From the NCBI GenBank assembly GCA_016235445.1, contig JACRLB010000029.1, forward strand, positions 62,001 to 126,000: a stretch of 64,000 bases of DNA, written 5' to 3'. The notes under the pieces are model-generated. The model saw only the letters and a program-made list of their open reading frames with translations, made no database searches and was not told the origin of the DNA. Positions 1-64,000 of the stretch are shown here, piece after piece; the first letter of the stretch is position 1, and each line of letters begins with the position of its first letter. The stretch comes from Chloroflexota bacterium. Lineage in GTDB: Bacteria; Chloroflexota; Anaerolineae; Anaerolineales; Villigracilaceae. Position numbers and translations under genes: made by a program.

Positions 1-8
1 AGGAAATT

Positions 9-404
9 TTGAATCGCCGCCACACGCGCCGGCAGGATGAAGTGGAGTTGAAACCTGTCACCTCTGCGGCGAAGTTGATGAAGATGCGCGCGCTGGTTGA
101 GTCTGTGCATGTGGATTCGGACCTCGAAGAATATATCGCCCGCCTCGTGCATGAAACCCGCAATGACCGCCGCGTGGCAGTGGGCGCGAGTCCGCGCGCT
201 TCGCTGGCTTTCCTGAAAATGGCGCGCGCTCACGCCGCGTTGAACGGGCGTGATTTTATTTTGCCCGACGACATCAAGCGTTTTGCGAATCCCATCCTTT
301 CGCATCGCATCATCCTTTTGCCTGAATATTGGGTGGCGCGGGATATTACGGGTGAAGTGATTGACGATGTGTTTCGGAAAGTCGCTGTGCCGGTGACTTC
401 GTAG
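9..404 (+). CDS. MoxR-type AAA+ ATPase, C-terminal fragment (runs off the window start)
   Basis: ORF ends in a MoxR lid-like segment (VHETRNDRRVAVGASPRASLAFLKMARAHAALNGRDFILPDDIKRFANPILSHRI); followed by a DUF58 gene as is typical. Confidence 0.85.
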   Translation: MNRRHTRRQDEVELKPVTSAAKLMKMRALVESVHVDSDLEEYIARLVHETRNDRRVAVGASPRASLAFLKMARAHAALNGRDFILPDDIKRFANPILSHRIILLPEYWVARDITGEVIDDVFRKVAVPVTS

Positions 405-428
405 CGCAAGTCTATAGACTTGCGCTAC
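401..428. repeat. 28-bp perfect palindrome GTAGCGCAAGTCTATAGACTTGCGCTAC
   Basis: Read directly; shares core CAAGTCTATAGACTTG with palindromes at 503 and 622. Contains the MoxR stop codon. Confidence 0.9.
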
Positions 429-502
429 ACACAAGGAATTGTATGAGTCGGATTGCGCTGATCTACCTGATCGTCCTCCCTGGCGTTGGCATGTTGAACG
501 TA

Positions 503-530
503 GTAGGACAAGTCTATAGACTTGTCCTAC
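503..530. repeat. 28-bp perfect palindrome GTAGGACAAGTCTATAGACTTGTCCTAC
   Basis: Read directly. Confidence 0.9.
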
Positions 531-621
531 AGGCGTTACAAGGAATTGTATGAGTCGGATTGCTCTTTTAGCAGCGCTGATGTACCTGATCGTCCTCCCT
601 GGCGTTGGCATGTTGAACGTA

Positions 622-649
622 GTAGGACAAGTCTATAGACTTGTCCTAC
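622..649. repeat. 28-bp perfect palindrome GTAGGACAAGTCTATAGACTTGTCCTAC (second copy)
   Basis: Identical to 503-530, offset 119 bp. Confidence 0.9.
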
Positions 650-719
650 AGGCGTTACAAGGAATTGTATGAGTCGGATTGCTCTTTTAGCAGCGCTGAT
701 GGGCGTTACAAGGAATTGT

Positions 720-2012
720 ATGAGTCGGATTGCTCTTTTAGCAGCGCTGATGTACCTGATCATCCTCGCTGGCGTTGGCATGTTGAACGGGGCGATGGTG
801 GCGCTGGCCTTGCCTTTGGTTTTGTATTTGCTTGCGGGCCTGTGGCGCGGGCCAGAGGAACTGCGTCTGACTGCCGAGCGAACCGTCAGCGCGGAAAGAA
901 TCGCGCCCGGTGATTCGGTCATCGTTGAATTAAAAGTCACAAATCATGGTGAGGCGTTGGAGCAGGTTCTGCTTCACGATCCACTGCCCGCTTTTCTTAC
1001 AGTTGTTGAAGGTTCGTCGAGTCGTTTGGTCAGCATCCCTGCGAACGAAAGCATTTCATGGTCATACACTTTGCAGGGCAGGCGCGGCAGTCATTACTTT
1101 GGCGAGATCAAAGCGACTGCTGAAGACCATTGGGGATTGATCATCAAACGCGCGGTTCTTCCCACAAGCGGACAGTTGCTCATCCTACCCCCAGTTTCCC
1201 GCGTCCGACACATTGCCATCCAACCCCGCCAGACTCGTGTGTACTCCGGGGTCATCCCCGCTCACCAGGGCGGGACGGGAATCGAATTCTTCGGCTTGCG
1301 CGAATATCAAATGGGCGACTCACCGCATCACATCAACTGGCGCGTATCCGCGAGACAGGACGGCGTGATCTATTCCAACGAATATGAACAGGAGCGCGTC
1401 GCAGACGTTGGCATTGTGCTGGATGGCAGGCGGCGCGTAAATGATTTCAGCGGCGGACGTTCAATCTTTGAAGATTCTGTCCTCGCCGCGGTGGCTGTCT
1501 CTTCTTCATTGCTGTCAGAGGGCAACCGCGTTGGTTTATTCATTTACGGCAAACGCAATAAATGGACATCGCCCGGCTATGGAAAATATCAACGCGAGCG
1601 TATCATGCAAGACCTTGCCCTGGCAGAGACGGGCGAAACCCAGAATTTCAAATCGTTGATCATTCCGCGCAGGCTGTTCCCGCCCAACTCGCAGATCATC
1701 CTCATCAGCCCGCTTGGGGGAGGGGAATTAAACCTGCTTTCACAGTTGCGTACACGCGGGTTTCAACTCATGGTCATCAGCCCCGACCCTGTCTCTTTTG
1801 AAGCCCGCGTCCTTGGCGACAGTCCTTCGGTAAAACTGGCGGCCCGCATTGCCAGGCTTCAACGCGAACTATTACTGCGGGAATTGCGCCATGCAGGCGT
1901 GCAGGCGATCAATTGGGATGTGGCTCTGCCTTTCGAGCAGGCGGTGCGCGCTTCGTTGAGTCGTCCGCCTGCATTTTTGCGCGCCATCCAGCGCGGGCGC
2001 GGAGCGGGGTGA
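720..2012 (+). CDS. DUF58 domain-containing membrane protein (alternative in-frame start 669)
   Basis: N-terminal TM segments and DUF58 core (GTGIEFFGLREYQMGDSPHHINWRVSARQDGVIYSNEYEQER); downstream of MoxR. Confidence 0.85.
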   Translation: MSRIALLAALMYLIILAGVGMLNGAMVALALPLVLYLLAGLWRGPEELRLTAERTVSAERIAPGDSVIVELKVTNHGEALEQVLLHDPLPAFLTVVEGSSSRLVSIPANESISWSYTLQGRRGSHYFGEIKATAEDHWGLIIKRAVLPTSGQLLILPPVSRVRHIAIQPRQTRVYSGVIPAHQGGTGIEFFGLREYQMGDSPHHINWRVSARQDGVIYSNEYEQERVADVGIVLDGRRRVNDFSGGRSIFEDSVLAAVAVSSSLLSEGNRVGLFIYGKRNKWTSPGYGKYQRERIMQDLALAETGETQNFKSLIIPRRLFPPNSQIILISPLGGGELNLLSQLRTRGFQLMVISPDPVSFEARVLGDSPSVKLAARIARLQRELLLRELRHAGVQAINWDVALPFEQAVRASLSRPPAFLRAIQRGRGAG

Positions 2013-2014
2013 AG

Positions 2015-2509
2015 ATGACGCGTAATTTTATTTATGCTTCGATCCTCGCCTGCGCTGGCACGTTGACCTATGGCCTCGCCGCCAATGATTACATTCCCCC
2101 GTCCATCACCGTTGCGCTTTTGGGCATTGCATGGATTGTCCTTTTCGCGCGAGGCTTGCATCGTTTCAGTGGGTTTGCGTTTGCGGTCTTCATCATCCTT
2201 TCCAGTGTTTCCCTCTGGGCCGATGTATCTCCCGTGCTGGCTTTGGCGGGCGTCATTTTTTCCCTGCTCGCATGGGATTTGACGAGATTTCATCAACGCC
2301 TGCAAATGACAAATAGCCAACAGGACACCCGTAAAATGGAACGCGCACATTTTGCACGCCTGACTCTTTTGATCGGTTTAAGTTTGTTGGGGTACTTTGC
2401 CGTCACCCGCATCCAGGTCACATTGACGTTTGGTTCGGCGGCCCTGCTGGCTCTTTTGGGAATTTGGGGAATCAGCGCACTGGTCTATCGCTTGCGCAGT
2501 CACGAATAA
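2015..2509 (+). CDS. Small multi-TM membrane protein
   Basis: ORF with ATG at 2015; hydrophobic; paralogous to 3234..3755 (xLFAWDLxxxxQxL motif). Confidence 0.65.
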   Translation: MTRNFIYASILACAGTLTYGLAANDYIPPSITVALLGIAWIVLFARGLHRFSGFAFAVFIILSSVSLWADVSPVLALAGVIFSLLAWDLTRFHQRLQMTNSQQDTRKMERAHFARLTLLIGLSLLGYFAVTRIQVTLTFGSAALLALLGIWGISALVYRLRSHE

Positions 2510-2510
2510 T

Positions 2511-2586
2511 CTCCCTCACCCTAGCCCTCTCCCGAAGGGAGAGGGGACTCCCTTCCCCGTCGGGGGAAGGGTTGGGGATGAGGGCG
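2511..2586. repeat. Palindromic repeat, CCCTCACCC...CTCTCCCGAAGGGAGAG family
   Basis: CCTCACCCTAGCCCTCTCCCGAAGGGAGAGGGG...; related copies at ~10440-10520, ~31610-31710 and ~60462-60500. Confidence 0.75.
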
Positions 2587-2593
2587 CGTATTC

Positions 2594-3124
2594 TCAATCA
2601 AAATAAATATTCAAATCCGAGCAATCAAAGCGGTTCCCACAATTTGGGCAACTGACTTTGCAGTTCTTTTCGTGCATCTCACTGCCGCAGCGGTCGCAGA
2701 CCCAAATTTTCCTGCTCTCGCCGCCGTCCTCGGCGGCGTTCCACACGATCTGCTTGAAAAGGGATTTATCAAACCTGCCAATATTATCCTTCCCCAGCTT
2801 TTCCACTTCTTTCATCACCAACTCGGCATCCTCGCGGAATTTCCTCACCTGAATTCCCCTGCAAACATCAGGCCAATCTTTCAGCCACTTCAAACTTCTT
2901 CCATAGACTTTGACCGCGCCTTCGTAATTCCCGCGCGTGATATGCAGATACGTCACCGCGATTTGCAAAATCCCCCGATACAACTCCCGCACTTCACCCG
3001 TCTCATCCTTCCACGCTGTTTCCAACTCTTCATGCGCCTCGAAGAATTTTCCCTCGTTAAATAATTTCATCCCTTCAATTGCCTGTGGGTGCAAAGCGCT
3101 CATACATTCACGCAAAGCATTCAT
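2594..3124 (-). CDS. DUF309-like protein with C-terminal zinc ribbon
   Basis: LFNEGKFFEAHEELETAWKDETGEVRELYRGILQIAVTYLHITRGNYEGAVKVY is DUF309-like; C-terminal CxxC...CxxC (VCDRCGSEMHEKNCKVSCPNCGNRF). Confidence 0.7.
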   Translation of the reverse strand: MNALRECMSALHPQAIEGMKLFNEGKFFEAHEELETAWKDETGEVRELYRGILQIAVTYLHITRGNYEGAVKVYGRSLKWLKDWPDVCRGIQVRKFREDAELVMKEVEKLGKDNIGRFDKSLFKQIVWNAAEDGGESRKIWVCDRCGSEMHEKNCKVSCPNCGNRFDCSDLNIYFD

Positions 3125-3198
3125 CTTTCAACCTTCAACTTTCATCCTTCATCCTTCATCCTTTATCCTTCATCCTTCATCCTTCATCTTTCAACTTT
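3125..3198. repeat. Short-period tandem repeat (CCTTCAT)n
   Basis: Repeated cttcatccttcatcc words. Confidence 0.8.
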
Positions 3199-3233
3199 TC
3201 CATTCGGCAGTATATCATGCGGCTTCTTTTCAA

Positions 3234-3755
3234 ATGGTAGAATTTGATGCGACTGCGGAGGTTAACTTGACGGGATTTGCCCTTGTATCCAGCATTATCA
3301 TCAGCACAGGTTCGCTTGCGTGGGGCTATGCCAGCATGGGGCTTGAAACTATCCCGCGTTGGATGATTGCTTTCGGCGCGCTGTGGCTGGTTTCCCTCTG
3401 GCAGGGTTGGAAGTGGTTTTCACCGCTTGGCTTATTTCTCTCTGTATTGTCTGCCATCCTTGGATTGTGGTTCAGTTTCCCCATCGGCTGGATGTTCAGC
3501 GGCGCGATCTTCGCCCTGTTCGCATGGGATATGGCGGAACTCCGCCAAAAATTACACTTTATGACTTCAAGGGATGATGTTAAAGGCGTGGCGCGCCGCC
3601 ACATTGCGCGGGTTAGTTTTCTCACCCTCGGCGGATTATTATTCGCATCCTTTTTGATCCTTTGGTGGCGGCAGTGGACAGATGAGTGGGGGATGTTTTT
3701 ACTGGGCGCAACTTTCATTGGGTCACTGCAAATCATTGCATGGTTTAGAAGGTGA
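3234..3755 (+). CDS. Small membrane protein, paralog of 2015..2509
   Basis: FALFAWDMAELRQKLHFMTSRDDVKGVARRHIARVSFL versus SLLAWDLTRFHQRLQMTNSQQDTRKMERAHFARLTLL. Confidence 0.6.
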   Translation: MVEFDATAEVNLTGFALVSSIIISTGSLAWGYASMGLETIPRWMIAFGALWLVSLWQGWKWFSPLGLFLSVLSAILGLWFSFPIGWMFSGAIFALFAWDMAELRQKLHFMTSRDDVKGVARRHIARVSFLTLGGLLFASFLILWWRQWTDEWGMFLLGATFIGSLQIIAWFRR

Positions 3756-3776
3756 CAGCCACTTTCAAAGTAACTG

Positions 3777-4346
3777 TCACCTGTGCTTCCCAAGCCACTC
3801 CTCCGCCTCGCGCGGATGCTTGAAATGAATCAATTCCAAATGCTCATGTTCAGGGAAAGACAGCAAAATCGGCGTTTCGCGTTTGCGCCGCCAATACGTT
3901 TTGAACAGCCAGTGGAACAACGAATCTGGCGACCACAATTTTAAGTGCGTCCAAAACGTTTCGCGGTTGGTTCCCCACAAAAGTTCCCTGGTCACGGCTC
4001 TTTGAATGGTGCGGGTGAGCAAACGCCAGAAGACAACATGGAACGGATAATCCAGCCAGATGACAGCCTGCGCCTTGGGCCAGATCAAATCCCGAACGAC
4101 ATGATAATTCCCCGCCACCACCCAGCCTGATTGATTCTCGCTCATTCCCCGCTCTGAGCTGGTGACTGTTTCGACGCGCTCTCGAAACGCCCCGATATCC
4201 GCCTCCTTCCAGTTTGGCTCCCAATGCAGTGCATCCAATTCAATAAAATCCAAATTGAACTTGTCTGCAATCCCTTTTGCCAAAGTGGATTTGCCCGATG
4301 AAGTTGTGCCAATCACAATGATTCTTTGATAGCGAAATGAGTTCAT
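3777..4346 (-). CDS. P-loop nucleoside/adenylate kinase-like protein
   Basis: MNSFRYQRIIVIGTTSSGKSTLAKGIADKFNLDFIELDALHWEPNW: Walker A and FlaR/adenylate kinase-like motifs. Confidence 0.7.
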   Translation of the reverse strand: MNSFRYQRIIVIGTTSSGKSTLAKGIADKFNLDFIELDALHWEPNWKEADIGAFRERVETVTSSERGMSENQSGWVVAGNYHVVRDLIWPKAQAVIWLDYPFHVVFWRLLTRTIQRAVTRELLWGTNRETFWTHLKLWSPDSLFHWLFKTYWRRKRETPILLSFPEHEHLELIHFKHPREAEEWLGKHR

Positions 4347-4413
4347 ATTTCGGGGAGTATAATTTGCCAATCGTAAATCGTAAATCAAAAATCGTAAATT
4401 CAAACGAGGTTCC

Positions 4414-5766
4414 ATGTTCGATCTCCCCGATGATGAAATTCTCCCGCTCTCGAAAGAACACGTTTTCTGGACGTGGTCTGCCCAGGCCAAAGTCAACCCC
4501 ATTGCCATCAAGCGCGCCAAAGGCGTGTACTTTTGGGATGTGGACGACAAACGCTATCTCGACTTCAACTCCATGACGATGTGTGTGAATATCGGCCACG
4601 GCGACGAGCGCGTCATCAAAGCCATGCAGGAGCAGGCCGCGGAATTACCCTACGCCGCGCCGGGCATGGCCACGAAAATCCGCGCGCTGGCGAGCAAGGT
4701 TGTGGCAGAGGTCACACCCAAAGGCGCGTTGAGCAAGGTGCTCTTCACCCTCGGCGGCGCGGATGCAAACGAGAACGCCATCAAACTAGCGCGCGGGTAC
4801 ACAAAACGCCACAAGATTTTATCCCGCTACCGTTCGTATCACGGCGCATCCGCTGGCGCGATGGCCGCCACAGGCGATCCGCGCCGCGTGGGCTGGGAAC
4901 CGAATTTGATGACGGGCGTAGTTCATTTCCTCGACCCATACCGCTATCGTTCCACCTTTCACCGCACGAATCCGAATATTTCAGAAGAGGATTTTGCGCG
5001 TGATTATTTGAATCATTTGGAAGAGATCATCCTCTACGAGGGACCTGAATCCATCGCCTCTATCTTGCTGGAAACTGTTACGGGGACGAATGGCATTATC
5101 ATCCCGCCGCAGGGCTACATGCAGGGAGTCCGCGCCTTGTGCGACAAATACGGCATCGTGATGATCTGCGACGAAGTCATGAGCGGCTTTGGCCGCACGG
5201 GCAAAATGTTTGCCATCGAACATTGGGACGTTGTGCCAGACATCATCACCATGGCAAAGGGACTCACGTCCGCGTATGCGCCGTTGGGGGCGGTGGCGAT
5301 GAAGCCTGAAATTGCCGCGGCTTTCGATGAACATGCCTTTGAAAGCGGACTGACGTATACCTCGCATCCCATTTCTTTGGCCGCGGCTGTGGCGAACATC
5401 CAAGTTATCAGGGAGGATAAAATCGTCGAGCAAGCGGCAGGCATGGGCGGAGTCTTGAGGCGCATGTTGACGGATCTCGGCGAGTCGCATCCATCCGTTG
5501 GGGAAGTCCGCAATATTGGTTTGTTCGGCATTATCGAACTGGTCAGGGATCGAAAAACGAAAGAGCCGATGACGCCGTGGAACGGGTCATCACCTGAGAT
5601 GGTTGCGCTGAGAAAATACTGTGTGGATAATGGTTTATTTTTGTACACCCACTGGCATACGGTTTTGATCATCCCGCCGCTGATTATCAGCGAGGAGCAA
5701 TTGAAGGAAGGCATGGATATTTTGGACAAGGCGCTGGAGATCACGGACAAGGCTGTGAAAAAATGA
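4414..5766 (+). CDS. Class III (PLP-dependent) aminotransferase
   Basis: YLDFNSMTMCVNIGHGDERV, MICDEVMSGFGRTGKMFAIEHWDVVPDIITMAKGLTSAYAPLGAV. Confidence 0.9.
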   Translation: MFDLPDDEILPLSKEHVFWTWSAQAKVNPIAIKRAKGVYFWDVDDKRYLDFNSMTMCVNIGHGDERVIKAMQEQAAELPYAAPGMATKIRALASKVVAEVTPKGALSKVLFTLGGADANENAIKLARGYTKRHKILSRYRSYHGASAGAMAATGDPRRVGWEPNLMTGVVHFLDPYRYRSTFHRTNPNISEEDFARDYLNHLEEIILYEGPESIASILLETVTGTNGIIIPPQGYMQGVRALCDKYGIVMICDEVMSGFGRTGKMFAIEHWDVVPDIITMAKGLTSAYAPLGAVAMKPEIAAAFDEHAFESGLTYTSHPISLAAAVANIQVIREDKIVEQAAGMGGVLRRMLTDLGESHPSVGEVRNIGLFGIIELVRDRKTKEPMTPWNGSSPEMVALRKYCVDNGLFLYTHWHTVLIIPPLIISEEQLKEGMDILDKALEITDKAVKK

Positions 5767-5797
5767 CGGCGCTGGACTTTATCAAAAATCGGTGAAA

Positions 5798-5831
5798 TAA
5801 AAACTCCTGCTTGAAAAGCAGGAGTTTTTTG
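5798..5831. terminator. Intrinsic terminator hairpin
   Basis: AAAAACTCCTGCTTGAAAAGCAGGAGTTTTTT. Confidence 0.85.
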
Positions 5832-5836
5832 TTTTT

Positions 5837-7861
5837 CTATGGAGTTGGCGCAGGCGGCGGGATGCGATGTTCGCCCGGGAGCAACGGCATTTCCGCCATG
5901 TAGTAGGCGTGTTCGTATGCCGCAATTCCTCCGCCTTCGCCGAGGATGGGTTCGATCAGCTCGTTGCCGTTGGTGTCTATGCCAAAGAGCGTTTGATTTG
6001 AGAGCGTTTGCATTTCGATGACGAGCGGCTCCATGGTACTGCCGAAGGGCATCTCTTGCAACAACAGGGCTTTTTCAAGAATCTGCCTGGACCAGCCGCG
6101 CATGTTTTCGATGCTGATGACAACATGAGCGCTGTGCATTTTTATATTTTCGGTGGCGTCCGCGGCCTCTGCCGCATATTGGACGTGGCTGATGGCGGTG
6201 GGGATGTAGCCTAACCCGTCTTGCGGGCCGTTCTCCAGCAAACCGAATCCATCGCCGGGGTCGTTGATTGTGCCGTTCCCGTTCCAGTCACGGTACTGAG
6301 TGGCGTTGGCGCTACCCACCAGTTGATTGATGATCTCCTCGGTTTTCAAACGGAAGAGTTCTTCGTCATTGTCTTTGAAGGCCTGGTTCAATGCGATGAT
6401 GGAGTTGTCTATTTCGTCGGCGGCGTACCATAATCCCTGGATCAATGCCTCGTCATTTGGAGCGCCGTGAAAGGATACAAGCACATGCCGCGCGTGGATC
6501 AATGCCTGCGGCGGAAATACAGAGGATGCCACAACATCTGTGGACGGTTCGTCCGGGTTTGGGTCATTGTCCGATTCGATTGTAATTTCCACCTGGTCGA
6601 AGGATGCGAAGATGTTCTCCTGGCCTGGGTGGGTAAAAGATAATTGTCCCTCGGAGGCGTCATCCATTGAAATTTTGCCGACGTTGCGCCGTACCTCTCC
6701 CCCCTCTGCCAGATACCACACCTCATAATGGGCGCCCGCTTTTGGTTCGGGCAGGCCGGAGAGCGTGACAGTGACCTTGTCCATCACGGCGTTGAAGTCT
6801 AAAAAGGAAGCGCGCCCCACTGTCTGGTTATCATCCAGCGAAGCGATTGGGGCTGGCCGAAATATGAAAAAGACAATTCCCAGAATTGCCAGAACGCCGG
6901 CCCCGAGCCAAACGAACTTAAGAGACGGCCTGGCTTTTACCTCAGGCTTGGGCAGTTCGGATTGTTTCAATGAATTTGCGGTATCGATGGAGATCGTCTG
7001 CCCATTGAATACGGCCATGAATTCATCCGCCATCTCTTTGGCTGAATCGTATCGAAGGTTTGAATCTTTGGACAAGGCGCGGTTGATAACGGCTTGCAGG
7101 TCTTTTGAAATCCCCTGGATGGGCGGGGGCGGCTCGTTCAGGTGCTTCATCAAAATACCGAAGGATGATTCTGCATCAAATGGGACGGCGCCGGCGAGCA
7201 TTTCATAAAGCACCACGCCAAGCGAGTAGATGTCGGTCTTGCGATCCACCCTGTCGCCGCGCGCCTGTTCGGGGCTCATGTAGGCGGGCGTGCCGGAGAC
7301 GGTACCTGTCGAGGTTTGGATGGATGAATCGAGCAGGCGCACCAGCCCAAAGTCGGTAAGAACGGGTTCTACATCTTCGGGCAAAGGCTCATCCACGTTC
7401 ACATATCCAGTGACAGAACGCAGGAGAATATTTGCAGGTTTGATATCGCGATGAATGATATTTTGTTTGTGGGCATAATCAATGGCAGAGGCAAGCGCAG
7501 AAAGGATATGGGAAATCATATCCATCGAAAGCTTTTCCCCTTTTTTGTGCAGTGTCTTGAGGTAGCTTCCGAGGGTGGCGCCATCCACCAGTTCCATGAT
7601 GAGGCAGGGCTGGCCTTCCACGAGGTCGTAATCATACATTTGAATGATATTGGGATGACGCAGGCTTGCCACAACACGCGCCTCGCGCTCGAAGCGCATC
7701 CGTGTTTCAGGGTCCCCATCCACGTGGTCGCGCATGATCTTAACCGCCACCTTGCGGTTGAGCGAGGTGTGCTCGCCGAAATATACTTCGGCCATGCCCC
7801 CGCGCGCGATCATTTCGCCAATTTGAACTTTGTTGAGGGTTTTACCTGTCCATGCGGGCAT
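5837..7861 (-). CDS. Ser/Thr protein kinase with TM segment and C-terminal RskA (anti-sigma-K)-like extracellular domain
   Basis: [52 protein letters not shown]; then [21 protein letters not shown]... Confidence 0.85.
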
Positions 7862-7912
7862 TCGCAGATTATACCCGATAGTATAATCCAGCGAATTGTG
7901 AGGAGATATTTA

Positions 7913-8398
7913 ATGCCTGTTGAACTTGAAAACGTATTACATGAACATTTGCAAGCCGGTAATTTAAAACTGTCTGCCGCTGAATCTTGCACGGGCGGGC
8001 TGGTTTCACACCGCATCACGAACGTGGCGGGTTCCTCCGCTTATTTCCCTGGCGGCATCGTCGCTTATTCTTATGAAGCCAAAGCCAGTTTGCTGGGCGT
8101 TTCGTGGGATACGCTGAATTCACACGGCGCGGTCAGCGAAGAGACCGTGCTGGAGATGGCGCGCGGCGCGCGAAAATTGTTCGCCGCCGATATTGCGGTC
8201 TCTGTCAGCGGCATTGCAGGCCCTGGCGGCGGCACGCCGGAAAAACCTGTCGGCGCCACCTGGCTGGGTCTTTCCACATCCACGGGAGAATGGGCGCGGC
8301 ATTTCCTTTGGTATGGCAACCGCGAGCAGAACAAACTTCATTCATCCGAAGCCGCCTTGCAATTTGTCCTTGATTATCTCGAAGGAAAATTGAAATGA
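7913..8398 (+). CDS. pncC: Stand-alone PncC/CinA C-terminal nicotinamide-nucleotide amidase
   Basis: [39 protein letters not shown]... canonical motif. Confidence 0.85.
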
Positions 8399-8568
8399 AA
8401 ACCTTGCTGATGCAGATGGGCGACTCGGCTGAAGCAAAGGATTACTGCGCCTCTTCCCCCGCTCTAAGCTGGTTGCCAGTTAATTTGCCTCATCCCAGGC
8501 AGACTCCACATCTCTGCCGACCGCGACATCTTCGTGGCGCGGCGTATGTTGGGTTGGCAATCTGATTT

Positions 8569-8636
8569 TACTTACTCACCTTATGCGATATTCCGTAGGG
8601 TTGCCCCTACTGCGTAAGGTGAATTACTTACTCATG
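8569..8636. repeat. Short element with terminal inverted repeat ACTCACCTTATGCG...TGCGTAAGGTGA
   Basis: tacttactcaccttatgcgatattccgtagggttgcccctactgcgtaaggtgaattactta; similar ends at ~29402-29602. Confidence 0.65.
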
Positions 8637-8760
8637 TTACGCGCTCATGCTTCGACTGCGAGCGGGAACGAACACCCGCTCTCCGCTCAGCGCGAACTTC
8701 GTCCTCCCGAAGTCGAAGGACAGGGCGCGGAATATTCCTGTTCTGCGTAACATCAGTTAC

Positions 8761-9879
8761 TTACGGGCAGGCGTTGGCGATCTGCTCATCCAGCGTCACC
8801 GCGTAGACGTGATAGCCCGACCCGTCACATGCGGCGCGGAAGTAATAATAGGGGGATGGTTCGGGAAATGCAACCGCTCGTAATGCTTCGATGCTCGGGT
8901 TGGAGATGGGCGCGGGGGGCAGGGCGGCCAACAGGTAGGTGTTGAATGACGAACTGACATTCAAGTCGTCCAGCGAGAGCGGATTTTTCCACCAGGTATT
9001 CGTTTCAAATTGATAGCCGAGGGCGTATTGGACAGTTGGGTCGGCATCCAGCTTCATGCCGATGGCGAGGCGGTTGAGGTAGACCGAAGCGATCTGCGGG
9101 GCTTCTTCGATATGCACGGCTTCACGTTCGACAATGGATGCGAGAGTGACAGCCTGAATGACGGCCAGGTTTTGATTGGCGTAGGCGGTTTGCATGTCGG
9201 CAGTGAGATGGGCGGCAAAGTTGCGGGCTATCGCCTCGAGCAGTTGTTCCACGGTGGTTTCGCGCGGAAGGGTGTAGCTGTCGGGGTAGAAGAATCCTTC
9301 CATTGTGGAGGGAAATGCAAAAGCCAGGACTTGGGGCGGAGTGTTTCCAGCGGCGATAAATGCTTGGGGTGTGATGCCCAGGCCCGAGGTGGGGAGTGAG
9401 GCGGCGATCTCTTCCATCCGCCAGCCCGGCAGGATCACGAGAGTGGCGTCGGTGGGTGAGAGTTTTTGCAAGGCGCGCGCGATGTCGATGATGGATTGGG
9501 CGGGGCTGAGGGTGAAGCCGCCTGATTGGATGGTGAGGTCGATGCCTGTGTAGACGGCGTAATCGTAAAAGACTTGCGCGCTGGAAATGAAACCGAGGGC
9601 TTCGAGCCTGTTGGCAATGGAGTTGACGGATTCGCCCTGCTCCACTTGAAATGGTTGTTCCGTGCCGCTTGCATTGAACGGTGTTGTGAGTTCATTGCCA
9701 TACGACAACAGGCGCGTGGAATATTCGATGCGGTCTGAAATGGAAAGGTGACTCGCGGGCGGGCCGAATAATACTGAGGCGCGCGCAGGGAGGTAATAGA
9801 TGAATGCGAAAACAAAGCCAAGAACGATGATGACAAAAAAGGCGAGGATGAAGTGGAGTTGATAGCGGCGGAAGTTCAT
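8761..9879 (-). CDS. mltG: Endolytic murein transglycosylase MltG (YceG-like)
   Basis: VQAVTLASIVEREAVHIEEAPQIASVYLNRLAIGMKLDADPTVQYALGY; N-terminal TM. Confidence 0.9.
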   Translation of the reverse strand: MNFRRYQLHFILAFFVIIVLGFVFAFIYYLPARASVLFGPPASHLSISDRIEYSTRLLSYGNELTTPFNASGTEQPFQVEQGESVNSIANRLEALGFISSAQVFYDYAVYTGIDLTIQSGGFTLSPAQSIIDIARALQKLSPTDATLVILPGWRMEEIAASLPTSGLGITPQAFIAAGNTPPQVLAFAFPSTMEGFFYPDSYTLPRETTVEQLLEAIARNFAAHLTADMQTAYANQNLAVIQAVTLASIVEREAVHIEEAPQIASVYLNRLAIGMKLDADPTVQYALGYQFETNTWWKNPLSLDDLNVSSSFNTYLLAALPPAPISNPSIEALRAVAFPEPSPYYYFRAACDGSGYHVYAVTLDEQIANACP

Positions 9880-9959
9880 TTTGGATTTACGATTTTTGAT
9901 TTACGATTGATGACTGACGACTGAGTGTTTTCTAGCTGTGTTGAGCCATGATTTACGTT

Positions 9960-10376
9960 TCACGAATCACGTTTGGCTTCAAGATACGATTGCAAAATAA
10001 CCACTGCCGCAAACTCGTCCTGATGACCTGCGCGTTTTTTGCGGGAGACTCCGAGTTCGATGCGGGCGGCGCGGGCGATTTGGGTGCTGAATGATTCGTC
10101 CCACATTTCGATGGGGATGGTCGTTTGATTTTTGAGTTCATCGGCAAAGCGTCCAGCGCGGCGGCCTGCGGGGTTTGGGTTGCCATCTTCGTCGAATGAC
10201 TGGCCGATGACAATTAAACGGACATCGTTTTGCGCGGCAACATCCGCAACCTGCGCCGCGTCGATGAGACGCGAAACATGCTGAATGACTTTCAAGGGGC
10301 TGGCGATGGTGGCGGTCGGGTCGCTGAGCGCGAGGCCGATGCGTTTTTCGCCGTGGTCTATGGCAAGGATTCTCAT
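9960..10376 (-). CDS. ruvX: RuvX/YqgF Holliday junction resolvase
   Basis: MRILAIDHGEKRIGLALSDPTATIASPL... and WDESFST. Confidence 0.9.
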   Translation of the reverse strand: MRILAIDHGEKRIGLALSDPTATIASPLKVIQHVSRLIDAAQVADVAAQNDVRLIVIGQSFDEDGNPNPAGRRAGRFADELKNQTTIPIEMWDESFSTQIARAARIELGVSRKKRAGHQDEFAAVVILQSYLEAKRDS

Positions 10377-10420
10377 GAGTTCTCCAAGTAAACAGGTAAA
10401 CAAGTACACACGAGTGTTCA

Positions 10421-10566
10421 TGCAATGGTTGTCAGCATCCCCCTTTTCCCTCACCCCAATTATGAAGACTTTTCACCGTGTCGACTCCCCCCTCTCCCGA
10501 TGGGAGAGGGCAGGGTGAGGGGTTCACTGCGCAGCATTCAATCTGCCTCCCCTGACAACCATTGCA
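10421..10566. repeat. MITE-like element with 15-bp perfect TIR TGCAATGGTTGTCAG / CTGACAACCATTGCA
   Basis: TIRs read directly; interior CCCTCACCCC..CTCTCCC..GGGAGAGGGCAGGGTGAGGGG; homologous to 31590..31749. Confidence 0.8.
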
Positions 10567-10616
10567 AGTACACACGAAAGTAACACACCAGGAAACATGT
10601 CGGCCTGTATACCTGT

Positions 10617-12131
10617 TTACCTCACCTCCACCGAAATATTGAACGGAATTAACGGCAGCCACTTCCACCACGCGGGGCGGATGGTGATTTGCGGTTTTTC
10701 GCGCAAGGCGAATGTATGTATCAGTGCTGATTCAGCGCGGGCTGGGTCAAGCCCGCGGATGCTGGAAAAAACTTTAACTTCGTCAATCTCGCGGAGTGTG
10801 ACTTGCGTGGCTTTCAATTCAAAGTGTGTAACGCCAGAAGAATCAGTGACGGGGTCTGCCAGCGGCTTGAATTCCAATTCGCCGAAGGGGGAATAACCCT
10901 GCGGGATGGCCGCATTCAAGGTGGAGGCAGTCAATTGATTTAAGTCTTCGTGCAAAATGTAATTCGCGGAAAATTCAACCCGCATTTTCAAAACAAGCGG
11001 TGTGCCTGCTTCTCCCTCAGGCGGGGAAAATTCCTCGATCAAAGTTTCAGCGGTTTCAAATGTACCCAGCAATAAAATGTCATTCGCGCCAATCTGTGCG
11101 CGCATTTGCGTTTCGGCAGAGCGGCGCAAATTTTCCAGCGTCACGTCACGCAGTTCGGCGCGGTCTTCTTCCGATGCGCCAATCGTTTTTGTGTCTGTGC
11201 CGCCTGAAATTGATTCGGGGTTTGTCACAGCCACGGAAAGCCCAAGCAATCCTTCCACGATCAAAATCGAATCTGGTTCGGCGTTCGCTTGCGAGCCTGC
11301 TTCCAACGCTTCGATTTTTACTTCCACAATTTCATCCACGCCCGCGGGCAGGCGCACATCGTTCAAGGTGACAAAGCGAATCAGGTCCGCCGTGGAAATG
11401 ACCGTGCCTGCTGGAACCTCCACTTCATCCTGTCCTAAATTTATAAAACGCGCAATGCCTTTGGCTTTTGATTGCGGCAATGCCATCTCGCTGGTCACGG
11501 CCTGAGACTGTTCCGCATCCACGACGACGGATAAAGCCCGTGCGGGGATGTCGCCAGTCAATGAGACGGATTCAAATAACGGGCTTGCGCTCACTGGAAT
11601 GATGATGGATTGAGTCTGCGATTCGGGATGCAAGGTCAACGCCGCTTGCGGGACGAAGGCGCCTGCCACTGCCAAAACGGCCATTACCCCCGCTGTGAAA
11701 GCAACCACCCGCCCGAGAAGAGATGTGCGCCAGGCGGGTTCTTTTGGATAGACAGAGTCGCGCATCTCGCGCAAGTGGCGGCGGGGCGGCCTGGGCGTGC
11801 GCTGTGTCCTCGGAGCAGAATCAGGCCAAAGGTCCTTTTGAGCCGCGGATGTGGAATGGAAAACTGGGATGTCAAGCGACTCCGCATCCCGTCTCACATT
11901 TGCGCGGCGGGTGACCAATCCCAATTTCGCGCCGAGCGAATCTGCGTGGCGTTGCAGGACTTTCAAATCCAGCAAGCGCAGGGTGACCTGCTCATACTTC
12001 GGCCACACGAGCAAGATGCGCGGCGTCTTTGCCCACGATAATTTATCGCGGACGGAGATCAGGTCGTCGTGGGATTCGAGGGTGATGATTTTGGTTTTCA
12101 AGGTAATGTGGGCATGTAAACAGGTAGACAA
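10617..12131 (-). CDS. Membrane protein with baseplate J/gp47-like C-terminal region
   Basis: TM followed by KAKGIARFINLGQDEVEVPAGTVISTADLIRFVTLNDVRLPAGVDEIVEVKIEALEAGSQANAEPDSI, typical of baseplate J-like proteins. Confidence 0.65.
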   Translation of the reverse strand: MSTCLHAHITLKTKIITLESHDDLISVRDKLSWAKTPRILLVWPKYEQVTLRLLDLKVLQRHADSLGAKLGLVTRRANVRRDAESLDIPVFHSTSAAQKDLWPDSAPRTQRTPRPPRRHLREMRDSVYPKEPAWRTSLLGRVVAFTAGVMAVLAVAGAFVPQAALTLHPESQTQSIIIPVSASPLFESVSLTGDIPARALSVVVDAEQSQAVTSEMALPQSKAKGIARFINLGQDEVEVPAGTVISTADLIRFVTLNDVRLPAGVDEIVEVKIEALEAGSQANAEPDSILIVEGLLGLSVAVTNPESISGGTDTKTIGASEEDRAELRDVTLENLRRSAETQMRAQIGANDILLLGTFETAETLIEEFSPPEGEAGTPLVLKMRVEFSANYILHEDLNQLTASTLNAAIPQGYSPFGELEFKPLADPVTDSSGVTHFELKATQVTLREIDEVKVFSSIRGLDPARAESALIHTFALREKPQITIRPAWWKWLPLIPFNISVEVR

Positions 12132-12140
12132 GTAAACAGG

Positions 12141-13292
12141 TTAGTTGTGCAATTTTCTTGCTTTCTCCACCAGGGTTGGTAAGGCTTTCAAAAACGAATC
12201 CACGTGCTCAACAGTGGAATCCATGCCAAGTGTGATTCGCAGGGAGCCCAACGCCCAATCGCGGGAATAACCTAATGAAGTAATTACTTCGCTTGGTTCG
12301 GGGTTGCCCGTTTTGCAGGCCGAACCCGAAGAACAGGCGAAGCCAGCGGAATCAAGCATTTGCAAAAGCAGGTTGCCATCCACATCTTTGAAGACGAAGG
12401 AGGCGTGGTTGGGCAAACGGTTTTCAGGATGACCCGTCAATTTGGAATCGGGAATCGTTTCAAGGACATTTCCGATGATGTGATCGCGCAACGGCCTGAC
12501 GTGTGCCGTGCGCGATTCGCGTTCTTCCGCCGCGAGATGCAACGCTTCTGCAAAGCCGACGATGTACGGCACGTTCTGCGTCCCTGCCCGCAGACCAAAC
12601 TCCTGCCCGCCGCCCGTCATGTGCGGAAGGAGCATCGTCCCCTTGCGGACGTACAACGCCCCCACCCCTTTCGGCCCGTAAAATTTATGCCCACCGAGCG
12701 ACATCAAATCCACGCCGAGTTTTTCTACGTTCACATCCAAATATGCCGCGGCTTGCACGGCATCTGTATGAAAGAGAATGTTATTTGCCTTTGCAATCGC
12801 CGCCAAGTCAGCAATTGGGTTGATCGTGCCGATCTCATTATTGGCATACATCACCGAAGCAAGCGCGGTGTTGTTGCAGACTGCTTTATTCAACGAATCG
12901 ATTGTCACCCCGCCATGCTCATCCAAGCCCAGCCATTCGAGTAAAAAGCCATATTCTTTTTCAAGTTGTTGCGCGGTCTTGCTCACCGCGTGATGCTCGT
13001 TTTTGGAAGTCAAAATCCACTTTTCGCCAGAGACATTTCGGCGCGCCATCGCCGCTCCGCGCAGGGCGAGATTATCCGATTCAGAGCCGCAGGAGGTGAA
13101 GATGATTTCATCCGCGCGGCAGTGAAGGACTGCGGCGACTTTTTCACGCGCTGAGTCTACGGCGGTTTCGGCTTTTTGTCCCAGCCGATGGACGGAGGAT
13201 GGATTGCCATAATTCTCGCGGAAGTACGGAAGCATCGCATCCAAAACGCGCGCGTCAACAGGTGTGGTGGCGGCATAATCAAGGTAAATCAT
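12141..13292 (-). CDS. Cysteine desulfurase (NifS/IscS family)
   Basis: MIYLDYAATTPVDARVLDAMLPYFRENYGNPSSVH; SLGGHKFYGPKGVGALYVR; CSSGSAC. Confidence 0.93.
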   Translation of the reverse strand: MIYLDYAATTPVDARVLDAMLPYFRENYGNPSSVHRLGQKAETAVDSAREKVAAVLHCRADEIIFTSCGSESDNLALRGAAMARRNVSGEKWILTSKNEHHAVSKTAQQLEKEYGFLLEWLGLDEHGGVTIDSLNKAVCNNTALASVMYANNEIGTINPIADLAAIAKANNILFHTDAVQAAAYLDVNVEKLGVDLMSLGGHKFYGPKGVGALYVRKGTMLLPHMTGGGQEFGLRAGTQNVPYIVGFAEALHLAAEERESRTAHVRPLRDHIIGNVLETIPDSKLTGHPENRLPNHASFVFKDVDGNLLLQMLDSAGFACSSGSACKTGNPEPSEVITSLGYSRDWALGSLRITLGMDSTVEHVDSFLKALPTLVEKARKLHN

Positions 13293-13431
13293 GGATGGGA
13301 TTATACCTGTATAATCCCGTCCATGATTCGCATGAATGCGCGCCTCTTTCTTAATCTGAAAGTTGTTTCAGTTTCATCAGCAGATTCTCGTCCCCGGCCT
13401 TTTGTTGTACAATGACAGCATAGGAGATACC

Positions 13432-14442
13432 ATGAGCGACTTCCTCACCTTCCTCAACACCGCAGACTTCGATACATTGACCAAGACACAGGGCATCACC
13501 CCTTCGCTTGCAGAAAGCCTGATCGCCGCGCGCCCGTTCAACTCCACGGGCGAATGCTTGAAAGTGAAAGGCATGGGCAAAACCCTGCTGGCGCGCTTGC
13601 AGTCCTTTGCCGAGGCGCAGGAGAATGAATCAGAAAACAGAGCCATGATCCCCGTCAAGGAGGAGGCGCCGCCCGCTTTTATGGAGAAGAGTCAGCCTGC
13701 ACAGGAAAATGCAAAAAAGGAAGATTCTTTTTTGTCGCGTCTGGGGCGGGCGTTTCTTAATTTCCTGCGCGCTTTAATTAGATTGATCCTTCTTGTTGCG
13801 CTCATCGGCGGTATTGGCGCGTTGTTGTATTATGGCCTTCCATACATTCAGAGAACATTCATCGCGCCTGTGGAACAAAACGCCGCGCAAATCGGCAGGC
13901 TTGAGTTTGAGATTTCCGTCTTGCAAACGCAGTTGAATGAAATGAATGTTCGCGTGGAAGCCTTGGAAACATCGGTGGAAGCGCACACGCTTTCGATTCA
14001 AAAATTGGAAGGGATACAGGCCGAGATCGAAACCCAATTGCAAACGAACAACGACAAGGTTTTGCTGGAGCTGAAACATGAAGTGATGATGACCCGCGCG
14101 TTGGACACGCTGGCGCGTGCGCGGCTGTATCTGGCGCAAAGTAATTTTGGCCTCGCAAAAATTGACGTGCAATCGGCGCGTGATCTGTTGGCTGAATTGC
14201 AGGTGGAAACAAATGATGATTTGCTTTTGCAGGTCATCTCACGCCTCGACCTTGCGCTGGGCAACCTGCCTGATTTCCCCGTGGTGGCATCAGGTGATTT
14301 GGAGATCGCCTGGCAGATTTTGATGTCTGGGAATGCGCCTGTGATTCCGACGGCAACTTTCACGCCCACACCCGCCGCGTTGGAGACATTCACGCCAATT
14401 CCATTGCCGCCGCCAACGATTGAATCAACCGCGACCCCGTAA
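13432..14442 (+). CDS. HhH-containing membrane coiled-coil protein
   Basis: N-terminal FDTLTKTQGITPSLAESLIAARPFNSTGECLKVKGMGKTLLARL (helix-hairpin-helix); TM; coiled coil; Pro/Thr-rich tail. Confidence 0.65.
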   Translation: MSDFLTFLNTADFDTLTKTQGITPSLAESLIAARPFNSTGECLKVKGMGKTLLARLQSFAEAQENESENRAMIPVKEEAPPAFMEKSQPAQENAKKEDSFLSRLGRAFLNFLRALIRLILLVALIGGIGALLYYGLPYIQRTFIAPVEQNAAQIGRLEFEISVLQTQLNEMNVRVEALETSVEAHTLSIQKLEGIQAEIETQLQTNNDKVLLELKHEVMMTRALDTLARARLYLAQSNFGLAKIDVQSARDLLAELQVETNDDLLLQVISRLDLALGNLPDFPVVASGDLEIAWQILMSGNAPVIPTATFTPTPAALETFTPIPLPPPTIESTATP

Positions 14443-14449
14443 AAGTTTG

Positions 14450-14480
14450 AACTCCGAGAACATCTTCGGAGTTCTTTTTT
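14450..14480. terminator. Intrinsic terminator
   Basis: AACTCCGAGAACATCTTCGGAGTTCTTTTTT. Confidence 0.85.
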
Positions 14481-14525
14481 CGGATGATATAATTTCAAAA
14501 GTTATCACTTCTTAGGAGAAAACTC

Positions 14526-15956
14526 ATGGCACAAAAATTAAAATTCGGCACGGACGGCTGGCGCGGGGTCATCGCAGAGGATTACACCTTCGACAACGTC
14601 CGCCGCGCCGCGCAGGGATTTGCATCTTACATGCTTGCGCAAGACAAAAAAGGGCAGTGGGTTGTGGTCGGTCACGATATGCGTTTTGGCAGTGAGCACT
14701 TCGCCGCGGCAGTTGCAGAAGTGCTGGCTGGCAATGGAATGAAAGTCTATTTGACAGACGGCGCAACGCCAACCCCCGTGATTGCCTACGCCGTCGTGGA
14801 CAAGAAAGCCGCGGGCGCGGTGAACATCACCGCCAGCCACAACCCGCCGACAGACAACGGATTCAAAGTCCGCAATGAGACGGGCGGGGCGATTGACCCC
14901 GAAGGCTTGAAACAGATCGAGGCTTCCATTCCTGATGATGTGAAGGATGTGAAACGTGTTGCGTATTCAGTTGGGGTGACTGAGGGGAATATTGTTAAAT
15001 TTGACGCGGCGACTCCGTACATTGAACACCTGACCCGTGATGGATTAATTGACCTGGGACCCATCAAAGACGCAGGCTTGACCGTGATGGTGGATGTCAT
15101 GTGGGGCAACGGCGCAGGCTGGTTCCCACGTCTGCTTGCGGGCGGCAAGACTCGTGTGATCGAAATTCACAACCACCGCAATCCATCCTTCCCTGAGATG
15201 AAACGTCCCGAACCGATTCAGCCGAATATTGACGTGGGTTTGAAAGCCACCGTGGACAACAAAGCCGATGTACTGCTCATCACCGACGGCGACGCAGACC
15301 GCTGTGGTATTGGCGATGAGAACGGCGAGTTCATCAATCAATTGCGTGTCTTTGGTTTGCTGGCATATTACATGCTCGAAGTCCGCGGCGAACGCGGTGA
15401 CATTGTGAAGACCCTCTCCACCACGGGCATGTTGAACAAGCTCGGCGAGATGTACGGCGTCCCCGTCCACGAGACGGGGGTGGGATTCAAATACGTTGCC
15501 CCGAAGATGACCGAGACCAACGCCCTCATCGGCGGCGAGGAAAGCGGCGGCTATGCCTTCCGTGGAAATGTCCCCGAGCGCGATGGAATTTTGGCTGGCC
15601 TGTACATGCTCGATTTCATGGTGAAGACTGGCAAGAAACCCACAGAATTATTGAAAGACTTGTTCGCCAAAGTGGGCGGTGAATATTTCTACGACCGTGT
15701 GGACAGTCCCTTTAGCGGCGACCCCGATGCCCGCAAAAAGATCATCATGGACAACAATCCCAAGACCCTCGGAGGCCTAAAAGTAACCGAGCTTATCACC
15801 GTGGACGGTTTCCAGTTCAAAATGGAAGACGGCGGCTGGATGTTGATCCGCTTCTCTGGGACGGAACCTATTCTGCGAGTCTATTGCGAGACGCGGCATG
15901 GCGATAAAGTGAAGGCGATTTTGGAAGATGGGTTGAGAGTGGCGGGGATTAAGTAA
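14526..15956 (+). CDS. Phosphoglucomutase/phosphomannomutase
   Basis: [63 protein letters not shown]. Confidence 0.93.
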
Positions 15957-16151
15957 CGAGGTACGAGTGACAAGTTACGAGTTGCAAGTTACGAGTCAAA
16001 AGGTGATAGCCATTAAAGCGGTGTCTCCTTTTTTTAACGCAGAGCCGCTAAGACGCAAAGATACAAGTAGAATGTAAACAAAAAAAACAAGCAGCCACAA
16101 ACAACGGAACACGCAACTTTCATCCTTCATCCTTGTCCCCATTCTTTTTAT

Positions 16152-16973
16152 ATGCAACTCACCGACACCCACTGCCACCTTGACTATAATAAATTTGACG
16201 ATGACCGCGACGCAGTGATTTTGCGCGCGAATGATTCAGGGGTGATTCGCCTGCTCGTGCCGGGACTCCACCACAGGTCCAGCAAAGAGGCGGTATTGTT
16301 GGCAGAGTCAAACGCCAGCGTGTATGCGGCAGTTGGGTTCCATCCAACTGATTTGGAGGAATTCTCCGAAAGCACATTTCAGGAAGTGAAGGAACTCGCA
16401 AAGCATCCGAAGGTGGTTGCAATTGGGGAGATTGGCATTGATTATTATTGGGTCAAGGAAAACGACAAGCGCGCGATTCAACGCGATGTTCTGAAACAAC
16501 AACTGGCGTTTGCAAAAGAAATGGACAAGCCCGTCATCATCCACATGCGCGAGGAAAACGATGCGTGGATTGGCGATGCGTCTATTGATTTGCTGAAGAT
16601 TTTGGAAGAATGGCAAAACGGTTTGCATGGCACGCTCGCGGAAAAACCAGGCGTATTGCATTCCTTTAATGGAAATCTCGAGACCGCGCAAAAGGCGCTG
16701 GCGTTAAATTTTTATCTCGGAATCACTGGCCCTGTCACTTACAAAAATGCGGATGAAAAACGCAAAATTATCAGACACTTTCCACTTGACAAAATCCTCA
16801 TCGAGACCGATGCTCCATTTCTCGCTCCCGTGCCATTTCGTGGCAAAAGGAACGAACCTGCCTTTGTTCATCATATTGCTGATAAAATAGCAGAAATCCA
16901 TTCCAAAAGCCCTGCGGAGATCGCCGCCATCACAACCGCCAACGCGGCGCGGCTCTTTGCATGGGGAGACTGA
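16152..16973 (+). CDS. TatD family DNase
   Basis: LTDTHCHLDYNKFDDDRDAVI; VAIGEIGIDYYW; ILIETDAPFLAPVPFRGKRNEPAFV. Confidence 0.92.
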   Translation: MQLTDTHCHLDYNKFDDDRDAVILRANDSGVIRLLVPGLHHRSSKEAVLLAESNASVYAAVGFHPTDLEEFSESTFQEVKELAKHPKVVAIGEIGIDYYWVKENDKRAIQRDVLKQQLAFAKEMDKPVIIHMREENDAWIGDASIDLLKILEEWQNGLHGTLAEKPGVLHSFNGNLETAQKALALNFYLGITGPVTYKNADEKRKIIRHFPLDKILIETDAPFLAPVPFRGKRNEPAFVHHIADKIAEIHSKSPAEIAAITTANAARLFAWGD

Positions 16974-17940
16974 TTTGAACGCGGTAACTTTCCTTTCACC
17001 TGTGTTAGAAGAAATCAAACTCGTTGAAGAACGAATGCGCGCCCAGGCCGATGAATCTCATCCCGACCTGCGCGCCGCGCTCGAGCATTTGCTCGCGGCT
17101 GGAGGCAAGCGCATCCGCCCCACCCTCGGCCTGCTCGTTGGCAACATGCTGGGTGCGCCCCTTGAAAAACTCGTCACCCTCGGCGCGGCTGTTGAATTAT
17201 TGCACACCGCAACGCTGGTGCATGACGACCTGATCGACGGCTCCCTGCTTCGCCGCGGCATGGCCACGCTGAATGCGCGCTGGTCGCCGCCCGCCACCGT
17301 GTTGACAGGCGACTATCTTTTTGCGCGAGCCGCAAAACTTGCCGCCGAAACCGATCACCTGCCTTTGATGAAATTATTTTCAGAAACGCTCGCGACCATC
17401 GTCAACGGCGAACTGACGCAAATGTTCACCTCGCGCGGGTTGATCAGCCGCGACAATTATTACAAACGCATTTACGCCAAGACCGCATCCCTGTTTGAAA
17501 TGACTTCGCGCGCCGCGGCCATGGTCAGCCCTGCAAATGAAGAGACGATTGAATCCATGCGCGATTTCGGATATCAGATCGGTGTGGCCTTCCAGATCGT
17601 GGACGACATCCTCGACTTTAATGGCGATCAAAATGCAGTCGGCAAACCGCTCGGTTCGGACCTGTTGAATGGTCTGGTGACCCTGCCAGCCATTTACTAC
17701 GCTGAGGCCAATCCGACGGACGCCGATGTCGCATCCCTGCCCAATGGCGGCTGGACCAACAACGACAACATGACCCGCCTCGTGGATAACATCCGCATGA
17801 GTGATGCCTCCAAGAAAGCCATGCTCGAAGCCGAACAGCACATAGACCGCGCTCTCGCCTGCCTCGATTCGATGGACTCCTGCGTCGAATGCGAAGCCCT
17901 GGAAAACCTTGCCAAATATATTGTAGATAGAAAAGTGTAA
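16957..17940 (+). CDS. Polyprenyl synthetase family protein
   Basis: GGKRIRPTLGLLVG, LVHDDLIDGSLLRRG, FQIVDDILDFNGDQNAVGKPLGSDL; may start a little downstream of 16957. Confidence 0.92.
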   Translation: MHGETDLNAVTFLSPVLEEIKLVEERMRAQADESHPDLRAALEHLLAAGGKRIRPTLGLLVGNMLGAPLEKLVTLGAAVELLHTATLVHDDLIDGSLLRRGMATLNARWSPPATVLTGDYLFARAAKLAAETDHLPLMKLFSETLATIVNGELTQMFTSRGLISRDNYYKRIYAKTASLFEMTSRAAAMVSPANEETIESMRDFGYQIGVAFQIVDDILDFNGDQNAVGKPLGSDLLNGLVTLPAIYYAEANPTDADVASLPNGGWTNNDNMTRLVDNIRMSDASKKAMLEAEQHIDRALACLDSMDSCVECEALENLAKYIVDRKV

Positions 17941-17947
17941 ACTTATA

Positions 17948-18083
17948 TCCGTCCTGAGCGGAGTGACGAGTGCTTTTCGAGGAACGAAGCCGAAGGACAA
18001 GTTAACGTAAAACATCAAATATCCTATATTCGCGTCCTTCGACTTCGCCGCACAAAAAACGCGCGGCTCCGCTCAGGACGAAG
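17948..18083. repeat. Inverted repeat, GTCCTGAGCGGAG..GAAGCCGAAGGAC / GTCCTTCGACTTCG..CCGCTCAGGACG family
   Basis: Two opposed copies; the same words occur inside metG and at ~8640-8740. Confidence 0.75.
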
Positions 18084-18097
18084 AAAACAACCCTCCC

Positions 18098-18604
18098 ATG
18101 CCCAGCCCTAAAAAACCCTTCCGCTTTAACGTCGGTTTCATCATTCACGCAGAGATCGGCTATAACCACGACTTTCCCTTTGAGTTTGAGAAGGTCAACC
18201 TTGAAGACCTCGAACTGCGCCATTTTGGAGGTATTGCCAATGTCGGCAAGACCCCGCAGGGACTCATCCTGCAAGGTGACTTCTCCGCTGAAACATCGCT
18301 CAAATGCGTGCGCTGTCTGACAGATTTCGACCACGCATTAGACTGGTCTTTCACCGAGTTGTACGCCTTCGATCAACGCTCCGAAACCGAGGAAGGCCTG
18401 CTCATTCCCGATGACGCGCATCTTGATATTGCAGAAATGCTGCGCGAGTATGCCCTGCTCGAAGTTCCCATCAGCCCTGTTTGCAAGCCCAGTTGCAAGG
18501 GGCTTTGTCCTGAATGCGGGCAGAACCTAAACGAGAAGGATTGCGGCCACAGGCCTGAACCATCCGATTCTCCATTTGCAAAACTAAAAGACCTGTTGAA
18601 ATAG
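18098..18604 (+). CDS. DUF177 / YceD family protein
   Basis: CVRCLTDFDHALDWSFTELYAF...; CKPSCKGLCPECGQNLNEKDCGH. Confidence 0.85.
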   Translation: MPSPKKPFRFNVGFIIHAEIGYNHDFPFEFEKVNLEDLELRHFGGIANVGKTPQGLILQGDFSAETSLKCVRCLTDFDHALDWSFTELYAFDQRSETEEGLLIPDDAHLDIAEMLREYALLEVPISPVCKPSCKGLCPECGQNLNEKDCGHRPEPSDSPFAKLKDLLK

Positions 18605-18606
18605 CG

Positions 18607-18634
18607 AATGCTCCCCAGATCGGGGAGCATTTCT
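18607..18634. terminator. Intrinsic terminator-like hairpin
   Basis: AATGCTCCCCAGATCGGGGAGCATTTCT. Confidence 0.75.
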
Positions 18635-18733
18635 ATTATCAGTAGTTCACGAAAAGGCTTCGTAGTAGCGACTTTAGTTGCTTTTTACCCGAACGACTAA
18701 AGTCGTTACTGCGTTCTCGTGAAGTTCTGATTA

Positions 18734-19948
18734 TTACTTCTTTCTTTCCTGATAACGCTTGTAAACCCGCGTCCAGGTTTCGGATGGGTTTTCAGGTTTG
18801 GCTTTTTTATGTTCTTTCTTGCTCAGGAAGAACGCAAAATCTTCCAGCAATGCCGAAATGGGTTCTTTGGCTTTGTCGAGCACAAGCGGGCGGCCCATGT
18901 TGATTGCTTCCACTATGGCATCCGGCACATGCGGAATGGTGGCCACAAACTCCATGCCCATCGCGGCTTCGATCTTTTCCTTTGCAAGGCTGGAGCGCGG
19001 GATGATGCCATTCAGCAAGGGCTTGATCCTTTCGGCAGGGTAGCCAAGTTTTTTGTAGGCATCCAGTGCGGCGGCGGTGGCGCGGACAGAGGCCATATCG
19101 GGGGCGCTCACCAGCAAAATAATATCGGCGAGGTCCAGGGCGCTGATGGCGGCTTCGCTAAAATCGTGGGGAAGGTCGGCAATGATGTATTGATACTGTT
19201 CCTTGAGCATGGTGATGACGCTGGTAAGCATTTCGCCGCGCAAGGCTTCGCCCTCGTCTGGAAAGGTGGGCGCTGCGATGAAGGCCAGGCCGCTTTCATG
19301 GGTACTGATAATGCTGTTCAATGAATCCGCATCCAATTCACCTTCTTTGTAGCGGGATACATCGGCCCAGGTGCGGCGCAGGTTTTTGTTGAGCATGAGA
19401 GCCACCTGGCCTGCGGTCATGGTAAAGTCCAGGAGGATGGTTCTGCCCCACAAATTGGATAGGGACAAGCCGAGGTTGACAGCCAGTGTGGAGCAACCCG
19501 TTCCGCCGCGCAGGCTGTGGACGGCGATCATCCGCGCAAGCTGTGAGGGGTCCCTTGTAACCGTAACAGGCGGGATCAATTCTGCCCGGCGGACAAGGGC
19601 CGCCACCCGCGCGGCTAATTCGGCAGGCTCAAACGGCTTGCTCAAATAATCGTCCGCGCCCACTTCAAAGGCGCGCAGTTTATCCTGCAAACCAGCCTGT
19701 GCCGTAAGCACAAGAATGGGCGTGGAGATAAACTGGGCGTCGCGGCGCAGTTGGTGGGTCACTTCGTATCCGGTAATATCCGGCATCATGACGTCGGTGA
19801 TGATCAGGTCGGGTTTGGTGGTGCGGGCGCGGGCAATGCCGCTGATGCCGTCTTCTGCAAAAACGATCTGGTAATCCAGCCCGTCGAGGGCTTTGCTGAT
19901 TAGCTGGTAATAGGTGGGTTCATCGTCAATCACGAGAATGCGAGTCAT
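18734..19948 (-). CDS. Response-regulator receiver fused to CpaE/TadZ-like MinD-family ATPase
   Basis: MTRILVIDDEPTYYQLISKALDG...LIITDVMMPDITGYEV; SLRGGTGCSTLAVNLGLSLSNLWGRTILLDF. Confidence 0.85.
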   Translation of the reverse strand: MTRILVIDDEPTYYQLISKALDGLDYQIVFAEDGISGIARARTTKPDLIITDVMMPDITGYEVTHQLRRDAQFISTPILVLTAQAGLQDKLRAFEVGADDYLSKPFEPAELAARVAALVRRAELIPPVTVTRDPSQLARMIAVHSLRGGTGCSTLAVNLGLSLSNLWGRTILLDFTMTAGQVALMLNKNLRRTWADVSRYKEGELDADSLNSIISTHESGLAFIAAPTFPDEGEALRGEMLTSVITMLKEQYQYIIADLPHDFSEAAISALDLADIILLVSAPDMASVRATAAALDAYKKLGYPAERIKPLLNGIIPRSSLAKEKIEAAMGMEFVATIPHVPDAIVEAINMGRPLVLDKAKEPISALLEDFAFFLSKKEHKKAKPENPSETWTRVYKRYQERKK

Positions 19949-19961
19949 GTCAGGCCTCCGT

Positions 19962-22900
19962 CTATGGGGTATGTTGAAGCAGATATTCCCGAACCCGGCT
20001 GGCTTCGGTATCGAGATATTCGATCAGGGACTGGGTTTCGGCAATGTCTTCATGTTTGCAAAGCTGTTCGAGGTGCGCGGCAAGTTCGGCGAGGAAGGTG
20101 GCGTCAAAATTCAGGGAGACTCCCTTGAGCGTGTGTACGTGGCGGGCGAGTCGGTTGATGTCGCCGTCTGTGTAGGCGGAGTGAATTTCTTCCATGCGGG
20201 CGGGCAGGTGATCTCGAAAATCTTTGCACAACTCGAGCATGAATTCGCGGTCGCCGTCAAAGCGGAGGAGTGCGGCTTCCAGGTTTACGGGAATTTCCGG
20301 GGGAGTGAATGTTTGGGGTTCAGGAGCAGGCCGCTCGGTGGGGTGGGAGGCGGGGTTGTCTTCTTCTCCGAACAAGCCTTCATCGGCATCCATTGAAAAT
20401 TTCTGCTCATCGAAAGATGCGGGTTGAAGTTTGTCATCCTCTTGATCTGGTGTGACTTCCAGCCAGCGATCCAAAACATTGTAAAGGATGCGTGATTCGA
20501 TGGGCTTGGTGACGTAATCGTCCATGCCTGCGTCGATGCATTTCTCACGGTCGCCTTTCATGGCGTGGGCGGTCATGGCAACGATGGGGATATGCTGGTT
20601 GTGGGCGATCTCCCAATCACGGATTTTGCGGGTGGCTTCGAAGCCGTCGAGCTCGGGCATTTGCACGTCCATGAGAACGATGTTGTAGCCGCCTGAGATG
20701 GTTTTTTCAAAAGCCTGCTGGCCGTCATCCACCACATCGACAAAGTAGCCGGCTTTCTGCAAAATGGCGACGGCGAATTTCTGGTTGATGGAGTTGTCTT
20801 CTGCGAGCAGGATGCGCTTGCCGACCGATCGTTTTTCGGAGATCACATGGCGGGTAACAAGGCCGGGGTCGTCTTCGCCATGGCTGCTGAGAATTGCGAG
20901 CAGGGCATCGTACAACATTTGTTGTTTGACCGGCTTTAGCAGGTAGCCTGCACAGCCAAGCGCCTTGAGCCGTACGGCGTCGCCGCGTTTGCCCATGGAG
21001 GTAAGGATGACGACTTTTACATCCTTGACGAGCGGGTCGCTTTTGATGGCGCGGGCGGTCTGTTCGCCGTCCATGCCGGGCATTTGCATATCCAGTAACA
21101 CAACCTGATAGGGGTTTCCTTCGCGGGCGGCGTTGTGGAGCATTTCAAGGCCGCGCGCTCCGCTGGCGGCTGTATCTACAGAACAGCCGAAGCCTTCCAT
21201 CATTTTCGTGAGCACGATTCGATTCGTCTGGTTATCGTCGATGCCGAGGACGCGGGCGGTTCGCAAGTCGGTTGCGCTGAGGGAGATGGCGCTTTCAACG
21301 GGCGGTTCGGCGCTGATTACTTCAAAGGTGATGTCAAACCAAAAATCACTGCCCATGCCCGATTCACTCTTTATGCCGATCTCGCCGTTCATGGCCTCGA
21401 CCAATTGTTTGGAGATGGTCAGGCCGAGTCCCGTGCCGCCGTATTTTCGTGTGGTGGAACCATCTGCCTGTGTAAAACGATCAAAGATGGCCGCCTGTCT
21501 TTCGGGCGGAATGCCAATGCCTGTATCCTGCACGGAAAAATGGATTTTGGCGTGAGAGGTATTATCTTCCACTGCCTCGGCGCGGATGACGATTTCTCCC
21601 TGGTGTGTGAACTTGATGGCGTTGCCGACCAGGTTGGTTAATATTTGGCGCAGTCTGCCTGCATCTCCGTGCAGGACGTGGGCAATATCGGGGTGTACGA
21701 GGCAAACCAGCTCAAGGCCTTTATCCTGTGCGCGCCTGGCGAGTGCATAGCCTACATCTTCCACCAGGTTGCGCAGGTTGAAGTTGATGGCTTCGAGTTC
21801 GAGTTTGCCCGCTTCGATCTTCGAGAAATCCAAAATATCATTGAGAAGGGTGAGCAGAGCCTCGGCGCTCTTGAGCGAGGTTTGCAGGTAATCCTGCTGT
21901 TCGTTGTTCAAGGGAGTGTCGAGGGCAAGCTCCAACATGCCGATCACGCCATTCATCGGCGTGCGGATCTCGTGGCTCATATTGGCGAGGAATTCACTCT
22001 TCGAGCGGTTGGCCTGTTCGGCCTCCTGCTGGGCGCGGACAATTTCTGAAATGTCGTGGTAGATCGCCAGGGTGCCGGTCTTCTCCCCTTCCACGAATAC
22101 GGGCACGCCAAAAATTTCCACATCCACGAGGCTGCCATCCTTGCGGCGGCGTTTGCTCAGCGCATGGACATTATCCTGCGTAACCTGCCGGGTATATTGA
22201 ACGGCTTCTTCACGCGTTTCTGGCGTTGTAATCAGGTCATCCAGGTTGGTCCCCACAATTTCCGCGTTGTTGTAGCCATACAGGTTTTCAAAAGCAGGGT
22301 TGCTGGATACGATCTTCTCATGATTATCCAAAACCACGATGGCCACCGGGCTGTTGCTGACCAGCGATTCAAAAAATTGCTTCTGGCGTAATGTCTCTGT
22401 CTCGATGCGTTTGCGCTCGGTGATATCGCGCGCCACCCAGACAACCCTATCCTCCTGCATGGGCGAGATCGTCCCCGAAAACCAGGTCAGTTGGCCGGCA
22501 ATCGGCAGGGAATATTCCACTTGCAGGATTTTTCGACTCTCCAAAACGGTGTGGATGTTGCCCATCAGCTTTTCCGCTTCCTCCCTGGGGAAGACGTCGC
22601 TCAACGTCTTTCCGATCAGGTCTTCGGGAGGCTTGATCAATAAATCCGAGCGGGTGGGCGCCACGCTGACGTATTTTCCGTTGCGGTCATACACAATGAC
22701 CACATCGCTCATGGCGGCGAAGAGCGCGCGCATTTGAGTTTCGGAAGCGCTAAGCGCCTCCAGGGCCTGCTTGCGCTCTGTAATATTTTCCTTGACCGCG
22801 AGAAAATGAGTGATCTCCCCGTTTTCATTCGTGATCGGCGAGATGGATGCAGATTCCCAATATAGCTCGCCAGTTTTTTTCTTGTTTTGAAGTTCCCCCC

Positions 22901-23699
22901 GCCATTCCCCACCGGACAGGATCGTATCCCACAACCGCTTATACTCCTCCGGAGGTGTATGCCCTGATTTCAGGATGCGCGGATTTTGCCCGATGACTTC
23001 TTCGAGGGCGTAGCCAGTGGTTTGCGAAAATTTTGGGTTGGCGTACTCGATCCGGCCTTGCAGGTCTGAAATCACAATCGTGGATGCGCTTTGCTCCACC
23101 GCGCGGGATAGTTTGCGGAGGCGTTCCTCTGCCTGTTTCCGTTCGGTAATATCGGAGAGAATGATCAGGCTTTGTTCCTCGGCTCCATGCACCTGAACTG
23201 CATGAGTGGAAACATCATACAGGCGTTTCAGCCAGGTGAATTCTGTTGCGCGGTTTTTTTGCGCTTCCAGGAAATCCCCCCCCAGTACATTTGCGAGCGG
23301 CGCGCCGATGATGTTGGAGAACCTTGTGTTGAGGCGGTCTGCCACTACATGGTTACAGCGCAGGATGGTGTTTTCCGCATCCACAACAAATATCAGGTCG
23401 GAAAAAGAGTCGAAAATAACCTCCCATTCCTTTTTAGACTGGTCAATCGCCGCGGAAAGGTTGCGCTGTACGCCGATCATCCCCGCCATCAGGCCGATTA
23501 CGATGGGGGCAAGGTCCACCACATACATGATTGGCGCGGTTCTATGAATGTACTTGAAAGACTCGAATGTAAAAGGCAGGTTTTGTCTATTAAACTCAAG
23601 CCAGATTCCCATGGCAATAAACACAAATCCCCCCAATACGCCAATAAACCCAAATATATATGTTGCCCGGCTTTTATACCAATTCATTGATACCTCCAC
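19962..23699 (-). CDS. Multi-PAS hybrid sensor histidine kinase with two receiver domains and an Hpt domain
   Basis: N-terminal TMs, several PAS/PAC segments, SEFLANMSHEIRTPMNGVIGMLE, HATPase_c, two receivers (LLDMQMPGMDG; LMDVQMPELDG), Hpt (LARHVHTLKGVSLNF). Confidence 0.93.
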   Translation of the reverse strand: MEVSMNWYKSRATYIFGFIGVLGGFVFIAMGIWLEFNRQNLPFTFESFKYIHRTAPIMYVVDLAPIVIGLMAGMIGVQRNLSAAIDQSKKEWEVIFDSFSDLIFVVDAENTILRCNHVVADRLNTRFSNIIGAPLANVLGGDFLEAQKNRATEFTWLKRLYDVSTHAVQVHGAEEQSLIILSDITERKQAEERLRKLSRAVEQSASTIVISDLQGRIEYANPKFSQTTGYALEEVIGQNPRILKSGHTPPEEYKRLWDTILSGGEWRGELQNKKKTGELYWESASISPITNENGEITHFLAVKENITERKQALEALSASETQMRALFAAMSDVVIVYDRNGKYVSVAPTRSDLLIKPPEDLIGKTLSDVFPREEAEKLMGNIHTVLESRKILQVEYSLPIAGQLTWFSGTISPMQEDRVVWVARDITERKRIETETLRQKQFFESLVSNSPVAIVVLDNHEKIVSSNPAFENLYGYNNAEIVGTNLDDLITTPETREEAVQYTRQVTQDNVHALSKRRRKDGSLVDVEIFGVPVFVEGEKTGTLAIYHDISEIVRAQQEAEQANRSKSEFLANMSHEIRTPMNGVIGMLELALDTPLNNEQQDYLQTSLKSAEALLTLLNDILDFSKIEAGKLELEAINFNLRNLVEDVGYALARRAQDKGLELVCLVHPDIAHVLHGDAGRLRQILTNLVGNAIKFTHQGEIVIRAEAVEDNTSHAKIHFSVQDTGIGIPPERQAAIFDRFTQADGSTTRKYGGTGLGLTISKQLVEAMNGEIGIKSESGMGSDFWFDITFEVISAEPPVESAISLSATDLRTARVLGIDDNQTNRIVLTKMMEGFGCSVDTAASGARGLEMLHNAAREGNPYQVVLLDMQMPGMDGEQTARAIKSDPLVKDVKVVILTSMGKRGDAVRLKALGCAGYLLKPVKQQMLYDALLAILSSHGEDDPGLVTRHVISEKRSVGKRILLAEDNSINQKFAVAILQKAGYFVDVVDDGQQAFEKTISGGYNIVLMDVQMPELDGFEATRKIRDWEIAHNQHIPIVAMTAHAMKGDREKCIDAGMDDYVTKPIESRILYNVLDRWLEVTPDQEDDKLQPASFDEQKFSMDADEGLFGEEDNPASHPTERPAPEPQTFTPPEIPVNLEAALLRFDGDREFMLELCKDFRDHLPARMEEIHSAYTDGDINRLARHVHTLKGVSLNFDATFLAELAAHLEQLCKHEDIAETQSLIEYLDTEASRVREYLLQHTP

Positions 23700-24019
23700 G
23701 ACATAAAAGTATGGATTACCAAATTAATTAATTTCAGTATATCATACGGAAAATTGTAAAAATCTTACAATTAAGTAACGTCTCAAAGGCAGGGTTTACC
23801 CGCATTGACAGAATCTAGCCGCCATTCCCAACGGCACGCATGGTCTTTGCAAAGTCCGTTGACGAATTTTGGATTTTGTAGCTCAGGCATAACGCGAATG
23901 GCGCGAAGGGAGCAAATTTTCGCGAAAGCCACACCCTGGCGCGGACATCCACTTGCCATTCACCCAAGGACATAGTAAACTAGCGCTCATGAGTTTCAAA
24001 CACGTTTCCCCAATGGTGC

Positions 24020-24054
24020 TAACACTTGCACCGCGCGCAAGTGCAGGTGTGACC
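24020..24054. repeat. CACTTGCACCGCGC..GTGCAGGTG dispersed repeat
   Basis: Similar words at 24207-24240 and 60942-60990. Confidence 0.6.
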
Positions 24055-24135
24055 ATGGCCATGCACAGCATAATGCGAATGGAGATGTCTCCCTGTGCCA
24101 AATGGAAAGCACGTTAGGTCTACACACCTGAACGT

Positions 24136-24172
24136 AAAAAGGCTGTCCATTTCGCGGACGGCCTTTTTGTTT
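24136..24172. terminator. Intrinsic terminator
   Basis: AAAAAGGCTGTCCATTTCGCGGACGGCCTTTTTGTTT. Confidence 0.85.
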
Positions 24173-24301
24173 GTAAATGCAAAAACATTTAAACACATAG
24201 GACACAACACTTGCGCCGCACGCCAGTGCAGGTGAGAGCACAAAGGTTTTTCCTTAGTGTTCCTTCGTGCCCTTAGTGGTAAAAGAACTACGGAGGCACG
24301 A

Positions 24302-26155
24302 ATGAACGAGAATATCCTTATCGCCATCGCCTGGCCATACTCAAATGCCGAGATACATGTTGGGAATATCACGGGTTCCCACTTGCCCGGTGACATTGTT
24401 GCGCGCTACCACCGCCTGCAAGGGAACAAAGTCCTCGTGGTGTCAGGCACGGATTCGCATGGCACACCCGTTGTCATCGCCGCGGACAAAGAGGGCAAGC
24501 CCGTCGAGGAAGTCTACAAAAAATATCACAACTCCTTCATCGAAGTCTTCAAAGGCTACGGCATCACCTACGATATGTTCACCACCACGCACAGCGAGAA
24601 TCATTTCAAGGTCTCGCAGGCCATGTTCCTTGCCTTGCAAAAAAACGGATTTCTTTTCAAGCAGTTCAGCAAGCAGTGGTACTCACCCAGCGCGGACAAG
24701 TTCCTGCCTGACCGCTACGTCGAAGGGACTTGTTACATCTGCGGCTTCGAAGGCGCGCGCTCCGATCAATGCGACAACTGCGGCAACGTATTGGAGCCAG
24801 AGAAATTAATTAATCCGCGCGCCAAGACTGGCGACGGCGCACTCGAACTGCGCGACACCGAACATTTTTATCTCGATCTTTCCAAGCTCGAGCCTGATGT
24901 GAAAAACTTTTTAAAGGAACGCGCCCCGCACATGCGCGACACCGTCATCGGCGAGTCACTGCGCAAGATCGAAAGCGAAGGACTCAAAGCCCGCTCGATC
25001 ACACGCGACCTCGATTGGGGCATCCCCGTTCCCGTCGAAGGCTGGACGGAAGCAGGCAAGCGCATTTACGTTTGGTTCGAAGCAGTCATCGGCTACCTCT
25101 CCGCCCCCATTGAGTGGAGTCAACTTCAAGCGTCCTCCCTGAGCGGAGGGGAGAGTAGCGACCCGAAGTCGAAGGGCGATGCGTGGCGCGATTGGTGGAC
25201 GAATCCCAACGCGAAGCAATTCCACTTTATCGGCAAGGACAACATCTTCTTCCACACATCGCAATGGCCTGCTGAATTAATGGGCGCAGGCAGCGCGTTC
25301 ATGGAAATCTTCGCAGGAGAAGAAGTTCCATTGACCCTGCCGTATGATGTGCCCGCCAATCAGTTCATGAACCTCGAAGGAAAAAAGATCAGCGGTTCGG
25401 GCAATTGGGGCGTGTGGGGACTCGACGCGCTGACGCGTTTCGACCCCGATGCCCTGCGTTATTACCTGACCGTCAACATGCCCGAAGCAAAGGACAGCGA
25501 TTGGGATTGGGCTGAGTTCGTGGCGCGCAACAACAACGAACTGGTAGCCACGTGGGGCAACCTTGCAAACCGCGTACTGGCATTTTGTTACAAGAATTGG
25601 GATGGGCAAGTTCCTGATGTGCCCTTCGACACGGCTCAGGGTGCGCTCGCGCTTCGCGACTCCGACCTGAGCCTGCTCGCCACCATCGAAAATGGATTCA
25701 ACACTGTGGGCGCAGAACTCGAAGCCGTGCGTCTGCGCTCTGCATTAAGCGAGACGATGAAACTTGCCACGGTCGTCAATCAATATCTGGATGTCAACGC
25801 GCCGTGGTCTGCCATCAAAGTGGATAAAGCCGAAGCGGGCAAAACAGTCTACACCGCGCTCAAAGCCATTGACTCGCTCAAGGTCATGTTCTCCCCCTTC
25901 CTGCCCTTCACCTGCGAAAAACTGCACAGCTTCTTCAACTACGAAACTCCCCTCTTCGGCGAGCAATACACCGAGACGGTTAAAGACTCGCTCGGCGAGC
26001 ATACGGTATTGCGTTATCGCCCTTCGACTTCGCTCAGGGTGCAATGGAAGCCCAGCGACTTACAGCCCGGGAAGAAGTTGAATCAACCTGCTCCGCTGTT
26101 TAAGAAGTTGGAGGAGAGTGTGATTGAGGAGGAACGAGCGAGATTGGGGAAATAA
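24302..26155 (+). CDS. metG: Methionyl-tRNA synthetase
   Basis: NILIAIAWPYSNAEIHVGNITGSHLPGDIVARYHRLQGN; CYICGFEGARSDQCDNCGN; FIGKDNIFFHTSQWPAELMG; LEGKKISGSGNWGVW. Confidence 0.95.
   Translation: MNENILIAIAWPYSNAEIHVGNITGSHLPGDIVARYHRLQGNKVLVVSGTDSHGTPVVIAADKEGKPVEEVYKKYHNSFIEVFKGYGITYDMFTTTHSENHFKVSQAMFLALQKNGFLFKQFSKQWYSPSADKFLPDRYVEGTCYICGFEGARSDQCDNCGNVLEPEKLINPRAKTGDGALELRDTEHFYLDLSKLEPDVKNFLKERAPHMRDTVIGESLRKIESEGLKARSITRDLDWGIPVPVEGWTEAGKRIYVWFEAVIGYLSAPIEWSQLQASSLSGGESSDPKSKGDAWRDWWTNPNAKQFHFIGKDNIFFHTSQWPAELMGAGSAFMEIFAGEEVPLTLPYDVPANQFMNLEGKKISGSGNWGVWGLDALTRFDPDALRYYLTVNMPEAKDSDWDWAEFVARNNNELVATWGNLANRVLAFCYKNWDGQVPDVPFDTAQGALALRDSDLSLLATIENGFNTVGAELEAVRLRSALSETMKLATVVNQYLDVNAPWSAIKVDKAEAGKTVYTALKAIDSLKVMFSPFLPFTCEKLHSFFNYETPLFGEQYTETVKDSLGEHTVLRYRPSTSLRVQWKPSDLQPGKKLNQPAPLFKKLEESVIEEERARLGK
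26042..26155 (+). repeat. 114-bp direct repeat, copy 1 (functional metG 3' end)
   Basis: caatggaagcccagcgacttacagcccgggaag...ggggaaataa; about 93% identical to 26791..26904. Confidence 0.95.
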
Positions 26156-26187
26156 TTCCCGTGCTATAATCTCTTTAGAGGTGTCCC

Positions 26188-26415
26188 ATGACTCTTGTAA
26201 CTTATGAAGGTGTTGTCCAAAAAGGCAGTATCCTTTTGAATGAAGGGGTACAACTGCCTGAGAATGCGAAGGTATATGTGGTTATCACCGAAGAAGTGAT
26301 CCGCGTGATGATTGATGGAAAGAAACCTATACAAATTCTTTCGCCCCATTTTGCCCGGCGTGAAGATGCGGCCCATTTCGAGTTAACCGTCACCGAGAAA
26401 AAACCCAATGCCTGA
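26188..26415 (+). CDS. Small DUF104/AbrB-like (antitoxin-like) protein
   Basis: VTYEGVVQKGSILLNEGVQLPENAKVYVVITEE matches the general DUF104/AF2212-like pattern; overlaps the next ORF by 8 nt. Confidence 0.6.
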   Translation: MTLVTYEGVVQKGSILLNEGVQLPENAKVYVVITEEVIRVMIDGKKPIQILSPHFARREDAAHFELTVTEKKPNA

Positions 26416-26788
26416 GTACGACGCTGAAAATTACAATCCACCTGCGCCAGTTGCTTATGTGACTCTTCGGAATCCTGCAACTGGCGCTGTATTATCCAAC
26501 GTCCCCATGTTAATTGACACAGGTTCAGATACCACCTTACTGCCGTCCGATGTTGTCGAAAAACTTGGGGTGAAGGCTGAAGAAGATAATGGCTTTGAAG
26601 TTCAAGTATTTGACGGCGATACTAAATTCTTAAGGGTTGTAAAACTCGATTTGTTGGTTCTTGATAAAACATTTAGGGGGGAGTATTTGCTGATCGACCG
26701 CTCCATTGGGATTTTGGGAAGAAATATTTTAAATAATGTTCGGATTCAGTTTGACGGCCCACGCAGAAAATGGAACGAGCAGAAATAA
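26408..26788 (+). CDS. Retropepsin-like aspartyl protease family protein
   Basis: VPMLIDTGSDTTLLPSDVVEKLG (DTG active-site motif) and IGILGRNILNNVRIQFDG. Confidence 0.8.
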   Translation: MPEYDAENYNPPAPVAYVTLRNPATGAVLSNVPMLIDTGSDTTLLPSDVVEKLGVKAEEDNGFEVQVFDGDTKFLRVVKLDLLVLDKTFRGEYLLIDRSIGILGRNILNNVRIQFDGPRRKWNEQK

Positions 26789-26790
26789 TT

Positions 26791-26904
26791 CAATGGAAAC
26801 CCAGCGACTTACAGCCCGGGAAGAAGTTGAATCAACCTGCTCCGCTGTTTAAGAAGTTGGATGAGAGTGTGATTGAAGAGGAACGGGCAAGGTTAGGAAA
26901 ATAA
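26791..26904 (+). pseudogene. Detached second copy of the metG 3' end (114 bp, frame and stop intact)
   Basis: Encodes QWKPSDLQPGKKLNQPAPLFKKLDESVIEEERARLGK*; 8 differences from 26042..26155, all at codon position 3. Confidence 0.92.
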
Positions 26905-26909
26905 AAATT

Positions 26910-26942
26910 AAAATCGGATGTCGCTGTGACATCCGATTTTTT
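26910..26942. terminator. Intrinsic terminator, probably the original metG terminator
   Basis: AAAATCGGATGTCGCTGTGACATCCGATTTTTT. Confidence 0.85.
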
Positions 26943-26996
26943 CTTAATTGTCCTGTGAAGAATGGCAGAGCAGGTGCGACGCCCTCCCGTAAAAAA

Positions 26997-27022
26997 CTTC
27001 CGTGTTTTATAAAACACGGAAG
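26997..27022. terminator. Hairpin terminator CTTCCGTGTTTTATAAAACACGGAAG
   Basis: Perfect palindrome between a plus-strand and a minus-strand gene. Confidence 0.75.
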
Positions 27023-27030
27023 CCCTCATT

Positions 27031-28185
27031 TTATTCCCCAAATGGCAGATTCAAATATGCATCCCAAATCCCAAGCGACTCTTTCGCGCATCTGTCGCTT
27101 CTTTCCAGCCCCGTGTAAAGCCAAAAGGTGGCAAGCTCACGCGCTTCCCCAGGCGGGATCACTTCCATCAATTTGTTATAGTCAGTGGATGCAAAATTCA
27201 CCACAAATCCAAAATGATTTTCAGCCGCTTTTTCGAGCAAGAACTGAATCCATCGGGTTTGGTCTGCCTGTGTGAAATCATATTTCGCTCCAAAGGCTTC
27301 AAACCCTGCCGAAGACATCCCAGACTCTGTGATCACGATCGGCTTCCCGAAGGAAATGGCAGTGTCGAAAAAATCCTCGGTAATTGCCACCTTGTTGCCA
27401 TAGGGCCAGCCATAAGGATAGGCGCTTAATCCAAGCAGGTCGCTGTATTGGAGCAGTTCTGTAATTTCACGTTTTTGTTCTTCGCGGTCGCCGCCATCCA
27501 AACCGTTCATGTGCGTATTGGTGAATGTCGCAAAGATGGGCAGGTCGGGATAATCACGTTTTAAATTTTCATAAACATATTGATGAAGTTCCTTGTACGC
27601 TGTCCATGTTTCGGGCGCGCCTGCCTGCGCCACGTTGACCTCGATGCCGATTGCAAAATAATCAGGCTGAAAAAAATCAACAGCACGCCGCGCAAAATTC
27701 AAGTAAGCCGTCTTCACGTCAGGATGATTTAACTGATATTCATCCCACGGTTTCGGCAGAGGCTGTCCCGTATCCGTTCCCCAATATTCCGCCATGCTGG
27801 TGCGCGACATATCCAAAGGCGTGATCGCCACATACAACGTATGATTCGCAGGCATCGAATCCTTCGCCCACTGCCACTCACTCATTACCGCTTCGGGATA
27901 CTCGCCATCCGCAAACGCCTCGGGCCAGGGAATGCCGCCGTCATAGTGCATGGCCGTTAAATCCCCATGCGTTTCGAGAAACTCATTCATGTGTTCGATG
28001 CCTTCCAGAGTCGCTTCGGACGGCCAACGCGTAAACCCCATGTGGAATGGACGAACGCCCGCTTCCAACTTAACCGTTGAGCTGGTTGCTGAACAAACGG
28101 GTGTTGCCGCCGCTGGGACATTCTTCCCGCCGCAAGCCAGTGATGTGATCGCAAGAATAAGGATGGAAGTGTAAAAGTTTTTCAT
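27031..28185 (-). CDS. Lipoprotein, glycoside hydrolase-like TIM barrel (GH53-like)
   Basis: Lipobox LAITSLACGG; FAIGIEVNVAQ and IVITESGMSS look like paired acidic active-site motifs. Confidence 0.55.
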   Translation of the reverse strand: MKNFYTSILILAITSLACGGKNVPAAATPVCSATSSTVKLEAGVRPFHMGFTRWPSEATLEGIEHMNEFLETHGDLTAMHYDGGIPWPEAFADGEYPEAVMSEWQWAKDSMPANHTLYVAITPLDMSRTSMAEYWGTDTGQPLPKPWDEYQLNHPDVKTAYLNFARRAVDFFQPDYFAIGIEVNVAQAGAPETWTAYKELHQYVYENLKRDYPDLPIFATFTNTHMNGLDGGDREEQKREITELLQYSDLLGLSAYPYGWPYGNKVAITEDFFDTAISFGKPIVITESGMSSAGFEAFGAKYDFTQADQTRWIQFLLEKAAENHFGFVVNFASTDYNKLMEVIPPGEARELATFWLYTGLERSDRCAKESLGIWDAYLNLPFGE

Positions 28186-28220
28186 TGTGTGAGTTGACTG
28201 CCTGAAATGGAAATTAGGAA

Positions 28221-28259
28221 AATAAAACGACCTGTATGATGTATACAGGTCGTTTTATT
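28221..28259. terminator. Intrinsic terminator
   Basis: AATAAAACGACCTGTATGATGTATACAGGTCGTTTTATT. Confidence 0.8.
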
Positions 28260-28289
28260 GAAAAGTTGCAGAAAAACTTATTTGCCCGT

Positions 28290-29036
28290 TTATGCTTCTT
28301 GTTTATTGCCCGTGATATCCAACTTAAGCGCGATATAAAATATGGCAGATATCATCAGCAGGAGGCCGTAATTATGTTCCCTTGTTTCGTACACCCCTTG
28401 AGGCACACCCATGGTGGGGTGTAGATAAAAACCTGGAAATCGTTCCATAAAACTAATAAGCGCCTTTTGAAGGATGTAGTTGGCCAGGATCAGAAACCCA
28501 TACTGCCAGGGCAGAATCGGAAATTTTGTTTCGAGGAACTGCCGGATTGGCTTGATCAACCAGCAGGCGGTGGGGATTAAGAAGCCAAACGCCAGCGAAA
28601 AGACCGCCGCGAGTTGATCGAAATCCAATGGCAACAGCGCATCTTCCCCCTGAAAGAATTTCAGGTTATGAAGATTCAATTCCTGCTGAACATTGATACC
28701 CTTGATGAGATCATTCGTTTCAATGTTTAAAATCCGCTGTCCCCAGCTAATCTCTTCAAAGGTTGCCAGCAGAAACAACAGCGCAAACCCCAGAAAGGAT
28801 AGGCGCTTTAACCAAGCGGGATCTTTGAGGCTGAGTTTGACAGGGGATCGATAGAACGCGACGGCAAACATCACAGAAGCGACGAACAGATAAATTGGAG
28901 AAAGGTTTTCGTATATTCTATCCTCCCTGACAAAGGCATCCAAAATTTCTTCCTTCATGAAAATAGGAATGTACGTGGCAATAAGTAATAAAGCAAAGAA
29001 AAAAATAGATTTGTTGATATCAAACTTTGTTTTCAT
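28290..29036 (-). CDS. Multi-TM membrane protein of unknown function
   Basis: Hydrophobic ORF starting MKTKFDINKSIFFFALLL. Confidence 0.6.
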   Translation of the reverse strand: MKTKFDINKSIFFFALLLIATYIPIFMKEEILDAFVREDRIYENLSPIYLFVASVMFAVAFYRSPVKLSLKDPAWLKRLSFLGFALLFLLATFEEISWGQRILNIETNDLIKGINVQQELNLHNLKFFQGEDALLPLDFDQLAAVFSLAFGFLIPTACWLIKPIRQFLETKFPILPWQYGFLILANYILQKALISFMERFPGFYLHPTMGVPQGVYETREHNYGLLLMISAIFYIALKLDITGNKQEA

Positions 29037-29401
29037 ATAACAACTTCTCCTCAACCTAATTTTTTATGTAAATGATGGTGCCTGTCGTCCCGAAGGTTTG
29101 GATGGAAAACAAGCCTGAATTTCAAGAACCCTTCTGTTCACTCAAAACAATGCCTTCGGGCCATTTCGTGCAGGGTCAATTATTTAACCCTACTTGGCCG
29201 TAATTATAGCAAAAGACAAAGGAATTGGTGACATCCAAAATCAAAAGGGTGCGCTAAAAGTTTGTAGATGAGTTGCTCCCTTCGCCTTCCTCAGCGAAAG
29301 ATTTACTCGCACACCTGCCCTCCCGCTCGCTCCGCTTCGGGGACGATGTGGCGGACGGTGCCAGGGAAACGCCGCCGAGGACGGCGGCTTGAGCCTGATG
29401 A

Positions 29402-29602
29402 CTAACTCACCTTACGCAGTTCAATCCCGAAGGGATGGCAGGATGATAGAAAATTACGTGAAAGAATTCCAAATCCCGAAGGGATGATATTGATTTTACA
29501 AGCCATGACACCCCTGTGGGGTTGAATTTGGCACATCCCAAAAACTATAATCATTTGACCCCTTCGGGGTCTTCGAGTAAATCGCGTAAGGTGAGTGACT
29601 AA
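29402..29602. repeat. Composite element: outer inverted repeat CTCACCTTACGC / GCGTAAGGTGAG with internal AATCCCGAAGGGATG repeats
   Basis: actaactcaccttacgcag...aatcccgaagggatg (x2)...cgcgtaaggtgagtgact. Confidence 0.75.
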
Positions 29603-29760
29603 AAAACTTTGAGTGCTCCCAATCAAAATGTGCGCTTAGCCAGCCTTTGGATGAAACAGATATGTACAGGATGTATTCAGCATGACGAAAGAACCCCCGG
29701 GATCTTCACTTGACTGCAATAGTAAAAATCCCGGAGTGGGTGGGTTGAATCTTTTTTTCG

Positions 29761-31545
29761 TTATTGGGCAGGCAGTGGAATGGTCTCGTTAACGGTGACC
29801 TGGCTTGTTCCATCCGCGTTAAAGACCGTAACGGTATGCGTGGCCTGGGTCTCGTTGATGGCTATCCATTCTTCTCTTCGGATCAGCCTGGGGATATTGT
29901 TGGCGATGGTGTAAGTGTCAATGCCCCAATTGGCCGCGCTCTTTCGCCACGAAGAGCGGATCTCAGAATTGCCGGGGAATTCCGGCGACCTGATCTTCCC
30001 ATATTCCTCGTTATAAACGAACAAACGGGCGGCAGGGTCATAGATGTAATATACGTAGGGAATATTGGGGCCAGCGGGCAGGTTTCTTACGATACGGAAA
30101 TCGTCGTTCCCGTCGTAGTTCATATCTCCAACGATAAAGCTGTTCGCATCATTCACAGGGGTGGCTGTTTCAAGCGACGATGGCAGGGTGATATCCTGTG
30201 ACAGGCCGCCCAGCCCAACATCCTCCGGGCGTTGGAAAACCTTGATGGTCGCGATCTTCATATTCCCCGAGGCGTCCATCGAGCCGCACACGTTGAAATG
30301 GGTTGGGTTCGGATTCAATCCAGCAAGCCTAAGACTGCGGGTTAAATCCACACAGGTGCCTGTGGAGCCCGTTGCGGGTGAAGTTGTTCCCGCCGAATTA
30401 AGCGGCACTTTGAGTACGCTCCCAACCGCCAATGTTGAGTTAACCATTTGCAAGACACTTGCGTCTGCGTTGTATATCTGCGCGATGGAGGCCCAGGTTT
30501 CCCCAGCTTTGACCGTGTGCGTTCCAATGCAGGGTTTTCCATAAATTTTCCCCACACTTCCAATATTTGGCACGTTGATAACCATGTCTTTCTGGATCAA
30601 GGCAGGGTTGGATAACTGTGGATTGGCCTGAACTAATTTGGCAGGATCGGCTCCATAACAGCGGGCGATCTGCCACAGCCATTCACCATCAACTACCGTA
30701 TGCGGATATGTTGAGCCAGGCGTTAGATTTGATTGAGTAACGGCTCCTTTCGTGACCGTAGCTGATACTGACTGCGAAGGGCCTGCTCCTCCGCCGGAGG
30801 CAGTAGCACTGGTCGCCACGGATACAGCATTCATGTCAGCCTGGGTAACTGTATAGTTGGCCGAGCAGTTTACAGTTGAGTTTGAAGCGAGGGTGAGAGT
30901 CGCTTCGCCGCAATTAATCGGCGAACCAAATCCAACATCAGTCACTGTAAATTGAGCAGGTCCCAGGGATTGTGATCCGCTGTTTTTGATCACGTAATTG
31001 TACGTCACGATTTGACCGATGCGATCATAAGTGGATGGGTTGGCTGTTTTTGTGAGGGTGAGCGCTTTGGCTGGGACGACGGGGACAGTGGTGGTGACCT
31101 GGTTTGAATTTACGGTGTAGACGTTGGCTGTTGCAATGCTCACAACCGAGCCTTTATCAAGATCGGCTTGTGTGATCGCATAATCGGAAGTGCATTCGAT
31201 TGTCTCTCCCTGATCGAGACGATCATCCAGATTGCCGACTGTGTTGAGAGCGGGGCATGTGAGCGCTGTGCCTGTCACGGTGATGTTGGCGGGAATATTG
31301 GAACTGCCGTTTTGGATGACTTTGATGGAATATTTGAATTTGATAACCTGACCCACTGTGTTATACGGAATTGAGGTGTCCACTTGAACGGTGAGCTCAA
31401 GTTGCACCAATTCAGTCAGAGATGCAGTTGCCTGTACGATCGGCAGGACAGACTGATCAGTTGTTGAGGATGTGGTTAAACTACAGGCGGCCAGAACGGA
31501 TACCATGAATGCAACAAGAATGAGGGAGCGTATCAACTTTGCCAT
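29761..31545 (-). CDS. Lipoprotein with DUF11-like repeats and two LysM domains
   Basis: Lipobox SVLAACSLTTSS; repeated TVTGTALTCPAL.../TVTDVGFGSPINC modules; YPHTVVDGEWLWQIARCYGADPAKLVQANPQL and THTVKAGETWASIAQIYNADASVLQMVN. Confidence 0.8.
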   Translation of the reverse strand: MAKLIRSLILVAFMVSVLAACSLTTSSTTDQSVLPIVQATASLTELVQLELTVQVDTSIPYNTVGQVIKFKYSIKVIQNGSSNIPANITVTGTALTCPALNTVGNLDDRLDQGETIECTSDYAITQADLDKGSVVSIATANVYTVNSNQVTTTVPVVPAKALTLTKTANPSTYDRIGQIVTYNYVIKNSGSQSLGPAQFTVTDVGFGSPINCGEATLTLASNSTVNCSANYTVTQADMNAVSVATSATASGGGAGPSQSVSATVTKGAVTQSNLTPGSTYPHTVVDGEWLWQIARCYGADPAKLVQANPQLSNPALIQKDMVINVPNIGSVGKIYGKPCIGTHTVKAGETWASIAQIYNADASVLQMVNSTLAVGSVLKVPLNSAGTTSPATGSTGTCVDLTRSLRLAGLNPNPTHFNVCGSMDASGNMKIATIKVFQRPEDVGLGGLSQDITLPSSLETATPVNDANSFIVGDMNYDGNDDFRIVRNLPAGPNIPYVYYIYDPAARLFVYNEEYGKIRSPEFPGNSEIRSSWRKSAANWGIDTYTIANNIPRLIRREEWIAINETQATHTVTVFNADGTSQVTVNETIPLPAQ

Positions 31546-31589
31546 TTTATTTCCTTTCCTGTTATCTCAGAAGATAAGTGTGTGCATGT

Positions 31590-31749
31590 AAAGGTTGTCA
31601 GCCTTCCCCTTTTCCCTCACCCCAAGTATGAAGACTTTTCGCCGTGTCGACTCCTCCCTCTCCCTGAGGGACGTGTGCCCGTAAGGGTAGAGGGCAGGGT
31701 GAGGGGTGTTCACAGCCCAGCGAACAATCTACCTCCCCTGACAACCTTT
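31590..31749. repeat. MITE-like element, second copy of the 10421..10566 family
   Basis: TIR AAAGGTTGTCAG / CTGACAACCTTT; interior homologous (cttttccctcaccccaagtatgaagacttttcgccgtgtcgact...gggcagggtgaggggt). Confidence 0.8.
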
Positions 31750-31863
31750 GCTTGCACACAGATAAGTTCATTGCTGTTAGTGGTTAGGACGAGTATAGCA
31801 TTAATGAAGTGGCAATGTCTATTTTTTGAAAACTGTTTGAGACGACACAAAGAAGGGAGTCAA

Positions 31864-31893
31864 AAAAACGCGCCTGAAAACTCAGGCGCGTTT
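31864..31893. terminator. Intrinsic terminator
   Basis: AAAAACGCGCCTGAAAACTCAGGCGCGTTT. Confidence 0.75.
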
Positions 31894-32043
31894 GGATATT
31901 GTTGCTTGTCTCATAACTTTAGTAAATCACAATTTCGCTTTGGAGCGCGGATTTTAGTCCGCTTTGCCCCTGTAAAATTGCGGACCAAAATCTGCATTCC
32001 GCATTATATGTGATTTACGGAAATTTCCAAGTCTTTATTGAAA

Positions 32044-32583
32044 TTAATATGTTGGCTTTTGCGGTTTGTAATTTTTTCCGCCGATCCACACTCCAACCAC
32101 AGTTCCCAGAATGCAAAGAAGAAAGGCAAAGAGCGCGACGGTTTCAAAACGGCTGGAAGTGAGCGCATTCAATACCGGGATATGCAGTGTGTTTGCGCTC
32201 ATTCGCAGGGAATTGGGTATAAGCAACCCAATCATTACGCCCAGGATCGCGCCAGTTCCCATCCCTGTATATGCGCCGATGCTTGGGCCTCCACTGGAAC
32301 CTGCTGTTCGGCTGACGACTAAACCAATCAGCAACCCTGCCAGTGCGCCCAGTATGACGCCTGCGGTAAACCCCATGAGGATGCCGGTCAGGTTCATGGT
32401 CAGGGCGCCGGTGGCGGTGCCAAGTAGGGCTCCTGAAATTTCACCGACGATTCCGCCAAATATGGCGCTTTGTTGGTTGAGGTTGATTTCAACCGTTTTA
32501 TTTATCGCGCCCGCATAGGCGGCTTTATTTGTCTGCGGCCAGGCGCGCTGGCTTTTCGATACGGATATGGCGTTTTTAGGCAT
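32044..32583 (-). CDS. Glycine-zipper-like membrane protein
   Basis: Gly/Ala-rich repeated hydrophobic stretches (GGIVGEISGALLGTATGALTMNLTGILMGFTAGVILGALAGLLIGL). Confidence 0.6.
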   Translation of the reverse strand: MPKNAISVSKSQRAWPQTNKAAYAGAINKTVEINLNQQSAIFGGIVGEISGALLGTATGALTMNLTGILMGFTAGVILGALAGLLIGLVVSRTAGSSGGPSIGAYTGMGTGAILGVMIGLLIPNSLRMSANTLHIPVLNALTSSRFETVALFAFLLCILGTVVGVWIGGKNYKPQKPTY

Positions 32584-33176
32584 GGTTGAATCTCCTTATT
32601 CATAAAGCGGGCTAAATACTTATTAATGAAGTCGCTTCTTGTTGAAAAAGGTTACGGTTCGGAATTAAATTAAATATGAGAAGTGTAGCTCGAAATAAAT
32701 TTGACAAATGAAGGCTGGGGAACCTGCTTTGAATATGTAGTTGTTGACAGAATCCGTTTCCCCATTTCTTTCTCAATGTTATTTTGCCCCAAACTTTACT
32801 AAAAATGGTTCTTTGGAATTAAGTGAGGTTCCTTCGCCACGGAGCGCACAGAGACCTTTGAGAAAAGGCGCTTTAACTCACTTTCTCTGTGGTCTCTGGG
32901 GCTTGCCCCACCAATTCCGTGACATCGTGTACAAAAAGAATGTATCTTCTCAATAATCAGGGGAAACGTCCCGAAGGTTTCTACAAATTTGGACAACCTT
33001 TCGCAAAACCTCACCGCACTGGCGCGCGGCGCAAGTGTCAGGACGGTGCGTAAACACCCGTTTTATTGAGATGATACAAAAGAATGGCAAAAAGGATTTA
33101 AGAAATTAAGAGTAATCCGTATTGCGTGCCCCGTTTTGAAGATTTACCTCTTCGGAACACGCAACACGTACATGTG

Positions 33177-33551
33177 CTATTTCGCCGAGACTTCCCAGAC
33201 GTTTCCATCAGGGTCTTTGAAATAAGCGACGGTTTGCCCCCATGCGGTTGCTTTGGGTCCCTCGAAAATCTCCACGCCTTTTGATGCTAGCTCGGCGCAG
33301 GCTGTTTGAAGGTCGTCCACTTGAAATGCCAGAAGGACGCCGCCGCCCTGGGTGATGTGCTCTTTCGGGAACAACATTTTTGCCGCCGCTTCTTTTTCAA
33401 ACAGCATCAAGGGCGTGCCATCCAGTTTGAATTTGACAAAGAAATTTCCGTTGGCGAATTCCACTTCCAGGCCGAGGGCGTCTCTGTAAAAGGCGAGGGA
33501 TTGATCGAGGTCTTGCACCAGCAGGCAACTGGCAGTTAATCTATTAAACAT
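33177..33551 (-). CDS. VOC/glyoxalase family protein
   Basis: LVQDLDQSLAFYRDALGLEVEF...; YFKDPDGNVWEVS. Confidence 0.85.
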   Translation of the reverse strand: MFNRLTASCLLVQDLDQSLAFYRDALGLEVEFANGNFFVKFKLDGTPLMLFEKEAAAKMLFPKEHITQGGGVLLAFQVDDLQTACAELASKGVEIFEGPKATAWGQTVAYFKDPDGNVWEVSAK

Positions 33552-33554
33552 GAC

Positions 33555-33959
33555 TTATATTTTCTCCAACTCATTCGCCATTTTGTTGAGTTTGACATAG
33601 GCGCTGATTTCAGGGATGACGAAGATGATCAGGAATGAAAGAAAATTGATGATCGCGCCTGTGCCCGGCTCACTGGTCAATGGCAGGATGAACATATCCT
33701 GAAGCTCGCGCAGGCTGTGCATGATGAAGGCGAAGGAATAGAAGCGCGGATTTTGACGCACCAGCGCCAGCAAAGAAATAACCGCCATCAGCGCGTTTCT
33801 GCCTCCAAGAATGTAAAGTACCTGCCTCGAGATGTCGTTCGTGACTGCGCCAGGATAAAACAACTCAGGGTTAATGTAGCAGGCATAGGTTTGGAAGGAC
33901 AGAATGGCAAGGATGACGACTTGCAGGATGTTGATCCAGACGGGGATTTTTGTTTTCAT
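33555..33959 (-). CDS. Small membrane protein
   Basis: Hydrophobic ORF adjacent to the VOC gene. Confidence 0.5.
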   Translation of the reverse strand: MKTKIPVWINILQVVILAILSFQTYACYINPELFYPGAVTNDISRQVLYILGGRNALMAVISLLALVRQNPRFYSFAFIMHSLRELQDMFILPLTSEPGTGAIINFLSFLIIFVIPEISAYVKLNKMANELEKI

Positions 33960-33974
33960 TTTATTTCTCCTTGG

Positions 33975-34216
33975 AAACTGTTTAATAGACTTTATCGGTA
34001 ATTAGAAAAAACGTCCCGAAGGTTGTTGTCAGGAGTTCAAATTCCTCAAGAAAAACCTTCGGGACGGTGCCTGTGCGTTATTTCCGATAACGTCTAATAA
34101 CTCGTTTTGGCTTCTTGATCTTTGGGTTACAAGTCTTTTGTACACGGACTTTTAAGGCTTTTCCGTGAGAATCCGCGTCATCCGTGTACAGAAAGGGTAG
34201 TTATTAAACAGTCTCT
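33975..34216. repeat. Nested palindromic element: outer TIR ACTGTTTAATA / TATTAAACAGT, inner element 33988-34095 with CGTCCCGAAGGTT hairpin
   Basis: Inner ends GACTTTATCGGTAATTAG / GTTATTTCCGATAACGTC (imperfect inverted repeat), flanked by TAATA on both sides. Confidence 0.6.
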
Positions 34217-34240
34217 TAATTTGGCGGGATGTGTTCAAGC

Positions 34241-34804
34241 CTATGCTTGTTTCTTGAATCCGTTCTTAAGCGCCATGACGAATCCAATCAAGATCAGCAA
34301 AATGCCTGCGGCGGCAAACATCCATTTGAGCGTGGTGAAAACCATCACCACGGTTGCGAGCGCGGCGGGTTGTGACGGAAAGATGGTGATCAGCGCCACA
34401 ATGCCGACGTTCTCGAGCAAATCAAACAACCATGCGCCAAGCGGCAGTACGTTGAATTTTCGGATGGCGCTGTTGGGCGCAAAGCCGCGCTGGTAGAGCC
34501 AGGAAATTAACAAGCCAAAAAAAAGCAAATGCACAATCGGGTAAATAATATCCACTGTGAGCAGGGAGGTTCGATAAAGCGCGCGCCCAGCCTCTCCATA
34601 TTTTTCGATCATGCCGAAGGTTTGGGCGGGCGTTGCAAAGAACATGAGATCGAGCATTTGAACGCCAGCCTGCCCGTTCGCCATTTTGGTTTGAACAAGC
34701 GGGAAGAGGTAGCCTGAAAAAACGAATCCGTCCAGCACAAAAAGAGCAAAGATGAGCCAGCCTTTTGTCCAGTTGTAAAAACGATCTGATAAGTTGCTTA
34801 ACAT
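34241..34804 (-). CDS. Multi-TM membrane protein
   Basis: Hydrophobic ORF. Confidence 0.55.
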   Translation of the reverse strand: MLSNLSDRFYNWTKGWLIFALFVLDGFVFSGYLFPLVQTKMANGQAGVQMLDLMFFATPAQTFGMIEKYGEAGRALYRTSLLTVDIIYPIVHLLFFGLLISWLYQRGFAPNSAIRKFNVLPLGAWLFDLLENVGIVALITIFPSQPAALATVVMVFTTLKWMFAAAGILLILIGFVMALKNGFKKQA

Positions 34805-35019
34805 GGTTTCTCCGTGTGTAAATTTTTTGATGCGAATATTTGAAGCGGCGATATTCTAAGGGTTTTGCCGACCCGCTCACAGGTCAGATTGAGCCGAGTG
34901 ATGGTCAAATTGGATGAAGAAGCGCATCCCACTTAATCTCAAAACGGGTCGGGTCACGAAGGGCTTTTTCCTCGCCTGAAAAACGCACGCGAATAGAATC
35001 CCCTTTGTGCTTAGATTCT

Positions 35020-35907
35020 TTAGATGGGCTGAAAGCGATTGCGAAAAGCGACGGGACTGACGCGCGTGTGTTTCTTGAAGAACTTCACCAAATTGGTGGG
35101 GTCGTTGAATCCCAATCGGTAGGCGATCTCCTTGATGGGCATATTCCCCTGCGCCAGCAATCGTTGAGATTCGAGAATGACCTGCTCTTCGATGAATTCT
35201 TTGGCGGTCTTGTTTAATACCTGGCGGGTTAACCCGTTGAGTTTTTTGGGAGAGGCGGCAAGTTGTTTGGCATAATATTGCACGGCGCGAGACTTCGCCA
35301 TATCCCGCTCGACCAGCCTGCGGAATGCGACGAATTCCTGATAATGCGGCGCAACCCGCTGGCTTACGGTGTTCCCTTGTTGAATGCGCCCAATTTGCAG
35401 GAGCATCAGGCGCAGTAAATGCCGCAGAATTTCATTGGACAGTTCATCGGTCGGTTGCTGGTACTCGCGTTGAATGGCGGCGGCTGGTTCATGTAGTAAA
35501 CGCCGCTGTTCCGCGGATAGTTGAATGCGCGGCGAGAATAACGCGTGTTCAAAAATATTCAGGCTGTGAAGCAGGTTTCGTTCGGTCGCATTCTCGTATA
35601 TGAATTCAGGTGTGAAAACGATAACGACACCTTTGACCGCCCGATTGATCTGATACTGATGGACTTGTCCTGTGGAAACGAGCAGGAGGGTTTTGTGATC
35701 GTACGCATAGTTGGTGAAGTCAATGGAATGGCTTCCAGCGCCATGCGTGAACAGGATGAGATGATAGAAATGAACACGGTGCGGAGACGCCAATACATGA
35801 TTTGGCCCGCTTTTGAAGAGTGATTCAAGAGTCAAAATCTCCACCCCAAATTTTGGAGCTTCGATCTCGGAAAAATGGACTTCGGGAATTGGATTTGATT
35901 CTGACAT
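35020..35907 (-). CDS. AraC family transcriptional regulator with cupin-like sensor
   Basis: C-terminal EQVILESQRLLAQGNMPIKEIAYRLGFNDPTNLVKFFKKHTRVSPVAFRNRF. Confidence 0.85.
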   Translation of the reverse strand: MSESNPIPEVHFSEIEAPKFGVEILTLESLFKSGPNHVLASPHRVHFYHLILFTHGAGSHSIDFTNYAYDHKTLLLVSTGQVHQYQINRAVKGVVIVFTPEFIYENATERNLLHSLNIFEHALFSPRIQLSAEQRRLLHEPAAAIQREYQQPTDELSNEILRHLLRLMLLQIGRIQQGNTVSQRVAPHYQEFVAFRRLVERDMAKSRAVQYYAKQLAASPKKLNGLTRQVLNKTAKEFIEEQVILESQRLLAQGNMPIKEIAYRLGFNDPTNLVKFFKKHTRVSPVAFRNRFQPI

Positions 35908-35961
35908 GATGAGCCGCGCCGATTGCATAATTATACGCCCCTGCCAATCATAACTCGCCTG

Positions 35962-36109
35962 AGAGACTGTTTCTTAACTCTTTTTTGGGACACGGACAGC
36001 ACGGACGCTTCGCGTACTGAAGTTCACGGAAGAAACCATAAAAAAGCCGCTCTTTTCCGTGAATTCTGTGTACAAAAAGAAGAGCGATAAGACTTAAGAA
36101 ACGTTCTCT
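35962..36109. repeat. MITE-like element B, copy 1 (imperfect TIR AGAGACTGTTTCTTAACTCTT / AAGACTTAAGAAACGTTCTCT)
   Basis: Homologous in sequence and order to 39807..40087. Confidence 0.7.
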
Positions 36110-36135
36110 TATTTTTAAGTGGTAAGATTCGCACA

Positions 36136-36984
36136 ATGAAACTTAACCTCGCCCTTGCTCAGATCAACACAAAACTTGGGGACGTTGAAGCGAATCTCGC
36201 CAAGCACCTCGATTACATCAAACAAGCCAAATCCGAAAAATCGGATTTGCTTGTTTTTCCCGAACTTTCTTTAACTGGATATGTCTTGCAGGATTTGGTG
36301 GCCTCGGTTGCTCACAAGCCGACAGAAGATGACCCCATCTTCAAGCATTTGTTCAAAGCGTCTCACGATCTGGACCTGGTAGTTGGCTTCGTGGACGAGG
36401 ACTCCCGTCATCGCTTTTACATTGCCTCCGCCTATCTTTCGGGTGGAAAACTTGTGCATGTTCATCACAAAGTTTACCTGCCAACCTACGGACTCTTCGA
36501 CGAAGGCCGCTTCTTCGCCTGGGGTGACTCTGTCTGTGCCTTCGACACCCGTTTCGGACGTGTTGGCATTCTCATCTGCGAAGACTTCTGGCACGCCTCG
36601 CCTCCGTACCTGCTCTGGCTCGACGGCGCAGACATCATGCTCTTTTCCTCCGCCTCCCCAGGCCGTGGACTGAACGACAAAGAGAAACTCGAATCTGCCC
36701 GCTGGGTGGAACGCGTCAACAAAGCCTATGCCAGCATGTTCACCTGCTTTGTGGCACACGCCAACCGTGTCGGTTACGAAGACGGACTCCACTTTTGGGG
36801 CGGCGCGACGGTCTTCGACCCAAACGGCGAAGAACTTGCGCATGGTCCGTACAATGAGGAGACCATCACTTTCACTGAGCTGGATTTGAATCAACTCCGC
36901 CGCACGCGAGCGCGGTTGCCGCTCTTGCGAGATGAACGAACAAATCTTGTGCAAACCGAATTATCGCGGATTTTGGAAAAGTAG
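36136..36984 (+). CDS. Carbon-nitrogen hydrolase (nitrilase-superfamily amidase)
   Basis: LALAQINTKLGDVEANLAKH...LLVFPELSLTGY; VGILICEDFWHASPPYLLWLDGADIMLF. Confidence 0.85.
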   Translation: MKLNLALAQINTKLGDVEANLAKHLDYIKQAKSEKSDLLVFPELSLTGYVLQDLVASVAHKPTEDDPIFKHLFKASHDLDLVVGFVDEDSRHRFYIASAYLSGGKLVHVHHKVYLPTYGLFDEGRFFAWGDSVCAFDTRFGRVGILICEDFWHASPPYLLWLDGADIMLFSSASPGRGLNDKEKLESARWVERVNKAYASMFTCFVAHANRVGYEDGLHFWGGATVFDPNGEELAHGPYNEETITFTELDLNQLRRTRARLPLLRDERTNLVQTELSRILEK

Positions 36985-36990
36985 GTAAAT

Positions 36991-37365
36991 ATGACAACTC
37001 CACAAATACAAGCCATTGTTGTCCCGCCGATCAATAAACGTATGCGCATTCCACAAGAAGCAATTGATGATGTGGTTCGGCAAATAGCAGAAAAGTTCAA
37101 GCCAAACAAAATTATTCTATTTGGTTCGTATGCGTACGGAAACCCAACACAGATCAGCGACGTGGATTTGCTGGTGGTGATGGATTCGGCGATTAAAGAA
37201 AATCAGGTATCGGCCGCTATTCGTAAGGCAATTAATTACCACTTTGGGCTTGATATAATTGTGAAAACCCCGAAATCCCTTTCAAGTAGAATTGAAATGG
37301 GGGATTTTTTTCTGAAAGAAATTTTACAGAAGGGTAAGGTTCTTTATGAACATGCTGCTCGCTGA
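36991..37365 (+). CDS. MNT-type nucleotidyltransferase (antitoxin-like)
   Basis: PNKIILFGSYAYGNPTQISDVDLLVVMDS (GS...DVD motif). Confidence 0.88.
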   Translation: MTTPQIQAIVVPPINKRMRIPQEAIDDVVRQIAEKFKPNKIILFGSYAYGNPTQISDVDLLVVMDSAIKENQVSAAIRKAINYHFGLDIIVKTPKSLSSRIEMGDFFLKEILQKGKVLYEHAAR

Positions 37366-37729
37366 GTGGATATCCAAAGCGGAAGGTGATTATGCTGTTG
37401 CAAGAAGAGAAATGGAAGCAAGCGGTGGAAACTGCGATGCCATCTGTTTTCATTCCCAACAAATGGCTGAGAAGTATTTAAAGGCGTTTTTGTTCAAGAA
37501 TAGGGTGGATTTTCCCAAAGTACATAATTTAGTTGAGTTGCTTGAGCTATGCCTGGTAAATGATTCGTCTCTTGAAACATGTCGGGATTTTTTAGACCGA
37601 TTGGAAGATTATGCTGTTTTATATCGTTACCCTGGGGCGTCTGCAGATCAATCTGATGCAGATATAGCATTTCGTGACGCTGGAAAAATCAGAACGATTA
37701 TGCGCTCGAAACTTGATATTAATGACTAA
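37346..37729 (+). CDS. HEPN domain protein (toxin-like)
   Basis: WISKAEGDYAVARREM...CDAICFHSQQMAEKYLKAFLFKN...KVHNLVELLELC; overlaps the MNT gene. Confidence 0.88.
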   Translation: MNMLLAEWISKAEGDYAVARREMEASGGNCDAICFHSQQMAEKYLKAFLFKNRVDFPKVHNLVELLELCLVNDSSLETCRDFLDRLEDYAVLYRYPGASADQSDADIAFRDAGKIRTIMRSKLDIND

Positions 37730-38549
37730 CTTAAATCTCTCCATCAACACAGACCTTGCCCGCGATATTCTCACGGGCTTTATAAAATTCGAAATTACGC
37801 GCATTGGAATGTCTCGTGCCATCATCAATCTATCAGGCGGCCTGGACTCGGCCCTCTCCTGCGCGCTGGCAGTGGAAGCTTTGGGGGCAGAGAATGTGAC
37901 GGCCCTGCGATTGCCCTATCGCACATCCTCACCTGATTCGGTGGCACATGCCCAATTGATGATTGACCAGTTCAACGTTAAGAGTGAGACGATCGACATT
38001 AGCGCGATGGTGGATCCGTTGATTCATCGTGATCCAGCGATCACCAACATCCGCAAGGGAAATATCATGGCGCGCGTGCGTATGATCGTTCTCTACGATC
38101 AATCCGAAGTCTTCAAGGCATTGCCCGTTGGCACAGGCAACAAGACGGAAATTTTGCTTGGCTACAGCACGATGTATGGCGACTCTGCCAGCGCGATCAA
38201 CCCCATCGGCGATCTTTATAAAACACAGGTGCGCCAGCTTTCCCGCGCCATGAACATCCCCGCACCGATCATTGACAAAGCTCCGTCTGCCGACCTGTGG
38301 GAAGACCAGACCGATGAAAAAGAACTTGGCTTCACCTACGAGGAAGTGGATAAGCTTCTTTATCTTTTGGTGGACCAGCGTTACAGCCCGCAGGAGGCAG
38401 TGGAAGCGGGCTTTGATGAAGCGTTCGTAAAAACCGTCACCACGCGCATTCGCCGTAATCAGTTCAAACGAATGCAGCCGCCGATTGCAAAGATCAGCAA
38501 TCGCACGGTTGGCTATGACTTTTTGTATTTACGGGATTGGGGAACGTAG
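37722..38549 (+). CDS. nadE: NAD+ synthase
   Basis: INLSGGLDSALSCALAVEALG; ALPVGTGNKTEILLGYSTMYGDSASAINPIGDLYKTQVRQL; DKAPSADLWEDQTDEKELG. Confidence 0.92.
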   Translation: MTNLNLSINTDLARDILTGFIKFEITRIGMSRAIINLSGGLDSALSCALAVEALGAENVTALRLPYRTSSPDSVAHAQLMIDQFNVKSETIDISAMVDPLIHRDPAITNIRKGNIMARVRMIVLYDQSEVFKALPVGTGNKTEILLGYSTMYGDSASAINPIGDLYKTQVRQLSRAMNIPAPIIDKAPSADLWEDQTDEKELGFTYEEVDKLLYLLVDQRYSPQEAVEAGFDEAFVKTVTTRIRRNQFKRMQPPIAKISNRTVGYDFLYLRDWGT

Positions 38550-38555
38550 CCTGTC

Positions 38556-39803
38556 TTGAAAATTCAAATTCCTCTTGCGCTAAAACATTTTCGCTACCGT
38601 TATTTGTGGATTGGTTTGCTGGTTTCTGTGGCTGGCTCTCAAATGCAAAGCGCGGCGATCCACTGGCACATCCGCGAATTGACCGGGGAGCCTAATCCTC
38701 TTGCCCTGGGTGGAATTGGTCTCGCACGCATCTTGCCAGTAATTATATTTTCCATTGTTGGTGGAACCATCGCGGATAATTACAACCGCCGCACGATCCT
38801 TTTTATCACGCAAACTGCGCTGGCTTTGCAGGCGCTTGTACTTGCTGTATTGACCTTTTTTGGGCAAATCACCATCTGGCAGATTTATGTTTTGACCGCC
38901 ATTCAGGCCTCTGCCATGGCGTTTGACCTGCCTGCGCGGCAGTCGCTTGTGCCGAACCTGGTGCCGCGCGATATTTTGTCCTCCGCCTTCAGCCTGAATA
39001 CCATTGCTTTCAATGTTGGCGCAATTGGCGGCCCGCTTCTGTTCGGCCTGATTCCCGAAGGCATGCAAGGATTGGCGTACCTTCTTAATTCTATTTCTTT
39101 TCTCGCGGTCATCGTGGCGCTCTTTTTTATGGGCGAGGTGCCGCAGAATTTAAATAAAGCCAGCGGCGTGAATCTGAGCGCCATGTGGGAGGGTGTACGC
39201 TTTATTTTCAAACGCCCGCTTATTTCCTCCACCATGTTGATGGATTTTATCGCCACGTTCTTTGCATCTGCAAACACCATGCTCCCGATTGTGGCGCGTG
39301 ATATTTTAAACGTGGGAAAAGCGGGGTTTGCCTGGCTCACTTCTGCGGAGGCATTTGGCTCGGTAATCGCGGGGCTGGTTGTTTCGCAATTCCCGAAGTT
39401 ACGTAAACAAGGCCTGCTATTCTTTGTTTCAGTCTTTGCTTTCGGCCTTGCGACAATTATGTTTGGTTTCAGTAAAACCTTTGGGTTTGCAATGGTTACT
39501 TTATTCTTTGTCGGCGCGGGGGATGCGGTCAGCACGGTCATTCGCAATACGATTCGCCAGCTCCAAACCCCCGATCATATTCGCGGACGAATGACCAGTG
39601 TAAACCAGGTTTTTTTTATGGGCGGCCCGCAATTGGGTGAAGTGGAAGCAGGATTGGTCGCGGCTGTGTTTGGCGTGCCATTTTCGATCATCAGCGGGGG
39701 GATTGGTTGTATTCTCGGCCTGGGGTTTGTCGCTTTCAAATGGCCGCAATTGATCGCATACAACGGCGACGAACCCACGCTCGCAGGCGCCACAGCGGAT
39801 TAG
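38556..39803 (+). CDS. MFS transporter (enterobactin exporter EntS-like)
   Basis: GLLVSVAGSQMQSAAIHWHIRELTG...; ~12 TM segments. Confidence 0.85.
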   Translation: MKIQIPLALKHFRYRYLWIGLLVSVAGSQMQSAAIHWHIRELTGEPNPLALGGIGLARILPVIIFSIVGGTIADNYNRRTILFITQTALALQALVLAVLTFFGQITIWQIYVLTAIQASAMAFDLPARQSLVPNLVPRDILSSAFSLNTIAFNVGAIGGPLLFGLIPEGMQGLAYLLNSISFLAVIVALFFMGEVPQNLNKASGVNLSAMWEGVRFIFKRPLISSTMLMDFIATFFASANTMLPIVARDILNVGKAGFAWLTSAEAFGSVIAGLVVSQFPKLRKQGLLFFVSVFAFGLATIMFGFSKTFGFAMVTLFFVGAGDAVSTVIRNTIRQLQTPDHIRGRMTSVNQVFFMGGPQLGEVEAGLVAAVFGVPFSIISGGIGCILGLGFVAFKWPQLIAYNGDEPTLAGATAD

Positions 39804-39806
39804 TAA

Positions 39807-40087
39807 AGACTGTTCCTTAACTAGCCACCTGACACTTTGTTTTTTTGGACGCAGATGAACGCTGAAAACGCTGATTCAAACCGTTTTGCTCTTGTTTTTC
39901 AAAAAATTTGCGTTCATCTGCGTCCCATTTTTAAAACTGTCAGGTGGGTAGTTTCTTAACTCTTTTTTTGAACACCGACAGCACGGAGTAGACTGAAATT
40001 CACGGAAAAACCCATAATAAAAGCCGCTCTTTTCCGTAACATCCGTGTACAAAAAATAAGGCGATAAGAACTTAAGAAACGCCCTCT
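39807..40087. repeat. Element B, copy 2, interrupted by element A (39822..39951)
   Basis: agactgttccttaac | element A | tttcttaactcttttttt...cttaagaaacgccctct. Confidence 0.75.
39822..39951. mobile_element. MITE-like element A, copy 1 (130 bp) with imperfect 9-bp TSD ttccttaac / tttcttaac
   Basis: TIR TAGCCACCTGACA / TGTCAGGTGGGTAG; near-identical to 42756..42885. Confidence 0.85.
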
Positions 40088-40089
40088 AA

Positions 40090-40968
40090 CTACACCCTCG
40101 CCAAAAAATCCATTTGATGCGCAATGTATACCAGCTCTCCGCGTTCGACCTGAGCGTGGCGTTCCTTCAACCAATTCGCAAATTTATTTGCATCCAATTT
40201 AACATTTCCCTCAAGCGACTCTTCAAAGAAATGCAAAATGAAATGCAGGAAGTACGCCTCGTCCGCTGGATACTTTCCATTTTTAGCATACACCACCCAG
40301 TCCGAAGAACCCGCCGCCAGAACCTCTGCGCCCGCATTCAGCAAATGGCCGAACAAATGCCGCCCCGCACAGCTATCGCCGCCTGTAGGCCGCGCATCCA
40401 TCGTCGCATGATACAGCCGCTCGATCTGCGCATCCAACATCGCATCAATCGTCGGCTCCAAAGAAGTCATACCATCGAAATTAATGGTCAGCCACGCTAA
40501 ATGTTTCGTCAGCGCAAGCAGTCTCGGCATACTTTCAGGCAGGGGCATTAAATCCAAAAATGCGTGCGCAATCAACAGATCAGCAGGCGCGGGATTTTTT
40601 TGGATGAAATCAAAAACGTCTGCGCATTCAAACTGGATATGAAATTCATGAGACCGATCAAATATGCGTAGCTGACCCTCCCCGCCTCTTTCCACGCTCA
40701 TGCCTGATTCCACCGCCCAGCGCAGAATCCACTCCCGGGCAGTTTCGACATTTTCAGCCAGCTCATCCACGAGAACATAATCCACTTTTCGAACAACATC
40801 CCAGCGAAGCAGGCGGATGAGCATGGTTCCGATTCCCATGCCAATCTCGATAATCCGAATCGGCCTGCCAGGCAAATTGGCCTTCAATGCTTCAAAGACG
40901 ATTCGATTAAGGGCGCGGTCATCCACGCTTTGCTTGGAGAGTAGGTAATGTGGGAAGGAATATTCCAT
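40090..40968 (-). CDS. Class I SAM-dependent methyltransferase-like protein
   Basis: PIRIIEIGMGIGTMLIRLLRW...VDYVLVDELAENVETAR. Confidence 0.7.
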   Translation of the reverse strand: MEYSFPHYLLSKQSVDDRALNRIVFEALKANLPGRPIRIIEIGMGIGTMLIRLLRWDVVRKVDYVLVDELAENVETAREWILRWAVESGMSVERGGEGQLRIFDRSHEFHIQFECADVFDFIQKNPAPADLLIAHAFLDLMPLPESMPRLLALTKHLAWLTINFDGMTSLEPTIDAMLDAQIERLYHATMDARPTGGDSCAGRHLFGHLLNAGAEVLAAGSSDWVVYAKNGKYPADEAYFLHFILHFFEESLEGNVKLDANKFANWLKERHAQVERGELVYIAHQMDFLARV

Positions 40969-41076
40969 ATTGGTTCGGAGTCCAAAAACTCCCAGCCGAT
41001 CAAAGCTGGACGGCGCGCATCAACAGGCATCCGCATGAGCGCGCGGTGTGAAATTTACAATGCGCAGGATTAAGGT

Positions 41077-41412
41077 TTACGATTTCTGTTTGTCAATCCA
41101 CAAAAGAACAAGCATGATGACTTCCACAACCAAAGCATAATAACCGATGGCTGAATTTGTGCCGAGGGTGAATGTCTTTTCGCCCATGACGCCCCATAAA
41201 GACATGGTCAACGCAGTATAGCCAGTCAACACCCACCAGACAAGTTTTTTACGCTCCTGAAAAAATGGGATGGGCAGGATGTACGCGCCGAGTAAGCCTG
41301 CAAACCCCAGACCGTTAAGCGTGAACATGATATCCGGATACAATGTGACATGCAGAAAAGCGGTGGCGAGACTGCTAATGATGATGCCAATGCGGGTGTT
41401 TGTCAGTTTCAT
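41077..41412 (-). CDS. Small membrane protein
   Basis: Hydrophobic ORF. Confidence 0.5.
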   Translation of the reverse strand: MKLTNTRIGIIISSLATAFLHVTLYPDIMFTLNGLGFAGLLGAYILPIPFFQERKKLVWWVLTGYTALTMSLWGVMGEKTFTLGTNSAIGYYALVVEVIMLVLLWIDKQKS

Positions 41413-41541
41413 GGGAAATCTCCTTTGGTTGATTAAAAGACGATACAGATTGTCCTAATTGTACCAATGCTTTCCCTTCCAGGCTGTGCGTGTGCCGCTG
41501 TTCGCAGGAATCCATCCTGCGGAGCACCTGCCACATGCCAA

Positions 41542-42420
41542 TCACTCTGCTCCCTCATCCTCCGTCGGACTTTCGATCAGAACTTTCATCTCCGCCAGCA
41601 CAGCCTTATGAATGGCGGCTGTATCATTCGTCCCCAAATCTTTTATGTAAATCGGCCTGCCAATCTGAATCGTGATCGTGACGGGCTTTTCACCAAAGAT
41701 AATCATGCCAAGCAATTGCAGGGCCGTGGTCAGCTTTTCTTTTTCCTCCTTTGTCTTTTTTATTTTCAATAACCAATGCCCCGCGTATTTTTTCGCTATT
41801 ACATTGCGAACCAGCACCGGCAATATTGCCGCATTCGGAGCCATGCGGACGAATACCCCCACACTATCCATCCACGCTTTCAGCGCTTCCACTGCCCCAT
41901 CATGCACATCAGGGTCGGGTTCGATGCGGCCAGCGGGGAAGGTCAGCGCTGCGCCGCCAGATTTCAGGTGTGAACTGACCTGGCGCACAAGCGACATTCT
42001 TTTCGAGGCATCATCGTGGACATAAAATAATTGCGCCGTTGTGTTTGGCAGGGCATTTAAAAAGGGACGGTCGAGCGCGATGATGTGCAGCTCTTTGCGG
42101 TTCAATGCCGCAAAGAGCGCCACGGTGTCGGCCATGCCAGGGTGATTGGATAATGCCAGAAACGCCGAATCAGGAATACGGTCCGCGTGGATGATGCGCA
42201 GGTCGTTTACATAGCGGCGGACGAGATTCCATCCGCCTTCCACAATTCCATGCGAGCCGACAACCTCATCATATTCCACAACATGGCTTGCAAAAATTTG
42301 CGCAGGCTTCAGAAAAACCTTTCTCAGCAAACGCGCCAACAGCGGATGGCCCTGCCAGCCAAATGATGAGACGAGGTCATCGAGGTTGATCTGTGTGAGG
42401 GTTTCAAAATTTGAGGTCAT
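41542..42420 (-). CDS. 1-acylglycerol-3-phosphate acyltransferase-like protein
   Basis: LALSNHPGMADTVALFAAL (HX4D) and AGRIEPDPD. Confidence 0.7.
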   Translation of the reverse strand: MTSNFETLTQINLDDLVSSFGWQGHPLLARLLRKVFLKPAQIFASHVVEYDEVVGSHGIVEGGWNLVRRYVNDLRIIHADRIPDSAFLALSNHPGMADTVALFAALNRKELHIIALDRPFLNALPNTTAQLFYVHDDASKRMSLVRQVSSHLKSGGAALTFPAGRIEPDPDVHDGAVEALKAWMDSVGVFVRMAPNAAILPVLVRNVIAKKYAGHWLLKIKKTKEEKEKLTTALQLLGMIIFGEKPVTITIQIGRPIYIKDLGTNDTAAIHKAVLAEMKVLIESPTEDEGAE

Positions 42421-42722
42421 TCGCGTTCCACCGAAAAAAACAAGGGAAAACCCTCCATACCCGCGGCCTGATGGGCGCGTTGGACGCGTTTCTCCGCTTC
42501 CATGCGCGGCAGGGATTGAACATAGGCCGTGCCTTTGATGTGCGCAACGAGCATGATTTCCGCGGCGCGGTCATTCGAGAGAAAGAAGATTTGCTTGAGA
42601 ACTTCCACCACAAAATCCATCGGCGTCACATCGTCGTTGTGGATGAGGATGCGGTAGAGCGGCTCGAGTTCCGTTTCGACGGTTTCGATGATTTCGATTT
42701 CAGGGAAAATGTTGTTGTTCAT
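42417..42722 (-). CDS. clpS: ATP-dependent Clp protease adaptor ClpS
   Basis: YRILIHNDDVTPMDFVVEVLKQIFFLSNDRAAEIMLVAHIKGTAYV. Confidence 0.9.
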   Translation of the reverse strand: MNNNIFPEIEIIETVETELEPLYRILIHNDDVTPMDFVVEVLKQIFFLSNDRAAEIMLVAHIKGTAYVQSLPRMEAEKRVQRAHQAAGMEGFPLFFSVERE

Positions 42723-42755
42723 TTTTATTAACACGAAGGCAGTCTTTCTTCTTTC

Positions 42756-42885
42756 TAGCCACCTGACACTTTGTTTTTTTGGACGCAGATGAACGCTGAA
42801 AACGCTGATTCAAACCGTTTTGCTTTTGTTTTTCAAAAAATCTGCGTTTATCTGCGTCCCGTTTTTAAAACTGTCAGGTGGGTAG
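42756..42885. mobile_element. MITE-like element A, copy 2 (130 bp) with perfect 9-bp TSD tcttctttc
   Basis: TIR TAGCCACCTGACA / TGTCAGGTGGGTAG; flanks 42747-42755 and 42886-42894 both tcttctttc. Confidence 0.9.
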
Positions 42886-42892
42886 TCTTCTT

Positions 42893-43708
42893 TCATCTAT
42901 TTGTAAGTTGATCAACTTCGCTCTGTGATAATTCGATCTCCGCCGCCTCGAAATTTTCGCGGATGTGCTTCGGGTTGGCAGACATGGGAATGGTGATGAC
43001 TCTCGGCTGGGAGATCACCCACGCCAGCGCAATTTGAAAGATGGTTGCGTTGTGTGCTTTGGCGATGGCTTCAAGTTTTGCGTTCGTCCTTAAATTGCCC
43101 TCGTCGATGGGGGAGTAGGCGGTTAGAAGAATATCGTTTTTCTGGCAATATTCCAGCATCCCGTTTTTGACATACGAACGATCAGACAAACTAAACGGTA
43201 CTTGATTTATGATGATCGGCGTTTCAGAAAGTTGCTCTGATTCTTTCAGCAGTTTCAAATTGAAATTGCTCACGCCAAGATGCTTCACCTTTCCATCGCG
43301 CACCAGCTTGTTCAATGCACGGAACGTATCCGCGAGCTTCATTCCCGCCGCAGGCCAGTGGATGAGATACAAATCCGCATAATCCATTTGCAGGCGGCGC
43401 AGGCTATTTTCACAGGAACGAAGAACCTCGTCATATTGAAGATGAGACGGCGTGACTTTAGTCGTGATGAACAACGCCTCTCTCTTAATCTGTGAACTGT
43501 AGACTGCGTCCCCGAGCAGTTCTTCCGCGTGACCATTCGCGTACATCTCGGCGGTGTCGAAGTGAGTGTAGCCAGTTTCTATTGCAGAGTGGAGAGCGGC
43601 CATCGAAACAGAATCAGTGGTCGGGTTGGGGGAAGAGCCGCCGCCGATTTTCCAGGTGCCGAATCCGATCTTGGGGAGAGTCAAGTTGGGGATGGAATCA
43701 AATTTCAT
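42893..43708 (-). CDS. Aldo/keto reductase
   Basis: LPKIGFGTWKIGGG..., GYTHFDTAEMYANG, DLYLIHWPA, HLGVSNFNLKLL. Confidence 0.92.
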   Translation of the reverse strand: MKFDSIPNLTLPKIGFGTWKIGGGSSPNPTTDSVSMAALHSAIETGYTHFDTAEMYANGHAEELLGDAVYSSQIKREALFITTKVTPSHLQYDEVLRSCENSLRRLQMDYADLYLIHWPAAGMKLADTFRALNKLVRDGKVKHLGVSNFNLKLLKESEQLSETPIIINQVPFSLSDRSYVKNGMLEYCQKNDILLTAYSPIDEGNLRTNAKLEAIAKAHNATIFQIALAWVISQPRVITIPMSANPKHIRENFEAAEIELSQSEVDQLTNR

Positions 43709-43736
43709 GATTTGAAATTATACACTTGATAAATAA

Positions 43737-43762
43737 AAACCCGCCTTTCACAAGACGGGTTT
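43737..43762. terminator. Hairpin terminator
   Basis: AAACCCGCCTTTCACAAGACGGGTTT. Confidence 0.7.
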
Positions 43763-43785
43763 GCCGACCACCACTGCCAACTGCC

Positions 43786-44346
43786 TCACGCAGGCACTTT
43801 ATCCCATTCCTTCTGCGCCGACTCAAAACCCCGCTTCAAAGCTTCGTAGTTTTTCGGAAGCAGGTGTTTATGTCTCGCAGGCAAATGACCTTCCAACGCC
43901 TTTTCCACATCCTTCAACGTGACTTCGGGCAGGGCGCTGAGCAGTGCGCCCATTGCCACCATGTTCATCAATTTCTTGTCGCCGATCTCTTCGGCGATTT
44001 CGTTGCAGGGCACAAAAATTGCGTGGATGTCACTGCGCTTTGCCGGGCGATCCACCATGGATTGGTTCACGATCAACGTGCCGCCGGGCGCGAGCGTTTC
44101 TTCGTATTTGTCAAAGGATGGCAAATTCAGGGCAATCGCCAGCGGTGGATTTTTCACCAGCGGCGAGCCGATCTCATGGTCGGCAATGACCACGGTGCAG
44201 TTGGCCGTGCCGCCGCGCATTTCGGGGCCGTAGGATGGAATCCACGTGACGTCTTTGCCAGTGTCCATGGCCGCGTAAGCCAGCACCTGCCCGCCAAACA
44301 AAACGCCCTGCCCGCCAAACCCTGCGATGATGATTTCTTTTTGCAT
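43786..44346 (-). CDS. 2-oxoacid:ferredoxin oxidoreductase, gamma subunit
   Basis: MQKEIIIAGFGGQGVLFGGQVLAYAAMDTGKDVTWIPSYGPEMRGGTANC. Confidence 0.9.
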   Translation of the reverse strand: MQKEIIIAGFGGQGVLFGGQVLAYAAMDTGKDVTWIPSYGPEMRGGTANCTVVIADHEIGSPLVKNPPLAIALNLPSFDKYEETLAPGGTLIVNQSMVDRPAKRSDIHAIFVPCNEIAEEIGDKKLMNMVAMGALLSALPEVTLKDVEKALEGHLPARHKHLLPKNYEALKRGFESAQKEWDKVPA

Positions 44347-44449
44347 AAAAACTCCTTTTAAACACGAAGGACACAAAGGGTACGAAGGAATTTTGAAGGA
44401 TAAAAACTTTCTCTTTCTTCTTTCATCCTTTTGCCTTCATCCTTCATCC

Positions 44450-45217
44450 TTATATTTTGATCTGCTTGATTGCATCACTGATCTTGTAATCGCCCAGCGG
44501 ATATGCAGGGACCATGTGTTCTTCCACGAACTTCAACGAGTTCACTGGGGTGATACCCCAGTTGGTGGGGCAGGTGGAAAGCAGTTCAACCATCGAGAAG
44601 CCCAGTCCGCGCACCTGGGTTTCAAACGCGGTGCGGATGGCTTTCTTTGCGAGGCGAATATTTTTTGGGTCGTGCAGGGAGCGGCGCACGCAATAGCCAA
44701 CGCCTTCCAGCGTGGAAAGCATTTCAGAAACTTTGATCGGATAGCCCTGCGTTTCCACATCGCGGCCATTCGGCGAGGAGGTTGTCTTCATGCCGGGCAA
44801 AGTAGTTGGCGCCATTTGCCCGCCTGTCATGCCGAAGTTGGCGTTGTTGATAAAAATAACGGTAATGTTCTCGCCGCGCGCGGCGGCATGGACAATTTCA
44901 CCCATGCCAATCGAAGCGAGGTCGCCATCGCCCTGGTAGGTGAAGACCACGCGGTCTGGCAGTACACGCTTGATGCCTGTCGCCATCGCGGGCGCGCGTC
45001 CGTGCGGGGCTTCGACGAAATCGGTGTCGAAATAGTTGTAGGCAAACACGGCGCATCCCACCGGCGCAACGCCGATGGTGCGGTCGATGATTTTCATTTC
45101 TTCGAGCACTTCCGCAACCAGCCGATGCGCCACACCATGTGTACAGCCCGGGCAATAATGCGTGGGCATTTCTGTAAATGCTTCGGGTCTTTCGTAAACG
45201 AGATTTGGGGTTGTCAT
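44450..45217 (-). CDS. 2-oxoacid:ferredoxin oxidoreductase, beta (TPP-binding) subunit
   Basis: [66 protein letters not shown]. Confidence 0.92.
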
Positions 45218-45273
45218 AAAATTCCTTTTATTCCGTCATTGCGAGACGGCGCTCGTCCGTCGAAGCAATGACA

Positions 45274-46404
45274 TCAAGCGCGTTGAGTCATCCTTGTCAG
45301 CCAGGATTCTCTTGGGTTTGTATGGACAGTTGTCCCCAAAGGGGATGCTATCGGCGCGGTGTGGATGCGCTGAATCTCATCCAGAATTTCATCGTGAAAG
45401 GGAACCACGCCGCCGGGCCGCCCATAAAACTCCACAGGGACTCGTCCGCGCACCGCCAAGAGGACATCATCCAGCATCTGGCCCATGTTCATCTCTGTGA
45501 CTAAAAACGCTCGCGCCTGACCTGTGAGCTGGCTCAGCGCTTCAAACGGAAACGGGCTGACGGTGATCGGCCTGAAAAGCCCGACCTTGATGCCCAGCGC
45601 GCGCGCCTCGCGGACAGCCGAAAGCGCAACGCGGCCCGCCGTGCCAAAACCGATCACTATGATTTCGGCGTCGTCGAGGAAATATTCCTTGTAACGGACT
45701 TCGTTGTTTTGCACTTCCTGCCAGCGGCGAAGCAAACGCAGGTTGGTTTGTTCTTCGTCGAGGGGATTAAGATAAATGGAGGAAAGTATTCTGCGTTCGC
45801 GGTTCATCGCGCCGTTGGTGGCCCACTCGAAATTTTTGCGGTGAACTTCCTGCATGGCTGGCATTTCAGCAGGCTCCATCATTTGCCCAACCGAACCATC
45901 GAGAATCATCATCGTGATCATGCGGTATTTTTCAGCGAGATCGAAAGACAATGCCATCAGGTCAATCGCTTCCTGCACGGATGCGGGCGCGAGAACAATG
46001 CGCGGATAATCTCCGTGCCCGCCGCCGCGTACTGCCTGGTTGTAATCTGCCTGGGCGGGCGCGATGTTGCCGAGGCCTGGCCCGCCGCGCATCACGTTGA
46101 CCAGCACTGCGGGAATCTCCGTCCCTGCAATGTAGGAGAGACCTTCCATCATCAAGCTCACGCCCGGTGACGAAGAGGACGACATCACGCGCACGCCAGC
46201 ACATGCCGCGCCGTAGACCATGTTGATTGCGCCGAGTTCTGATTCGGCTTGCACGAAAGCGCGCCCAAGTTCGGGCAGGCGGCGTGAAAGATATTCCAGG
46301 ATTTCCGTCTGCGGGGTGATGGGATAGCCAAAGTACGCCTCCAGCCCCGCGCGGACGGCGGCTTCGGCAATGGCTTCGTTGCCTTTCCATAATTCTTTTG
46401 GCAT
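45274..46404 (-). CDS. 2-oxoacid:ferredoxin oxidoreductase, alpha subunit
   Basis: [33 protein letters not shown]...[18 protein letters not shown]. Confidence 0.92.
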
Positions 46405-46432
46405 TCGTTTCTCCGTTGGTATTACTTTTTCT

Positions 46433-46531
46433 CTACCGTACATCCAAACCCTAAAGGTCTCCATTCCCTTCGCAAATTCCTGATTGGCAAGAAAGACCTT
46501 TAGGGTTTTTTACGAGGAAAATGTACGGTAG
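46433..46531. repeat. Palindromic element D, copy 1 (99 bp)
   Basis: CTACCGTACA...AAACCCTAAAGGTCT...AGACCTTTAGGGTTT...TGTACGGTAG. Confidence 0.85.
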
Positions 46532-46615
46532 CAAATTACGTTTCAGAAATGCGAAGAAAGAAGAAAGAGGAAAGAATAAAACGGCTCTTTCCTCTTTCCT
46601 CTTTCTTTATATATT

Positions 46616-46864
46616 TTACGCCGCCACCAGCGCCGCGGCCTTTGTCACTTCCCGATAAACGGTAATTGCCGCATCCGGACAAACCACGGCGCAAATAGCG
46701 CATCCCGTGCAGCCATCCTTGAACGTATGCGCGGGGTGGTATCCCTTGGGGGTGAGGTGCGCCATGTTCAGCTCGATCACTGTCTGTGGACAGGCGCTGA
46801 TGCAAAGCTCGCATCCTTTGCAATACGTATCGCTTACTTCGATCCAACCTTTGACTGCCATCAC
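46616..46864 (-). CDS. 4Fe-4S ferredoxin subunit (delta) of the oxidoreductase
   Basis: YCKGCELCISACPQTVIEL and CTGCAICAVVCPDAAITV. Confidence 0.92.
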   Translation of the reverse strand: MMAVKGWIEVSDTYCKGCELCISACPQTVIELNMAHLTPKGYHPAHTFKDGCTGCAICAVVCPDAAITVYREVTKAAALVAA

Positions 46865-47050
46865 AGCTCCTTATATTGAGAAGTTAGACATTATTAGGCG
46901 ACTTTCGCCGCCATGTCTATTATGTCGTTATCGGAAAACGGGGTGTAGTGCCAAGCGTCACATACAATGGTGTACAAAGGTCATCCCTTTTTTGATGATA
47001 AAATCACGCCGCTCGAGCGAATAAATTTCGAAAATTCAAACATAATTTCG

Positions 47051-47149
47051 CTGCCGTACATTTCCCTCGCAAAGAAACCCTAAAGGTCTTTTCGGTGTAT
47101 CAGGAATCTGCGAGGAAAAGGAGACCTTTAGGGTTTGCGTGTACGGTAG
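47051..47149. repeat. Palindromic element D, copy 2 (99 bp)
   Basis: CTGCCGTACA...AAACCCTAAAGGTCT...AGACCTTTAGGGTTT...TGTACGGTAG. Confidence 0.85.
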
Positions 47150-47176
47150 AGAAAACATAATAAGGAGCAGAGAGCT

Positions 47177-47389
47177 ATGGGTTTTATATTTGGGATCTTG
47201 CTGTTGTTGATCGCGTTCTATGAAATGTACAAAGGCGAAATATCGGTTTCTTATGGGACCAATAAGAATGCGTCCCAGCGTCCAAGTTTTCTGGTCACTC
47301 GCGCTGAGAAGCCTGTGTATTTCTGGTTTTTGGTGGGCGGCGAGATTGTGATTGCCATTGTCCTATTGACTGGACTGCTTGGTTTCTAA
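47177..47389 (+). CDS. Small two-TM membrane protein
   Basis: ORF with SD-like AAGGAG upstream; two hydrophobic segments. Confidence 0.55.
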   Translation: MGFIFGILLLLIAFYEMYKGEISVSYGTNKNASQRPSFLVTRAEKPVYFWFLVGGEIVIAIVLLTGLLGF

Positions 47390-47413
47390 AGTAACCGCTG
47401 GAATATGGGTATG

Positions 47414-47453
47414 AACGAACAGCAATGGACCAGGTTCCATTGCTGTTCGTTTT
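47414..47453. terminator. Intrinsic terminator
   Basis: AACGAACAGCAATGGACCAGGTTCCATTGCTGTTCGTT. Confidence 0.7.
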
Positions 47454-47493
47454 ATGGGTGGTAGAATCTCTTCATCAATCTCTGGAGGATTCC

Positions 47494-48711
47494 ATGACCG
47501 AAGTTGTAATCGTAGACGCCATCCGCACGCCCATTGGGGCATTGGGCGGCATCCTTTCATCCATCCGCCCGGACGATATGGCGGCGCATGTCATTAAAGC
47601 AATTCTTGAACGCAATCCATTTGACCCTGCCCTCATCGAAGAAGTTTTTTTGGGATGTGCGAATCAGGCGGGCGAAGATAACCGTGACGTGGCGCGCATG
47701 GCCGCGCTGTTGGCTGGCCTGCCCCTGCAAACAGGAGGCGTCACTGTGAATCGACTCTGCGCCTCGGGCTTGAACGCCGTCAACATGGCGGCTCGCGCCA
47801 TCAAAGCTGGCGAAGGGGATGTGTACATCGCAGGCGGAGTCGAATCCATGAGCCGCGCACCCTACTCGCTTCCAAAGGCGGAGGCGGGTTTTTCCTTCGG
47901 CAACCTCACCGCGTATGACACAGCCCTCGGCTGGCGGTATCCAAACCCCAAAATGAAAGAAATGTACGGCACCGACTCGATGGGCGAGACCGCCGAGAAC
48001 ATCGCCGCAGAACGCCCGCACATCACCCGCGAAAAGCAGGATGACTTCTCCGTCCGTTCGCATCAACGCGCCATAGCCGCAATTGACTCGGAACGATTCA
48101 AACAGGAAATCGTGCCCGTCACTATCCCTCAGAAAAAGGATGACCCAAAACTCGTAGACACAGACGAACGTCCGCGCCGCGACACGACCATGGAAAGCCT
48201 TGCCAAACTCAAGCCTGCCTTCAAAAAAGAAGGCGGAACCGTCACCGCTGGCAACTCATCTGGATTAAATGACGGCGCGGCGGCGCTTTTGTTGATGAGC
48301 GCAGAAAAAGCCAAAGCCTTGAATCTCAAACCGCTGGCCCGCATTGTCACATCCGCTTCTGCTGGCGTGCCTCCGCGTGTGATGGGCTACGGCCCCATCC
48401 CTGCCACGCGGAAAGCCTTGCAACGTGCTGGCTTGAAAATGCAAGACATTGGCCTGGTTGAGATCAACGAAGCCTTTGCCGTGCAGTCACTTGCCGTGAT
48501 GGAAGATTTGGAACTCGACCCTGAAATCGTCAATGTCAACGGTGGAGCCATCGCCATTGGACATCCCCTCGGCTGTTCGGGCGCGCGTTTGATGACAACC
48601 CTCGTCCACGAGATGAAGAATCGCGGCAATGTCAAATATGGCCTCGCGACTCTCTGCGTGGGCGTTGGGCAGGGCGAAGCGACGATAATCGAGAGTTTGG
48701 TTGAAGGTTGA
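47494..48711 (+). CDS. Acetyl-CoA acetyltransferase (thiolase)
   Basis: [65 protein letters not shown]. Confidence 0.95.
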
Positions 48712-48785
48712 AGGTCGAAGATTGAAGGTTGAAGCTCTGACTTTAGACTTTTAACTTTTTACCTTCAACCCAATTAGGATATCAA

Positions 48786-49991
48786 ATGAAAAAAATAACT
48801 TCTTTCCTCTTTCTTCTTTTGTTAATCACCGCCTGTTCCGCCCCCGTCACTCAAAACCCGCAAGCACAAAATATTGCAGAGACTGTTGCCACCGAGGCGA
48901 ATCTGGCGGAAGCCATTGCCACCGAAACTCAAACCATCCCGCAACTTGCGCCCCAAAATACACCTTTGCCTGCCGAGATCGGCGCGCCATTAATTGATTC
49001 CCCGGCCATCATCTTTATTGAAATGCTCGATGAAGTTTATGGCTGGGGGATTACGGAAACAGAAATCGTCAGCACCAACGATGGCGGCGTGACGTGGTAC
49101 AACGTCACGCCGCCATCGTTGACCGATGTAGGCCAGTCCGTTTTTACAGATTTTCTTGACGAGTCTCATGCCTGGGTGCAAACTGTAGACCCCAATAATT
49201 ATCCCAATGGCGGCACGCTCTACCGCACCTCCGATGGCGGCCTCACCTGGGAATCGTTTGCCACTCCCTTCAGCGCAGGCGACATTGAATTTGTAGATGC
49301 GAACAACGGCTGGATCATGGCCGACCTCGGCGTGGGCGCAGGCTCCATGGCCGTCTCTGTCTTTCAAACCAAAGATGGCGGCGCAACCTGGGCGCGAACC
49401 TACACCAATGACCCAAACCTCGCAGGCGCAGGGGATTCACTTCCGCTGGGCGGCATCAAAGTGATGCTTGTCCCGCTCGATATGAAAACCGCCTGGGTGG
49501 GCGGCGTGGTCTATTCCTCAGGCTCCACCTATTTATTCCGCACCGATGACGGCGGCGGCGGCTGGTCTCAAACCACTATGGTTCTTCCCGCAGAAGCCCA
49601 ATCCAGCGAGCTGACGATCGAGCAGGTGAAATTCGTTTCGCCAACCCAGGGGTTCCTCGCAATCCGCAGGACATCCGCAACCCTCGAAACCATTCTTTAC
49701 GCAACGAATGACGGCGGCGAAACATGGAACCCTGCGCCCGCAAAACTGCCGGGCCTGGGCAAACTCGAAATCCCGTCAGCGCAGGAAATGATCTTTTATT
49801 CCAGCAACCAATTCCACGTTACGAAGGATGCGGCGAAGACCTTCGAAATCATAGTCCCAGATATCGCATTCGGCGAATCCCTCAAGGATATGAGCTTCGT
49901 CAATTCATCCACTGGCTGGCTGACGACCACCAGCCGCGCGCTTTATAAAACCACGGATGGAGGACATACCTGGTTCCCGATCATCCCGTAG
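48786..49991 (+). CDS. Lipoprotein with YCF48/BNR-like repeats
   Basis: Lipobox LLLITACSAP; repeated TxDGGxTW motifs. Confidence 0.8.
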   Translation: MKKITSFLFLLLLITACSAPVTQNPQAQNIAETVATEANLAEAIATETQTIPQLAPQNTPLPAEIGAPLIDSPAIIFIEMLDEVYGWGITETEIVSTNDGGVTWYNVTPPSLTDVGQSVFTDFLDESHAWVQTVDPNNYPNGGTLYRTSDGGLTWESFATPFSAGDIEFVDANNGWIMADLGVGAGSMAVSVFQTKDGGATWARTYTNDPNLAGAGDSLPLGGIKVMLVPLDMKTAWVGGVVYSSGSTYLFRTDDGGGGWSQTTMVLPAEAQSSELTIEQVKFVSPTQGFLAIRRTSATLETILYATNDGGETWNPAPAKLPGLGKLEIPSAQEMIFYSSNQFHVTKDAAKTFEIIVPDIAFGESLKDMSFVNSSTGWLTTTSRALYKTTDGGHTWFPIIP

Positions 49992-50063
49992 ACGCTTCGC
50001 CTCCCCCAACCCGACGCCTGATTCTGTTTCGATTTACATTTAATTTATCAAGGAGAATATCAC

Positions 50064-50471
50064 ATGCCGCACCTCGTTCGAGATTGGATGTCCAGCCCTG
50101 TTGTTGTAGTTGACCCGGATTCAAGCGTCTCGTATGCCATGACGTTGATGCGCCGCCGCAATATCCACAGCGTGGTTGTGGATGTGAGCGAGCAAAACCC
50201 ATCCTACGGCATTATCACCACCACCGATGTGCGCGACAAGATCGTGGCGGCAAACCGTAACCCCGCCGAAACCACCGTGCGCGAGATTATGTCCGGGCCG
50301 ATTGTTACCGGCCGCGCCGAATGGACGTTGATGGAATGCTCGCAGGTGATGCAGAAAAGAAAAATCCACCACCTGCCGATTGCAGATGAAGGCGGCTCGT
50401 TGATCGGCCTGATCTCTGCGACGGATATTTTTATGTCGGTTGAAGAACAGGGTTGGGAAGAGGAAAAATAG
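50064..50471 (+). CDS. CBS-domain-pair protein
   Basis: VRDWMSSPVVVVDPDSSVSYAMTLMRRRNIHSVVV...IMSGPIVTGRAEWTLMECSQVMQKRKIHHLPIADEGGSLIGLISATDIF. Confidence 0.88.
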   Translation: MPHLVRDWMSSPVVVVDPDSSVSYAMTLMRRRNIHSVVVDVSEQNPSYGIITTTDVRDKIVAANRNPAETTVREIMSGPIVTGRAEWTLMECSQVMQKRKIHHLPIADEGGSLIGLISATDIFMSVEEQGWEEEK

Positions 50472-50500
50472 CAAACCATCAATTGATGTAAAATTGAAAT

Positions 50501-51124
50501 ATGCCAAAGCAGAAATATTACGTGGTATGGAAAGGCCGCAAGACGGGCATCTTCACCACCTGGGTAGAGTGTGAAAAACAGGTGAAGGGCTTTGTTGGCG
50601 CGCAGTTCAAGGCTTTCGAGAGCGAAGCCGAAGCCGATGCCGCCTACCTTGCCCATTACGATGATTACAAAGGCAAACCCTCCACCAGCGGAAAGTGGAA
50701 ACTGGCGAGCATTCAACCCCTGCTCCCATCCCTCTGTGTGGATGCGGCTTGCAGTGGTTCGCCCGGCAAACTGGAATACCGCGGCGTGAACGCCAAAACA
50801 GGCGAAGAGATTTTTCGCGCAGGCCCCTACGGCGACGGCACAAATAACGTGGGGGAATTTCTGGCAATTGTCCACGCGCTTACGTGGCAGGCAAAACATA
50901 ATATGCACATCCCCATTTATTCTGATTCAGAGAATGCCATCTTGTGGGTGAATACAGGCCAGTGCAAAACAAAGCTCAAACGCACCGCAAAGAACGCCGT
51001 GTTATTTGCGCTTATCCAAAGCGCCGAGAACTGGCTGGCAGAGAACGAACTGCCCGAAGACAAGCTCATAAAATGGAATACCGGCCTCTGGGGCGAAAAC
51101 CCCGCAGATTTTGGGCGCAAGTGA
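50501..51124 (+). CDS. Ribonuclease H with N-terminal viroplasmin (RNase H1 HBD-like) domain
   Basis: YYVVWKGRKTGIFTTWVECEKQVKGFVGAQFKAFES and SLCVDAACSG...TNNVGEFLAIVHAL...IYSDSENAILWV. Confidence 0.88.
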   Translation: MPKQKYYVVWKGRKTGIFTTWVECEKQVKGFVGAQFKAFESEAEADAAYLAHYDDYKGKPSTSGKWKLASIQPLLPSLCVDAACSGSPGKLEYRGVNAKTGEEIFRAGPYGDGTNNVGEFLAIVHALTWQAKHNMHIPIYSDSENAILWVNTGQCKTKLKRTAKNAVLFALIQSAENWLAENELPEDKLIKWNTGLWGENPADFGRK

Positions 51125-51131
51125 AAATTTG

Positions 51132-52805
51132 ATGCCGAAAATTTTTAGCTGGTCCTGGTCGCTGGGGCGTTTGCGGGGTGTGGATATTCGCTTTCATTTT
51201 TCCGTCCTGTTCAGTATCCCAATCGCCTATTATCTCTTCAAACCAGCGGATTTTCGCGGAGCGGTTGAAGCCTTGCTATGGGTGGGCGGGTTTCTGCTTT
51301 TTATTTTCCTGCACGAACTCGGGCACACCTTTGCCGCCCAGCTTGCAGGCGTGGAAGTGAAAAGCGTTTTCGTCTGGCTGTTGGGCGGGTTGACCCACCT
51401 TGCCTACAAACCAGAAAAGCCCGCCCATAATTTGTTCATTGCCGCGGCAGGGCCGCTTGTGAACATGGTTCTCGCCTTCTTATGTGTTGCGGCATATATC
51501 CTGCTCTACATTTTTTTCCTGCCTTATTCCGATAATGTCGAACTCTTCCTTTGGGTGCAGACCTTCGCCAATTTATTTTTCTCACTCGCCTTGTTGAATG
51601 TGATCCTGATCGGCTTCAACCTTCTGCCTGTCTATCCGCTGGACGGGGGCAACATCCTTCACGCCGTTATGGAAATGCTCTTCGGAAAACCCAGCGCAGA
51701 TTGGATCACGCTCGTGGTCAGCATCCCCTTTCTTTTTATTTTGATCATCTTTGGAATTGTCACACGCGATTATATTCTGCTTGGCTTTTGCGTCATCATG
51801 GCGCTGGCGGTCAGTTCGTTGAACCGCTCCCTGTTGCGCAGAATCAACCTGGGTGTGAATTATCTTTTCAGGCGCGCGGGATATTATTACATGCTCGGTG
51901 ATTACGAACGCGCCGCCCAGCATTACACCCACGACATCGAAAAACACCCTGCGCATCTCATCGATCATTATCTTGCGCGCGCAAGCTGTTATCTGTTAAT
52001 GGGTCAAAAGGAACGCGCGCTGGCGGATATAGACCGCGCTTTGAAGATGGCGCCAAACCATGCCTTCGCAATGGAGTTGCGCGGCGAGGTATACGCGTTG
52101 GAAAAAAATTACGATGCCGCCCTGGAGTTGTTCTCCCGCGCCCAAAACATCAACCCCCATTGGGCGGTCCCTTATTTCGACCGCGCTTCGATCCTGCTCG
52201 ACCGCAGTGAGTTTCAACCCGCGCTCGAAGAATTGAACAAAGCCATTTCCCTGCAGGGACGGATGCCGCTTTTTTATCTGGTTCGCTCGCTCGCGCATTT
52301 CAGGCTTGGCAATCTCGAGTCCGCGCGCAAAGACCAGAATCTGGCGGTGCAGTTCTCGCCAGCCGATGCGCTGGTGATGGCCGATATCAACCTCATGCTG
52401 TACGAAAACAACCTGGATTGGGCAGAGGATTTTTACACCCGCATCCTTTCGAAAAATCCACGCGATGTACTTGCGCTTCATGGCCGCGCGGACGCCTGCC
52501 GCATGAACAATGAGCATCTACCAGCTATTGACAGCTACACCCGCGCCATTGAGATCGATCCGCGCGAAGTCCGATTGTATCTGGGGCGCGGTAAATCCTA
52601 TTTGGCTTTGAATGAATCTGAAAAAGCAAAAACCGATTTTGAGAAAGCCAAATCACTGACAGATAAATTACACCAGAAAAGACAGGCGGAAGAATTAATA
52701 AAGACCCTAAAGGTTTTCCCGTCTGACTCGAGTCTTGACATGCAAGACTCTCTCTCTAAATATGACGATAGTTTGCATGAGAAACCTTTAGGGTCTGATG
52801 ATTAA
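51132..52805 (+). CDS. Site-2 protease (M50) family membrane protein with C-terminal TPR repeats
   Basis: FLHELGHTFAAQLAGV (HExxH); NLLPVYPLDGGNIL; multiple TPR units. Confidence 0.88.
   Translation: MPKIFSWSWSLGRLRGVDIRFHFSVLFSIPIAYYLFKPADFRGAVEALLWVGGFLLFIFLHELGHTFAAQLAGVEVKSVFVWLLGGLTHLAYKPEKPAHNLFIAAAGPLVNMVLAFLCVAAYILLYIFFLPYSDNVELFLWVQTFANLFFSLALLNVILIGFNLLPVYPLDGGNILHAVMEMLFGKPSADWITLVVSIPFLFILIIFGIVTRDYILLGFCVIMALAVSSLNRSLLRRINLGVNYLFRRAGYYYMLGDYERAAQHYTHDIEKHPAHLIDHYLARASCYLLMGQKERALADIDRALKMAPNHAFAMELRGEVYALEKNYDAALELFSRAQNINPHWAVPYFDRASILLDRSEFQPALEELNKAISLQGRMPLFYLVRSLAHFRLGNLESARKDQNLAVQFSPADALVMADINLMLYENNLDWAEDFYTRILSKNPRDVLALHGRADACRMNNEHLPAIDSYTRAIEIDPREVRLYLGRGKSYLALNESEKAKTDFEKAKSLTDKLHQKRQAEELIKTLKVFPSDSSLDMQDSLSKYDDSLHEKPLGSDD
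52702..52796. repeat. Palindromic element (AGACCCTAAAGGTTT...AAACCTTTAGGGTCT) inside the 3' end of the S2P-TPR gene
   Basis: 15-bp perfect inverted repeat with the CCCTAAAGG core of element D. Confidence 0.8.
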
Positions 52806-52814
52806 GGAGAACTC

Positions 52815-53381
52815 ATGAAAACCGCATTACTGGTAATCGACGTTCAAAAAGACTATTTCCCCGGCGGCAAAATGGAATTGGTCAACCCGCTCGAGGCTGG
52901 GAAGAAAGCCTACATGCTCCTTCAATGCTTCCGCGAGCATGGCGGGCGTCACATCCACATTCAGCATATTGCGCTGAAACCCGATGCGCCCTTTTTTGTG
53001 AAAGGCACACCTGGCTCGGACATTCACGACTCTGCCGCGCATTTTGAAGGCGAGCCGATTGTGTACAAGCATTATCCCAACTCGTTCCGCGGGACGAATT
53101 TGCTGGAGATGCTGAAGGAGTGGGGAGTGGAACGAGTCGTCATCACTGGCATGATGACCCACATGTGCGTGGACGCCACCGCCCGCGCCGCCGCAGACTT
53201 CGGCTTTCAAGTGTGGGTCGCGGAAGATGCCTGCGCCACACGTGATTTGAAATATGGCGAAACCACGATTCCCGCGGACCACGTCCACAAGGCGTTTTTG
53301 ACGGCGTTGAAATCCTACGGGCAGGTGATGCTCTCGGAGCAGGTCATTGCGCAATTGGCGGCAGAGCAAACCCCGCGTTGA
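52815..53381 (+). CDS. Cysteine hydrolase (isochorismatase-like)
   Basis: ALLVIDVQKDYFPGGKMEL; VVITGMMTHMCVDATARAAADFGFQV. Confidence 0.9.
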   Translation: MKTALLVIDVQKDYFPGGKMELVNPLEAGKKAYMLLQCFREHGGRHIHIQHIALKPDAPFFVKGTPGSDIHDSAAHFEGEPIVYKHYPNSFRGTNLLEMLKEWGVERVVITGMMTHMCVDATARAAADFGFQVWVAEDACATRDLKYGETTIPADHVHKAFLTALKSYGQVMLSEQVIAQLAAEQTPR

Positions 53382-53448
53382 GCGGGCGTGGCCGGGCTGT
53401 GGGGTCATTTTCTCAAGCAGGCGTTTGCCCTTTTCCAATGCATCATGA

Positions 53449-53492
53449 AAAATTCTGGAATCCATTCGCACGCGAATGGATTCCAGAATTTT
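53449..53492. terminator. Hairpin with 21-bp perfect arms
   Basis: AAAATTCTGGAATCCATTCGC-AC-GCGAATGGATTCCAGAATTTT. Confidence 0.7.
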
Positions 53493-53499
53493 ACGTTAC

Positions 53500-53668
53500 T
53501 TTGACAATGTCACATTAAGACTGAAACCAAAGTACAAAACCACGAAGTGTCACGAACGAAACCTTCGTTTTTAGCCTTTTGCTCTCCTTTGTGCCCCTTT
53601 GCCTGCACCGTGCAGCAGGCACGCGTGTGGACTTTGTGGTAAAGGTTTTGAAATGTGACATTGTCAAA
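53500..53668. repeat. MITE-like element E with 17-bp perfect TIR TTTGACAATGTCACATT / AATGTGACATTGTCAAA
   Basis: Read directly. Confidence 0.8.
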
Positions 53669-53672
53669 TTAC

Positions 53673-54485
53673 TTACGCAGGCTTGTAGGCTGTGATCTTT
53701 GCACTGTAGACTGCTTTGTAGATTGAATCACGCGGGTAGTCTTTCACGTCCAGTTTCATTTCGTCCAGCGCGCTGTCCACGGTTTGCTTGTCGAAGTAAA
53801 CGGGTTTGATGGAAATGTCTGTAAAGCCAACAGACTCCATCATGCCGATGTACTCCTTCGCTTCGACGGATCCAGCCACGCATCCCGCCCACGCGCTCAG
53901 GCTTTTTCGAACAGGCTCAGGCAGTTCACCGTCTGTCACGATGTCAGACACGGCGAGTTTGCCGCCAGGCGCAAGCGTTCGGAAGGCCTCGTTGAAAACC
54001 TTTTCCTTGTCCGGCGAGAGGTTGATGACGCAATTCGAGATGATGACATCCACAGTGTTGCTGTCTACGGGGAGGTCTTCGAGATAACCCTGCCTGAATT
54101 CGACGTTCGCCGCATTGACCCGCTTTGCGTTGGCTTGGGCGCGTTCGATCATTTCGGGGGTCATGTCCACGCCGATCACGCGTCCTTCTGGACCTACTTT
54201 CTGGGCGGCCAACAAACAGTCGAGTCCTGCGCCTGAGCCAAGATCAAGTACGATTTGTCCTGGTTTCAATGAGGCGAGTGTGATTGGGTCGCCACAGCCG
54301 TAGCTGGTGCTGGCTACATCGCTTGGGACGGTGGTGAGCAGGTCAACAGGGTAGAGACTGTTTTCGGGACTGCAACAACTGTCGCCACAGCAGGAAGCGG
54401 ATTTTTTAATCCGCTCGGCGTAATGCTCGCGAACCGTCTCATGGATGGGGGATGCCCCGAGAAGCGGGGTGGGGGATTGGGTCAT
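53673..54485 (-). CDS. arsM: Arsenite methyltransferase
   Basis: SASCCGDSCCSPENSLYP; DLGSGAGLDCLLAAQKVGPEGRVIGVDMTPEMI; SNCVINLSPDKEKVFNEAFRTLAPGGKLAVSDIV. Confidence 0.92.
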   Translation of the reverse strand: MTQSPTPLLGASPIHETVREHYAERIKKSASCCGDSCCSPENSLYPVDLLTTVPSDVASTSYGCGDPITLASLKPGQIVLDLGSGAGLDCLLAAQKVGPEGRVIGVDMTPEMIERAQANAKRVNAANVEFRQGYLEDLPVDSNTVDVIISNCVINLSPDKEKVFNEAFRTLAPGGKLAVSDIVTDGELPEPVRKSLSAWAGCVAGSVEAKEYIGMMESVGFTDISIKPVYFDKQTVDSALDEMKLDVKDYPRDSIYKAVYSAKITAYKPA

Positions 54486-54506
54486 TTTTGGTCTCCTTTG
54501 TTTTAT

Positions 54507-54522
54507 ATAGATGATTGTCTAT
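54507..54522. promoter_or_regulatory. Putative ArsR operator ATAGATGATTGTCTAT
   Basis: Imperfect inverted repeat upstream of arsM; similar to 54911. Confidence 0.7.
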
Positions 54523-54572
54523 GTATGTTGCTAAAAAAACGGGATGCATCTCGGCGCCGAGACTCATCCCGA

Positions 54573-54884
54573 TTAAGCCTTGAGGGTTTGGATTAATTTT
54601 TCGGTGGTGATGCTTTCGGGCGCGAACTTGATCATCAACTGCCCACAGCAGATGGCGACGTTTTCCTGATTTAGTGAATAAAAAGTTTGCTTGCCTTCTT
54701 CGCGGACGGTGACGAGATCCGCATCGCGCAAAATGGCAAGGTGATGCGAGACGGTGGGCTGGGAGACATCCAGTTTCTCGACGATCTCATTGACCGAGAG
54801 TGAAGCGCAACAGCAGATTTTCATGATCTTCTGGCGCGTTTCGTCTGAGATGGCTTTGGCAAAGAGGACAGGGTTGAATTTCAT
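54573..54884 (-). CDS. arsR: ArsR/SmtB family transcriptional regulator
   Basis: ETRQKIMKICCCASLSVNEIVEKLDVSQPTVSHHLAILRDADLVTVREEGKQTFYSL. Confidence 0.92.
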   Translation of the reverse strand: MKFNPVLFAKAISDETRQKIMKICCCASLSVNEIVEKLDVSQPTVSHHLAILRDADLVTVREEGKQTFYSLNQENVAICCGQLMIKFAPESITTEKLIQTLKA

Positions 54885-54910
54885 CTGGGTGGTTTTCTAT
54901 GGGATATTAT

Positions 54911-54926
54911 ATAGATAAACGTCTAT
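54911..54926. promoter_or_regulatory. Putative ArsR operator ATAGATAAACGTCTAT
   Basis: Inverted repeat 27 bp upstream of the arsR start; matches 54507 in both half sites. Confidence 0.75.
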
Positions 54927-55208
54927 TTGTCAATGGGTTTCGCCGAGTCGAAAATATACGAGAATGTTCACAAAACGCGAAAAGAATCTACTGCTCTTTT
55001 AAAGTTCACGCAGATTGGCGGATAAAATATTTTGGCTCATGTGTAGACTCTGTGCGAAAGGCAAAACGCGAAATACGCAAATCAGGCAAATCACGCGAAT
55101 TTTTCGCGCAATTCGTTGAATTCGCGGCATTCGCATTAAGAATTTTAATACGATGCCAATCGCTTGCACACTCCTTACACATGAGCCAATATTTTATGCC
55201 CCCGTCTT

Positions 55209-56213
55209 TTATTTCTGCGCTTTCACAAAGTATGCGCCAGTTACCATCCCCAGCCCAAGCAGGGCGAGCAATAATCCCTGCCATAAAATGGGAGCGAGCA
55301 ACGCCTTCAACATGGCAGAGGCCAGGTCACTGCCGTAATCGAGAAAAATAACGGGCAGGTAGGTGGGCATTCGGTTAACGAGCGCCCGTTGGAGAATGGC
55401 TCCAAATAAGGGTGCGCCGAGCAGGCCCATCACAAGCGCAAGCAGGCCAGTGATAAAAAATGGAACTCCCCACCAGCCCAGCCAATTCTTAAGCGACCTG
55501 ACCACAAGGAGCGTCAACCCCAGCAAAAAAGCGAGCGGCAAAATTGGGCTGAGCCGCATGAAGAACCTGGCGGATTTTAATCTTTGGCGCGGGTCATTTT
55601 GCGGCGGCGCGCTCATGATGATGACATCGTCTTGAATCGCCGCCCCTGCAACCTGCAATTGACTTTGTATGATCGGCGCCAGCGCGGGGCGCAGGTCGGC
55701 GGGCGGGTTGCAAAATTCGATCTCTCCGCCTGAAAGCATTCCCAGGGTCATTTGGGCGATCTGGTTCAGTGAGCAATCAGGCTGTGTGCCCAATATGGTG
55801 AAAACAGCCTGTACGCCTGCATCGCCTGCCATGCCCGCCTTCAACGGAGCCAGGTTCACCTGCGCCGAATCCGTTTGCATATTGAGGTAGGCAAAGGTTG
55901 AATTCAACGCTTCGTTTCCAATCGTTTCCAGCATCTCCGGCGGGAGCAGGGCCCGGAAGAAAGCCTCCCATGCGTCCGCGCTCATGCTTTGCATGATGAG
56001 CGGGAACTCGCTTTGGTCTGTATTCGAGGACCTGATTGCCTCTGCCATTAACGCGGGAATTTTTGTATAAAAATCATCCTGGGCAAATGCTTTCTGGTAG
56101 GTCTCCGCGGTGAAGGCCTTTCGGTCTATATTAAAAAGCAGGAGCGCGATCACGGCAGTGAACACAAATAGAATCGCGCAAAGTACGGCAAGCGTTTTCT
56201 TTAGCGTTTCCAT
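55209..56213 (-). CDS. Membrane protein of unknown function
   Basis: N- and C-terminal TM segments with an extracytoplasmic domain. Confidence 0.6.
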   Translation of the reverse strand: METLKKTLAVLCAILFVFTAVIALLLFNIDRKAFTAETYQKAFAQDDFYTKIPALMAEAIRSSNTDQSEFPLIMQSMSADAWEAFFRALLPPEMLETIGNEALNSTFAYLNMQTDSAQVNLAPLKAGMAGDAGVQAVFTILGTQPDCSLNQIAQMTLGMLSGGEIEFCNPPADLRPALAPIIQSQLQVAGAAIQDDVIIMSAPPQNDPRQRLKSARFFMRLSPILPLAFLLGLTLLVVRSLKNWLGWWGVPFFITGLLALVMGLLGAPLFGAILQRALVNRMPTYLPVIFLDYGSDLASAMLKALLAPILWQGLLLALLGLGMVTGAYFVKAQK

Positions 56214-56217
56214 GTCA

Positions 56218-58197
56218 TTATGCCTGTGTCAGTATTTCGATCAAATCCTGCGTTACGGCTTCGGCATCTCCCACGCCGAGCAGGTTCAATAACTCGCTCG
56301 CCAGCTCCGCTTTGCGGTCTGCGTCCTTGCGGCTCCACGTGCGGCTCTTGATCTCGAGGAAGTGTCCCATCTGCGGTTTCTTCACTTCATCGAGGTTGAT
56401 GAAGAACTCCGTGTTCTTATAACGGATGTGCCAGCGCAGGCGATTCTTTTCCACTGAAATTTCCTGTTTCGGTTTAAAGTATTCGCGATAGAAACGCGAG
56501 GTGTGCAGGGCGGGCGCAAGGAAGCGACTGCGTGAAAGCAAAACGTCGTGTCCGATCTCGCCCTCTCTTTGCTGGCCAAGCAGGGTCAAACGCGAGCGCA
56601 CATTTTCCACGTCACCTTTTGCGTTGATGAGATTATCTTCGCGAAAGCGCAAACGTCCCTGCGCTGGATCGTCGAACAGGAAATAATCATCGTATTGATG
56701 ATAACGTTTGTGCGCGGTGATTTCGATCTCCGCTCGCTTCATTTTCTGGACTAGTAAATCTGGTTCCGTTACCCTGACCTTTACCTGCACCTCGAACGAC
56801 TCCTGTTCCATCGAGCCGCCCAGCGCAATTAATTTTGAAAGGATGGACTGTTCGCGTTCGATCAGGAAGGCATCGATCTTTTGCGCCAGTTCGCGCGCCT
56901 GTTCCAACAAATCCTTTTCGTTCAATGTGAGCAGTTCGTGATTCAGCATCAACCATTTCCCATTCACCATCACATCCGTCACATCCGTGGATTTGGAAGC
57001 GAATACCAATTGAGCGTAGGCATTCTGCGGGTCGCGTCTGAAGCGGGGCGAGTTGTGGACGGGGGCGGTGTCGACAAGGATCAGGTCGGCGCGTTTGCCT
57101 GCTTCGAGCGAGCCTGTCAAATGTCCGATGTGAAGCGCCTGCGCTCCCATACGGGTAGCCATTAGGAGAGCGGTTACAGCGGGGACAACTGTCGGGTCGT
57201 TGGAGGATGCCTTCGCGACGAAAGAGGCGAGGCGCACTTCCTCGAACATATCAAGATCGTTATTCGAGGCGGGGCCATCCGTCCCGATGCCCACGTTGAG
57301 TCCGTTCTCGAGCATTTTTTGCACGGGAGCAAAACCGGAAGCGAGTTTTAGATTCGATGATGGGTTATGTGAGATGCCCGCATTGACATGTTGAAGCGTT
57401 TTGATTTCGCCAACGTCAATATGAACGCAATGCGCGGCAATGACTTTTGCCTCGAGCACGCCCTGTTTTTTGATGTATGGCACAACGGGCATGCCCTGTT
57501 CGTTGCGCATGGTTTCCACTTCGAATGCAGTTTCTGAAATATGGATGTGCAGGGGCACGTCGAATTCCTTTGCGATGTCGGCACAGGTGCGCAGGATTTC
57601 AGGCGTGGTGGAGTAGGGCGCGTGCGGCGCAATGGCAGGGACGATGAGGGGGTGGCCTTTCCATTTCTTGATGAACTCGCGGGCGTAGGCAATCGAGTCT
57701 TCAAACGCGGGTGCATCGGGAGCGGGGTACTTCATCACAGATTGTCCGCAGACTGCGCGCATGCCTGCATCTGCTGTGGCCTGGGCGATGTCATCTTCAA
57801 AGAAATACATGTCGTTGAAGGTGGTCACGCCACTGCGAATTTGCTCGGCGCAGGCGAGGGATGTGCCCAGCCGAACGAACTCAGGCGAAACGAATTCACG
57901 TTCCACGGGCAGCATGTAACCCATCAGCCAGACATCGAGCCGCAGGTCATCGGCGAGGCCGCGCAGGAGAGTCATCGGCACGTGCGTGTGCGCGTTGACC
58001 AGGCCTGGCATCAACACCTTGCCGCCGCAATCGATGATTTCATCGGCTGTATATTCTTTTGTGATCTCGGCTTCGAGTCCCACTGCAAGGATCGAATCCC
58101 CTTGGACCGCAACTGCGCCAGGGTCGTATTGGTTTAATTTGCCATCCATGGTGAGGACGATGGCGTTGGTGAAGAGTGTGTCTGCTTTTTGTGTCAT
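56218..58197 (-). CDS. Amidohydrolase (SAH/MTA/5'-deoxyadenosine deaminase-like) fused to a C-terminal CYTH-like domain
   Basis: MPGLVNAHTHVPMTLLRGLADDLRLDVWLMGYMLPVE...GIGTDGPASNNDLDMFEEVRLAS; C-terminus VQVKVRVTEPDLLVQKM...YHQYDDYFLFDDPAQGRLRFRE...FLEIKSRTWS. Confidence 0.85.
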   Translation of the reverse strand: MTQKADTLFTNAIVLTMDGKLNQYDPGAVAVQGDSILAVGLEAEITKEYTADEIIDCGGKVLMPGLVNAHTHVPMTLLRGLADDLRLDVWLMGYMLPVEREFVSPEFVRLGTSLACAEQIRSGVTTFNDMYFFEDDIAQATADAGMRAVCGQSVMKYPAPDAPAFEDSIAYAREFIKKWKGHPLIVPAIAPHAPYSTTPEILRTCADIAKEFDVPLHIHISETAFEVETMRNEQGMPVVPYIKKQGVLEAKVIAAHCVHIDVGEIKTLQHVNAGISHNPSSNLKLASGFAPVQKMLENGLNVGIGTDGPASNNDLDMFEEVRLASFVAKASSNDPTVVPAVTALLMATRMGAQALHIGHLTGSLEAGKRADLILVDTAPVHNSPRFRRDPQNAYAQLVFASKSTDVTDVMVNGKWLMLNHELLTLNEKDLLEQARELAQKIDAFLIEREQSILSKLIALGGSMEQESFEVQVKVRVTEPDLLVQKMKRAEIEITAHKRYHQYDDYFLFDDPAQGRLRFREDNLINAKGDVENVRSRLTLLGQQREGEIGHDVLLSRSRFLAPALHTSRFYREYFKPKQEISVEKNRLRWHIRYKNTEFFINLDEVKKPQMGHFLEIKSRTWSRKDADRKAELASELLNLLGVGDAEAVTQDLIEILTQA

Positions 58198-58221
58198 TCA
58201 GTTTCCTGTGTAAGTTAGCAT

Positions 58222-58245
58222 AAGGGCGGCATGTCTGCCGCCCTT
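58222..58245. terminator. Hairpin AAGGGCGGCATGTCTGCCGCCCTT
   Basis: Perfect stem. Confidence 0.6.
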
Positions 58246-58256
58246 GAAGGGTATCA

Positions 58257-58478
58257 TTATGGTATTGCTAGCGCAGGCTCAATTTCAAAAATCACCCGCC
58301 CGGAGGTTTTTGCAAGGAAACGGCGGGCGTCTAGTATTTCCAGCCCAACCAGGCTTCCATCTGCGGCGTAATCGGCAATGATTTCTTCAGTGAGTTGGCG
58401 GTTTTCCACCAGACCAGTTTCAATGGACTGGAATTCAAGATACAGGGTATCCACTTCTGGATCGTAAGTTATCTTCAT
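58257..58478 (-). CDS. DUF2283 family protein
   Basis: MKITYDPEVDTLYLEFQSIETGLVENRQLTEEIIADYAADGSLVGLEILDARRF. Confidence 0.88.
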   Translation of the reverse strand: MKITYDPEVDTLYLEFQSIETGLVENRQLTEEIIADYAADGSLVGLEILDARRFLAKTSGRVIFEIEPALAIP

Positions 58479-58752
58479 TTTATGTTCTCCTGATTACCGT
58501 AATAAACAATTACGGTAATTACTACAATTTGTTCCGCCTCTTCTACAAATATGACCTGGACTGTTTTGAAAGCATAGACTTGTTGATTGACTGGCGAAGG
58601 TTTATTGAAAGGGAAGGCTTTTCGGCATTGTCTTTTGGTTTCAAGCGCAGGTTTCATTCAGATGTTTGAATCGTTTCGACAACTTCCTGTTCGATGGCGC
58701 CGCGCATGGACATCCTCTTACGCGCATGGTTGGAGAAACGAATTGTCTTCAT
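58475..58752 (-). pseudogene. DUF4258-like ORF split by an apparent single-base frameshift
   Basis: 58752..58654 encodes MKTIRFSNHARKRMSMRGAIEQEVVETIQTSE*; 58657..58475 continues MKPALETKRQC...VIFVEEAEQIVVITVIVYYGN; ORFs overlap as ATGA. Confidence 0.7.
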
Positions 58753-58778
58753 TGTTGCGGTCGATTATAGCATGTCCG

Positions 58779-59768
58779 TTAGTATTCCCAATTCAGCAAA
58801 ACTTCAAGTGCTTTTACATTTTGTGTGAAGTCGGTTTTTTTATGCGTGGAGAGTTCCATATCCACGGAAACGGCTCCTACTTCAACGGCGTAATCTGCCA
58901 GCGTGCCAGTGAAGACACAGCCTGTGTCGATGGGGGGAAAGGGATAGCCCGTCACTTTGGCGAGCGCTTTTGCAAATGTGATCGAATTTTTTTCCCAGGG
59001 TTCGCCGCCGGGGAATACGCCCAGCGCGGCGCTGTGATAACTGATGAGAGTTTCCACATTATGCGATTGTAGAAAGTACATCACGGCGCGAGTCTCTGGC
59101 TCAGAGCCTGGGCCTGTGCCGCCGGTGGTGGGGCCGTACGCCCAACAGCCGTCGCGGTCCCAGTCTGCGGCCCAGTTGGTGGGGAAGTTGCGGTTTAAGT
59201 CCACGCCGTGGTCGTTGACGCGCCCGTCGATGCCGTGGTCGCGGGCATCGCCGTCGGGGTTGAGATTGCGCAGGATGTACAAGGTCACATCGCTGGGGAC
59301 AATCTCGGGGTGGTTGAAAATATATTGGATCAATTCATCGGCCAGCGCAATCGTATTCCATTCATAGCCGCCGTGAATGCCCGCCACGATCATGCGTTCT
59401 TTTTCGCCACTGCCAAAGGTGTACACCTGAATCGGGCGGCCTGAGACGGAGTACCCGATGGTGGCGACGCGGGCATTTCCATACGTGCCTGCGTTCTTGA
59501 TCACAAACGGCGTTGGCGTATCCACAACGATCATTGTCGAGCGTGGATTGGGCGTAACCGTCGGCAGAAAAAGCGACAACGGATTCGGTGTGAATGTGGC
59601 AGGCAGGGTGGCTGTGTAAACTGGTTCCTGTCCCTGCGGGGCGGCGCGGACGGGTTGCAATGCCCAGTATGCCACCAGCACAAGCGCGATTGCGCCGAGG
59701 CCGATGATGTTCAATGCCCATGCAATTGTGACCCAGTGCGATTCTTTGCGTCGTTTTGGCGCGGGCAT
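58779..59768 (-). CDS. M14 family zinc carboxypeptidase, membrane-anchored
   Basis: IHGGYEWNT; LNPDGDARDHGIDGRVNDHGVDLNRNFPTNW; SVDMELSTH. Confidence 0.88.
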   Translation of the reverse strand: MPAPKRRKESHWVTIAWALNIIGLGAIALVLVAYWALQPVRAAPQGQEPVYTATLPATFTPNPLSLFLPTVTPNPRSTMIVVDTPTPFVIKNAGTYGNARVATIGYSVSGRPIQVYTFGSGEKERMIVAGIHGGYEWNTIALADELIQYIFNHPEIVPSDVTLYILRNLNPDGDARDHGIDGRVNDHGVDLNRNFPTNWAADWDRDGCWAYGPTTGGTGPGSEPETRAVMYFLQSHNVETLISYHSAALGVFPGGEPWEKNSITFAKALAKVTGYPFPPIDTGCVFTGTLADYAVEVGAVSVDMELSTHKKTDFTQNVKALEVLLNWEY

Positions 59769-60922
59769 TATTTCATTTCCTCCAGCGTGGTGCGGAGCCA
59801 GTTCAAAGCCAGGTTCATACTCCAGCGCGGCAGACTGCGCGGCGGGCCGCCGTAGGTGATGCGGTGAGTCTTTTCGCCTTTGGGCGTGATCATTGCCATC
59901 TCTGCGGCGCGCTCTTCAGGGAAGATTGTCACGCCGAGGGCAATGTCTGCTTTTGAGTCTGCCTGGGCGGAGCGTAATGCCTGCATGAGTGAATCAGTTG
60001 TCAGATTAGGGAGAGAGGCGGTGTGCGGCACTTTGCGGGTCAACAGCCCATCGAGTCCGCTTTCTATGGCGGTCAGGGTCAGGCCGCGGGCGGCGACCAT
60101 ATCCAGCACAACTTTTTCAAGTGTATCTTCATCCGTGCCGAAGACGATGCCGCCAAGCCGCCCGCGCACATCGGCTTCAACCTTCGCAATCATTTCATTG
60201 GCTTCGGATTCGCTTTTGGCTTTCGCGGCGATGCGAATATCGACAATGCCGGTATGCGCGGCGAGGCCGACAGTTGGATTGCTGAGCGTTTCAAGGTCTG
60301 CGATCTTTTCATCAATCATGCCTTCGCCGAGACCCGAGCAATGCAGTACGCGGACTTTGATGATCTCATCGAGCTTGAATCTTTTTTGCAAATACGGGAT
60401 GACCGACTCGTGCAGGACGTGTTCCATTTCCTGCGGAACGCCAGGTAGGGAGATGACCGCCCTCACCCCTAGCCCCTCTCCCGAAGGGAGAGGGGAACGT
60501 TCCACAATAAAACACGGCGCGGTGCCGACAGGGTTTTTCAGACCGAGCGCGCCCTTGGGAACATAGGCCTGCCGCTTTTGATTCTCGGAAGGCTTGCGGC
60601 CATAGCGCGCGATGGTTTCAACGACCTGCTCCCAAAGGTCTTCACGAAATTCTGTTTCAACCCCAACGGCTTTTGCAACCGCTTCACGCGTGGGATCATC
60701 GATGGTGGGGCCAAGCCCGCCCGTGGTGATGACGATATCGGCCTGCTCCATCGAATCGCGAATTGCATCGGCGATGCGATCGACGTTATCGCCGATGGTG
60801 ATCGTGCGATATAAATCCACGCCCATACTGCGCAGGGTGCGCGCGATGTAGCGCGTGTTGGTGTCTACAATTTCACCAAGTAAAATTTCCGTTCCAATTG
60901 TGATAATCTCTGCGGATGTCAT
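59768..60922 (-). CDS. cinA: CinA family competence/damage-inducible protein (MoeA-like N-domain, degenerate C-domain)
   Basis: AEIITIGTEILLGEIVDTNTRYIARTL; TTGGLGPTIDDPTREAVAKA; ISLPGVPQEMEHVL. Confidence 0.9.
   Translation of the reverse strand: MTSAEIITIGTEILLGEIVDTNTRYIARTLRSMGVDLYRTITIGDNVDRIADAIRDSMEQADIVITTGGLGPTIDDPTREAVAKAVGVETEFREDLWEQVVETIARYGRKPSENQKRQAYVPKGALGLKNPVGTAPCFIVERSPLPSGEGLGVRAVISLPGVPQEMEHVLHESVIPYLQKRFKLDEIIKVRVLHCSGLGEGMIDEKIADLETLSNPTVGLAAHTGIVDIRIAAKAKSESEANEMIAKVEADVRGRLGGIVFGTDEDTLEKVVLDMVAARGLTLTAIESGLDGLLTRKVPHTASLPNLTTDSLMQALRSAQADSKADIALGVTIFPEERAAEMAMITPKGEKTHRITYGGPPRSLPRWSMNLALNWLRTTLEEMK
60462..60500. repeat. CCCTCACCCCTAGCCCCTCTCCCGAAGGGAGAGGGG repeat inside cinA
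   Basis: Read in frame as RSPLPSGEGLGVRA. Confidence 0.85.
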
Positions 60923-61063
60923 TTTTCTCTTTTTTAAACACAACACTTGCACCGCGCTGTCGCGAAGCGTGCAGTGCAGGTGAGGACACGACGCACACGA
61001 AGGGGAAAAGAATCGCGACTTTGAACTTCCTTTGTGACCTTTGTGCCCTTCGTGTTTAATTCT

Positions 61064-62224
61064 TTAAACTACATTGTACTCTTGAATTAATCTTCCCTCT
61101 TCAAAGCGTTTCAAGTCCAGCGCCGAAACATCCACACTGGAAAATTTTCCATCCAAAATAAATTCGCTCATCAATTTTCCAGAGATCGGCCCGTGCATGA
61201 AACCATGCCCTGAAAACCCCGTGCAAAGCGTGAAGCCGTTTATCTCCGTGCCGCCGTAGATCGGGTGCGCATCGGGCGTCACTTCGTACAGCCCCGCCCA
61301 ATGCGATGCGCGGCTGGCTTTTTCCACGAGCGGCATTCTTTCGATGGCCGCTTCCAAATTCACCAGCTCAAAATCTTCGTCCACAGTTTGGTCGAAGCCA
61401 GGCGTTTCATGCTGGTTGCTCATGCCGATCAACAAGCCTTCGCCTTCGCGATGAAAATATAAAGACTTCGCAAAATCGATCACGAACGGAAAATCCTCGG
61501 GCACTTCTTTCAGCGGATTTGTCGTGAACATCTGCCTGCGCAGGGGGAGGACTGGGATTTCGATGCCCGCCATTTTGCTGATCTGATTTGACCACGGCCC
61601 TGCGACATTAAGTACCGCGCGCGTCTTGATTCCGCCGACGCTTGTTCGCACCTCTTCCACATTCCCTCCGCTGATAGTGATTCCAATCACCTCCGCGCCG
61701 CTGACGGTTTTGACCCCCATCTTTTGCGCCGCGCTGATGTATCCCATCACCACACTGTTCGGGTCAACCGTGCCGTCCTTTTGGTTGAACGTGCCTGCGA
61801 TGGCGTCATCGAATTTCATCAGCGGCAATCGCGCGCGAACTTCATCCCCGCTCAAGAACTGAGTTGGCACACCGAGTTTATTTTGCATTTCTGCATTGTG
61901 CTTGAACCTGGCGGCTTCTTTTTCATTTGTCGCCACGAGCAAATATCCGCACTGCCTGTAGTTGACGTCCTGCCCGATCTCCTCCTTGAAGCGTTCGATC
62001 ATCGGCAAACTTTCAATGGACAACTTGACATTGATCTCTGTCGAGAATTGATAGCGTACCCCGCCCGCGCATCTGCCCGTTGCGCCTGTGCCGAAGAAAT
62101 CCTCTTTTTCAAGCAGGACGATATTTTGCCCAGCGATGCCGCGTTTTGCAAGATGATACGCCGCGCTGGCCCCCATCACGCCGCCCCCGATAATGACAAT
62201 GTCTGCTGTATTTGGTATGTTCAT
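61064..62224 (-). CDS. FAD-dependent oxidoreductase (DAO family, sarcosine oxidase beta-like)
   Basis: ADIVIIGGGVMGASAAYHLAKRGIAGQNIVLLEKEDFFGTGATGRCAGGVRYQF. Confidence 0.9.
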   Translation of the reverse strand: MNIPNTADIVIIGGGVMGASAAYHLAKRGIAGQNIVLLEKEDFFGTGATGRCAGGVRYQFSTEINVKLSIESLPMIERFKEEIGQDVNYRQCGYLLVATNEKEAARFKHNAEMQNKLGVPTQFLSGDEVRARLPLMKFDDAIAGTFNQKDGTVDPNSVVMGYISAAQKMGVKTVSGAEVIGITISGGNVEEVRTSVGGIKTRAVLNVAGPWSNQISKMAGIEIPVLPLRRQMFTTNPLKEVPEDFPFVIDFAKSLYFHREGEGLLIGMSNQHETPGFDQTVDEDFELVNLEAAIERMPLVEKASRASHWAGLYEVTPDAHPIYGGTEINGFTLCTGFSGHGFMHGPISGKLMSEFILDGKFSSVDVSALDLKRFEEGRLIQEYNVV

Positions 62225-62237
62225 GTTATTTTACAAA

Positions 62238-62274
62238 GAGACCCGCTTTCAGCTTTTGGCAGAAAACGGGTCTC
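62238..62274. terminator. Hairpin GAGACCCGCTTTC...GAAAACGGGTCTC
   Basis: Inverted repeat between livF-like and oxidoreductase genes. Confidence 0.6.
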
Positions 62275-62299
62275 ACTTGTCTGTTTGGTTGAAAAGGCG

Positions 62300-63016
62300 C
62301 TAATCGATACCGAGATATGATTTTTGAACCATCTCATTTTTCTTGAGCTTGGCGGCGTCATCGGTGAGGACGATACTGCCAGTCTGGAGCACGTACCCGC
62401 GGTGGGCAATGGAGAGCGCCATGAGGGCATTTTGTTCCACGAGCAAAATCGTGGTGCCCTGCTCGTTCAACTTTTTGATGGTGTCGAAGATCACATCCAC
62501 CAGCACAGGTGCGAGGCCCATGGAGGGTTCGTCGAGCATGAGGATGCGCGGGTTCTGCATGAGTCCGCGCCCGATGGCGAGCATTTGCTGTTCGCCGCCC
62601 GAGAGCGTCCCGCCAAATTGGGAGATGCGTTCCTTCAAACGCGGGAACAGTTCAAAGGTCAGATCGAGGCGGTCTTTGATGATTTTCTGGTCATTGACAG
62701 TGAACGCACCCATCTCCAGATTTTCCTGCACGGTCAATTTGGGGAAGATGCCGCGCCCCTCAGGGACGTGCCCTACACCCTGGCTGACGACGATGTGCGG
62801 TTCGGTGTGGGTGATGTCTTTTCCGTCAAGGTGAACCTTTCCCTCGCGGGCGTGGATGAGGCCTGAAATGGTGCGCAGGGTTGTGCTTTTTCCAGCGCCG
62901 TTGGAGCCAATCAGGGTTACGATCTCGCCTTCTTCCACGTGAAGGGAGATTCCCTGTAAGGCGTGGATATGCCCGTAATAGGAATGGACGTTTGTGAGTT
63001 CAAGTAATTTTCCCAT
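62300..63016 (-). CDS. livF: Branched-chain amino acid ABC transporter ATP-binding protein (LivF-like)
   Basis: LIGSNGAGKSTTLRTISGLI, LSGGEQQMLAIGRGLMQNPRILMLDEPSMGLAPVLV. Confidence 0.93.
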   Translation of the reverse strand: MGKLLELTNVHSYYGHIHALQGISLHVEEGEIVTLIGSNGAGKSTTLRTISGLIHAREGKVHLDGKDITHTEPHIVVSQGVGHVPEGRGIFPKLTVQENLEMGAFTVNDQKIIKDRLDLTFELFPRLKERISQFGGTLSGGEQQMLAIGRGLMQNPRILMLDEPSMGLAPVLVDVIFDTIKKLNEQGTTILLVEQNALMALSIAHRGYVLQTGSIVLTDDAAKLKKNEMVQKSYLGID

Positions 63017-63026
63017 GCGGATTCTC

Positions 63027-63806
63027 CTAGTCCTTCGATGAGGCGGCTTCACGGCCAAGGTAGGCTTCGATCACGCGCTGGTTCTTGCGGATTTCCTGGG
63101 GTGAGCCCTCGGCAATTTTTTCGCCGTAGTCCATTACGGTGATGTGTTCTGAAATGCCCATGACCACGCGCATGTCATGTTCGATGAGCAGGATGGTGAT
63201 TCCCTTTTCATCACGAATGCGGCGGAACAATTTGATTGCGTCTTCGGTCTCGTTCGGGTTCATCCCTGCCGTGGGTTCATCGAGCAGTAACAAGGTCGGG
63301 TTGGCGGCGAGGGCGCGCGCAATTTCGATGCGGCGTTGTCCGCCGTAGGGCAGGTTGCGGGCCAGTTCATTCCCAACATTTTTCAAGCCGACATATTCCA
63401 TCAGGTCGCTTGCTTTTTGTTCCGCCTCTTTTTCCTCGGCATGGAATTTTTTCGAGCGGAAGAGTGCATCGAGGGCGTTTTGCTTTAATCGGATGTGCAT
63501 TCCAACAAGAATGTTCTCGATTACCGTCATGCTTCCGAATAAACGGATATTTTGGAATGTGCGGGATATGCCGCGCGCCGAGACCTGGTCTGGCCGCAGG
63601 CCGATGAGCGAATGATCTTTGAACATGATCTCGCCCTCCTCCGGCCTGTAGATTCCGGTGAGGCTGTTGAAGAAGGTTGTCTTCCCCGCGCCATTGGGGC
63701 CGATAATGCTGACAATGTGCCCTTCATCCACGGAGAAGGTCATCTTGTTGACGGCAACAAGGCCGCCGAAGCGTTTTATAACATTGGTTGTTTGCAGGAG
63801 GCTCAT
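63027..63806 (-). CDS. livG: Branched-chain amino acid ABC transporter ATP-binding protein (LivG-like)
   Basis: IIGPNGAGKTTFFNSLTGIYRPEEGEI; GISRTFQNIRLF; YGGQRRIEIARALAANPTLLLLDEPTAGMNP. Confidence 0.93.
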   Translation of the reverse strand: MSLLQTTNVIKRFGGLVAVNKMTFSVDEGHIVSIIGPNGAGKTTFFNSLTGIYRPEEGEIMFKDHSLIGLRPDQVSARGISRTFQNIRLFGSMTVIENILVGMHIRLKQNALDALFRSKKFHAEEKEAEQKASDLMEYVGLKNVGNELARNLPYGGQRRIEIARALAANPTLLLLDEPTAGMNPNETEDAIKLFRRIRDEKGITILLIEHDMRVVMGISEHITVMDYGEKIAEGSPQEIRKNQRVIEAYLGREAASSKD

Positions 63807-63819
63807 AAGTCACTTCCAC

Positions 63820-64000
63820 CTATTCTTTGTCTTCGACGAGTTCGCGTTTACGGCGCTCGGCGGGGATGAGGCCTGACGGGCGGAATATCATCATTACAAC
63901 CAGGATGATGCCGAAAACGAGTTTTTGATATTTGGCTGGGTCCAACTGGTTGGAAAGGTCCTTCCAGGCAAAATTTATGATCGGGATGACAGCGTCGCTT
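63820..64000 (-). CDS. livM: LivM-like branched-chain amino acid permease, C-terminal fragment (runs off the window end)
   Basis: Reverse strand reads ...YQKLVFGIILVVMMIFRPSGLIPAERRKRELVEDKE*, followed by livG/livF. Confidence 0.75.
   Translation of the reverse strand, partial: SDAVIPIINFAWKDLSNQLDPAKYQKLVFGIILVVMMIFRPSGLIPAERRKRELVEDKE

Follow-up and report, generated by a model that had tools for sequence, protein, structure and literature searches.

A two-gene cassette between two metG 3' ends in a Chloroflexota bacterium, and displaced gene tails at other core genes

Introduction

Regeneration of a gene end upon insertion has a precedent in a protein gene, icd, where prophage e14 brings it about (PMC6379469). 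At E. coli icd, both e14 and phage 21 bring a recoded 3' end and displace the resident one, which persists as the pseudogene icdC; the differences between the two ends fall nearly all at third codon positions and include an Asp/Glu exchange. The same features are found at the locus described here, a cassette of two small genes lying at the 3' end of metG, the gene coding for methionyl-tRNA synthetase. However, e14 is a 15-kb prophage that possesses its own integrase (intE) and a single target gene, whereas the cassette spans 0.6 kb, carries no recombinase and has several targets. The first-pass annotation of this DNA had presented end regeneration as a habit of elements integrating at tRNA genes, here transferred to a synthetase gene; e14 represents a precedent in a protein gene.

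A similar anatomy has been described for C-terminal duplications in fungal mitochondria, i.e., in atp6 of Allomyces and in atp6, atp9, cox2, and nad3 of Glomus (PMC3630166). There too, mobile ORFs supply a foreign C-terminal end in frame and the native end is displaced downstream, with a largely synonymous divergence and in several genes; those ORFs, however, encode LAGLIDADG or GIY-YIG homing endonucleases, whereas the cassette specifies an antitoxin-like protein together with an aspartic protease. The Neisseria minimal mobile elements (PMC3082526) resemble the cassette in that varied whole-gene cassettes without mobility genes occupy one site and move by homologous recombination; they differ in having conserved genes on both sides, whereas the homology of the cassette resides in the duplicated tail and its downstream neighbour is not conserved. 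Lastly, gene-end duplications of 109-950 bp, for which a single crossover was inferred, arose in E. coli conjugation from circular molecules in which the cloned lacZ end was incomplete (PMC3240628), although in that case a laboratory construct in one species was concerned.

As to its content, the cassette can be compared to type II toxin-antitoxin modules (BrnT/BrnA, AF2212-like, HicB), with which it shares two small overlapping genes, a DNA-binding first gene and swapped N-terminal domains; BrnT/BrnA even occupies the same sites. It departs from them in its second gene, which codes for a retropepsin-like protease: a 2009 survey of type II systems mentions zinc proteases, but neither retropepsins nor COG5550. 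Thus, the anatomy of the metG cassette is known from e14/icd and from the fungal mobile ORFs, and the absence of a recombinase or endonuclease sets it apart.

Results

Structure of the metG locus

The window, that is, the whole stretch of 64,000 nucleotides that was analysed, belongs to the genome labelled G000; the features of the metG locus are listed in Table 1. The gene is intact and its product of 617 residues matches the Pfam family tRNA-synt_1g (E 2e-129). The repeat search retrieved the two 114-nt copies of its end with an identity of 93%, and blastn of one flank against the other gave an E value of 8e-46, which excludes a chance match. Once aligned by codon, the copies differ at eight sites, distributed 0/0/8 over the three codon positions; seven of the changes are synonymous and one replaces Glu with Asp. 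The detached copy retains frame and stop, and the arms of the terminator located 3' of it lie at 26910-26922 and 26928-26940. The 635-bp insert between the two ends harbors ORF1 and ORF2 only, which overlap by 8 nt. These data confirm what the first-pass annotation had reported, namely a repeated metG end differing exclusively at third positions, a detached copy with frame, stop and strong terminator, and a cargo of about 635 bp devoid of an integrase.

Table 1. Features of the metG locus and their coordinates in the window
Feature	Position	Strand	Evidence
Working metG (methionyl-tRNA synthetase), its 3' end regenerated	24302..26155	+	ORF; Pfam/NCBIfam matches; present in nearly all relatives
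Attached metG end (QWKPSDLQ...ERARLGK*), which probably came in along with the cassette	26042..26155	+	114-nt repeat; 8 third-position differences
Cassette leader directly after the metG stop, promoter-like TGCTATAAT (TATAAT at 26165-26170) plus RBS	26156..26187	+	Leader shared with relatives
ORF1, 75 aa, antitoxin-like (AF2212/AbrB-like N-terminus)	26188..26415	+	Alignment; domain matches of homologues
ORF2, 126 aa, predicted retropepsin-like aspartic protease (DTGSD, ILGRNIL)	26408..26788	+	Pfam; AlphaFold/Foldseek
Detached metG end, displaced resident 3' end	26791..26904	+	Repeat; the terminator after it follows metG in empty-site relatives
Original metG intrinsic terminator	26910..26940	+	Perfect 13-bp inverted repeat and T-run; homologous in G048, G072 and G002

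Other repeats were observed in the window. Palindromic units of the CCCTTCGACTTCGCTCAGGG type lie in frame within the variable linkers of metG (25137-25180, 25621-25644, and 26019-26042), and one of them has its end precisely where the 114-bp repeat has its left border. A MITE-like 132-nt repeat (97%) with terminal CCACCTGACA/TGTCAGGTGG palindromes occupies two intergenic regions (39821-39952 and 42755-42886), and tandem repeats of 119 and 51 nt (455-789) extend into the start of an ORF at 669.

The two genes of the cassette

The same leader follows the stop codon of the gene in G001, G002, G049, G050, and G057, and portions of it recur at ffh and glnS. The structure model of ORF1 (pLDDT 62) is too weak for use; the alignment of its homologues revealed a C-terminal motif conserved around SPH/SPR..REDA/PEQA..F, with the C-terminal half preserved around (S/T)PR-L-x-x-(R/P)-E-Q-A. 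The N-terminal half resembles AF2212-like antitoxins: the homologue in L182 matches PF01954 with an E value of 0.0011, just short of the curated cut-off, and in the homologue in L179 this half is a HicB ribbon-helix-helix domain (PF05534, 2.6e-9). Antitoxins combine interchangeable DNA-binding halves with a constant partner-binding half; the swapped N-terminal halves and the constant C-terminal half of the ORF1 family therefore suggest that ORF1 and ORF2 likely constitute a toxin-antitoxin-like module, with putative toxin and antitoxin activities.

ORF2 matches PF13975 (1.2e-6) and PF13650 (2.4e-6), the Pfam families being gag-asp_proteas and Asp_protease_2, with TIGR03698 below cut-off. Its DTGSD motif occupies residues 37-41; the aspartic active-site motif is present in all but one of 22 homologues, in which G39 and D41 are invariant and D37 nearly so. 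Foldseek searches with the AlphaFold model (pLDDT 78) retrieved the retropepsin-like proteases of EIAV (E 1.6e-5), XMRV, and Rickettsia. The D-T/S-G motif and the predicted retropepsin fold assign ORF2 to the small retropepsin-like peptidases of clan AA. In PADLOC, ORF2 weakly matches PDC-M08B (E 2.6e-7), a candidate defence family that forms one component of the candidate system PDC-M08, and no match was obtained for ORF1; the Rfam search of the region returned no RNA family, and no relative was found in the phage, plasmid, and viral collections.

The metG locus in related genomes

The metG gene was located in 52 of the 57 genomes of the genus, and the downstream DNA was taken where contigs allowed. 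With a metG-tail profile, we recovered displaced tails downstream of the gene from ten genomes (G000, G002, G008, G009, G041, G043, G049, G050, which has two, G057, and G068), that is, in about ten among some 50 congeners. What lies between the tails is mostly the ORF1/ORF2 cassette (hereafter AspP) or a truncated form of it; the alternative contents are a BrnT/BrnA pair replacing it in G008, two regulator-like genes in G009, sigma-factor-like genes, or nothing, as at the displaced tail of G068. Among the inserts examined beside metG, none contained a gene for an integrase, transposase, or other recombinase. In G001 and G017 the cassette lies behind metG and no relic tail was detected. The upstream neighbours of metG are conserved and the downstream ones are not. 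In L113 (G050, 1422-7060), two displaced tails enclose a response regulator and a hybrid histidine kinase, which are the genes lying upstream of metG in the window.

Empty sites, as well as further genomes with two metG ends around a cargo, had been proposed as checks, and both were found. The metG gene of G048, like that of G062, the empty sister of G008, leads directly into the terminator that trails the relic in occupied genomes, so that the detached copy represents the original end, as had been supposed. In the metG tree the occupied genomes are scattered and stand beside empty sisters. Moreover, G000 and G002 share 88% identity in the cargo and 77% in metG, which indicates horizontal transfer.

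Which of the two ends is foreign

Differences at third codon positions prevail in the other tail pairs too (2/3/11 in G057, 3/1/11 for the second copy of G050, 1/0/10 in G043, and 3/0/10 at ffh of G353). This pattern implies that both ends diverged as coding sequences before one became a relic; having diverged as working genes, one of them would have been imported. In the near relatives G048, G019, and G068, the detached copy was matched at 16 of 24 informative cells and the attached one at 3; among the wider sisters of G000 the counts were 29 and 20, respectively, and for G002 the direction was reversed. The intact relative nearest to the attached end is G001, itself a cassette carrier, and no donor genome with matching tail and cassette was identified. 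The idea of the first-pass annotation that foreign DNA brought a diverged end is thus upheld as regards the insertion and the third-position divergence, while the comparison of each copy with related metG genes gives moderate support to the attached, working end as the foreign one. Incongruence between gene body and tail was rejected as diagnostic: the correlation of the metG tail with the rest of the gene is low (0.40), but that of another block is lower still (0.38).

The cassette behind other core genes

Beyond what the first-pass annotation had noticed, the cassette is not confined to metG. In other genera of the family, it lies directly behind glnS (L141/L164), about 150 nt behind ffh (L142/L166), and directly behind a methyltransferase gene (L145), with duplicates of the gene end beyond it of 92, 110, and 33 bp, respectively. 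Behind pntAA it was found in a metagenome-derived Blastocatellia genome, where the duplicated gene end measures 154 bp (92%). In G413, BrnT/BrnA is found at ffh together with a 67-bp ffh relic, so that two toxin-antitoxin-like families (AspP and BrnT/BrnA) each occur at both metG and ffh with a displaced tail.

At glnS, KIEKKGS*, the native terminus that the empty sister G342 also has, is retained in the relic; the working gene ends in KKRL*, with a stop codon overlapping the TATAAT of the cassette. The relic is therefore the original end, and an imported working end is likely on the whole. As a rule, no more than about 10 nt separate the stop codon of the last inserted gene from the start of the displaced tail.

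Many cassette copies have no flanking tail. Nor is the tail signature a universal trait: several loci of the genus away from metG are bordered by repeats other than gene ends, palindromic ones in L125/L064 and a probable transposon remnant in L126.

Frequency of displaced tails

A scan of 1.58 Mb (six stretches of five related genomes, 1404 genes) gave 11 tail matches, about nine of which are displaced tails and not paralogues. Control scans retrieved nine head-of-gene matches at five genes, partly repeats, and three mid-gene matches; the bias of displaced copies to gene tails over heads is accordingly modest. Candidates in L103 and L215 turned out to be tandem paralogues, and those in L228/L229 CRISPR arrays.

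Two of the displaced tails are located in G000:C4. There, lon (L206, 10332-12800 in reverse-strand coordinates) has a displaced 89-bp tail (93%, relic at 17100-17188) 4.3 kb downstream, past an inserted ABC-transporter operon. On the same strand of that contig, a large gene ending at 9948 (L209) is followed by an MNT-type nucleotidyltransferase gene (PF01909) and by a 43-bp duplicate of its own end (10404-10446), which begins 2 nt past the nucleotidyltransferase stop. In G043, one contig has three lon tails, spaced by about 1.4 and 2.5 kb and separate from the complete lon gene (search coordinates only, G043:C145:19893-23972 and G043:C16:15012-15134); they may represent insertions stacked in an array.

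As a positive control, the same scan applied to 300 kb of E. coli MG1655 recovered icd/e14 (165 bp at 92.7%, with differences of 1/0/11 by codon position and Asp/Glu changes). In addition, a 144-bp kdpE tail (90%; K-12 NC_000913.3, 716720-716863, L326) lies beyond speF-potE, where the pseudogene ybfI is annotated, and no integrase lies in between; it looks like an insertion of the same form as that at metG. These two examples imply that tail displacement is not limited to Chloroflexota.

Discussion

The insertion at metG, the regeneration of the gene end, the displaced original end, the empty sites, and the recurrence at metG and four other genes are well documented by the observations reported above. 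The explanation that we favour, with a probability of roughly 60%, is a horizontal acquisition in which host homologous recombination brought in a donor gene tail together with the cassette, with no recombinase on board. As donor we infer a related Anaerolineales bacterium, from which the cassette would have been acquired along with the metG 3' end; as route, recombination within the metG tail, which would provide the resident gene with the tail and cassette of the donor and leave its former tail and terminator on the far side. Entry might have occurred by a single crossover of a circularised tail-plus-cassette fragment or, alternatively, by a double crossover via the flanking tail copies; in either case, later transfer or clean loss could use the two tails as homology arms. 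Since the displaced tails start so close to the last inserted stop, illegitimate joining at random points fails to explain the pattern: either transfer favours compact units or joining takes place at non-random points. Also weighing against the favoured reading are the failure to identify a matching donor, the polarity of the foreign end, which is equivocal with the wider sisters and reversed in G002, and the many cassette copies that carry no flanking tail.

A different possibility is site-specific integration in the manner of e14 and phage 21, with a recombinase that cuts in trans at the start of the conserved tail and is encoded elsewhere or lost, the element bringing the remainder of the gene. 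The signature recovered at icd matches that of metG, and the displaced metG tails begin at one point (CAATGGAAACCC) with AspP and BrnT/BrnA cargo alike. This point, however, lies right at the border of a hypervariable linker and may only mark where homology begins; in addition, metG, glnS, ffh, pntAA, and lon share no obvious sequence, and the inserts beside metG, of only about 0.6 kb, were found to lack an integrase. We regard such an integration as unlikely.

Slightly less probable in our opinion is a duplication of the host's own tail at insertion (a long target-site or break-repair duplication), with the differences introduced later by exchange with relatives. The ffh tails of G413 and G290 are nearly identical (1/67 and 2/68 differences, respectively), the former also fitting such an event, and short palindromic repeats lie between duplicated ffh tails; on the other hand, the differences in G000, G057, G043, G050, and at ffh of G353 are mostly synonymous, even though a relic is presumably free of selection.

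A single old tandem duplication, embedding the cargo, inherited vertically, often lost, and with copies homogenised by gene conversion, would account for copies that are often of one lineage type (e.g., ENEVIDVER twice in both G057 and G002), but the cargo of G000 and G002 is closer than their metG genes, cargo differs at one site, and the cassette lies behind unrelated genes and in another phylum; the unrelated insertion sites largely refute this explanation, which we hold to be very improbable. Lastly, most of the genomes are metagenome assemblies, but the chance of an assembly or binning artefact is negligible, given that the layout recurs in many independent assemblies with differing sequences and in the finished E. 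coli MG1655.

Under the favoured reading of acquisition by host recombination, the recurrence of the cassette behind other core genes suggests that small genes need not carry an integration enzyme in order to spread. Tentatively, and at somewhat less than even odds, small cassettes, especially toxin-antitoxin-like pairs, might represent a recombinase-free class of mobile DNA, which would use the last 50-150 bp of a host core gene as a portable homology arm, spread from species to species by host recombination there, and occasionally switch to a new gene. This would offer a handle on how toxin-antitoxin pairs and other small genes without mobility functions move between chromosomes. Displaced tails are readable scars, which show where an insertion took place and what the original end was, and can point to the donor lineage; they make gene-tail-anchored transfer countable across genomes and explain some short gene-end pseudogenes, such as the kdpE tail at ybfI in E. 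coli K-12. If the broader proposal is true, gene-tail capture would be a general and overlooked route of horizontal transfer in bacteria.
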